From an uncultured Lacticaseibacillus sp. (GTDB taxonomy: Bacteria; Bacillota; Bacilli; Lactobacillales; Lactobacillaceae): a stretch of DNA of 34,608 nt. The position numbers were made by a program, and so were the translations under genes. The DNA lies in assembly GCA_934370925.1 (NCBI GenBank), contig CAKRNG010000021.1, positions 1 to 34,608 of the forward strand. Direction: 5' to 3'. Of this stretch, positions 1 to 34,608 are shown piece after piece. Position 1 is the first letter of the stretch. Every line of letters begins with the position of its first letter. The notes under the pieces are model-generated. The model saw only the letters and a program-made list of their open reading frames with translations, searched no databases and was not told the origin of the DNA.

Positions 1-16
1 GAAAGGTGTTGGTTGA

Positions 17-70
17 CCGCCTAAAACCTACATTTTTAAACCGCCATAAACCTGCATTTCAAAACCGCCC
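17..70. repeat. Imperfect 24-bp tandem repeat (about 2.3 units)
   Basis: The word ACCGCC recurs with exact 24-base spacing; its CCGC core falls at 17, 41 and 65. The bases between (about AAACCTRCATTT) are also conserved between the two full units. The repeat stops on its left before the window edge and on its right runs into a GC-rich hairpin. Confidence 0.6.
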
Positions 71-74
71 TTGA

Positions 75-117
75 CAAAGGCCAAGACCCGTGGGGGCGCG
101 GCCCCCACACCCCTTTG
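75..117. other. GC-rich hairpin
   Basis: GTGGGGGC at 90-97 and GCCCCCAC at 101-108 form a perfect 8-bp stem with a 3-base loop. Outside it CAAAGG (75-80) can pair with CCTTTG (112-117). No T-tract follows on either strand, so it does not look like a standard intrinsic terminator. Confidence 0.55.
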
Positions 118-410
118 AAGACCTCCCGTAACCCCAAGAGGAGCATAAATAACAAAAAAGACCCCCTAAACAGGAGATCTTCTACAAAAATAAATTTATT
201 CTTCAACACCGATTGACACAGAGCCCTTTTTATCTGGCAAAAAAATGTTTTCTGGTGAAGTTCATCAGACTTTACGGTATCACCTCAAGCCGCGGATGTT
301 CATGACGGTTAGAACGAGTAAGAAGATTAGCAAGAATCCAAATCAAACAGTTTGAAATTGATGTGGGGGTATTTGTTGTCTATCGGTAATTAGGATTAAG
401 TAGGCTGTGT

Positions 411-797
411 TTAGGCTTCCCGGCGACTGCCATCCTCAACAAACTTGGTGCGTAGGGCGGCGATGAGTGCGAAGAAGGCAATCACGCCAGATCCACACAG
501 TAGGAACAGCCATTGCGGGTCAAGCCCAATCATGTATAGGTGAACGAAGGCAAGGAGGACCGTTCCTGTCAGCCAGTCGCCGAGGAAACGAACGAACTTG
601 CTACGTGCTCGGCCATCCAAAACGGTCAGGACTAGGAGACCGAGCGTCAGGATAATACCAAAACTAATGGTGCTAAGCTGATCAACAAGGGTGGACGGCT
701 TGGTTAGATAGAAGCCGAGCCCGATGAAAATGATTGCCATAATAACGGCTGCGATAATAATACCTTTGCTTGTATGCTTTGCAGGCGCACGGTGCAT
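411..797 (-). CDS. Small four-helix membrane protein, unknown function
   Basis: A 128-residue protein with four hydrophobic stretches, roughly residues 12-31, 43-60, 74-91 and 95-113, separated by short polar loops. It has a basic N-terminus (MHRAPAKHTSK) and a charged C-terminal tail (EDGSRREA). The ATG at 797 is preceded by a strong Shine-Dalgarno sequence, GGAGGTGG, which fixes the start. There is no signal-peptide cleavage site, so it is probably an integral membrane protein. It is divergent from the dehydrogenase at 1007 and alone on its strand. I do not recognise the family and assign no function. Confidence 0.75.
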   Translation of the reverse strand: MHRAPAKHTSKGIIIAAVIMAIIFIGLGFYLTKPSTLVDQLSTISFGIILTLGLLVLTVLDGRARSKFVRFLGDWLTGTVLLAFVHLYMIGLDPQWLFLLCGSGVIAFFALIAALRTKFVEDGSRREA

Positions 798-1006
798 CCT
801 GCCACCTCCGAAATGAGTTGGTTACACGAATCAACTACTGTATTTTCAATAAGTGTATCAAACATTGGGGGTGCTTGCCATGTTTGACCCCGGATGGTCA
901 TGATAAATTAACCTTTGAAAAGATTCCGTAACGCATTTCGTCCCACGATTGACGGTGCTAAAATAAAGGATACCCGCACCAAATACAAATGATAAGAGGA
1001 ATCGGT

Positions 1007-2023
1007 ATGCTCGAAAACAATGGAATTGGCTTTTATGCAGGACACCCAATCGATGACCCGGATGCACTTGTTCGGATTGACTTACCGATGCCAGAACCCC
1101 GTACACATGATTTAGTGGTCAAGGTTTCAGCAGTGTCGGTCAATCCGGTTGATGCCAAAATGCGCCAAACTGCAAAGGCATCTTCTTCACCCCGAATTCT
1201 GGGATTTGATGCCGTTGGAACGGTGACCGCAATGGGGGATGGCGTACGGGGGTTCCACATAGGCGACCGCGTTTTGTATGCTGGTACCAGTCGTCGCCGT
1301 GGCAGTAATCAACGCTTCCAGGCGGTTGATTACCGGATTGTTGCCCGTGCGCCCCAAGCAATGAGTGATGTCGATTTAGCGGCGATTCCGCTTGTCGGCT
1401 TAACGGCGTGGGAATTACTGTTTGAGAAGATGGCTTTCATTCCGGAACAAGGGGCGAATGCAGGGAAGACGTTGCTCGTGATTAATGGCGCTGGTGGCGT
1501 GGGGTCCGTGATGACGCAACTGGCAAAATGGAGCGGTTTGACGGTCTTAGCTACAGCCAGCCCCAAGAATTTCCCCTGGTTGCGGGCGCGTGGGGTTGAT
1601 TGTCGCATTGATTATCATGACGATATTGCCCAGGAAATACACGAGCAAGGGTATGAGAGCGTTGAGGGCATTGCGATTTTGTACGCCCCAGAACCCTACC
1701 TTGCACTCGCAGGTCAGCTGATTGCGCCATTTGGTCACATTGGGAGTATTGTGCAACCCACACAACCCCTTGATGTGGGGGCGCTGAAGAATAAGGCGGC
1801 AAGTCTGGACTTTGAATACATGTTTGCAAAAACAGACAACCACCACGCACTCGCTTCACAAGGTGCGATTCTCACCCGTCTCGTTGCGTTGTATGCGGAT
1901 GGAACGTTGCAGAGTAGCGTGACGAAGGTGTTACCCGCACTGACGGTTGAAACGTTGCGCCGGGTCACAAAAGAAGTAGAATCAGGACACGTGCAGGGGA
2001 AGATTGTTTTAAAGCAGAGCTGA
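1007..2023 (+). CDS. Zinc-type alcohol dehydrogenase-like / quinone oxidoreductase family protein (MDR)
   Basis: A 338-residue medium-chain dehydrogenase/reductase. It has an N-terminal GroES-like domain (residues about 1-125, with the family pattern VKVSAVSVNPVD near 38-49) and a Rossmann domain whose nucleotide-binding loop GAGGVGS lies at 161-167. The cysteine and histidine ligands of zinc-dependent alcohol dehydrogenases are absent, as in the zinc-free NADPH:quinone reductase branch, so the likely reaction is NADPH-dependent reduction of a quinone or enone. The substrate cannot be told from sequence. I chose the ATG at 1007 because AAGAGGA lies six bases before it; an in-frame ATG at 989 lacks such a site. 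The gene ends in a double stop, TGATAA. It is cytosolic and monocistronic. Confidence 0.88.
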   Translation: MLENNGIGFYAGHPIDDPDALVRIDLPMPEPRTHDLVVKVSAVSVNPVDAKMRQTAKASSSPRILGFDAVGTVTAMGDGVRGFHIGDRVLYAGTSRRRGSNQRFQAVDYRIVARAPQAMSDVDLAAIPLVGLTAWELLFEKMAFIPEQGANAGKTLLVINGAGGVGSVMTQLAKWSGLTVLATASPKNFPWLRARGVDCRIDYHDDIAQEIHEQGYESVEGIAILYAPEPYLALAGQLIAPFGHIGSIVQPTQPLDVGALKNKAASLDFEYMFAKTDNHHALASQGAILTRLVALYADGTLQSSVTKVLPALTVETLRRVTKEVESGHVQGKIVLKQS

Positions 2024-2060
2024 TAAGTCAGGATCTTCTATTATGTAAAAGCAAAAATTG

Positions 2061-2219
2061 GGTGCGCCATAAGTCCAAAGCACACGAACGTTACATCCAG
2101 TCGCGCGCCAAAAGACTGCCCCCTAACATACAAGGCAGGCCCGGTAGAAATCCTAAGTTCGGGATTTCCACCGGGCCTGCCTTGTATACCGGGGCCAAAC
2201 CGTCTTTTGGCGCAGCCTC
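2061..2219. repeat. Modular hairpin repeat, copy A
   Basis: A miniature element between the convergent dehydrogenase and ABC ATPase genes. It begins with a left module (GTGCGCCATAAGTCC...) shared with copies B, C and E, and ends with the right module GTCTTTTGGCGCAGCCT. In the middle, 2128-2153 and 2162-2187 form a 26-bp stem with a single A.C mismatch and an 8-base loop (TAAGTTCG). The arms continue outward through CCAAAAGAC / GTCTTTTGG. It contains no ORF. Its position suggests that it also separates or ends the two converging transcripts. Confidence 0.85.
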
Positions 2220-2233
2220 TTTGTTTTTTTAGG

Positions 2234-3043
2234 TTAGCTAAGCAACACCGCGTCGTCGGTCATTGCGTTCCCGCTACGTTCCTTAAACAGGTTGAGCAAG
2301 TCAGGAACGGTGAGGTGCTGTTTCTCTTCACCACGTACATCGACCACAATCTGCCCGTGGTCGAGCATAAGCAGGCGGTTGCCGTACTTCAGGGCGTCGG
2401 CCATGTTGTGGGTAATCATGAGGGCAGTGAGGTTTTGTTCGGCCACAATCTGCGCCGTGAGTGACATCACGGTTGCGCTCGTCTGTGGGTCGAGCGCAGC
2501 GGTATGTTCATCCAGTAATAGCAACTCGGGTTCATGGAGGGTCGCCATGAGCAAGGTGATGGCTTGGCGCTGACCCCCAGACAGAAGTCCAATTTCAGCA
2601 CCCAGACGGTCTTCGAGGCCTAGACCAAGACTCGCAAGCCGTTCGCGGAACAAACCACGTTCGTTGCGTTTCACCCCGTGTGCCCAGAAGTTCCGCCATG
2701 ATCCACGTTTAAGGGCCAGAGAGAGGTTTTCTTCAACGGTTAGTAGGGGGGCAGAACCCTGACGCGGATCCTGGAACACACGACTAATCATGCGGGCGCG
2801 CTTTTCAACGCTTTGGTACGTGACGTCTTTGCCACCAATTTTCACCTGACCGTAAGTAACGGGCAGGGAGCCGGCAACACTGTTGAGAAGCGTGGACTTA
2901 CCGGCCCCGTTCCCACCAATAATCCCGACGAATTCACCGGGTTCAAGTGTGAGGTCAATTCCCTTGAGTGCGTGGTTCTCATTAGGAGTGCCCTTTTCGA
3001 AGTATTGGTGCAGGCCTTTAATTTCAAGTACGGGTGTCGACAT
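2234..3043 (-). CDS. Aromatic amino acid ABC importer, ATP-binding protein (TrpXYZ/COG1101-like)
   Basis: A 269-residue ABC ATPase that would power the neighbouring permease from the cytoplasmic face. Visible motifs are Walker A GGNGAGKST (43-51), the Q-loop VFQDP near 89-93, signature LSGGQRQ (154-160), Walker B LLLLDE (174-179) followed by the family-typical HTAALDP, and the switch histidine in ITHN (H212). This ATPase type normally accompanies COG4120 permeases and COG2984 lipoprotein receptors, the family that includes the streptococcal TrpXYZ tryptophan importer. Its start codon shares one base with the permease stop (TAATG), indicating translational coupling. It is the last gene of the Phe/Tyr leader-controlled operon. 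That the substrate is Phe and Tyr is inferred from the leaders, not from this protein. Confidence 0.9.
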   Translation of the reverse strand: MSTPVLEIKGLHQYFEKGTPNENHALKGIDLTLEPGEFVGIIGGNGAGKSTLLNSVAGSLPVTYGQVKIGGKDVTYQSVEKRARMISRVFQDPRQGSAPLLTVEENLSLALKRGSWRNFWAHGVKRNERGLFRERLASLGLGLEDRLGAEIGLLSGGQRQAITLLMATLHEPELLLLDEHTAALDPQTSATVMSLTAQIVAEQNLTALMITHNMADALKYGNRLLMLDHGQIVVDVRGEEKQHLTVPDLLNLFKERSGNAMTDDAVLLS

Positions 3044-3966
3044 TAGTGAACCTCCTTCTGCATTGCCTTAACGTTCTGCCGCCGTTGCTGGATGCGTTTG
3101 AGGTTCTTTTGAACCAGTGGCAGTGCCAGGAAGACCGTTAGCATTACGGCGTAGAAGAGACGCAGTGCGTTTGGATCAACCCCCCATTCGAGAACGAGGG
3201 CGATAATCAACCGGTAGATGATTGCGCCAAGGATGATTGTGATGAGGCGCCAAGCAAAGCTCAGGTGCCGCAGCAGAATCTCGGCGATAATGATCGCGGC
3301 GAGGGCAATCACGATGGTCCCAATCCCCATGGAAATATCGGCGTATCCGTTTGTCTGCGCCATGAGGGCCCCAGAGAGTGCGATGAGACCGTTACTAATC
3401 ATGTAGACAACAATCTTCATGTTATCTGCGTGAATCCCGTTAGCAGCGGACATGTCTTCGTTGTTCCCGACAGCGCGTGCTGCCAAGCCCATTTCGGTGT
3501 TGAAGAAGAAAACGAGGGCCGCAATGACGACAATCAGGAAGATGGCGCCGACCACAATGGTTGTCATGGTTGAATCGCCCACCTCGATACTGGTGAAGAT
3601 GTTCTTAACGGCTTTACCCGCGTTCGTCATGGTGAGGGGCACGTTTGCCTGGCCCATGATGAACAGGTTGACGGAGTAGAGACCGGTCATGGTCAGAATC
3701 CCGGTGAGAAGATCAGGAATGTGCAGCTTGGTTGTCAGGAAACCAGACACAAGTCCGGCGAGTGCCCCACCTGCTGTTCCCATGAGCGTTGCAGTAATGG
3801 GTCCCATTCCCTGAACCAGGGCGTGGGCGGTGATTGCTGCGCCGAGAGGAAAACTACCCTCGGCTGTCATGTCGGCGATGTCGAGAATACGGAAGGTGAG
3901 GTACACCCCAATGGCCATAATGGACCACAGGATGCCTTGAGCGATACTTGATGTCAGGATATCCAT
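3043..3966 (-). CDS. Aromatic amino acid ABC importer, permease (TrpXYZ/COG4120-like)
   Basis: A 307-residue integral membrane protein with about eight to nine hydrophobic helices, of the branched-chain-amino-acid-permease fold seen in COG4120 proteins. It has the early pattern GVYLTFRILDIADMTAEGSF typical of that group and a basic C-terminus (KRIQQRRQNVKAMQKEVH). The ATG at 3966 follows GGAGG by five bases; an in-frame TTG four codons upstream overlaps the Shine-Dalgarno and is unlikely to be the start. It lies 31 bases after receptor 1 and overlaps the ATPase gene by one base. It would form the membrane channel shared by both lipoprotein receptors. Only one permease and one ATPase are present for two receptors. 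Confidence 0.9.
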   Translation of the reverse strand: MDILTSSIAQGILWSIMAIGVYLTFRILDIADMTAEGSFPLGAAITAHALVQGMGPITATLMGTAGGALAGLVSGFLTTKLHIPDLLTGILTMTGLYSVNLFIMGQANVPLTMTNAGKAVKNIFTSIEVGDSTMTTIVVGAIFLIVVIAALVFFFNTEMGLAARAVGNNEDMSAANGIHADNMKIVVYMISNGLIALSGALMAQTNGYADISMGIGTIVIALAAIIIAEILLRHLSFAWRLITIILGAIIYRLIIALVLEWGVDPNALRLFYAVMLTVFLALPLVQKNLKRIQQRRQNVKAMQKEVH

Positions 3967-3997
3967 GATTACCTCCAAAAGATAATAGAAAAAAAGT

Positions 3998-4957
3998 TTA
4001 CTTTAAAACACTAGCGTCAACGTTGAAGAGTTTCATGCGTTTTTCGTTCTTAACAATCGATGTCTTCTTTGGACTTTCAACCGCGAGCTGCTTAACCTTC
4101 TTGCCCTTCAGAATCTTGATGGCCATGTCAGCGGTTTGCTTCCCAAGTTCCTTGTAGCTAATCCCACGTGTTGCGACCCCAGCCTGCTTAATCATGGTGG
4201 CGTCCGCATTCACAACTGGAACTTTTGCCTTTTCGGAAACCTTGCCGATGGTGGACATTGCGGCTGCAGCCGTGTTATCGGTAGGAATGTAGATGGCGTC
4301 ACACTGGCCAGCCAGTGCGGTTGCCGTCTGTTCAGCATCGTTGGTTGAGGCGATGGTCTTTTCAACGGACTTCAACCCAAGCTTCTTGATGGCTTTACGT
4401 GCCTGCTTGATTTGGATGACGGAGTTCGGTTCAGCTGCGTTGTACAGAAGGCCGACCGTCTTAGCCTTAGGGAACATCTTGTGCAGCAGGGCAATCTGAC
4501 CGTCAATATCAACCGCATCCGTGACCCCAGTGGCATTCTTATCGGGATTGGTGAGGTTTGAAACCAGACCAGAACTCTTTGGGTCGGTAATGGCCGTGAA
4601 CAGCATTGGCGTGTCGGGGTCAGCCTTTTGCAATGCTTGTGCAGCAGGGGTGGCGATTGCCAAGTTCAGGTCGTTTTTGTCGCGTTTGAGCCGCTGACTC
4701 ATCGTGGTCAGGTTACTCTGGTCGCCCTGCGCGTTGACGTAATCAATCTTAATGTTCTTGCCATCCTTGTAGCCGTGAGCGGCAAGTTCCTGTTCGAATC
4801 CCTTGCGTGCGTCATCAAGTGCACTCTGGTTGATTAACTGTAGAATCCCAATCTTAACGGTCTTGGATTCTTTAGCGGATCCCTTACTTCCGCAAGCAGC
4901 AAGCAATGCAACTGTTGCGACCATCGTGGCGGCAACCATCATCTTCTTCAACTTCAT
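3998..4957 (-). CDS. ABC importer substrate-binding lipoprotein 1 (Tyr-leader controlled)
   Basis: A 319-residue lipoprotein of the ABC_sub_bind family (COG2984, relatives include streptococcal TrpX). The N-terminal signal has a lipobox LLAAC with the lipidated cysteine at residue 22, so it is anchored to the outer membrane face and passes ligand to the permease. The mature part shows family features such as IGILQLINQSALDDARKGF and DAIYIPTDNT. I chose the ATG at 4957 (MKLKKMM), aligned with receptor 2 (MKIKKIM) and ten bases from GGAGG; an ATG at 4963 sits only four bases from it. It is a close paralog of receptor 2 in the same operon. Because its leader peptide is tyrosine-rich, I infer tyrosine as the preferred ligand; tryptophan or mixed aromatic binding is possible. 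Confidence 0.9.
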   Translation of the reverse strand: MKLKKMMVAATMVATVALLAACGSKGSAKESKTVKIGILQLINQSALDDARKGFEQELAAHGYKDGKNIKIDYVNAQGDQSNLTTMSQRLKRDKNDLNLAIATPAAQALQKADPDTPMLFTAITDPKSSGLVSNLTNPDKNATGVTDAVDIDGQIALLHKMFPKAKTVGLLYNAAEPNSVIQIKQARKAIKKLGLKSVEKTIASTNDAEQTATALAGQCDAIYIPTDNTAAAAMSTIGKVSEKAKVPVVNADATMIKQAGVATRGISYKELGKQTADMAIKILKGKKVKQLAVESPKKTSIVKNEKRMKLFNVDASVLK

Positions 4958-5017
4958 AATCATTCTTCCTCCAAATTGTTAGGTAACGAACGTGAAATCC
5001 GTTACGCTTGTCTGATA

Positions 5018-5061
5018 AACAACAAAGGCCGACCAGTGGAGCAGTATCCACGTGGCCGGCC
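5018..5061 (-). terminator. Tyr leader terminator T2
   Basis: On the minus strand, GGCCG-G-CCA-(C)-GUGGA pairs with UCCAC-UGG-U-CGGCC (5061-5027) with one bulge and one G.U, followed by UUUGUUGUUU. It lies just upstream of receptor 1. Its 5' arm nearly repeats the 5' arm of T1, so it can pair alternatively with the 3' arm of T1. Confidence 0.7.
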
Positions 5062-5074
5062 AAAATTTTTCCGG

Positions 5075-5114
5075 AAAAATTAAAAGCCACATGGATATTA
5101 TTCATCCATGTGGC
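5075..5114 (-). terminator. Tyr leader terminator T1
   Basis: A perfect 11-bp stem, GCCACAUGGAU with AUCCAUGUGGC, and a 7-base loop, followed on the minus strand by UUUUAAUUUUU. A perfect 18-base palindrome centred on CCGG (5064-5081) follows directly and overlaps the T-tract. Confidence 0.85.
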
Positions 5115-5189
5115 GTCCAAGTACACGTTAAGTGTTACGACCATCATGGATACAAACCTTGAGTCGGCTTGCATCCGTGATGCAAACCG

Positions 5190-5249
5190 CTATCCGTAAT
5201 AGCCGTAGTAATAAGCGTTATTCAAGTTTGTGCAAATGATGTTGGTCAT
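5190..5249 (-). CDS. Tyrosine-rich attenuation leader peptide
   Basis: A 19-codon ORF, MTNIICTNLNNAYYYGYYG, with five Tyr codons among the last seven residues, ending in TAG. AAAGGAG lies eight bases before its ATG. A promoter is placed suitably upstream. It has the same length and the same LNNAxxxGxxG plan as the Phe leader peptide at 6564-6623, with F replaced by Y. This is the layout of the classical enterobacterial amino acid biosynthetic leader peptides (trpL, pheL, hisL). Here the sensed signal is inferred to be charged tRNA-Tyr and the controlled gene is receptor 1. The peptide itself probably has no function after synthesis. Confidence 0.88.
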   Translation of the reverse strand: MTNIICTNLNNAYYYGYYG

Positions 5250-5294
5250 GTCTAGCACTCCTTTAAAGTAATAGCGGTATCGTATGGCTGTAAT

Positions 5295-5321
5295 GTTATA
5301 CTCATGGTTTTTTAAAGTCAA
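5295..5321 (-). promoter_or_regulatory. Promoter of the Tyr leader and receptor 1
   Basis: Read on the minus strand: TTGACT, a 15-base spacer, TATAAC. The boxes are close to consensus but the spacer is short. The predicted start lies about 40 bases before the leader peptide. It lies between the receptor 2 stop and the Tyr leader, so receptor 1 can be transcribed both from here and by readthrough from the Phe unit. Confidence 0.55.
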
Positions 5322-5353
5322 GAAGAATCTTTATATAAATTTGGCGAAAATAA

Positions 5354-6319
5354 TTATTTGATGCTACTTGGGTCGATGTTCAGTGCCTTAGCAGTCTTCT
5401 TGTTCACAATGACAGAAACCTTTGCGGGAGATTCAACGGCGAGGTCCTTCACGTCCTTGCCCTTCAGAATCTTAACGGCCATCTTCGCGGTCTGAACCCC
5501 GAGATCCTTGTAGTCAATCCCGTTGGTTGCGAGACCGCCATCTTCAACCATGGTACTTGCAGCGGCAACAACCGGCGTTTGGGTCTTCGTCGTAATCTTA
5601 CCAACCGTTGCCATGGCTGCAGCCATCGTGTTGTCGGTAGGAATGTAGATGGCGTCAGCCTGACTAGCAAGGGAAGTGGTGGCCTGAGAAACGTCATTCG
5701 TTGAAGCAACCGTCTTTTCAACGACCTTCAAGCCGAGGTTCTTGATGGCAGCCTTCGCCATCTTAATCTGAACAACAGAGTTCGCTTCAGCGGCGTTGTA
5801 AATCAGGCCGATTGTCTTTGCCTTTGGTGCAATTCGGTGAAGAAGCTTGACCTGACCTGCCACGTTCACCATGTCGGTAACCCCAGTGGCATTCTTGTCG
5901 GGTGCCTTGGTGTTCGTAACCAAACCGGCACTCTTAGGATCTGTGATGGCGGTGAAGACCATTGGCGTCTTTGCGTCCACCTTCTGCAAGGCCTGAGCAG
6001 CTGCCGTTGCGATGGCCAAGTTCAGGTCGTTCTTATCGCGCTTCAAACGCTGGCTCATGGTGGTTAGGTTGGCTTGGTCGCCCTGCGCGTTAACATAATC
6101 AATCTTCAGGTTCTTGCCTTTCTTGTAGCCTTCACGTGCGAGTTCCTGGGTGAAGCCTTTACGTGCATCATCGAGGGCGCTCTGGTTAATCAACTGCAGA
6201 ATCCCAATCTTAACAGTCTTGGTGCTGCTGTCCTTTGCGCTACTCTTGCTGCCACAAGCGGCAAGCAGGGCGACACTAGCGACGGTCATTGCGGTGAGCA
6301 TAATTTTCTTAATCTTCAT
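5354..6319 (-). CDS. ABC importer substrate-binding lipoprotein 2 (Phe-leader controlled)
   Basis: A 321-residue COG2984-type lipoprotein, first structural gene of the operon. The lipobox LLAAC places the modified cysteine at residue 22. The mature protein is highly similar to receptor 1 throughout (for example both have IGILQLINQSALDDARKGF, DYVNAQGDQ and LTTMSQRLKRDKNDLNLAIA), pointing to tandem duplication. The ATG at 6319 follows GGAGG by seven bases. No terminator is visible between its stop and the Tyr leader promoter. Its leader peptide carries five Phe codons, so I infer phenylalanine as the preferred ligand. The pair would give one permease/ATPase core two specificities. Direct binding data would be needed to establish the ligand. 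Confidence 0.9.
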   Translation of the reverse strand: MKIKKIMLTAMTVASVALLAACGSKSSAKDSSTKTVKIGILQLINQSALDDARKGFTQELAREGYKKGKNLKIDYVNAQGDQANLTTMSQRLKRDKNDLNLAIATAAAQALQKVDAKTPMVFTAITDPKSAGLVTNTKAPDKNATGVTDMVNVAGQVKLLHRIAPKAKTIGLIYNAAEANSVVQIKMAKAAIKNLGLKVVEKTVASTNDVSQATTSLASQADAIYIPTDNTMAAAMATVGKITTKTQTPVVAAASTMVEDGGLATNGIDYKDLGVQTAKMAVKILKGKDVKDLAVESPAKVSVIVNKKTAKALNIDPSSIK

Positions 6320-6400
6320 GATAATTCCTCCAAGAATGTTCTATCTGTTTTCTTTCTCAACAAGCTTGCCGTTTAACGCTCAGGCTGCGCATCCTGATAA

Positions 6401-6440
6401 TTAAAAAACGACCGGCCACAATCCACGTGGCCGGTCGTTT
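6401..6440 (-). terminator. Phe leader terminator T2
   Basis: A perfect 14-bp stem (6406-6419 with 6427-6440), 7-base loop, followed on the minus strand by a run of U. It is the last barrier before receptor 2. Its 5' arm contains GCCACGUGGAUU, a near copy of the 5' arm of T1. Confidence 0.88.
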
Positions 6441-6445
6441 CCCGG

Positions 6446-6492
6446 AAAATAAAAACCGCCACAATGGATTTGGTGTTCAATCCATGTGGCGG
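6446..6492 (-). terminator. Phe leader terminator T1
   Basis: Two 7-bp helices separated by a single bulged base (6456-6470 with 6479-6492), then UUUUUAUUUU on the minus strand. It is mutually exclusive with the antiterminator 3:4 and with 5:6. Confidence 0.82.
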
Positions 6493-6563
6493 GTGAATGG
6501 CAAGTTAAATTGCTTCGGCCTCATGGATGCAAGCGACGCGGCTTGCATCCACGATGCAAACCG

Positions 6564-6623
6564 CTACCCGAAAAAGCCGAAGAAAAACGCGTTATTCAGT
6601 TGTGTCTGGTTGATTTTACTCAT
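6564..6623 (-). CDS. Phenylalanine-rich attenuation leader peptide
   Basis: A 19-codon ORF, MSKINQTQLNNAFFFGFFG, ending in TAG, with five Phe codons in the last seven. AAGGAGTG lies about six to ten bases before the ATG, and a strong promoter lies about 40 bases further upstream. The C-terminal plan LNNAFFFGFFG is that of the Tyr leader (LNNAYYYGYYG), with all five aromatic codons swapped and the glycines kept. This is strong evidence that the encoded residues matter. A ribosome starved of Phe-tRNA would stall here and allow readthrough into receptor 2. The stop codon overlaps the first base of pairing segment 1. Confidence 0.9.
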   Translation of the reverse strand: MSKINQTQLNNAFFFGFFG

Positions 6624-6669
6624 CAGGAGCACTCCTTACTTTGATAGCGATAATTTGTTTACGAGAATG

Positions 6670-6698
6670 AGAATACCGAAGTTAGTGGAACCTGTCAA
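6670..6698 (-). promoter_or_regulatory. Promoter of the Phe/Tyr importer operon
   Basis: Consensus -35 TTGACA, a 17-base spacer and -10 TATTCT on the minus strand. The predicted start near 6663 gives a leader RNA of about 340 bases before receptor 2, the first 40 of which precede the leader peptide. Confidence 0.75.
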
Positions 6699-6801
6699 TA
6701 CGTAATATTAAAAAAATCGAAATTGATGGCGTTATTAAATTGTGTTAAATGAGCTTTGATGAGAAAAATGAACAAGTTAGCCTCATAGACAGCACAGGGT
6801 G

Positions 6802-7015
6802 GGTGCGCCATAAGTCCAAGGTACACGAATGTTACATCCTAAGTCGATTCTATGCTAATGCTCAAAAGTTCCCGGGATGCGTCGCTCTGTTTTTAGTCGC
6901 GCGCCAGAAGACTGTCCCCTCACATACAAGGCAGGCCCGACAGAAATCCTAAGTGCGGGATTTCTGTCGGGCCTGCCTTGTATACCGGGGCCAAACCGTC
7001 TTCTGGCGCAGCCTC
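6802..7015. repeat. Modular hairpin repeat, copy B (mosaic)
   Basis: It has the same left and right end modules as copy A. Between them lies first a piece of the type-2 middle (about 6846-6890, matching copies C and F read in reverse), then a type-1 palindrome. That palindrome is a perfect 26-bp stem (6924-6949 with 6958-6983) with an 8-base loop. Compared with copy A, both arms have changed together (GG/CC to GA/TC and neighbouring pairs), so pairing is retained. It separates the 7030-7503 gene from the importer operon promoter and may act as a terminator for the former. Confidence 0.85.
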
Positions 7016-7029
7016 CATGTTAATTCGCC

Positions 7030-7503
7030 TTAATTAATTTTTTGAATGGTAAGGGGGGTGTTGTCAGGGACGACGCGCTTCAATGCACCGAGCACAACTT
7101 CAAGCGGCTGCCGGAACATGAGCTGTACCCGCCGCCGAGGTTTGAACGTGAAGACGGCAACCACGATGTTTTTACCACCGGGTGCGTTGATGGGGGTCAG
7201 TGCAACTTCAGCGACGTTCGTATATTTGAGTGCACGGGAGAACCAGCCCTGGCTCACCAGGCGTTTAGAACCAAGACCAGTCACACCAGACATGATGTAC
7301 AGGAGAACGAAGAGGGCAACGAAGATGACGTACATCCAGCTTGTGAGGCCCGCAGTGGTAATCCAAACGGCGAGTCCGACACCAATCAGAACTTGGCCGT
7401 AACTGTAACTCGCACGCAATTGAATTTGAGATTGCCAGAAAACATTGTATCCGGCTAGACCGGCGAGCGCGAGGTTGAGGATGATGAGAAATATATCAAA
7501 CAT
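7030..7503 (-). CDS. Membrane protein of unknown function
   Basis: A 157-residue protein. Residues about 4-22, 38-54 and 57-75 are hydrophobic helices. The remaining soluble part (about 80-157) is basic and contains KRLVSQGWFSRALKYTNV and a FKPRRRVQLMFRQPLE segment, suggesting a cytosolic domain. The start ATG at 7503 is preceded by GGAAGG six bases upstream. An extended -10 promoter lies about 90 bases upstream. It is a single-gene unit, followed by repeat copy B. I do not recognise a named family; a membrane-bound regulatory or stress protein is possible, but nothing in the sequence shows it. Confidence 0.75.
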   Translation of the reverse strand: MFDIFLIILNLALAGLAGYNVFWQSQIQLRASYSYGQVLIGVGLAVWITTAGLTSWMYVIFVALFVLLYIMSGVTGLGSKRLVSQGWFSRALKYTNVAEVALTPINAPGGKNIVVAVFTFKPRRRVQLMFRQPLEVVLGALKRVVPDNTPLTIQKIN

Positions 7504-7594
7504 AATGGGCCTTCCTTATCTGTTGTCTGAATGCTGCGAGTGGTGGGTTAACGCATGACCACTAAATTATGTATAACGAAACACCCGTATCATT

Positions 7595-7603
7595 ATCATA
7601 CCA
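7595..7603 (-). promoter_or_regulatory. Extended -10 promoter of the 7030-7503 gene
   Basis: Minus-strand TGG-TATGAT, an extended -10 element without a recognisable -35 at normal spacing. The predicted start lies about 85 bases before the gene. Confidence 0.45.
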
Positions 7604-7712
7604 GACTGACAGGCAAAAGCGATGAACACTAGGGGAGGTTAAGCGAAAACAAAGGAACAAGTTGATCACTGAGAGCAAAATACGGTGAAAGAAGACGTGT
7701 CGATGAATTAAG

Positions 7713-7892
7713 GAGTGCGCCATAAATTCAAGGCACACGAACGTTACATCCAGTCGAGCTACGTGCCCCAGAAGTCTGCGCTTAACCCAGAGTTGATTGC
7801 AGCGGAAAATCACCGCCTCCATCAATTCTACGTTAATGCTCAATTTCTGACCGGGGCACTGCGCTCTGTTATTCGTCTTCTGGCGCAGCCTC
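7713..7892. repeat. Modular hairpin repeat, copy C (type-2 middle)
   Basis: The left module (GTGCGCCATAA...ACATCCAGTCG) and right module (GTCTTCTGGCGCAGCC) are those of copies A and B. The middle is the reverse complement of the 123-bp unit at 19491, including an inner stem built on a TTGAT / ATCAA core around a CACCGCCTCC segment. It lies between a divergent gene pair, immediately upstream of the lexA promoter. No conserved reading frame is present. Confidence 0.8.
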
Positions 7893-7934
7893 GTTTAAAA
7901 ACCGCAATAAATAGATGTTTATTGCGTGGATTCC

Positions 7935-7963
7935 TTGCAAACACGCGTTCGGATTGGTATTCT
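7935..7963 (+). promoter_or_regulatory. lexA promoter with SOS box
   Basis: -35 TTGCAA, 17-base spacer, -10 TATTCT with a TG motif one base before it. CAAACACGCGTTCG (7938-7951) overlaps the -35 and spacer. It matches the Gram-positive LexA operator CGAAC-N4-GTTCG in all but one defined base. This implies that LexA represses its own gene. Confidence 0.75.
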
Positions 7964-7995
7964 GTAATCAAAGAAACGGAAGGCAGGCAAGCAGT

Positions 7996-8625
7996 ATGCC
8001 AAATCAGAAGACAAAGGAACGTTGGGTCCAAATAATTACCACGATTCACGACGCAATTAACGACCGTGGTTTTCCACCAACCGTTCGTGAGATTGGTGCG
8101 GCTGTTGGTTTAAGCTCTTCTTCAACGGTGGCCGTTTACCTTGAAAAAATGCAAACGGCTGGGTTGATTGTGAAAGATCCTGCAAAACCACGCACGCTGG
8201 AGGTAACGTCAGCGGGTTTGGACTACATTGGGGTTCGAGAAGAACTTGGAATTCCGGTCGTCGGTACCGTTGCGGCGGGCGTGCCCATCACGGCCGAACA
8301 GAACATTGAAGAATATTTTCCCGTTCCAACGGGCCTGAATTATGATCAGGATGAACTCTTCATGTTGACGGTTCAAGGGAGCTCCATGATTAAGATTGGA
8401 ATCCTGACGGGCGATAAACTGATCATCAAGAAGCAGGCCAATGCTGAAAACGGGCAAATTGTGGTTGCCATGACCGAGGATAGCGAAGCAACCGTCAAGC
8501 GCTTCTATCGGGAAGACGGCCGCATCCGCTTGCACCCAGAAAACGACGAGATGGACGACATGTATTTTGACGATGTGGCCATCTTGGGACTGGTTGTCGG
8601 ACTTTATCGAGATGAATTGAACTAA
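7996..8625 (+). CDS. lexA: LexA repressor
   Basis: SOS-response repressor of 209 residues, the usual length. The N-terminal winged helix-turn-helix (about 1-70) includes FPPTVREIGAAVGLSSSSTV. The C-terminal S24 peptidase domain carries the self-cleavage bond Ala94-Gly95 (TVAAGVP), the nucleophile Ser130 in QGSSMI and the general base Lys168 in ATVKRF. On DNA damage, RecA-ssDNA filaments would trigger self-cleavage and derepress repair genes. I chose the ATG at 7996, which matches the family N-terminus; the open frame extends upstream without homology. An SOS box lies 45 bases upstream. A strong bidirectional terminator follows. At the cleavage-domain motif the usual GDSM is GSSM, a conservative variation that leaves the nucleophile intact. 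Confidence 0.97.
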   Translation: MPNQKTKERWVQIITTIHDAINDRGFPPTVREIGAAVGLSSSSTVAVYLEKMQTAGLIVKDPAKPRTLEVTSAGLDYIGVREELGIPVVGTVAAGVPITAEQNIEEYFPVPTGLNYDQDELFMLTVQGSSMIKIGILTGDKLIIKKQANAENGQIVVAMTEDSEATVKRFYREDGRIRLHPENDEMDDMYFDDVAILGLVVGLYRDELN

Positions 8626-8656
8626 AAAAACCGGGGATGGTTCCCCGGTTTTTTTG
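8625..8656 (+). terminator. lexA terminator
   Basis: CCGGGGA (8631-8637) and TCCCCGG (8642-8648) flank a 4-base loop, with A-runs before and seven T after. It can work in both directions but no gene ends here from the right except the AEC permease at 8708. Confidence 0.92.
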
Positions 8657-8682
8657 TATTCATTCATGATTTTTAAAAGATC

Positions 8683-8699
8683 CCGGGGCACTGCGCTCT
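8683..8699. repeat. Fragment of the modular repeat family
   Basis: CCGGGGCACTGCGCTCT is identical to positions 7851-7867 inside repeat copy C. It is a 17-base remnant located between the lexA terminator and the AEC permease stop codon. Confidence 0.55.
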
Positions 8700-8707
8700 C
8701 GTGTTTA

Positions 8708-9649
8708 TTATGCCAAGAACGTCATTACCAGCGGAATCACGACCATTGCGAGGACGGTGGAGCTGGCGACCCCGATAGCGGCGAATTCTGTGTCGGCTTC
8801 GTATAAGCGTGCGACAACAGGCGCGTTGGTCATGACCGGCATGCAGGACTGAATGATGAAGATGGCGCGCATCAATGGCGACATGTTGGCGAATGATAAG
8901 AGAATCGTCATGACGATTGGGGCGGCGATGAATCGGCCGAAGAGAACACCCAGCAGGTCTTTGTTGAAGGTGAACGCCTTGCGAATACCCGCTTGATAAA
9001 TCGTAATCCCGATGAAGAACATGGACCCTGGGATGGTTAAGTTACCAACGTAATTCAGGTCGGCCATCACGAAATCAGGCAACTGAACGTGACAGAGGAC
9101 GATGATAATCCCAACAATGAACCCTAGTAGCGGTGGCGAGAAAATTTTCCCCAGCGTCTTTTTGAAGTCGAACTGTGCTTGCGTGGGGCCATCATGCTGA
9201 ATCAGGTAGACACCGACCGTCCAGAAGATGGTCGTATTCGCCATGTAGTAGACCAGAACGTACGGTAGACTCTTGGAGCCGAACAGCGCGAGGTTAACGG
9301 GTAGGCCGATGAATACCGTGTTGGAGTTGAGGAACATCGAACAGAACAAGCCCTCGTGCATTTTTTCAACGCGCAAAAGTTTCATCACCACAACGGATAA
9401 GACGCCGAGGATGGCCATTGAGATGAGCGGGTAGCGGAGTTGTGGCAACAAACTCAGAAGTTCCTTTGCGGTGAACTTGGAACTGACGGTGACCACCATG
9501 TAGGCAGGCAGGGCCACCTGGGTCACAATTTTTGCGATAATCTTGCCACTATCCTTGCTAAGCCAATTTCTAGCCGCAAGAAAGTAACCTAGGGCGATGA
9601 GAATGAGAATCTCGGTGACGCCCAAAACACTGGATGTGAAAGCTGTCAA
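8708..9649 (-). CDS. AEC (auxin efflux carrier) family permease
   Basis: A 313-residue membrane protein with about ten hydrophobic helices in two halves, as in the AEC family to which lactobacillal malate permease MleP and other organic-acid carriers belong. Typical features are the N-terminal GYFLAARNWLSKDSGK segment and the conserved asparagine-rich region FLNSNTVFIGLPVN. The start is a TTG at 9649 with AGAGGG seven bases upstream; no ATG occurs before residue 51, so the TTG is well supported. It stands alone, with no malolactic or citrate genes next to it, so substrate (malate, citrate, an amino acid) is open. A short fragment of the modular repeat lies just upstream. Confidence 0.88.
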   Translation of the reverse strand: MTAFTSSVLGVTEILILIALGYFLAARNWLSKDSGKIIAKIVTQVALPAYMVVTVSSKFTAKELLSLLPQLRYPLISMAILGVLSVVVMKLLRVEKMHEGLFCSMFLNSNTVFIGLPVNLALFGSKSLPYVLVYYMANTTIFWTVGVYLIQHDGPTQAQFDFKKTLGKIFSPPLLGFIVGIIIVLCHVQLPDFVMADLNYVGNLTIPGSMFFIGITIYQAGIRKAFTFNKDLLGVLFGRFIAAPIVMTILLSFANMSPLMRAIFIIQSCMPVMTNAPVVARLYEADTEFAAIGVASSTVLAMVVIPLVMTFLA

Positions 9650-9673
9650 ATTAAATCCCTCTTTTATGTAAGG

Positions 9674-9707
9674 TGAGGCTGTGCTTTGGACTTATGGCGC
9701 AACCTCG
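9674..9707 (-). repeat. Truncated modular repeat, left end only
   Basis: Read on the minus strand it is GAGGTTGCGCCATAAGTCC followed by AAAGCAC and AGCCTC. It matches the left end of copy A joined directly to the last bases of the right end, as if the whole middle had been deleted. Confidence 0.65.
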
Positions 9708-9715
9708 GCCGTGAA

Positions 9716-10264
9716 TTAGTTGTGTGTCGTTAAAATATGTTGGAGCGGAATATCGAATGTATCTTCTGGCCAAAATGCAGTGGAGACATATTGAATGGGC
9801 AGTGCTAACGTAACGGTTGTTCCCGCATAATTGGCGAGAAAACGGTCATAGTAGCCACCCCCGAAGCCAAGGCGTTTATGGCTATCTTGGGCATAAGCGA
9901 GTCCAGGAACAACGACCAGGTCAGGTGCATTGTTCATTAAGGCGACATCATATTCGGGTTCTAATAGGCCAAAATGACTGCGAACGAGTTGATCATCACC
10001 GGGATGCGGCATGAACGCCATCTGCCGCTTTGGCATGACTTTGGGGAGGTAGATTGTTTTGCCTGCCGCTTGCGCTGCCTGAATAACGGCCGTGGTGTCG
10101 ACTTCGAACGGACCACTAATCGTTGTGGCAATCGTGGTTGCAGCTTGCCATTCGGGAAGTGCTTGGAGCTGTTGAACGATTTGAGCGGTTTCTGTCTGGC
10201 GCTGCTCGGCTGGATAATTTTTTAAGGCGGTTATTTGCTTAAATCTGGCTTCTTTTTTATCGAT
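9716..10264 (-). CDS. 5-formyltetrahydrofolate cyclo-ligase, probable AUC start
   Basis: Converts 5-formyl-THF to 5,10-methenyl-THF with ATP, returning a dead-end folate to one-carbon metabolism in the cytosol. The family signature GFGGGYYDRF lies at residues 133-142 of the 182-residue form. Basic residues in DKKEARFKQ near the N-terminus match the ATP-binding start of the family. The family homology begins exactly at this DKKEAR segment. A perfect AGGAGG (10274-10279) lies nine bases before an ATC codon (10264), and no ATG, GTG or TTG is in reach. The alternative ATG at 10315 adds 17 residues without homology, has no Shine-Dalgarno and would lie only about ten bases from the predicted transcript start. 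I therefore favour initiation at AUC. Confidence 0.85.
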   Translation of the reverse strand: MDKKEARFKQITALKNYPAEQRQTETAQIVQQLQALPEWQAATTIATTISGPFEVDTTAVIQAAQAAGKTIYLPKVMPKRQMAFMPHPGDDQLVRSHFGLLEPEYDVALMNNAPDLVVVPGLAYAQDSHKRLGFGGGYYDRFLANYAGTTVTLALPIQYVSTAFWPEDTFDIPLQHILTTHN

Positions 10265-10332
10265 TGAAGGATACCTCCTGGAATTCGTTGTAATGAAAAC
10301 TGAATGAAACGGCATCGAAAGTAATTGTAATT

Positions 10333-10341
10333 AATATAGCA
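10333..10341 (-). promoter_or_regulatory. Extended -10 promoter of the cyclo-ligase gene
   Basis: Minus-strand TGC-TATATT, an extended -10. The predicted start near 10326 gives about 60 bases of leader to the AUC codon but only about ten to the upstream ATG. Confidence 0.5.
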
Positions 10342-10508
10342 CTCTTTGACCGTAGTGCTTAAGGGGGCGTGAAAAAAATTTGGTGCGCCCGTATCTCTGG
10401 GTAAACTTTTGCATTGGCCTCGCTACGTTGCGTTATCTGTGGGAAAGTAATCACAACGTTTTGCATTTCGCACGAATTGGGAAGCAACTGTCACCATGCT
10501 CGGTAAGG

Positions 10509-10514
10509 TATAAT
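10509..10514 (+). promoter_or_regulatory. -10 box of the corA promoter
   Basis: A consensus TATAAT 25 bases before the corA start, with no clear -35 at 16-18 bases. The short distance leaves room for the Shine-Dalgarno GGAAGGGGAG only. Confidence 0.4.
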
Positions 10515-10538
10515 TAAAGTTGGAAGGGGAGACGTCGC

Positions 10539-11480
10539 ATGATTACTTATTACGCAATTAATCCTGATGAGGCAAAAGAAACCACAGCGGCCAATGCTTC
10601 GTGGGTTCATCTAGAACAGCCATCCGCAGCTGAGCTAACCCAGGTGGGCACAGCGTATGGTATCGAGATGCGCGAGTTACGCGCCATGACGGATACTTAT
10701 GAGAATCCGCGCGGGTCGTGGTTGAATCCGAATGATGATAAGCCGGGAATTATTGTGGTGCGCTACCCCGTGCATGATGTGGGACCGATGGGGTATCGTG
10801 GTTACCAGACAGCTCCCCTCGCAATGATTTTGCTGGCGGACAAAGTGATTACGGTCAGCCAGATGCCGATTCCGCAAACGATTCATTCAAGCATTGACGG
10901 CGGGCGACCGCTCAGTGCAATGCCCGAGGAGTTTGCGCTACACATCATTTGGTGTGTCCTGCACAGTTTCGTCACGGCCATGGTGCACGTGAATCAAGAA
11001 GTCGATGAAATGCAACTCGGACTCGGGCGGGCAGTCACGAATAAGCAATTATACGAAATTATGGCATTCCAGAAGTCCCTCATCTACTTTGGCACCGTGC
11101 TCGACAACACGATGCCAGTGCTGAAAAAACTCCGGCAGAATGAACGGTATTTCAACAAGGCGAGCTACGATGAGTGGCTACAATCCGCGATGATTGAAGG
11201 GCATCAGGCCCAGACGATGGCAAACATGACGGAACGAATCCTGGAGCAATACAACACGACGGTGAGTTCGATTGTTTCCAATAACTTGAATATCATCATG
11301 AAGGTGCTGACGAGTATTACCATTATTTTGACCATTCCAACCGTTGTGGGCGGTTTGTGGGGAATGAACGTTCCCGTGCCGTTCGCCGGGAAATATTGGG
11401 CCTTCTGGGGAATTCTAGCGGTAACGACCGTGATTTGTGGCGCGTGTGCGTACGTTTTACACAAGAATGATTACCTTTAA
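10539..11480 (+). CDS. corA: CorA-family magnesium/cobalt transport protein
   Basis: A 313-residue member of the CorA pentameric divalent-cation channel family. It has a long soluble cytoplasmic N-terminal part (about 1-245) with a long helical region, and two C-terminal transmembrane helices. The diagnostic Gly-Met-Asn of the selectivity filter lies at 275-277 (GGLWGMNVP), at the end of the first helix. The C-terminus is basic and charged (HKNDYL). The ATG at 10539 has GGAAGGGGAG in front. It is divergent from the folate gene and probably monocistronic. Among CorA relatives in lactobacilli several paralogs exist, so magnesium is the likely but unproven substrate. Confidence 0.92.
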   Translation: MITYYAINPDEAKETTAANASWVHLEQPSAAELTQVGTAYGIEMRELRAMTDTYENPRGSWLNPNDDKPGIIVVRYPVHDVGPMGYRGYQTAPLAMILLADKVITVSQMPIPQTIHSSIDGGRPLSAMPEEFALHIIWCVLHSFVTAMVHVNQEVDEMQLGLGRAVTNKQLYEIMAFQKSLIYFGTVLDNTMPVLKKLRQNERYFNKASYDEWLQSAMIEGHQAQTMANMTERILEQYNTTVSSIVSNNLNIIMKVLTSITIILTIPTVVGGLWGMNVPVPFAGKYWAFWGILAVTTVICGACAYVLHKNDYL

Positions 11481-11567
11481 TCATGGCGAATTCCTTGTGG
11501 CGTAAATGAAATGTGCGCTAGCGTGAATAGATTTCACGGTAAACCGAGTTCGGTGAATCCGTAAAAC

Positions 11568-11576
11568 TGGTATCAT
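11568..11576 (+). promoter_or_regulatory. Extended -10 promoter of acpS-alr
   Basis: TGG-TATCAT, an extended -10 element about 45 bases before acpS. The -35 is not recognisable. Confidence 0.4.
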
Positions 11577-11619
11577 CTAATACAGGAAATAAACGGCACT
11601 CGGTGGGGAGGTAAGCGAC

Positions 11620-11979
11620 ATGATTCAAGGACTGGGGATTGATGTGACGGAACTGAGGCGCATTGCGCAGGCACAGGCGCGCAATCCGCACTTTGCGCAG
11701 AAGGTGTTGACGCCTGCTGAGTTCACTCAGTGGCAACAGCTCGCACCGAAAAGGGCCCTTGAGTACTTGGCTGGTCGTTTTTCCGTCAAAGAGGCCTATG
11801 CAAAGGCGTACGGGACGGGACTGGGTCAAGTGGCACTTCATGACGTTGAGACTTTAACGGACGCGACAACTGGGCGTCCAGTTGTGTCGGGACCGTTTCA
11901 AGGACGGGCGCACGTTTCAATTAGCCACACGGATGTGCTTGTGTTTACCGAAGTGATTTTGGAAGGAAGTATGGATTGA
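11620..11979 (+). CDS. acpS: Holo-[acyl-carrier-protein] synthase
   Basis: Transfers the 4'-phosphopantetheine of coenzyme A to a serine of apo-ACP, activating fatty acid synthesis. The 119 residues are the family's normal length. The magnesium ligands Asp8 (GIDVTELRRI) and Glu58 (RFSVKEAYAKAYGTG) are present, as is the C-terminal HVSISHT strand. GGGGAGG precedes the ATG. The stop TGA overlaps the first base of the alr ATG, so the two are translationally coupled, an order common in lactobacilli and bacilli. Cytosolic, trimeric in relatives. Confidence 0.96.
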   Translation: MIQGLGIDVTELRRIAQAQARNPHFAQKVLTPAEFTQWQQLAPKRALEYLAGRFSVKEAYAKAYGTGLGQVALHDVETLTDATTGRPVVSGPFQGRAHVSISHTDVLVFTEVILEGSMD

Positions 11980-13097
11980 TGGTTGTTGCAAGACACCGCC
12001 CAACGCGAATCATGATTAGTGAGCGTGCCATTAAGCATAATGTTAGCGAGGCTGTGGCGCAGTTAGATAGCGATAGCCAGTTATTCGCGGTTGTGAAGGC
12101 GAACGCATATGGACATGGCTTGATTCAGGTGGCGCAATTCGCGTTGGCGGCAGGCGCAACGGGTTTTTGTGTGGCGGTTCTCGATGAAGCTTTAGCGTTG
12201 CGTGAAGCGGGGATGACGGCACCGATTTTAGTTTTGGGACTTATCGCACCTGAAGATGCTGCAATTGCGGCTGCTCATCAGATTGCGGTGCCAGTTGCGG
12301 AAGAACAGTGGCTGGAACAGGCAAGCCTGACGTTGCCAGCGGATGCCCACCTGCAAGTTCACTTTGCAACGGATACGGGGATGGGCCGAATTGGGTTTAC
12401 ACACCGTCAGGACTTACAAGCTGCTGCACGTTGGGTACAAGCGCACGCGGAGATGATGAAGCTAGAAGGAATCTTCACGCATTTTGCGACGGCAGATGAA
12501 GTTGATACTACCCAGTTCGAAAAACAAAGTCGGCGCTTTAACGAATTTGTCGCGTGTCTCCCTGAACGTCCCCGATATGTACATGTGGCAAATACAGCTA
12601 CCAGTCTGTGGCACAAGGCGTGTCACGGAAACCTTGTTCGCTTTGGGGTGGGGATATACGGGCTGAATCCGTCAGGTCGTGCCGTTACCACGTTGCCGTA
12701 TTCGTTAGAACCTGCATTGCGTTTGGAATCGGCGCTTGTCCTGTGCAAAGAAGTCCCCGCCGGAACAACGATTTCGTATGGGGCAACCTACACCAGTCAG
12801 CAGTGCGAGTTTATCGGTACCGTTCCGATGGGATATGCAGATGGTTGGCCACGCCGAATGCAAGGGTTCAAGGTACTGGTAGACGGCCATGCGTGTGAAA
12901 TTGTGGGGCGCGTTTGTATGGATCAGTTCATGATTCGCTTGCCCCATGCGTATGCGCCTGGAACGCGGGTGACGTTGATTGGGCGCGATGGTGATGCCGT
13001 CGTGACGGCGCAGGACGTTGCGGATTATGCGGAAACCATTCACTACGAGATTGTTTGTGGGTTAAGTGACCGCGTTCCGCGCGAGTACGTTGATTAG
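11979..13097 (+). CDS. alr: Alanine racemase
   Basis: PLP-dependent interconversion of L- and D-alanine, supplying D-Ala for peptidoglycan and teichoic acid. The 372-residue protein has the PLP lysine Lys40 in AVVKANAYGHG and the second catalytic base Tyr267 in ISYGATYTS. The N-terminal TIM barrel and C-terminal beta domain are of full length. I chose the ATG at 11979, which overlaps the acpS stop by one base; the TTG one codon earlier is also open. GGAAGGAAG lies upstream inside acpS. A long stem-loop follows the stop. Its product is essential for wall synthesis unless D-Ala is supplied. Confidence 0.96.
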   Translation: MVVARHRPTRIMISERAIKHNVSEAVAQLDSDSQLFAVVKANAYGHGLIQVAQFALAAGATGFCVAVLDEALALREAGMTAPILVLGLIAPEDAAIAAAHQIAVPVAEEQWLEQASLTLPADAHLQVHFATDTGMGRIGFTHRQDLQAAARWVQAHAEMMKLEGIFTHFATADEVDTTQFEKQSRRFNEFVACLPERPRYVHVANTATSLWHKACHGNLVRFGVGIYGLNPSGRAVTTLPYSLEPALRLESALVLCKEVPAGTTISYGATYTSQQCEFIGTVPMGYADGWPRRMQGFKVLVDGHACEIVGRVCMDQFMIRLPHAYAPGTRVTLIGRDGDAVVTAQDVADYAETIHYEIVCGLSDRVPREYVD

Positions 13098-13103
13098 GAT
13101 TTA

Positions 13104-13165
13104 AAAGAGGCGCGTATGGTGAAGTGTCAGAAAGTTGACGACACTTTTGCCATTCGCGCCTCTTT
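13104..13165 (+). terminator. Long stem-loop after alr
   Basis: AAAGAGGCGCG (13104-13114) pairs with CGCGCCTCTTT (13155-13165). Inside it ATGG/CCAT and AAGTGTC/GACACTT extend the stem. The T-tract is short (CTTTGACTT), so termination may be partial, which would allow some flow into the toxin-antitoxin genes. Confidence 0.7.
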
Positions 13166-13261
13166 GACTTGATTTTCGGTGGCGTTGTGCTATTTTTGAT
13201 ATCAGTAATAAGTCGTTACTTTTTGCTGATTTGGGTCGTGTTATATTGGAGGAGAAAGGTT

Positions 13262-13510
13262 ATGGCAAGTGTGTGGCAGCCGATGATGCATGTGATGCCT
13301 GCTGGGCAAGAATGTGTTGCAACCTTTTGTGAATATTATGATGTTGACGAAGAGGCAGTGCGTAGTGGCGTTGTGAGCTCGTATGTTCGTTGCCACGCGC
13401 ATGATTTTGATGGGTTGGTAGACGGGTACCGGGCAATGGCGGCGTTGAACGCAGAAATCTGCGCGGAGTTTACCGCGTGTGAATCGGAGGCCTACCGTAG
13501 CATTTGCTAA
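13262..13510 (+). CDS. Putative antitoxin of a MazF/PemK-type module
   Basis: An 82-residue acidic protein directly before a MazF toxin, 16 bases apart. Gene order and size match the PemI-type antitoxins located after alr in the Lacticaseibacillus casei group; I rely on position and size, since the sequence shows no motif I can name. The N-terminal part, through EYYDVDEEAVRSGVVSSYV, could be DNA-binding. The C-terminal part is rich in Ala, Glu and Cys (ALNAEICAEFTACESEAY) and would wrap the toxin. The ATG at 13262 has GGAGGAGAAAGG just before it; the longer open frame from 13169 includes upstream non-coding sequence. A short inverted repeat (AGTAA...TTACT) near 13205-13221 could be an operator for autoregulation. 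Confidence 0.72.
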   Translation: MASVWQPMMHVMPAGQECVATFCEYYDVDEEAVRSGVVSSYVRCHAHDFDGLVDGYRAMAALNAEICAEFTACESEAYRSIC

Positions 13511-13526
13511 GACCGGTGGTGATTGA

Positions 13527-13907
13527 ATGGATACGAATATTAAACGGGGGGACATTTTCTTTGCGGATTTGTCGCCCGTCATTGGATCAGAGCAGGGCGG
13601 CATGCGTCCGGTTCTAATTATTCAGAATAATGTTGGGAATCATTATAGTCCTACCGTGATTGTGGCGGCGATTACGAGCCGCATCACGAAACCAAAGATG
13701 CCGACGCACGTGGGGATGGTTGGGGGACGCGATGGGTTGGAGCGCGATTCCGTTATTCTGCTTGAACAAGTCCGAACGATTGATAAACAACGCTTACGTG
13801 ATCGAATTTCAACGCTACCTGCAAATAAAATGCGCGAGGTGGACAACGCGTTGAGTATCTCCCTTGCCCTAAAGCCGTTGCCGAACCAAAAAGGAAACAA
13901 GCGATAA
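13527..13907 (+). CDS. mazF: MazF/PemK-family endoribonuclease toxin
   Basis: A 126-residue toxin of the MazF family, which cleaves mRNA at short single-stranded motifs when the antitoxin is degraded. Family features are [19 protein letters not shown] at the start, [12 protein letters not shown] with the catalytic arginine (R27) and VAAITSRI with the catalytic threonine (T50). Length is close to the usual 110-125. Translation starts at the ATG at 13527 with GGTGGTG ahead. It is co-transcribed with the putative antitoxin and located behind alr, as is common in Firmicutes. The cleavage motif cannot be read from the sequence. Confidence 0.95.
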
Positions 13908-13936
13908 TATACATAAAGAACCGCGGGAAGAGGGCC

Positions 13937-14077
13937 TTGGCAGACAAGAAACCCCAACGCAGAAACGAGCGTCAGCAAACAGCCTTAATTGGCGTGTTGC
14001 TGACGCTCATTTTATGGATTATGACGCTCCTCAGCCGCACCTCTTTTCTTTGCCCCGCAGTTTTGATAGAGTTGTGA
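13937..14077 (+). CDS. Possible small single-pass membrane protein
   Basis: A 46-codon ORF starting with TTG, 29 bases after mazF. It has a strongly basic head (ADKKPQRRNERQQ), one hydrophobic helix (about residues 16-32, LIGVLLTLILWIMTLL) and a short tail. GGAAGAGGG lies just before the TTG. The charge-then-helix layout and the spacing suggest a real gene in the mazF operon. Against it, a 12-bp inverted repeat (13967-13978 with 13997-14008) falls inside the frame and could be a terminator, and the tail runs up to repeat copy D. I know no family for it. Confidence 0.4.
   Translation: MADKKPQRRNERQQTALIGVLLTLILWIMTLLSRTSFLCPAVLIEL
13967..14013 (+). terminator. Inverted repeat after mazF, possible terminator
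   Basis: GAGCGTCAGCAA pairs perfectly with TTGCTGACGCTC across an 18-base loop, followed by ATTTTATGG. The T-tract is weak. It lies inside the small ORF at 13937-14077, so one of the two readings may be wrong. Confidence 0.5.
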
Positions 14078-14080
14078 CTA

Positions 14081-14199
14081 GAGGTGCGTCAAAAGACGGT
14101 TTGGCCCCGGCATACAAGGCAGTTCCAGCAGAAATCCCGAACTTAGGATTTATGTCGGGACTGCCCTGTATGTGCGGGGACAGTCTTATGGCGCAGCTT
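14081..14199. repeat. Modular hairpin repeat, copy D (inverted, core only)
   Basis: It is in opposite orientation to copies A and B and lacks the long left module: read in reverse it starts with GCTGCGCCATAAGACTG and passes directly into the type-1 palindrome. The stem is weaker than in the other copies (about 21 of 26 positions match). It ends exactly where the queT preQ1 riboswitch begins. Confidence 0.8.
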
Positions 14200-14240
14200 C
14201 CGTGGTTCGTAACCATCCCACGTTATCAAAACTAGGAGGA
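14200..14240 (+). promoter_or_regulatory. preQ1-I riboswitch (translation-type)
   Basis: CGTGG (14201-14205) pairs with CCACG (14218-14222), with the loop TTCGTAACCAT between them. The stem is followed by TTATCAAAACTAGG. This is the compact preQ1 class I layout: one hairpin, a C-containing loop and an A-rich tail that folds back. It closely resembles the Thermoanaerobacter tengcongensis aptamer, whose tail ends in the ribosome binding site. Here the tail runs into AGGAGG of queT, so preQ1 binding would hide the Shine-Dalgarno. The downstream gene is a queuosine precursor transporter, which fits. Confidence 0.82.
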
Positions 14241-14246
14241 AACAAC

Positions 14247-14753
14247 ATGCATCAGCGTTTAACTGTGCGGCATTTGACCATTAACGCACTCGTTGCCGCG
14301 CTCTATATCGCGTTATCACTTGGACCGGCAACGTTGAATTTAGCGAGTGGGGCCATTCAGTGTCGTATCTCTGAAGGACTCAATCACTTGGTGGTTTTTA
14401 ACCGGAAATACATTTATGGGATTGTGACGGGTGTTTTCATTTTCAATATGCTTTTTAGCAGTATTGGGTGGCTCGACATGATTTTCGGGACGGGTCAAAG
14501 TTTGGTGACCCTGCTGATTGTGAGCTGGTTGGCACCAAAGTTACCGCAATTGTGGCAGAAAATGGTATTGAACACCCTTTTAATGACGTTCAGTATGTTT
14601 TTGATTGCCATTGAGTTGCACATCGCACTTAAATTGCCGTTTTGGGCAACGTATGGCTCAACGGCGCTTTCAGAACTCTTCATTATGGCCGTTACAGCGC
14701 CAATCATGGTGGCACTCGATCGGGTTTTGAAGTTCGAACAGCGAATGAAATAA
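14247..14753 (+). CDS. queT: QueT-family queuosine precursor transporter
   Basis: A 168-residue S-component-type membrane protein of the QueT family (COG4708), which imports a queuosine precursor such as preQ1, probably through a shared ECF energy-coupling module encoded elsewhere. About five to six hydrophobic helices are visible. Family features include the N-terminal TINALVAALYIALSL, the motif GAIQCRISEGLNHL and the segment YGIVTGVFIFNMLFS. The ATG at 14247 has AGGAGGA seven bases before it. The upstream preQ1-I riboswitch supports the assignment independently. It is flanked by repeat copies D and E and is convergent with the CBS protein gene. Confidence 0.93.
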   Translation: MHQRLTVRHLTINALVAALYIALSLGPATLNLASGAIQCRISEGLNHLVVFNRKYIYGIVTGVFIFNMLFSSIGWLDMIFGTGQSLVTLLIVSWLAPKLPQLWQKMVLNTLLMTFSMFLIAIELHIALKLPFWATYGSTALSELFIMAVTAPIMVALDRVLKFEQRMK

Positions 14754-14908
14754 GAGGCTGCGTCAAAATGCGTTTTGGCCCCGATATACAAAGCACGGTC
14801 CGTGAAAATCCCGAATTTAGGATTTCTACGGACCGTGCTTTGTATGTTATTAGGGGGCAGTCTTTTGATGTGCGAACTGGATGTCGCATTCGTGCACTTT
14901 TGACTTTT
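14754..14908. repeat. Modular hairpin repeat, copy E (inverted)
   Basis: It fills the whole space between the converging stop codons of queT and the CBS protein. Read in reverse it contains part of the left module (GTGCACGAATG...ACATCCAGTTCG), then AAAAGACTGCCCCCTA and the type-1 palindrome. Its arms are ATACAAAGCACGGTCCGT and the matching partner, where copy A has ATACAAGGCAGGCCCGGT. Several base pairs are thus replaced on both sides while pairing is kept. Probably it also acts as a bidirectional terminator. Confidence 0.85.
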
Positions 14909-14915
14909 GACCTAG

Positions 14916-15578
14916 TTATTCTTCGTCTGCCCGAACAGGCTGACCAGATTGCAGGTCGTCAATTTCGACGACGCGGAAGTGCTTCTTTTCCAACTTAGTT
15001 ACGCAAAGGTTCAACGTACTTTCATCCGTTCCAGCGGGGAGGGTGAACAGCGTTCGACGCACATATTCATCCTTGCCGGCATCCAGTGTGACGCACCCAG
15101 AGATGGAAACGTACTTGGCGAGAATCTTGCTCATGGCGGCCAAATCACCTTGTTCTCCCGTACTCATTACCGTCAGAACATAAGAACCAACGTTGATGTT
15201 CCACGCGTCAGAGAGCATCGTCAGGAGTTTGGAGTGGGTTAAAATGCCGTAAAAATTGGCGGATTCATCCAGGACAGCAATGTAAGGTAAATCCTTAATG
15301 TTGAAGAATACCTTGAAGAAAGGCGCATTAACGGGAATTGTCTTTGTGGCGTTTTTCAGCAAGTAGGTGACAGGAAGCGACATGTCCCCCCCCTGACTCT
15401 TGTGGCGGTAAATATGCATTTTATAGATGTTACCGCGGAAAATTTTGCCAGTTTCATCGAGAATTGGGACACAGCGGAAGCCAGACGCTTCAAGCACACT
15501 AAGTGCCTCGTCGAGCGTAATGGTCTCCTTAACGGTCGTCAAAAACTCTTTCTTTGTGACCAAGGACTTAATGAGCAT
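14916..15578 (-). CDS. CBS-domain protein (CbpA/CbpB-like, possible cyclic-di-AMP binder)
   Basis: A 220-residue cytosolic protein. Two CBS modules span about residues 5-60 (ITLDEALSVLEASGFRCVPILDETGK) and 70-127 (LPYIAVLDESANFYGILTHSKLL). An ACT-like C-terminal domain runs from about 133 to 205. CBS plus ACT architecture occurs in the Listeria cyclic-di-AMP binding protein CbpA, and CBS pairs typically bind adenosyl nucleotides; binding of cyclic-di-AMP here is an inference. I chose the ATG at 15578, preceded by GGAGGT six bases away, in preference to a much longer frame reaching 15719. An extended -10 (TGG-TATGAT) lies upstream. Confidence 0.85.
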   Translation of the reverse strand: MLIKSLVTKKEFLTTVKETITLDEALSVLEASGFRCVPILDETGKIFRGNIYKMHIYRHKSQGGDMSLPVTYLLKNATKTIPVNAPFFKVFFNIKDLPYIAVLDESANFYGILTHSKLLTMLSDAWNINVGSYVLTVMSTGEQGDLAAMSKILAKYVSISGCVTLDAGKDEYVRRTLFTLPAGTDESTLNLCVTKLEKKHFRVVEIDDLQSGQPVRADEE

Positions 15579-15639
15579 GTGGGGACCTCCAAAGTAATTA
15601 GTAGTTGATTCGAAAAATGAGGAATTTTCTAATGGCTTA

Positions 15640-15648
15640 ATCATACCA
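15640..15648 (-). promoter_or_regulatory. Extended -10 promoter of the CBS protein gene
   Basis: Minus-strand TGG-TATGAT, about 60 bases before the gene; no clear -35. Confidence 0.45.
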
Positions 15649-15718
15649 TACGTTTTCATGTGTGGGTGCCTTCCAATAAAACAAACGTGAAAAAATTGGG
15701 GGGAGTCGAATTCAGGCA

Positions 15719-15746
15719 TAAAAAAAGCGCCGGGGCGCTTTTTTTA
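15719..15746 (-). terminator. Terminator of the L,D-transpeptidase gene
   Basis: AGCGC and GCGCT flank a CGGG loop, with long A and T runs on the two sides that extend the stem and give a T-tract on the minus strand just after the gene's stop codon. Confidence 0.88.
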
Positions 15747-15756
15747 AACTTAAAAC

Positions 15757-17133
15757 TTAGAAGACAATCACGGGTGTCCCAACCGGAACAGCTGCGTAAA
15801 GTTTTGCCATGAAGGATGGTGGATTATTAACACATCCGTGGCTACCGTGCTGCTTGTACCAATCACCACCGAATGTCGGCTGCCAGGAAGCATCATGCAA
15901 GCCAACACCGGTGTAGTCAATTGGCATCCAGTATTTAACGTTTGAAGCATAACTAGAGCCATTACTGTTCGTGCCGCGCAGTGTTGCATTCTGTTCCTTC
16001 TTCCAAACGAATAAGACACCAGTTGGCGTTGTGTGCCCGTCTGGCTTCCCCGTGACCACATCAGAATCAAGTACGAGCTTGCCATCTTTGTAGAAGTACT
16101 CGTGCTGGTTTTCCTTATCGATTTCGACGTAAGTGTTGCCGATATCGCTACCGTCTGCATGGTAACCTGAGCCGTTTACCGTTGCGGCAACCGTGAAGTC
16201 TTTCCCCTTCTTAATTGCGGCAATCAAGTTCTTGGTCGTGGTGCTTGTCGTGATGACCCAACCGTAATTACCAGCAACGACAGAGACGGTGCCACGTTTA
16301 GTTGATTTAAATGAGCGTGTCTTACCATAAGTTGCGTACTTATTGTCGAAGCTGCTGACAAAGGCACGCACATCACTTTCATTCACGGTGATTTTACCAT
16401 TGCTGTAACCAATCCAGCTGTTTAAATCTTTTTTGCTAATCGTTTCACTGTGGTTAGCGACCGTTAACTTACCGGTAATGTTGCTGTATTGTTCAAGTAC
16501 TTGGCGCTTCTCCTTGAAGGTCTTGGAAGTGGTGGTGATGGTTGCCTTATTGTAGGTTTTAGCCAAATCAACGGTGTGCTGATTGTGATTAATCATACTT
16601 TTAAGCTGTGTAACGAGCTTAGCCTTGTTGATCTGATTGCCATCAGAGGATGCCTTAACGGTTACTTTCCCATTCGTGAACGTCATCGACGCATTAATGG
16701 GTGCCTGACGATTCTTATTTAAAGTTGTCGTGGTTTGTGCTGCGTAAGCTGTTAAAGTTGATTCGTTAACGGCAAGGTTCGAGTCCGCTTTAGCAGTCTT
16801 TTCACTCCCAAAAAGGCGTAGTGGCCAAGACCAAGCATTTTGTGTTGCTTGGACATCCTTAACGGTTTTAGAGAAGTCGTTGCTAATGCCAAGTTCTGAA
16901 CTTGTTGCCGTTGCAACGGTCTTTTTACCGTCCGTTAATTTGTATTCCTGTTGCTTGTAGTTGGTTTTCAGAGTGCTTACCGCCTTGGCCGTTGTCTGGC
17001 CGCTAACGTTAACGCCGAGAACCGACGTGTTAGGAAGAAAGCGTCCCTGGTAGTGGATACCACCAAAAACGTATCCACCAACAATAATAATCGCGGCAGC
17101 TGCGGCGATGGTTAACCAGTGCTTTTTTTGCAC
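15757..17133 (-). CDS. L,D-transpeptidase (YkuD) with peptidoglycan-binding domain
   Basis: A 458-residue cell-wall enzyme anchored by one N-terminal helix (about residues 6-25). The central region resembles the PG_binding_4 domain repeats of Lactobacillales L,D-transpeptidases. The C-terminal YkuD domain (about 335-458) ends in the active-site motif HGSHGCVNNP with catalytic Cys434. Such enzymes form 3-3 crosslinks or attach amino acids or proteins to peptidoglycan outside the membrane. Two GTG codons compete for the start. I prefer the one at 17133, eight bases after AGGAG, since the GTG at 17142 overlaps the ribosome-binding site. It is a single gene with its own promoter and terminator. 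Confidence 0.93.
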   Translation of the reverse strand: MQKKHWLTIAAAAAIIIVGGYVFGGIHYQGRFLPNTSVLGVNVSGQTTAKAVSTLKTNYKQQEYKLTDGKKTVATATSSELGISNDFSKTVKDVQATQNAWSWPLRLFGSEKTAKADSNLAVNESTLTAYAAQTTTTLNKNRQAPINASMTFTNGKVTVKASSDGNQINKAKLVTQLKSMINHNQHTVDLAKTYNKATITTTSKTFKEKRQVLEQYSNITGKLTVANHSETISKKDLNSWIGYSNGKITVNESDVRAFVSSFDNKYATYGKTRSFKSTKRGTVSVVAGNYGWVITTSTTTKNLIAAIKKGKDFTVAATVNGSGYHADGSDIGNTYVEIDKENQHEYFYKDGKLVLDSDVVTGKPDGHTTPTGVLFVWKKEQNATLRGTNSNGSSYASNVKYWMPIDYTGVGLHDASWQPTFGGDWYKQHGSHGCVNNPPSFMAKLYAAVPVGTPVIVF

Positions 17134-17190
17134 TTTGTCCACTCCTTTCGTGGGTATAAAGTTGAATTGTTACAAAAAAATTTCATCACT

Positions 17191-17219
17191 AGCATACCGC
17201 TTATTGGGTGTAAAAACAA
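17191..17219 (-). promoter_or_regulatory. Promoter of the L,D-transpeptidase gene
   Basis: Minus-strand TTGTTT, 17-base spacer, TATGCT; the predicted start leaves about 50 bases of leader. Confidence 0.55.
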
Positions 17220-17351
17220 ATCCCTAAGATATGTCAAAAATTTAGCAAATTTGAAAAATCAAAGCACCGACTTACAAAAAGTAAGCTTGTAACTCTATTA
17301 TATTTTGTCTATTAAGATTATGCAATGGGCGTCTTGTTCACCTTGATGTTT

Positions 17352-17410
17352 CTTAAAAAATCCCTGAACAATACCAACGAGATAATCAAGCTGACTTTGT
17401 TCAGGGATTC
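17352..17410 (-). terminator. Second (distal) terminator of ldh
   Basis: TCCCTGAA near 17361-17368 pairs with TTCAGGGA near 17401-17408 over a loop of about 30 bases. On the minus strand the stem is followed by TTTTTTAAGA. It lies about 20 bases beyond the first terminator. Confidence 0.55.
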
Positions 17411-17424
17411 TTTGGAATGTCGCA

Positions 17425-17463
17425 ATAAAAAAAGGTTCCGGGAAAATTCCCGGAACCTTTTTA
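17425..17463 (-). terminator. First terminator of ldh
   Basis: A perfect 14-bp stem (17430-17443 with 17450-17463) built around GGTTCCGGG / CCCGGAACC, followed by T-runs on the minus strand, directly after the ldh stop. Confidence 0.93.
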
Positions 17464-17471
17464 AGCAGATA

Positions 17472-18499
<1,028 letters not shown>

Positions 18500-18825
18500 T
18501 ATTCAATTCTGAAAACAGATGTTTGCGCATATTTTGTGGTTAAATAAACCCTAAAAATTGTGACAAACTGCTTAAATGCACGTCAAAAGGGGACTAGATG
18601 CAGTGCTTTTTGGGGCGATGGTTTTCATTTTGGTTAAACCTGAATGTGAGGCTACGTTAGAAAAGGAGGGGCAGACTTTCAGGCACAAGTAACTTGACTG
18701 TGATATGACGCGCGCGTGCCTTTTAACTTAGAAGGGGATTTACGACAGCGATGACGACTTGTGTTTTAACTGCGGACATTTCGCCATAATTGTTCATCTT
18801 ATTAGGCGGGTAGGAATGTCAGTCA

Positions 18826-18834
18826 TGTTATACT
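18826..18834 (+). promoter_or_regulatory. Extended -10 promoter upstream of pth
   Basis: TGT-TATACT; no recognisable -35. The predicted start is near 18841, only some 50 bases before a terminator-like hairpin. Confidence 0.5.
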
Positions 18835-18854
18835 CTGGGGAGTGAATATAACTA

Positions 18855-18891
18855 GCTGGGGAGTGGCGGTACCATCGTTCCCGGCATTTTT
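18855..18891 (+). terminator. Terminator-like hairpin in the pth leader
   Basis: GCTGGGGA (18855-18862) pairs with TTCCCGGC (18878-18885) using two G.U pairs; an inner TGG/CCA extends it; ATTTTT follows. It lies between an extended -10 and the pth gene, so it is an attenuator or the end of a short RNA. Confidence 0.6.
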
Positions 18892-18935
18892 GCGTTATAT
18901 GAAGGTATACTGAAAGCAAATATGAGGTGGAAAAT

Positions 18936-19493
18936 ATGTTGATGGTCGTGGGCCTGGGAAATCCGGGAAAGAAATATGCAGAAACGAAGCACAATATTGG
19001 CTTTATGGTGATTGATCAGTTGGCGAAGGATTTTGGCGTTCAAGTTGATAAGCTCGAATTTGATGCTGCAACCGCAACAGTTCGTGTTGATGGTGAACGG
19101 GTGTTGCTTGTTGAACCGCAAACCTTCATGAATGCATCTGGAAAAGCAGTTCGTCAGCTCATGTCTTTTTACCAAATTAAAGAAGATGAACTGATTGTGA
19201 TTCAAGATGATCTTGATATGCCGATGGGGAAGTTACGGCTCCGCAAAAAGGGCTCTGCGGGTGGTCACAATGGTATCAAAGATATTATTGCTGCAACGGG
19301 GAGCACCGATTTTGCACGTGTGAAGATTGGCACGGACCACCCAGCAAAACAAACGGTGGTGGACTGGGTACTGACGCCGTTCAGCAAGGATGATCGCCCA
19401 CTAATAGATGCAGCGGTCGACCAGGCCGTTGCGCTGGTTAAAGACCGAATTGCCGGCACCGACATTAGCAAGTTGATGAATAAATATAATTAA
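18936..19493 (+). CDS. pth: Peptidyl-tRNA hydrolase
   Basis: Recycles tRNA by cleaving peptidyl-tRNA released from stalled ribosomes; essential and cytosolic. A 185-residue protein of normal length. The N-terminal VVGLGNPGKKYAETKHNIGF contains Asn9 of the family and the catalytic His19. QDDLDMPMGKLRLRKKGSAGGHNGIKD carries the remaining signature residues. The ATG at 18936 follows GAGGTGG by five bases; a GTG at 18927 lies inside that site. The stop codon TAA is the first three bases of the 123-bp tandem repeat. mfd follows, as in many Firmicutes. Confidence 0.97.
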   Translation: MLMVVGLGNPGKKYAETKHNIGFMVIDQLAKDFGVQVDKLEFDAATATVRVDGERVLLVEPQTFMNASGKAVRQLMSFYQIKEDELIVIQDDLDMPMGKLRLRKKGSAGGHNGIKDIIAATGSTDFARVKIGTDHPAKQTVVDWVLTPFSKDDRPLIDAAVDQAVALVKDRIAGTDISKLMNKYN

Positions 19494-19753
19494 GGAAACA
19501 GAGCAGAACATCCCGGGAGCTTTTGAGCATTAGCATAGAATTGATGGAGGTGGTGGGTTTCCACCGCAATCAATTCTGGGCTAAGCGGAAAAAGCTGGGA
19601 TGTGGCGCTCGACTAAGGAAACAGAGCAGAACATCCCGGGAGCTTTTGAGCATTAGCATAGAATTGATGGAGGTGGTGGGTTTCCACCGCAATCGATTCT
19701 GGGCTAAGCGGAAAAAGCTGGGATGTGGCGCTCGACTAAGGAAACAGAGCAGC
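19491..19753. repeat. 123-bp tandem duplication of a hairpin repeat (copy F)
   Basis: Two units start at 19491 and 19614, and a third is cut off after about 17 bases at 19737-19753. The period is exactly 123 bases and the units differ at one base (CAATCAATTC versus CAATCGATTC). Each unit can fold into a long stem: ACATCCC...AGCTTTT with AAAAGCT...GGGATGT outside, and AGAATTGAT with ATCAATTCT inside. The sequence is the reverse complement of the middle of copy C. Because 123 is a multiple of three, an 80-codon frame stays open across the units, but its relatives elsewhere conserve no frame. Confidence 0.92.
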
Positions 19754-19800
19754 GCAAACCGGTGAAAAATGAAGATTAACGTGAAAATGGAGCGGTCATC

Positions 19801-22800
19801 ATGGATTTAGTAGCGACATTTGCAAAGATACCTGCGCTTCAAGAATTATGGGCGAACCTTGGCGCTGGGCGACATTTAGTGACCGGATTAACGGGTTCGG
19901 CTAAAACGACGATGATTGCGGCAACGGCTTCGCGGGTGGCACATCCACTTGTGGTGGTTGAAAACGACCGTAATCATGCAGACGAATTGGTGGCAGATTT
20001 GGCAAATCTACTGCCTATTTCGTCTGTGTATGCATATGCGGTTGAGGACGTTTTGAGTATTGAGGCGGCAGTTACGTCGCTGGATGCACGGAATGATCGA
20101 ATTAACGCGTTGAATTTTTTGCGTCGTGATGAAGCGGGTGTTGTTGTCACCAGTACGGCGGGATTGAGACGTCTCTTACCGCCCGTTTCACAATGGGAAC
20201 AGGCACAAATGCACATTGATGCGACGACGGAATTGGTGCCAGAAGTCGTTGCCCAGAAGCTCGTGTCCATGGGGTATCGACGGGATAATTTGGTGAATGC
20301 ACCCGGAATGTTTGCAATTCGTGGGGGAATTATTGATATTTATCCCCTAGATGCTGACCAACCAGTGCGAATTGAATTGTTTGATACGGAAGTGGACTCG
20401 ATTCGCCACTTTGATGCGGATAATCAACGAAGCCAAGAAGTCATCGAACAGGTGACGGTGACGCCTGCAAATGACCTGATTGCAGATTTGTCAGCGATGA
20501 AGGATGCGGCAGTACGCGTTCGGGCGGCAAAAAAGAAAACGGTCGCGTTCGCAGATGATGATCAAGTTGAAGTCGCGCAGGCATTTGCGCAAGCGGCGGA
20601 TCGTGTTGCGGAAAATCTGGATGAGGGCATCATGCCAACCGATATAGCGGCCTGGACGGGGGCGTTATATCCCGACAAGGATACGTTGCTCACGTACTTA
20701 CCCGCCAAGGCAGTTGTTTTGTTCGATGATTACACCCGAATTTTGGATGCAGATGCGGGGGTGTTACAGGAATTTGCCAGTACGGCTGTAACCCCCAAGG
20801 CGCAAGTTCAACCAGAAGTGCGGCCCATTCAGGAATTGGAACGTCAAGATAAACATGCACACATTTTTCTCGCAATGTTCCAGAAGGGGATGGGGAATCT
20901 CCGCTTAACGAGCCTGACGAATGTGCAAACACGTGCGGTACAGCAGTTCTTCAGTCAGATGCCGATGCTCAAAGCCGAAGCGGATCGTTGGGCGAAGCAA
21001 AAGGAGACCGTGGCGGTTCTCATCCAAGAGCCTGCACGAGAGTCACGTGTACTGGGGACGTTTCGGGATTTTGAAATCAATGCGCATCTCAGCGCGAATG
21101 GCGAATTGGTTCCGGGACAGTTTCAGATTGTGCACGGTAATTTGGCGGCCGGCTTTGAGTTGCCGGAACAACATTTGGTCGTGCTCACGGAGCATGATTT
21201 ATTCAACGCACGTCCTGCTCGAAAAGTACGGCACCAGACGCTCGCAAATGCGGAACGACTAAAGAGCTATAACGAACTGCACGTTGGGGATTACGTGGTG
21301 CATGTGAACCACGGGATTGGGGTGTACAAGGGACTCCAAACCCTTGAAGTCGATGGTGTTCACCAAGACTACATTACGATTGAATATAAGGACAACGGTC
21401 AGTTATTCATCCCCGTCACGCAACTGAATCTGGTGCAAAAATACGTGGCATCAGAAGGCAAACGCCCAACCATCAACAAGTTGGGGGGGAGCGAGTGGCA
21501 GAAGACGAAGCGCAAGGTTGCTGCCAAGATTGAAGATATCGCGGATGATTTGATTGCGTTGTACGCCGCACGTGAGGCTGAAACGGGATTTGCCTTTCCG
21601 CCAGATGACAACCTGCAACATGATTTCGAAGCGGAGTTTCCCTATCCTGAAACGCCTGACCAAGTGCGAAGCGTGAAGGAAATTAAGCGGGACATGGAAC
21701 GTAATCGGCCCATGGATCGCTTGTTAGTTGGGGATGTCGGATTTGGGAAAACGGAGGTGGCTTTGCGGGCTGCTTTCAAGGCCATCGATGCGGGTAAACA
21801 GGTCGCATTCCTTGTGCCAACGACAATTTTGGCGCAGCAGCATTATGAAACCATGCGGAATCGATTTGCCGACTTTCCCGTGACGGTGGGCGTTCTATCC
21901 CGCTTCCAGACAAATGCGCAAAACAAGAAAACAATTGATGAGTTGAAGCATGGACAGGTGGACATCGTGGTGGGAACGCACCGTCTGCTCAGTAAGGACG
22001 TTGCTTATCAAGATTTAGGGTTACTGATTATTGATGAAGAACAGCGATTCGGTGTGAAGCATAAGGAACGAATTAAGCAATTGCGTTCGACTGTGGATGT
22101 GTTGACGCTGACGGCGACTCCGATTCCGCGGACACTGAACATGTCGATGCTTGGCGTGCGTGATTTGTCCGTGATTGAAACACCACCAACGAACCGGTAC
22201 CCCATCCAGACATTTGTGATGGAACAAAATGCGCTTGCAACGCGGAGTGCGATTCAGCGGGAACTTGATCGTGGTGGGCAAGTCTTCTACCTCCACAATC
22301 GCGTGGAAGACATTGAACGCACCGTTGCGAACCTCGAGCAGCTCGTGCCAGAAGCCAGGGTGGTGTATGCACACGGGCAGATGAGCGAAGTCCAACTGGA
22401 GGCGGTCATCAATGACTTCTTGCACGGAGACGCTGATGTCCTCGTGACGACGACGATTATCGAAACGGGTGTGGATATGCCGAACGTGAACACCTTAATT
22501 ATTGAAGATGCGGATCGTTATGGGTTGTCACAACTGTATCAGCTGCGAGGACGTGTAGGGCGGTCCAGCCGTTTAGCGTATGCTTACTTTATGTACCGAC
22601 CTGGCAAGGTGCTCACGGAGGTGGCGGAAAAGCGATTGGCGGCGATTCGCGATTTCACGGAACTGGGAAGTGGCTTCAAAATTGCAATGCGCGACTTGTC
22701 TATCCGGGGCGCAGGAAACCTACTGGGATCGCAACAACATGGATTTATTGATTCAGTTGGGTATGATTTGTATACCCAAATGCTTCAAGAAGCCGTTGCG

Positions 22801-23307
22801 AAGCGTCAAGGGAAGAAGACACACGTCAAGACGGATGCGGAAGTCATTTTGGGTGCCGAGGCCTACTTGCCATCTGACTACATCTCGGATCCTAGACAAA
22901 AGGTCGAGATTTATAAGCGTGTGCGGCAGATTGAGAATGACGAACAAGAACGCGAACTTCAGGATGATTTAATTGATCGGTTTGGTGACTATCCAGAAAC
23001 GGTTGCGACATTGTTGACAGTTGCACGGATTAAACGGTTGGCGGACGTTGCGTTAGTGGATCAGATTCGTAAAAATGACCGCAAGTTAGTCGTGCGTTTG
23101 AGCAAGCGGGCAACCGAGACTGCATCGGGCGAGCCCATCTTTGAAGCCCTCAGTAAGACCACGCTACGGGCAACCGTAACGACGAATGAAGGACACCTAG
23201 TTATTTCGCTCATGATTGAGAAGGGGACGGCCGAATATCTCTGGCTGGAACAGTTGGCGAAATTCGTGGCGGCGCTTGCTGAATTACAAACGCCAAACGA
23301 AAAGTAA
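19801..23307 (+). CDS. mfd: Transcription-repair coupling factor Mfd
   Basis: A DNA translocase that removes RNA polymerase stalled at lesions and recruits UvrA. At 1168 residues it has the full family length. Domains in order: UvrB-like N-terminal modules (about 1-350, with a GSAKTT loop), the CarD-like polymerase-interacting domain near 490-560 (DYVVHVNHGIGVYKGL), the RecG-like translocase with Walker A GDVGFGKTE near 643-651 and DEEQ near 744-747, and the C-terminal TRCF domain from about 1010. The ATG at 19801 has GGAG nine bases before it. It lies behind pth and the tandem repeat. Confidence 0.98.
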   Translation: MDLVATFAKIPALQELWANLGAGRHLVTGLTGSAKTTMIAATASRVAHPLVVVENDRNHADELVADLANLLPISSVYAYAVEDVLSIEAAVTSLDARNDRINALNFLRRDEAGVVVTSTAGLRRLLPPVSQWEQAQMHIDATTELVPEVVAQKLVSMGYRRDNLVNAPGMFAIRGGIIDIYPLDADQPVRIELFDTEVDSIRHFDADNQRSQEVIEQVTVTPANDLIADLSAMKDAAVRVRAAKKKTVAFADDDQVEVAQAFAQAADRVAENLDEGIMPTDIAAWTGALYPDKDTLLTYLPAKAVVLFDDYTRILDADAGVLQEFASTAVTPKAQVQPEVRPIQELERQDKHAHIFLAMFQKGMGNLRLTSLTNVQTRAVQQFFSQMPMLKAEADRWAKQKETVAVLIQEPARESRVLGTFRDFEINAHLSANGELVPGQFQIVHGNLAAGFELPEQHLVVLTEHDLFNARPARKVRHQTLANAERLKSYNELHVGDYVVHVNHGIGVYKGLQTLEVDGVHQDYITIEYKDNGQLFIPVTQLNLVQKYVASEGKRPTINKLGGSEWQKTKRKVAAKIEDIADDLIALYAAREAETGFAFPPDDNLQHDFEAEFPYPETPDQVRSVKEIKRDMERNRPMDRLLVGDVGFGKTEVALRAAFKAIDAGKQVAFLVPTTILAQQHYETMRNRFADFPVTVGVLSRFQTNAQNKKTIDELKHGQVDIVVGTHRLLSKDVAYQDLGLLIIDEEQRFGVKHKERIKQLRSTVDVLTLTATPIPRTLNMSMLGVRDLSVIETPPTNRYPIQTFVMEQNALATRSAIQRELDRGGQVFYLHNRVEDIERTVANLEQLVPEARVVYAHGQMSEVQLEAVINDFLHGDADVLVTTTIIETGVDMPNVNTLIIEDADRYGLSQLYQLRGRVGRSSRLAYAYFMYRPGKVLTEVAEKRLAAIRDFTELGSGFKIAMRDLSIRGAGNLLGSQQHGFIDSVGYDLYTQMLQEAVAKRQGKKTHVKTDAEVILGAEAYLPSDYISDPRQKVEIYKRVRQIENDEQERELQDDLIDRFGDYPETVATLLTVARIKRLADVALVDQIRKNDRKLVVRLSKRATETASGEPIFEALSKTTLRATVTTNEGHLVISLMIEKGTAEYLWLEQLAKFVAALAELQTPNEK

Positions 23308-23401
23308 CGCATGCTTTTTAAATGAAAGCTAATGATTTACGTGGCGTGTTTAGGATAGACTCAAGGTAACGAATTTTTCGGTGTGAGAGTGGAGGGGTGG
23401 C

Positions 23402-24976
23402 ATGCGCCAAAATCATTTACGTGGGTTGATGCGGGGCGCCTGGATTTTAAGTCTGGGTGCCTTGATCACCAAGATATTAAGCGCGGTTTATCGTGTCCCC
23501 TTCCAGAATATCGTGGGCGATACGGGGTTCTACGTTTACCAGCAAGTTTACCCCCTATATGCGCTGGCGGTGGTCTTGGCGCTTTCTGGCGGTCCTGTTT
23601 ATATTTCAAAACGTGTGGCGGCTGCGGTTGGTCGGGAAAAAAAGGCGGCGGCACAACGCGCACTGGCGTTACTGCTCGTCTTCTGTGGCGTCATCTTCGT
23701 TAGTTTATTGCTGTTTGCTCCCCAAATTGCGGGTGCAATGGCGGATGTGCGACTTGCCCCTCTGATTCGCACGGTTGCATGGCTGTACCTGCTAGTGCCA
23801 TTCATGGCGGTCACACGTGGCTACTTTCAAGGACACAATGACATGGTGGCTACCGCGTCAAGCCAGGTGGTTGAACAGATTGTTCGTGTTGCCATTATCA
23901 TTCTCGCCGCGGTGGTCGGTCACATGTGGCACTGGTCCATCTATTTGATTGGCACAATTGCGATGGGCGGCGCGCTCGCAGGTGGCTTGGTCGTCACGCG
24001 CATGCTGTTGCCGCGAATGTCACGGGAATTAGACGGTGAATTGTTCCCGCGCACGGCGCCTGCAGAGGGGTGGGGTACGTACACTAAGACGTTCTTTAGT
24101 GAGGGCGGGGCACTCGTTTTATTTTCCGCCCTCATGATTTTGTTCCAATTAGTGGATAGTTTCACGATTACGAAGGGACTCCAGCAATCAGGATTAACGG
24201 CCGCGACCGCCCGCGAATTGAAGGGGATTTATGATCGCGGACAACCGTTTGTCCAGTTAGGTTTAGTGGTTGCGACGGCGTTAGCGCAGGGATTGCTCCC
24301 CGCACTGACGATTGCGCAGAAAAAACACGCGCATAATTTCTATAATCGAACCGCGGTGATGATGCTTCACTTAGCGGTCGTGAGTGCAACGCTTGCAACA
24401 ACGGGCTTGATGGCGCTCATGCCGTTTGCAAATCAACTCTTGTTTGGCAATCGTGGTGGCACCACCAGCCTGATTATCTATGTGGTGAGCGTGGCGCTAG
24501 TTGCGGCAATTAACGCGGTGGCCAGCTTGCTCCAGAGTCAAGATCAGTTCCGAACGACAACGGTTGCCATGATTGCGGGTGTTGCCGTTAAAATTGCGTT
24601 AACCACGATACTCACCCGTTTATTCGGCACGGCGGGTGCTGCACTAGCGACTTGCTTGGGCTTGGGGATGACACTGGCACTCGTTTACCGGTCACTCTCA
24701 CCCATCATCCGCTTTTCCATGTGGCAGAATGGGTTTCGCCGTCGCTTAATGTGTCTGGCATTGAGCGTGTTAGTCACAGGCTGGATTGCGACGGGATTGA
24801 TTGGTTCCACCACACGTTTCGGCGCATTGGTGGCGTGTGCGATGGTCGGTTGTATTTGTTTATTGGTCGCATTTTGGGTGAGCTACCGGATGCGGTTGCT
24901 GACAGTACGTGAGATTTTAGTGCTACCGGGCGGCAGTAAAGTGCTACGGTGGTTTGGCAAGCATCAAACAAAATAA
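23402..24976 (+). CDS. MOP-superfamily flippase (SpoVB/MurJ-like polysaccharide export protein)
   Basis: A 524-residue protein with about fourteen transmembrane helices. The N-terminal GAWILSLGALITKILSAVYRVPFQNIVGDTG segment is typical of Firmicute SpoVB/YabM-type flippases located behind mfd. Relatives move lipid-linked wall precursors across the membrane; several of these function as MurJ-like lipid II flippases. I infer a role in peptidoglycan or polysaccharide export but cannot tell which. The ATG at 23402 has GGAGGGG in front. The gene sits in the order mfd-flippase-rqcP-divIC conserved in Bacillales and Lactobacillales. Confidence 0.9.
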   Translation: MRQNHLRGLMRGAWILSLGALITKILSAVYRVPFQNIVGDTGFYVYQQVYPLYALAVVLALSGGPVYISKRVAAAVGREKKAAAQRALALLLVFCGVIFVSLLLFAPQIAGAMADVRLAPLIRTVAWLYLLVPFMAVTRGYFQGHNDMVATASSQVVEQIVRVAIIILAAVVGHMWHWSIYLIGTIAMGGALAGGLVVTRMLLPRMSRELDGELFPRTAPAEGWGTYTKTFFSEGGALVLFSALMILFQLVDSFTITKGLQQSGLTAATARELKGIYDRGQPFVQLGLVVATALAQGLLPALTIAQKKHAHNFYNRTAVMMLHLAVVSATLATTGLMALMPFANQLLFGNRGGTTSLIIYVVSVALVAAINAVASLLQSQDQFRTTTVAMIAGVAVKIALTTILTRLFGTAGAALATCLGLGMTLALVYRSLSPIIRFSMWQNGFRRRLMCLALSVLVTGWIATGLIGSTTRFGALVACAMVGCICLLVAFWVSYRMRLLTVREILVLPGGSKVLRWFGKHQTK

Positions 24977-25005
24977 TGGATTGAATGAAGAAAGAGGTAA
25001 TTTAA

Positions 25006-25269
25006 ATGCGTTTGGACAAATTTTTGAAGGTTTCTCGCATCATTAAGCGGCGGACAGTCGCAAAGGAAATTGCGGATAAGGGACGTATTCAGGTAAATGA
25101 TCGTGTTGCAAAGTCAAGTACGGACTTGACGGTTGGGGATGTGTTAACCATTGGCTTCGGGAACCGGACGCTTGTGGTGCGCGTGGATGAACTTGTTGAA
25201 ACGACCAAAAAAGACGCGGCAGAATCTATGTACACGATTTTAAGTCAGGACAACAAATCCGCTGAATGA
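25006..25269 (+). CDS. rqcP: S4-domain ribosome-associated quality control protein RqcP
   Basis: An 87-residue single S4 domain protein (residues about 1-60, [26 protein letters not shown]), the normal length of RqcP/YabO. It binds the obstructed 50S subunit with RqcH and aids the addition of C-terminal alanine tails to stalled peptides. Basic residues early in the S4 domain are intact. AAAGAGGT precedes the ATG. It lies between the flippase and divIC genes, its conserved position. Confidence 0.93.
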
Positions 25270-25292
25270 GCTATGCCTAGCCCCGCGTTGTT

Positions 25293-25301
25293 TGGTATAC
25301 T
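25293..25301 (+). promoter_or_regulatory. Extended -10 promoter of divIC
   Basis: TGG-TATACT, about 125 bases before divIC. The leader can form a small hairpin around TGCAC...GTGTGCA (25353-25376). No known riboswitch was recognised in it. Confidence 0.5.
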
Positions 25302-25425
25302 TTGGACTAGAACTAGCATTAAATATGGAGACAAGGTTGGTTTCTTGAACGGTGCACGCTGATTTAGGTGTGCAGCGAACGGCAATGATTACGTGAATTA
25401 ATTCAAAGCGAAGGGGACGATTCAG

Positions 25426-25827
25426 ATGAGTAAGGCGCCCATCAGCCAGATTGATAATTCGTACACGCGTGCGAAGACGCAAGAAGACGCACAGAACGCC
25501 GCGACAACACGACGCAAGCGTGTGCACCGGCGACGTCTGATGACTCTGGGCGTCCTTCTTGTAATTGTTTTCGCGGTCGGAATGGTTCGCTTGCATACGT
25601 TAAAAGCGAATCAGACGGCGGTGAATGCGGATGTTCAATCTGCAAATAAGCGTTTGAGCAAGGCGGAGAAGCGTAAAAAGGCTTTGAAGGTTCAGGTAGA
25701 CCAGTTGAACAATGAGGCTTACCTAGAGAAACTAGTCCGTTCAAAGTACTATGTGTCTAAATCAGGAGAGGTCATCTTCAACCTCCCCGCAGATGTGAAT
25801 CGTATCAAAGGAATAACAACCAAGTAA
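25426..25827 (+). CDS. divIC: Septum formation initiator family protein (DivIC/FtsB-like)
   Basis: A 133-residue bitopic division protein. It has a basic cytoplasmic head (RRKRVHRRR), one transmembrane helix at about residues 39-55, an outer coiled coil (about 60-95) and a short conserved end (EAYLEKLVRSKYYVSKSGEVIFNLP) characteristic of the DivIC/FtsB family. DivIC joins FtsL and DivIB/FtsQ in the divisome and controls septal wall synthesis. GAAGGGGA precedes the ATG. It lies between rqcP and the S1 gene, the usual order. Confidence 0.93.
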   Translation: MSKAPISQIDNSYTRAKTQEDAQNAATTRRKRVHRRRLMTLGVLLVIVFAVGMVRLHTLKANQTAVNADVQSANKRLSKAEKRKKALKVQVDQLNNEAYLEKLVRSKYYVSKSGEVIFNLPADVNRIKGITTK

Positions 25828-25884
25828 TGAGGGGTTTCCCACATGGCGGGGCCCCTACCATCATCAAGGAGGACTTGTTCGTTT

Positions 25885-26424
25885 ATGTCAGTAGCAGTTG
25901 GGGCAAAGGTGACCGGTAAGGTGACAGGAATTACCAATTTCGGCGCGTTTGTTGATTTAGGTGCCGGCCAAACCGGTTTGGTGCACATTTCAGAAGTATC
26001 AAACGAGTATGTCAAGGATATTCATGACGTCTTGACCGTTGGCGATGAAGTGACCGTTAAGGTGATGAGTGAAAAGGACGGCAAGATTGGCTTGTCAATT
26101 CGCAAGGCAAACGATGACGGTGCGCAAAGTACGCATTCGAGTCGGCCACACCAAGGTCCCCGCTCAGGAGATCGAACGCAGGGAAACGGTCCGCGTCCTC
26201 ACCAGGGAGGCAGCCGGCCACCATACAATTCAGGGCGTGAAGGTCGACCTGCACAAGGTGGACGTCCACAAGGAAAGCGCGACTTTGGGAACAAGTCTGA
26301 ACCAAAGGGGGATGATTTTGACTCCCTACTGTCAGGGTTCTTGAAGGATAGCGAACAGCGCCTGTCAACGTTGCGTCATAATACTGAGGGCAAACGTGGC
26401 GGTCGTGGCGGTCGCCGAAACTAA
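25885..26424 (+). CDS. S1 RNA-binding domain protein (YabR/GSP13-like)
   Basis: A 179-residue protein. The N-terminal S1 domain (about 1-75) contains GKVTGITNFGAFVDLGAGQTGLVHISEVS, the typical RNA-binding face. The rest is a low-complexity, basic, Gly/Arg/Pro/Gln-rich tail (for example GPRPHQGGSRPPYN and GKRGGRGGRRN) that may add non-specific RNA or ribosome binding. It is the YabR-type protein commonly found after divIC. Start ATG 25885, AAGGAGGA about eleven bases before it; the longer frame from 25843 has no such site. Function is likely ribosome- or mRNA-associated but not established. Confidence 0.9.
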   Translation: MSVAVGAKVTGKVTGITNFGAFVDLGAGQTGLVHISEVSNEYVKDIHDVLTVGDEVTVKVMSEKDGKIGLSIRKANDDGAQSTHSSRPHQGPRSGDRTQGNGPRPHQGGSRPPYNSGREGRPAQGGRPQGKRDFGNKSEPKGDDFDSLLSGFLKDSEQRLSTLRHNTEGKRGGRGGRRN

Positions 26425-26436
26425 GCGAAATTAAAT

Positions 26437-26488
26437 AGAGGTGCCGCAGTCAGGTTAGTGAACGTGTTGGCTGTCGGTGCCTCTTTTG
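26437..26488 (+). terminator. Terminator between the S1 gene and tilS
   Basis: AGAGGTGCCG (26437-26446) pairs with CGGTGCCTCT (26475-26484) with two G.U pairs, followed by TTTGTT. The stem also contains CAG/CTG pairs inside. It lies 18 bases before the tilS start, so termination may be incomplete. Confidence 0.65.
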
Positions 26489-26502
26489 TTAGGGGGATAA
26501 GC

Positions 26503-27828
26503 ATGCTGAGTCCGAAAAAAATGCATGAGTTACTTCAGCCGTTTCATCTGGCTGCGGGAACGAAGATTTTGGTAGCAGTATCAGGCGGGGCAGATTCATT
26601 GGCGCTACTTGATTTATTGGCGCGTGTACGTCAAACCGAAAAGATTGCGGTTTGCGCAATTCATGTGAATCATCAGCTGCGGCCGGAATCAGTCACCGAA
26701 GCGGCGCGCGTTCGGCAATTTTGTGCGGACAAGCGAATCCCCCTCACGATTCGTACTTGGCCACAAGTGGCGCATCCGCAAACCGGAATTGAAGCGGCCG
26801 CACGCGTGTTTCGGTACGCGACGTTTACGTCAGTTGCAAGGACGATGCAGTGTGATGTTGTGATGACCGCGCACCACCAAGATGATCAGGTTGAAACGGT
26901 TCTTTTTCGCCTGATGCGTTCAGGTGACCCGTTTAGTGCAGCTGGCATTTTACCGGAACGTGACTTAGCGGGGTATCGCCTCATTCGGCCGTTATTGCCG
27001 GTGACAAAAGCAACGTTGCGTGCCTACGCAGAAACAAGGCATTTACCATTTAGCGATGACGTTAGCAATGAAGATACGACGTACAGTCGCAACTATATTC
27101 GGCATGAAGTATTGCCGGTTATGCGGCACCAGGATGCGCAGGTGGGGGCACACGTCGCACGTTTTGCAACGGATCAGGCCGGAATGGTTGAATTAGCGAA
27201 GATGACACGTGATCAGTTTGTTGCACGTCTAGGACCAAAGTCGGATGAGTTTGACTGGACGGCCGTGCATACTGAATCTCGTGCCGTTCAAAAACTAGTG
27301 TTATCAGCCGCGTTAAACCGTGAGTTAACGGTGACGGATAAGCAAGTTCAGACGGTTTTGCGGGCATTACTTCTAAATGATGGGCAAACGCGGATGGTGA
27401 TGGTCGGTAATGAGCAACAAATTGTTGTGACGGGACAACGCGTGCGTGTCGAATCAAGGGACGTTCAAGCGGTTCAGGTTGCAAAGTCAGCGATATTGGC
27501 GAAAGTGACGGATACGGTTTCTTATGGAGTCGTGACTTTTGCGCTCGTGGAAACCCCCGCAGCGACGGATAAGGTATTGACGGGTGTCACGCAATTCCCC
27601 GTCACGCTTCGTGGTCGCGCACCGGGGGATGAACTGCGTCTTGCAAACGGACACCATCAGAAGTTGCGCCGCTGGTTAATCAACGCACAAATTCCGCAAG
27701 GTGACCGCCAGCAATTGATTGTGGCGGCGCAAGCACACGAAATTCTATGGATTGGAACAAACCGTGGGAATCAATTGTGGCAGGCTCCGCAAACTGATAA
27801 AATTAAAGCATTATTAGTTCGCCGTTAA
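26503..27828 (+). CDS. tilS: tRNA(Ile)-lysidine synthase
   Basis: Modifies C34 of the CAU-anticodon tRNA-Ile to lysidine with ATP and lysine, so that it reads AUA; essential. A 441-residue protein. The PP-loop motif SGGADS (27-32) lies in the N-terminal ATPase domain; the substrate-binding C-terminal domains follow (LRRWLINAQIPQGDR). The ATG at 26503 has AGGGGG in front; the frame is open further upstream over a terminator and is not the start. Co-transcribed with hpt and followed by ftsH, the conserved tilS-hpt-ftsH order. Confidence 0.96.
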   Translation: MLSPKKMHELLQPFHLAAGTKILVAVSGGADSLALLDLLARVRQTEKIAVCAIHVNHQLRPESVTEAARVRQFCADKRIPLTIRTWPQVAHPQTGIEAAARVFRYATFTSVARTMQCDVVMTAHHQDDQVETVLFRLMRSGDPFSAAGILPERDLAGYRLIRPLLPVTKATLRAYAETRHLPFSDDVSNEDTTYSRNYIRHEVLPVMRHQDAQVGAHVARFATDQAGMVELAKMTRDQFVARLGPKSDEFDWTAVHTESRAVQKLVLSAALNRELTVTDKQVQTVLRALLLNDGQTRMVMVGNEQQIVVTGQRVRVESRDVQAVQVAKSAILAKVTDTVSYGVVTFALVETPAATDKVLTGVTQFPVTLRGRAPGDELRLANGHHQKLRRWLINAQIPQGDRQQLIVAAQAHEILWIGTNRGNQLWQAPQTDKIKALLVRR

Positions 27829-27847
27829 GCGCAAAAGGAGCGTAACC

Positions 27848-28387
27848 ATGCAGGAAGACATTTTACGAGTTTTGTATTCAGAAGATGAGATTAAGCAACT
27901 TGTGAAGAAGCTCGCCAAAAACGTTGAGGAAGACTATCGGGGGAAGAACCCGCTAGTTATTTGTATCCTCAAAGGGGCGGTCGTGTTCATGACGGATTTC
28001 GTTCGTGCAATTGATGACTACGTGGAGATGGACTTCATGGATGTGTCGAGCTATTACGGCGGCACAAAGTCAACGGGTGAAGTACGTATCATCAAGGATG
28101 TGGACACGAGCGTTCGCAACCGTGACGTTGTGATTGTGGAAGACATCATCGATACGGGCGCAACGCTCAAGTCACTGATGGAGATGTTTGAACACCGCGG
28201 TGCGAACTCGGTGAAGGTCTGTGCGCTGTTCGATAAACCAAGTGGTCGCCAAGAAGTTGTACATGCAGACTATGTGGGTGCAACGGTTCCAGACGAGTTT
28301 GTTGTGGGTTACGGATTGGATTATGCGGGTCGGTACCGGAACTTACCGTACGTTGGGGTGCTAAAACCCGAAGTATATACGAAGTAA
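27848..28387 (+). CDS. hpt: Hypoxanthine phosphoribosyltransferase
   Basis: Salvages hypoxanthine and guanine to IMP and GMP with PRPP. A 179-residue cytosolic enzyme of normal length. The PRPP-binding signature VVIVEDIIDTGAT is at residues 94-106, and the flexible-loop region DVSSYYGGTKSTGEV is intact. AAAAGGAG precedes the ATG. It is 19 bases behind tilS. In Bacillus and Listeria the protein can associate with TilS and influence ftsH transcription; I see nothing here that confirms this. Confidence 0.97.
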   Translation: MQEDILRVLYSEDEIKQLVKKLAKNVEEDYRGKNPLVICILKGAVVFMTDFVRAIDDYVEMDFMDVSSYYGGTKSTGEVRIIKDVDTSVRNRDVVIVEDIIDTGATLKSLMEMFEHRGANSVKVCALFDKPSGRQEVVHADYVGATVPDEFVVGYGLDYAGRYRNLPYVGVLKPEVYTK

Positions 28388-28461
28388 TGCCCAAAAAACA
28401 TCCTCGTTGTGGTATCCTCGGGGAGTAACTATTAATAATTGCTGAGTGCTGGAGGTTATGC

Positions 28462-30561
28462 ATGAAGAACAACAAATCGAGCTTGTTCAGCAGTACCCTC
28501 ACCTACTTAGTCATCTTTATCCTGCTGGTTGCAGGATTTGGATATTTCATGCGCGGCGACTCTGGCAGCGTATCGGAAGAGATTAAGTCAAGTGAGTTCA
28601 TTGCTGATTTAAAGCAAAACGACGTTAAAGAATTTTCCATCCAGCCGGACGGCAGTATCTACAAAGTAAGTGGGACGTACCGAAAGGCGCAAAAGAGCAA
28701 GCAGACAAGTAGTATCAGCTTGTTCGGGAGTAAGAGCAGTTCAAAGGTTAAGGAATTCACCACAATTGTGCCGGGCACGGATAGCTCAATTGCTAAGATT
28801 CAGGACCTTGCTGCAAAGAATGACGTAAAGAACACGACGAATGCGGAATCGCAATCCAGCGTTTGGGTTAGCATCCTCATTACGGTTGTGCCAATGCTCT
28901 TGATTCTGGTCTTCTTCTACATGATGATGAACCAGAGTGGTCAAGGCGGCGGTGGCAACCGGATGATGAGCTTCGGTAAGTCACGTGCAAAGCAGGCAGA
29001 AAAGGGCCAGAACAAGGTTCGTTTTGCCGATGTTGCGGGGGCTGAAGAAGAGAAACAAGAACTCGTTGAAGTGGTTGAGTTCTTGAAGGATCCCCGGAAG
29101 TTCGCTAGCTTGGGTGCACGGATTCCGTCAGGTGTTCTCCTTGAGGGGCCTCCTGGGACTGGTAAGACGCTGCTTGCAAAGGCTGTTGCCGGTGAAGCAG
29201 GCGTTCCTTTCTTCTCCATTTCTGGTTCTGATTTCGTCGAGATGTTCGTCGGGGTTGGTGCTTCTCGTGTTCGTGACTTGTTTGAAGAAGCGAAGAAGAA
29301 GGCGCCAGCGATTATCTTCATTGATGAAATCGATGCGGTTGGTCGTCAACGTGGCGCCGGCATGGGTGGGGGTCACGATGAACGTGAGCAAACCCTGAAC
29401 CAGTTGCTGGTTGAAATGGATGGATTTACGGGTAGCGAAGGCGTCATTGTGATGGCCGCAACGAACCGTTCAGATGTCCTTGATCCAGCCCTCCTCCGTC
29501 CAGGTCGTTTTGACCGGAAGATTCTCGTGGGTCAGCCAGACGTTAAGGGTCGTGAAGCCATCTTGAAGGTTCACGCCAAGAACAAGCCACTGGCCGATGA
29601 TGTCGACTTGAAGGTTATTGCGAAGCAGACGCCTGGCTTTGTGGGTGCTGATCTTGAAAACCTGCTGAACGAAGCCGCATTGGTTGCTGCACGACGGAAC
29701 AAGAAGGTCATCGACGCGAGCGACCTGGATGAAGCGGAAGACCGTGTCATCGCTGGGCCCGCCAAGAAGGATCGTGTTATCACGGAGAAGGAACGTCGCA
29801 CCGTGGCGTTCCACGAAGCGGGTCACGCAATCATCGGCTTGGTTCTCTCCGATTCACGTGTTGTTCGAAAGGTAACGATTATCCCACGTGGGCGTGCTGG
29901 CGGTTATGCCATCATGCTACCTAAGAATGATCAATTCCTGATGAGCAAGAAGGAACTGAACGAACAGATTGTTGGCTTGCTGGGTGGCCGGACGGCTGAA
30001 GAAATTATCTTCGACCAAGAAAGCACCGGGGCCTCCAACGACTTCGAGCAGGCAACTCAAATTGCGCGTGGCATGGTGACGACGTACGGGATGAGCAAGA
30101 AGCTTGGGACGGTGACGCTTGAACGTGAAGGCGGTCAACCATTCTTAGGCGCTCAGTACGGACAGGGCTCTGCATACTCTGAAGCAACTTCTGCTTCTAT
30201 TGATGCAGAGGTTCGTGACATCATTGACGAAGCCCACCGTCGTGCTCACGAAATCATCGAAGCACACCGTGACCAGCACAAGCTGATTGCGGAAGCACTG
30301 CTGAAGTATGAGACGTTGAACGAAGAACAGATTCTCAGTCTGTTCAATGATGGGAAGATGCCTGAAAAGAAGGGGAATGAATTCCCAAGCGAAAAGGCTG
30401 CGACCTTTGAAGAATCAAAGGCTGCCCTCGAGCAAAAGGAAGCTGAAAAGCACGGCGATGATGCGCCTGCAGCCCCAGAAGAAGCAACTGATCAACCCGC
30501 TAGCCAAGAATCAGAGGCGACGCCAGAGAATGATCAGTCACATGATGACGAGCAAGGTTAA
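28462..30561 (+). CDS. ftsH: ATP-dependent zinc metalloprotease FtsH
   Basis: A 699-residue membrane-anchored hexameric protease that degrades membrane and regulatory proteins. Two N-terminal transmembrane helices (about 9-27 and 134-153) flank an extracytoplasmic region. The AAA+ domain has Walker A GPPGTGKT (229-236), Walker [10 protein letters not shown] and the second region of homology, and the zinc protease motif HEAGH is at 451-455. The C-terminus (about 640-699) is an acidic low-complexity tail rich in Glu, Ala and Gln, often seen in lactobacilli. GGAGG precedes the ATG. A strong terminator follows. Confidence 0.98.
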
Positions 30562-30584
30562 CGAACAACTTGTTTGCTGAATAA

Positions 30585-30640
30585 AAGACGAAGGGGAGAA
30601 AGGATTGTCAATTGACGCCTTTCTCCTCTTTGTCTTTATT
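30585..30640 (+). terminator. ftsH terminator
   Basis: A long stem (30585-30603 with 30618-30636) centred on GGGGAGAAAGG / CCTTTCTCC, followed by TATT and overlapping the -35 of the next promoter. Confidence 0.8.
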
Positions 30641-30658
30641 TCTGTGTTACGCTATACT
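30630..30658 (+). promoter_or_regulatory. hslO promoter
   Basis: TTGTCT, 17-base spacer, TATACT. The -35 overlaps the 3' arm of the ftsH terminator, so the terminator end and promoter are fused. No CIRCE or CtsR site is apparent. Confidence 0.6.
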
Positions 30659-30715
30659 CAATATGCTTTTCAGTAAACACGAAGTACGTGGTTTACGCGT
30701 TAAGGGAGAAATGAC

Positions 30716-31603
30716 ATGACTGATTATATGGTAAAGGCATTGACAGCAGACGGCATGTTTCGTTTGTTTGCGGTTGATGCAACACAGACAATTGCGGAAG
30801 CACAGAAGCGGCACGATACATGGTCTGCTTCATCCGCGGCGCTTGGACGAACCTTAATTGCAACGGGGCTACTGTCAGCGTCACGGTTGAAGAATCCGCG
30901 TGACATGATAACCGTTCGTGTGCAGGGCGATGGTCCTGCTGGCATGATTATTGCGGATGGCGCTGCAGACGGAACTGTTCGGGGATACATGGCAAATCCC
31001 CACGTTCACCTACCGTTGAACATGGTCGGCAAGATTGATGTCGCAGCAACTGTGGGTAAGAACGGGTTGCTGTCGGTCACCAAGTATACGGATGGTGAAG
31101 CACCATTTACGGGGCAGGTACCACTTATCTCAGGTGAGCTGGGTGCAGACTTCACGTACTACTTGGCGAAATCAGAACAGATTCCTGCTTCAATGGGCGT
31201 GTCTGTTTTTGTGAATGCCGACAATACGATTGGGGTTGCGGGCGGTTTTCTGGTTGAAGCGTTGCCTGGTGCGACGGATGCAGCACTCGCAAAGCTAGAA
31301 GCAAACATCAAAACGTTACCGCTTGTGTCGAATATGCTCCGTTCGGGATTAACGCCAGAGGAAATTTTAGATCGGGTCGTTGATGGCGACAAGCTGATGA
31401 TTCTTGATCAAATAGATTTTGCATACAAGTGTCCCTGCAATAAGGCGAAATTCCACAATGCGATTGCAACGCTTAAACGTGCCGATCTAAAAACGATGAT
31501 TGAAGAAGACGGTGGCGCGGAAGCAGTTTGCAGGTTCTGCGGCAAGAAGTATGAATTCAGTGGCGCAGAGTTACAACGAATGCTCGATAAACAGAACAAA
31601 TAG
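30716..31603 (+). CDS. hslO: Redox-regulated chaperone Hsp33
   Basis: A 295-residue holdase chaperone, activated when oxidation releases its zinc. The four zinc cysteines are present as CPC (C239, C241) and CRFC (C272, C275) in the C-terminal domain. The N-terminal folding domain (about 1-230) is of full length. The ATG at 30716 has AAGGGAG before it. It follows ftsH and precedes dusB and lysS by short gaps, the common Lactobacillales order; both cope with damaged proteins, but they are separated by a terminator. Confidence 0.97.
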   Translation: MTDYMVKALTADGMFRLFAVDATQTIAEAQKRHDTWSASSAALGRTLIATGLLSASRLKNPRDMITVRVQGDGPAGMIIADGAADGTVRGYMANPHVHLPLNMVGKIDVAATVGKNGLLSVTKYTDGEAPFTGQVPLISGELGADFTYYLAKSEQIPASMGVSVFVNADNTIGVAGGFLVEALPGATDAALAKLEANIKTLPLVSNMLRSGLTPEEILDRVVDGDKLMILDQIDFAYKCPCNKAKFHNAIATLKRADLKTMIEEDGGAEAVCRFCGKKYEFSGAELQRMLDKQNK

Positions 31604-31637
31604 CGAATGAATTGATTCAATTTAATGAGGTGAAGAA

Positions 31638-32633
31638 ATGGCAGAATGGAAAATTGGCGACATCACGATTCCAAATCAGGTTGTTGTGGCGCCCATGGCT
31701 GGTATCACGAATGCAGCCTTTCGTGTAACCGCGAAGGAGTTTGGCGCGGGACTGGTTGTCTGCGAAATGATTAGTGATCGCGGCATTATGTACAACAATA
31801 AGAAGACAAAGGAAATGCTCTTCGTGGATCCGCGAGAACACCCAATCTCAATCCAGGTGTTTGGTGGGTCGAAAGAAACCTTGGTGAACGCAGCGAAATA
31901 CATTGCTGAGAACACACCTGCTGATATTATCGACATCAACATGGGGTGCCCAGTGCCCAAGGTGACGAAGACGGATTCAGGCGCTCACTGGTTACTTGAC
32001 CCAGACAAGATATACGAAATGGTTGACGCGGTGACCCATGCGGTTGATAAGCCCGTAACGGTGAAGATGCGTACGGGTTGGGATGAAGACCACATTTATG
32101 CGGTCGAGAATGCCTTGGCAGCACAGGCAGGTGGCGCACAGGCACTGGCGATGCACGGGCGGACACGGAAACAGTTGTACTCGGGCCACGCCGATTGGGA
32201 TATTCTGGCAAAGGTTAAGAGCAAGCTGAGTATTCCATTTATGGGAAACGGTGATATCCGTACGCCACAAGATGCGAAGCAAATGATTGATGAAATCGGC
32301 GCAGATGCGGTGATGATTGGTCGTGCAGCCCTCGGGAACCCGTGGATTCTGAAACAAGTCGTTAATTATCTTGAGACGGGTGTGCTGGAAGAAGAACCAA
32401 CGCCGCGTGAAAAAATTGCAACGGCAAAACTTCAGCTGCACCGGCTTGTTGAATTGAAGGGCGAGAATTTGGCGGTACGTGAATTCCGCTCCCAGGCTGC
32501 ATATTACTTGAAGGGCATCCCACGTTCGGCAAAAACGAAGGCGGCAGTTAACTCCGTTGACACAGAGGAAGAAGTTTGCGCAATTTTTGATAACTTTGTT
32601 GATAAGCTAGAGACCAAACCAGTTTTACGCTAA
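31638..32633 (+). CDS. dusB: tRNA-dihydrouridine synthase
   Basis: FMN/NADPH-dependent reduction of uridines in tRNA D-loops. A 331-residue protein. The FMN-binding start (VVVAPMAGITNAAFRV) and the catalytic acid Cys104 in NMGCPVPKVTK are present, as is the phosphate-binding MGNGDIRTPQDA near the C-terminal part of the barrel. GAGGTGAAG precedes the ATG. It is 34 bases behind hslO, and lysS follows about 100 bases on, so the three are probably one operon. Confidence 0.95.
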   Translation: MAEWKIGDITIPNQVVVAPMAGITNAAFRVTAKEFGAGLVVCEMISDRGIMYNNKKTKEMLFVDPREHPISIQVFGGSKETLVNAAKYIAENTPADIIDINMGCPVPKVTKTDSGAHWLLDPDKIYEMVDAVTHAVDKPVTVKMRTGWDEDHIYAVENALAAQAGGAQALAMHGRTRKQLYSGHADWDILAKVKSKLSIPFMGNGDIRTPQDAKQMIDEIGADAVMIGRAALGNPWILKQVVNYLETGVLEEEPTPREKIATAKLQLHRLVELKGENLAVREFRSQAAYYLKGIPRSAKTKAAVNSVDTEEEVCAIFDNFVDKLETKPVLR

Positions 32634-32640
32634 GTTATAG

Positions 32641-34227
<1,587 letters not shown>

Positions 34228-34241
34228 ATTTTAAAAAATTT

Positions 34242-34283
34242 GGGCAATGTTTGATTTGGTAAAATCAACATTGTCCTTTTTTT
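34242..34283 (+). terminator. lysS terminator
   Basis: A stem of about 15 bp (34242-34257 with 34262-34276, one bulge, one G.U) with a short loop and seven T. Confidence 0.88.
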
Positions 34284-34396
34284 GTGCGGTTTTTAGGCGG
34301 ACGTGGGTACTTGGACGGGCGAATCATTCGCACTTGGCGAACAAATATGGAATTATGAACGTCTGTGGTTCGGTAATTGGCGAAAAAGAATAATCC

Positions 34397-34425
34397 TTGA
34401 CGATGGGGACCAATCCTGATAATAT
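34397..34425 (+). promoter_or_regulatory. rRNA operon promoter P1
   Basis: TTGACG, 17-base spacer, TAATAT. The preceding 110 bases (34284-34396) hold no gene that I can see. Confidence 0.7.
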
Positions 34426-34479
34426 AGTGAAGTCGTCAAGGAGCAATGCTTCCTGATGATAAACAATGAAAAAAACATG

Positions 34480-34508
34480 TTGACAACGTGTTCGTTAGTT
34501 GATATGAT
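34480..34508 (+). promoter_or_regulatory. rRNA operon promoter P2
   Basis: Consensus TTGACA, 17-base spacer, TATGAT, 83 bases after P1. Tandem strong promoters are typical of rrn operons. Confidence 0.78.
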
Positions 34509-34530
34509 AATAAACGTTGTTTCGCAAGAT

Positions 34531-34608
34531 AGTTCCTTGAAAACTGAACAAAGTTTCGTATAAATGTAGGTTCTTCAGCCAAGTGCTGAAGGAATTAAAA
34601 CATTTGCG
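34531..34608 (+). other. rRNA leader with boxA-like sequence, runs off the window
   Basis: TTCCTTGAAAACTGAACAAAG (34533 on) is a sequence I know from lactobacillal rRNA leaders and resembles boxA. A hairpin (CTTCAGC with GCTGAAG, 34573-34591) follows. ATG-like pairs at the end (AAATG with CATTTGCG) may start the 16S processing stalk. The 16S gene itself would begin after the window and is not seen. Confidence 0.65.

Follow-up and report, generated by a model that had tools for sequence, protein, structure and literature searches.

The window, a stretch of 34,608 nt from an uncultured Lacticaseibacillus sp. (contig CAKRNG010000021.1), encodes on its minus strand two substrate-binding lipoproteins, a permease and an ATPase, with a short leader ORF upstream of each lipoprotein gene:

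6670..6698, minus strand: promoter-like site upstream of the Phe leader (TTGACA, spacing 17, TATTCT; 10/12 in a consensus scan), predicted
6564..6623, minus strand: Phe leader ORF MSKINQTQLNNAFFFGFFG, read from the sequence, of a type recurring across the genus
5354..6319, minus strand: lipoprotein A, a substrate-binding protein of predicted Phe type with Ala254 and Tyr270 (PF04392, pocket residues)
5293..5321, minus strand: promoter-like site upstream of the Tyr leader (TTGACT, spacing 17, TAACAT; 9/12 in the same scan), predicted
5190..5249, minus strand: Tyr leader ORF MTNIICTNLNNAYYYGYYG, read from the sequence, of a type recurring across the genus
3998..4963, minus strand: lipoprotein B, a substrate-binding protein of predicted Tyr type with Asp at the Tyr-hydroxyl position (PF04392, pocket residue)
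3043..3978, minus strand: permease (PF02653)
2234..3043, minus strand: ATPase (PF00005)

As the original prediction held, two 19-residue ORFs stand before two paralogous lipoprotein genes. Both run from ATG to TAG (6623..6564 and 5249..5190; 19 residues plus stop) with a ribosome-binding site, AAGGAG or AAAGGAG, about 8 bases upstream, and the two lipoproteins are 72% identical. The aromatic block reads TTT TTC TTC GGC TTT TTC GGG TAG in the Phe leader and TAT TAC TAC GGC TAT TAC GGA TAG in the Tyr leader; save for GGG/GGA, the blocks differ in the second codon position alone, and the sequence bears out the claim that all five aromatic codons are swapped between the leaders with LNNA and the glycines retained. 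Consensus matches suggest that each leader may be transcribed from a promoter of its own, in a scan that returned 5 sites in the stretch against 2.2 expected. The original reading of both leaders as controlling one transporter operon needs refining: each putative attenuator precedes a substrate-binding protein of its own, and a single permease and ATPase lie downstream. A permease gene was present in 29/29 genus loci checked.

Leader identity and the predicted ligand

Both lipoproteins exceed the gathering score of PF04392 ABC_sub_bind (246.4 and 265.6 bits; cut-off 25.9), and share their family and ligand-selectivity positions with CD0873, VC_1101 and SP1069, from which a selectivity rule has been derived (PMC6816091); the sections of that account used here make no mention of leader-peptide control. 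As applied here, the rule assigns an acid (Tyr type) or Ala (Phe type) at the position of CD0873 Glu263, together with Tyr at the position of Tyr279. Lipoprotein A has Ala plus Tyr and lipoprotein B has Asp plus Tyr, the latter being predicted as Tyr type by analogy, since the published acid is Glu. The TrpX equivalog NF041285 (curated cut-off 390) scored 334.1 and 341.9 bits against lipoproteins A and B, and its cut-off was passed by none of the five Phe/Tyr-led proteins tested and by all three Trp-led relatives tested (455.6, 443.6 and 440.3 bits).

The pocket residue that decides the ligand in relatives of solved structure was counted across related loci, with 11/128 rows lost to truncation and the Tyr entry L055 still counted among Asp. 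Behind 36 Phe leaders it is Ala in 27, Ser in 7 and Val in 2 (Ala/Val in 29/36), the seven Ser counting against a match between pocket and leader; behind 47 Tyr leaders it is Asp in 33, Thr in 7, Ser in 6 and Ala in 1 (Asp/Thr/Ser in 46/47). Trp-led proteins carry the Trp-type pair, Ala plus Gln, in 9/9. On a protein tree of 102/115 rows (five non-binding proteins and eight under 200 aa being left out), the leader label required 10 changes, compared with a shuffled mean of 44.8. Four independent contrasts for the Phe/Tyr pocket association lay on supported branches, of which 2.5 on average agreed and none opposed, a result not significant alone; the Tyr entry of L055, a mistranslated outlier in the tree, was excluded from this analysis. 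These comparisons support the view that leader identity follows the predicted ligand of the protein encoded downstream.

Leader RNA pairings and the proposed switch

Past each leader ORF lies a folded leader RNA with two tandem predicted intrinsic terminators; compared with shuffled sequence, the folds of the two RNAs are lower by 7.0 and 7.5 standard deviations:

6575..6582, minus strand: Phe codon stem, 5′ strand (UUC-GGC codons), pairing with 6513-6520; 6/8 pairs covary
6554..6562, minus strand: Phe segment 1a, partner of 1b in the alternative fold
6540..6550, minus strand: Phe segment 1b, partner of segment 2 in a helix with 98.6% of cells paired
6518..6534, minus strand: Phe segment 2, able to pair with 1b or, forming the antiterminator, with segment 3
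6513..6520, minus strand: Phe codon stem, 3′ strand GGCCGAAG (comparative alignment, folding)
6458..6490, minus strand: Phe terminator 1, segments 3 and 4 (folding, comparative alignment)
6403..6436, minus strand: Phe terminator 2, 5:6 hairpin and U run (folding, 4:5 pairing analysis)
5201..5208, minus strand: Tyr codon stem, 5′ strand (comparative alignment, folding)
5180..5188, minus strand: Tyr segment 1a (alternative fold)
5166..5176, minus strand: Tyr segment 1b (comparative alignment, folding)
5140..5157, minus strand: Tyr segment 2 (comparative alignment, alternative fold, folding)
5135..5142, minus strand: Tyr codon stem, 3′ strand (comparative alignment, folding)
5086..5114, minus strand: Tyr terminator 1, segments 3 and 4 (folding, comparative alignment)
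5020..5061, minus strand: Tyr terminator 2, 5:6 hairpin and U-rich tail (folding, 4:5 pairing analysis)

Pairing was assessed in an alignment of 57/59 distinct attenuators, from which the near-copies L058 Tyr and L062 Phe were excluded and the L047 Tyr leader was missed; one of 66 leader ORFs was dropped as spurious before the counts. The codon stem joins the aromatic codons to a strand further downstream; 92.8% of its cells are paired and 6/8 pairs show changes on both sides, and compensatory changes in the downstream strand accompany Phe/Tyr exchanges. Across the first structure as a whole, 108 cells changed on both sides against 33.2 in shuffled alignments (0/500 shuffles reached 108) and 9 to 26 in slid controls; for ‘further pair types’, one of five measures, 12/500 shuffles attained the observed value. 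The alternative fold, 1a:1b plus 2:3, is 90.3% paired; taken as a whole, it is matched on two measures by 13 and 69 of the 500 shuffles. Its 2:3 helix is supported by conservation more than by covariation, with 88.3% of cells paired, both-sided changes in 2/11 pairs, and two outer pairs present in 28 and 36 of the 57 aligned attenuators.

Enterobacterial attenuators such as trpL and pheL combine a leader ORF rich in codons for the regulated amino acid with alternative antiterminator and terminator structures. The locus shares with them a leader ORF that can be translated and repeats the codons of one amino acid, an intrinsic terminator before the gene, as judged from sequence, and mutually exclusive terminator and antiterminator pairings. 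These pairings are found comparatively, and computed folding agrees with them for most leaders, the window Tyr leader being an exception when the ribosome is at the stop codon. It differs from trpL and pheL in having two leaders for different residues in one operon, codons lying inside a stem, two tandem terminators, a conserved Leu-Asn and a position before transporter binding proteins. The original prediction noted that Firmicutes mostly use T-box RNAs for amino acid genes, but leader-peptide attenuation is not without precedent there: attenuators with His-codon leader peptides have been reported before his/hisS genes (PMC2965389, PMC9413887). These concern another amino acid and other genes, and the sections of the two papers cited here describe no Phe/Tyr/Trp series in Lactobacillales.

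Our data strongly favour a model in which each leader is a ribosome-mediated transcription attenuator, one tuned to Phe and the other to Tyr, placed before the matching binding protein. When Phe-tRNA or Tyr-tRNA is sufficient, a ribosome at the stop codon would mask segment 1a, whereupon 1b:2 would pair, 3:4 would form terminator 1, 5:6 would form terminator 2, and transcription would end. A ribosome stalled within codons 1-3 of the aromatic block would instead open the codon stem and leave 1a:1b paired, allowing 2:3 to form; the freed segment 4 could then pair with segment 5 and disarm terminator 2 as well. Such a domino over both terminators is probably part of the mechanism, and the conserved Leu-Asn of the nascent chain probably acts on the pause, reinforcing or timing it. 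As the codons form one strand of the codon stem, a change of sensed amino acid would need a matching downstream change, and such changes are seen in the relatives.

When 66 leaders were folded as ensembles, the edge of the ribosome being placed at +11, +14 or +17, the first two settings favoured 2:3 for stalls at codons 1-3 (0.59-0.74) and 1b:2 for a ribosome at the stop codon (0.62-0.75); at +17 the stop-codon state favoured 2:3 on average (0.60 vs 0.35). Stalls at codons 4-5 favoured 1b:2 at +14 and +17, and at +11 for codon 5 only. The window Phe leader fits the model (2:3 at 0.11 vs 0.87 at the stop codon, and 0.53 vs 0.45 at a first-codon stall), whereas at +14 the stop-codon state of the window Tyr leader is computed towards 2:3 (0.62 vs 0.34; first-codon stall 0.92). 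Over 70 leaders, the computed shift towards 2:3 exceeded 0.2 in 47 and went the opposite way in 2. With a complete terminator 1, the equilibrium fold kept 2:3 in no state and did not separate the states, which implies that the switch must be kinetic.

The domino was assessed in 78 leaders with both hairpins delimited by script, and the script misplaced terminator 2 in a small number of them, including the L046, L056 and L060 Phe leaders; terminator 2 has a U-rich tail in 73 of the 78. Among 61 genus attenuators, segment 4 pairs more stably with its own segment 5 than with swapped ones (-19.5 vs -15.6 kcal/mol; own better in 55), a mean as low in 0/5000 permutations that ignore kinship. Beyond the genus the gain is smaller (-11.2 vs -8.3; own better in 11/17), and 4:5 pairing is weak in eight Trp-led leaders (-2.4 to -9.9 kcal/mol), which argues that the domino is not family-wide.

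The proposal that residue-specific ribosome stalling is the signal gains support from the conserved leaders, the conserved alternative pairings (the first of them with many compensatory changes), the lack of a T-box and the match to predicted ligands. T-box control, the usual arrangement in Firmicutes, with fortuitous ORFs, has a precedent in the TrpX of Streptococcus suis, reported to be T-box-regulated (PMC9382623), but is extremely improbable here, as no T-box covariance model matched at gathering level in the window or in 20 related loci, nor over 4950-6750 at E up to 1. No other known RNA family gave a gathering-level match in the window.

Spread of the leaders and their catalogued relatives

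The original prediction would have been refuted had related species lost the aromatic codons; these are kept, with leaders in 30/30 Lacticaseibacillus genomes searched, of both types in 28/30 and of the Tyr type alone in 2. Gene order is swapped among these genomes, yet each leader keeps its own paralogue. At 31 loci of a more distant paralogue no Phe/Tyr leader was found on either strand, under 160 bases being available 5′ of the match at two of them (L038 and L043). This absence, together with the conservation, rules out a chance origin of the leaders; the 64/64 count is partly a matter of choice, since the scripts favoured leaders with an ATG and ribosome-binding site.

The exact Tyr-codon pattern matched 29/397 family genomes, four of them outside the genus, of which three are real (L110-L112) and one (L084) lies inside a kinase-like gene by translation. 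An RNA model matched 98/397 family and 212/395 order genomes, and restriction to the genus was therefore dropped; of the 67 matches examined, which were the best-scoring ones only, two had no leader (L199 and L200). In other Lactobacillales, related elements lie 5′ of aroE, aroC, transketolase and TrpX genes, as named from N-termini with examples checked by profile; the gene at L240, its ORF read from an inner start, had no Pfam match. The proposed Phe/Tyr pair is real but not isolated, being one branch of an order-wide set of Phe, Tyr, mixed and Trp leaders. Our literature searches found no earlier description of paired Phe/Tyr leader attenuators.

A public database already lists relatives of the Phe and Tyr elements: a small RNA and, probably, a riboswitch candidate. 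The former is sRNA_2410 of E. faecium (RF02863), described as an sRNA of 195 bases with two transcripts on Northern blots (PMC5593968), as would be expected from two terminators; ‘leader’ and ‘attenuat’ are absent from the main text of PMC5593968. It may instead be a leader element; the RF02863 model contains leader codons that are paired, in the alignment, as in the codon stem. Its gathering score was exceeded at 12/20 order-level loci (for example, L207, L209 and L233) and by both elements of L156; in the window, the Tyr element scored 28.4 bits (threshold 61) and the Phe element had no match. This report of an sRNA, and the conservation of part of the leader peptide, would suit an RNA or peptide acting mainly in trans. 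We regard such action as very unlikely, given that, at the loci inspected, a gene for transport or synthesis of an aromatic amino acid follows the element immediately, that the elements hold terminators with alternative pairings, and that the first five peptide residues vary.

The trpB motif (RF04312, SRC-39-1) likewise has a terminator and a preceding hairpin 5′ of amino acid ABC transporters and trpB, and was classed as a strong riboswitch candidate, with a classic attenuator not excluded (PMC11109978); an ORF is not mentioned in the cited part of that work. We found a Trp leader there: all 30 trpB-motif loci examined have an ORF with Trp codons, led by a ribosome-binding site and ending 9-27 bases before the published motif. 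The window Tyr element scored 34.7 bits against RF04312, below the threshold of 59. A phylum-level search matched 5/299 genomes, where L246 was over the cut-off, L249 corresponds to the L. songhuajiangensis Tyr attenuator, L250 lies inside a long reading frame, and L247 and L248 had no detected Trp-codon ORF. The conserved structure would also fit a metabolite-binding riboswitch with an incidental reading frame, the first-preferred reading for the trpB motif, but there is very little likelihood of this when Trp-codon ORFs accompany the motif and the choice of aromatic codon differs between transporters and covaries with the partner strand.

The Leu-Asn peptide and implications of the leader series

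A Leu-Asn motif about 11 residues from the C-terminus is conserved as peptide and not as codons. Across 104 leaders, Leu stands 11 residues from the end in 76, 10 in 15, 12 in 12 and 9 in 1, and is written with six codons (CTG 38, TTG 18, CTT 17, CTA 14, TTA 9, CTC 4). The first five residues of the peptide are variable, and the TAG and preceding GGA are conserved in 55 and 56 of 59. With the ribosome at the stop codon, Leu-Asn would lie near the tunnel constriction. The near-fixed Leu position despite six codons, the conserved TAG and GGA, and the single Trp codon of RWQSR-type Trp leaders are what might be expected if the nascent peptide sensed the free aromatic amino acid through a TnaC-like arrest, with tRNA charging of little weight. 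That single codon is scant for tRNA sensing, and counts against the attenuation model. Nevertheless, we consider direct sensing by the peptide unlikely: the aromatic codons are repeated and block-exchanged to suit the transporter, as would be required for tRNA sensing, the computed switch operates with stalls at early aromatic codons, and Leu-Asn is not family-wide, being absent from 5/65 family-level, 6/41 order-level and 16/30 trpB-motif leaders.

A broader possibility, which we offer tentatively, is that one scaffold of Leu-Asn peptide and codon stem serves as a re-codable aromatic sensor across Lactobacillales, recoded repeatedly with the ligand pocket, with the two-terminator domino in Lacticaseibacillus and a part for Leu-Asn in sensing or timing. 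A codon swap with a partner-strand swap would then retune the sensor to Phe, Tyr, Trp or mixtures. To our knowledge, trp-type attenuators are not known to need a nascent-peptide part in sensing or timing.

The Phe and Tyr copies within one operon represent a built-in control for tests of codon-specific sensing. The tandem terminators form a clean setting in which to study an RNA-switch cascade. If the attenuation model is correct, it would account for an sRNA in Rfam as well as a riboswitch candidate in the literature, and leader codons would provide a natural code for the amino acid carried by an uncharacterised transporter. Many such dairy and probiotic bacteria are auxotrophic for aromatic amino acids, and the leader series would amount, in Lactobacillales, to a leader-peptide equivalent of T-box control for these amino acids.

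Paired leaders and the transporter operon

The original prediction held that two short ORFs, one rich in Phe codons and one in Tyr codons, control a single transporter operon. In operon order, the features of this minus-strand locus are as follows.

6623..6564, minus strand, Phe leader
6319..5354, minus strand, binding protein A (PF04392)
5249..5190, minus strand, Tyr leader
4963..3998, minus strand, binding protein B (PF04392)
3978..3043, minus strand, permease
3043..2234, minus strand, ATPase

Binding proteins A and B are 72% identical, both score under the cut-off of the TrpX (Trp-type binding protein) equivalog, and their closest solved structures by sequence are 6hni and 3lft. The closest relatives found for the window were Lacticaseibacillus genomes, which suggests that it belongs to this genus; 30 genomes of the genus were searched with named loci from L. 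songhuajiangensis, L. zhaodongensis and L. camelliae as seeds, the protein loci being fetched. The pairing was borne out: a leader of the Phe/Tyr kind was present in 30/30 genomes and both types in 28, in the order Phe-Tyr (12), Tyr-Phe (14) or Tyr-Tyr-Phe (2). All 64 genus leaders began with ATG and had a ribosome-binding site under a loose definition; the picking rule favoured both features. The permease gene adjoined the binding proteins in 29/29 genus loci checked, and no such leader was found at 31 loci carrying a more distant paralogue. Some binding-protein genes of the genus (at L062, L073 and L078) were apparently broken or in pieces.

Elsewhere in the window, a long inverted repeat seen by eye at ~6930-6990, in the stretch separating the operon from the neighbouring gene, is perhaps a terminator; parts of its flanking text reappear near 7720-7890. 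A short ORF at 19523-19765, built from the repeated segment SISIELMEVVGFHRN, is likely an intergenic repeat and not a gene.

Leader peptide and proposed RNA switch

Downstream of each leader stop, the RNA segments follow in the order 1a, 1b, 2, a small spacer, 3, 4, then 5 and 6. Unguided RNAalifold analysis of 57 aligned attenuators recovered the 1b:2 stem, terminator 1 (3:4) and a codon stem, in which the aromatic codons pair with a strand past segment 2. In this structure 96.1% of cells were paired and 14 pairs had changed on both sides, values reached by 0/500 shuffles on either measure. The second base of the third block codon faced its partner as A-U (26), U-A (8), C-G (13), G-U (5) or A facing C (5); a Phe/Tyr (or Ala/Thr) difference at this codon is, for the most part, balanced by the base it pairs with. 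The alternative pairings, 1a:1b with the antiterminator 2:3, were kept at 90.3%, with little covariation in 2:3.

For 66 distinct leaders, transcripts cut off after segment 3 were folded as ensembles, with ribosome leading edges of +11, +14 and +17. At +14, 2:3 pairing was 0.70, 0.70 and 0.59 when the ribosome stalled at the first, second and third aromatic codon, and 0.25, 0.21 and 0.33 when it stood at codon 4, codon 5 and the stop codon; in this last state the Tyr leader of the window alone deviated at this edge too (0.62). The picture at +11 was the same except for codon 4 (0.59), and +17 differed at the stop codon (0.60). These modelled states support the direction of the switch, in a result that hinges on the footprint chosen. 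A response of the leaders to amino acid supply is predicted.

A second terminator (5:6) lies downstream of terminator 1 in each leader, and its 5′ arm and loop fit the 3′ arm of their own terminator 1 better than those of other leaders. Within the genus, 4:5 pairing came to -19.5 kcal/mol for own partners vs -15.6 for swapped ones, own being better in 55/61 (Phe 26/29, Tyr 29/32), and 0/5000 permutations reached the observed value. Own pairing was better in 11/17 leaders of other genera, and 4:5 was weak in the eight Trp leaders. From the fit within Lacticaseibacillus we propose, for this genus, a two-terminator domino in which 2:3 would form first and 4:5 would follow. Between the two terminators, visual inspection showed a near-palindrome like TTTCCGGAAA in many leaders of the genus, though not all (window ~5062-5085 and 6437-6457).

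The peptides themselves share a Leu-Asn motif (the pattern also admits Ile-Asn and Phe-Asn), present in 104/108 distinct leaders; in 103 of these 104 it lies 10-12 residues before the C-terminal end, and Leu is encoded by six different codons. The first genus collection was made with a pattern favouring Leu-Asn; the RNA model, for which the 57 aligned attenuators were used, starts eight codons before the stop and leaves the motif outside. Leaders picked at model hits regardless of the motif carried it in 60/65 cases at family level and 35/41 at order level. Leu-Asn may have a role in regulation.

Leader type and predicted ligand

According to PMC6816091, Glu263 of CD0873 holds the Tyr hydroxyl; VC_1101, which binds Phe, and SP1069, which binds Trp, both have Ala at this position, and SP1069 has Gln284 in place of Tyr279. 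Of 128 led proteins, 11 were truncated and the pocket positions of the other 117 were mapped. At the Glu263 position, Phe-led proteins (n=36) had Ala (27), Ser (7) or Val (2); Tyr-led proteins (n=47) had Asp (33, one of them, at locus L055, misread), Thr (7), Ser (6) or Ala (1); and mixed-led proteins (n=25) had Ser (18), Ala (4), Phe (2) or Asp (1). Trp-led proteins had Ala and Gln in 9/9. The window has Ala in A and Asp in B, for which Phe and Tyr are the predicted ligands.

Uncorrected for kinship, leader and pocket were associated at Fisher p = 4e-14 (80 Phe- or Tyr-led tree rows). A single supported clade of the protein tree holds 33 Tyr-led proteins, including B, and supported branches yielded only four independent contrasts, of which a mean of 2.5 agreed and 0 opposed. 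One independent exchange is found at L182, where sister paralogues bear Phe and Tyr leaders; this locus (6171 bases) has three tandem binding-protein paralogues with mixed, Phe-only and Tyr-only leaders.

A wider family of aromatic leaders

The RNA model matched 98/397 family genomes at E 0.01 and 212/395 order genomes at E 0.001, in samples that overlap. In 60 fetched loci of the family, 67 hits were read and 65 of them had a leader, of Tyr, Phe, mixed Phe/Tyr or single-Trp (RWQSR) type, the last preceding TrpX-type proteins. Five stood directly before transketolase (L154, L162, L169, L191 and L194; element at ~400-560 from the gene-side strand start), whose product erythrose 4-phosphate feeds aromatic synthesis; these leaders hold all three aromatic residues (YYYYWFFK, YYYFWFFS, RYYWFS). 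Two others preceded an amino acid permease (FAFSLFG at L172; GAFSLFG at L181, checked as AA_permease_2). The 41 order-level hits, in 40 fetched loci, preceded aroE-like genes (21), binding proteins (18), aroC (1) and a dehydroquinate synthase-like gene (1), downstream families being checked for examples.

The Rfam family sRNA_2410 (RF02863), from Enterococcus faecium, matched 12/20 order-level loci (L207, L209, L211, L213, L214, L217, L221, L222, L225, L229, L230 and L233) and both elements of L156. Reported as an sRNA, and seen as two transcripts on Northern blots (PMC5593968), it here matches, by model, leaders that precede aro and binding-protein genes.

PMC11109978 presents the trpB motif (RF04312), which occurs upstream of trpB and of amino acid ABC transporters, as a riboswitch candidate, without excluding a classic attenuator. 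It matched 87/246 order genomes at E 1e-5 (47 above the family cut-off) and, weakly, the Tyr elements of the window and of L. songhuajiangensis (L249, E 6.8e-4). In the best-scoring 30 loci (L246, L251-L279), the best ORF led by a ribosome-binding site and ending near the motif contained Trp in 30/30, its stop 9-27 bases upstream of the motif; the leaders read WQNWRR or WQSWRR in 14/30 and close variants in the others, with a single Trp only in L251, L263 and L272, and carried Leu-Asn in 14/30. Given such ORFs at all 30 loci, the published motif most likely corresponds to the 3′ half of attenuators with Trp leaders.

Searches of open-licence papers turned up no account of leader peptides with Phe, Tyr or Trp codons for Lactobacillales transporters or aro genes. 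Overall, the observation behind the original prediction was right and its reading as residue-specific ribosome stalling is supported, with ribosome-mediated transcription attenuation as the main reading. The setting of the leader system is larger than the original prediction assumed, extending across the order, and, judged by leader design and weak model scores, the trpB motif probably represents a Trp branch within this attenuator family.
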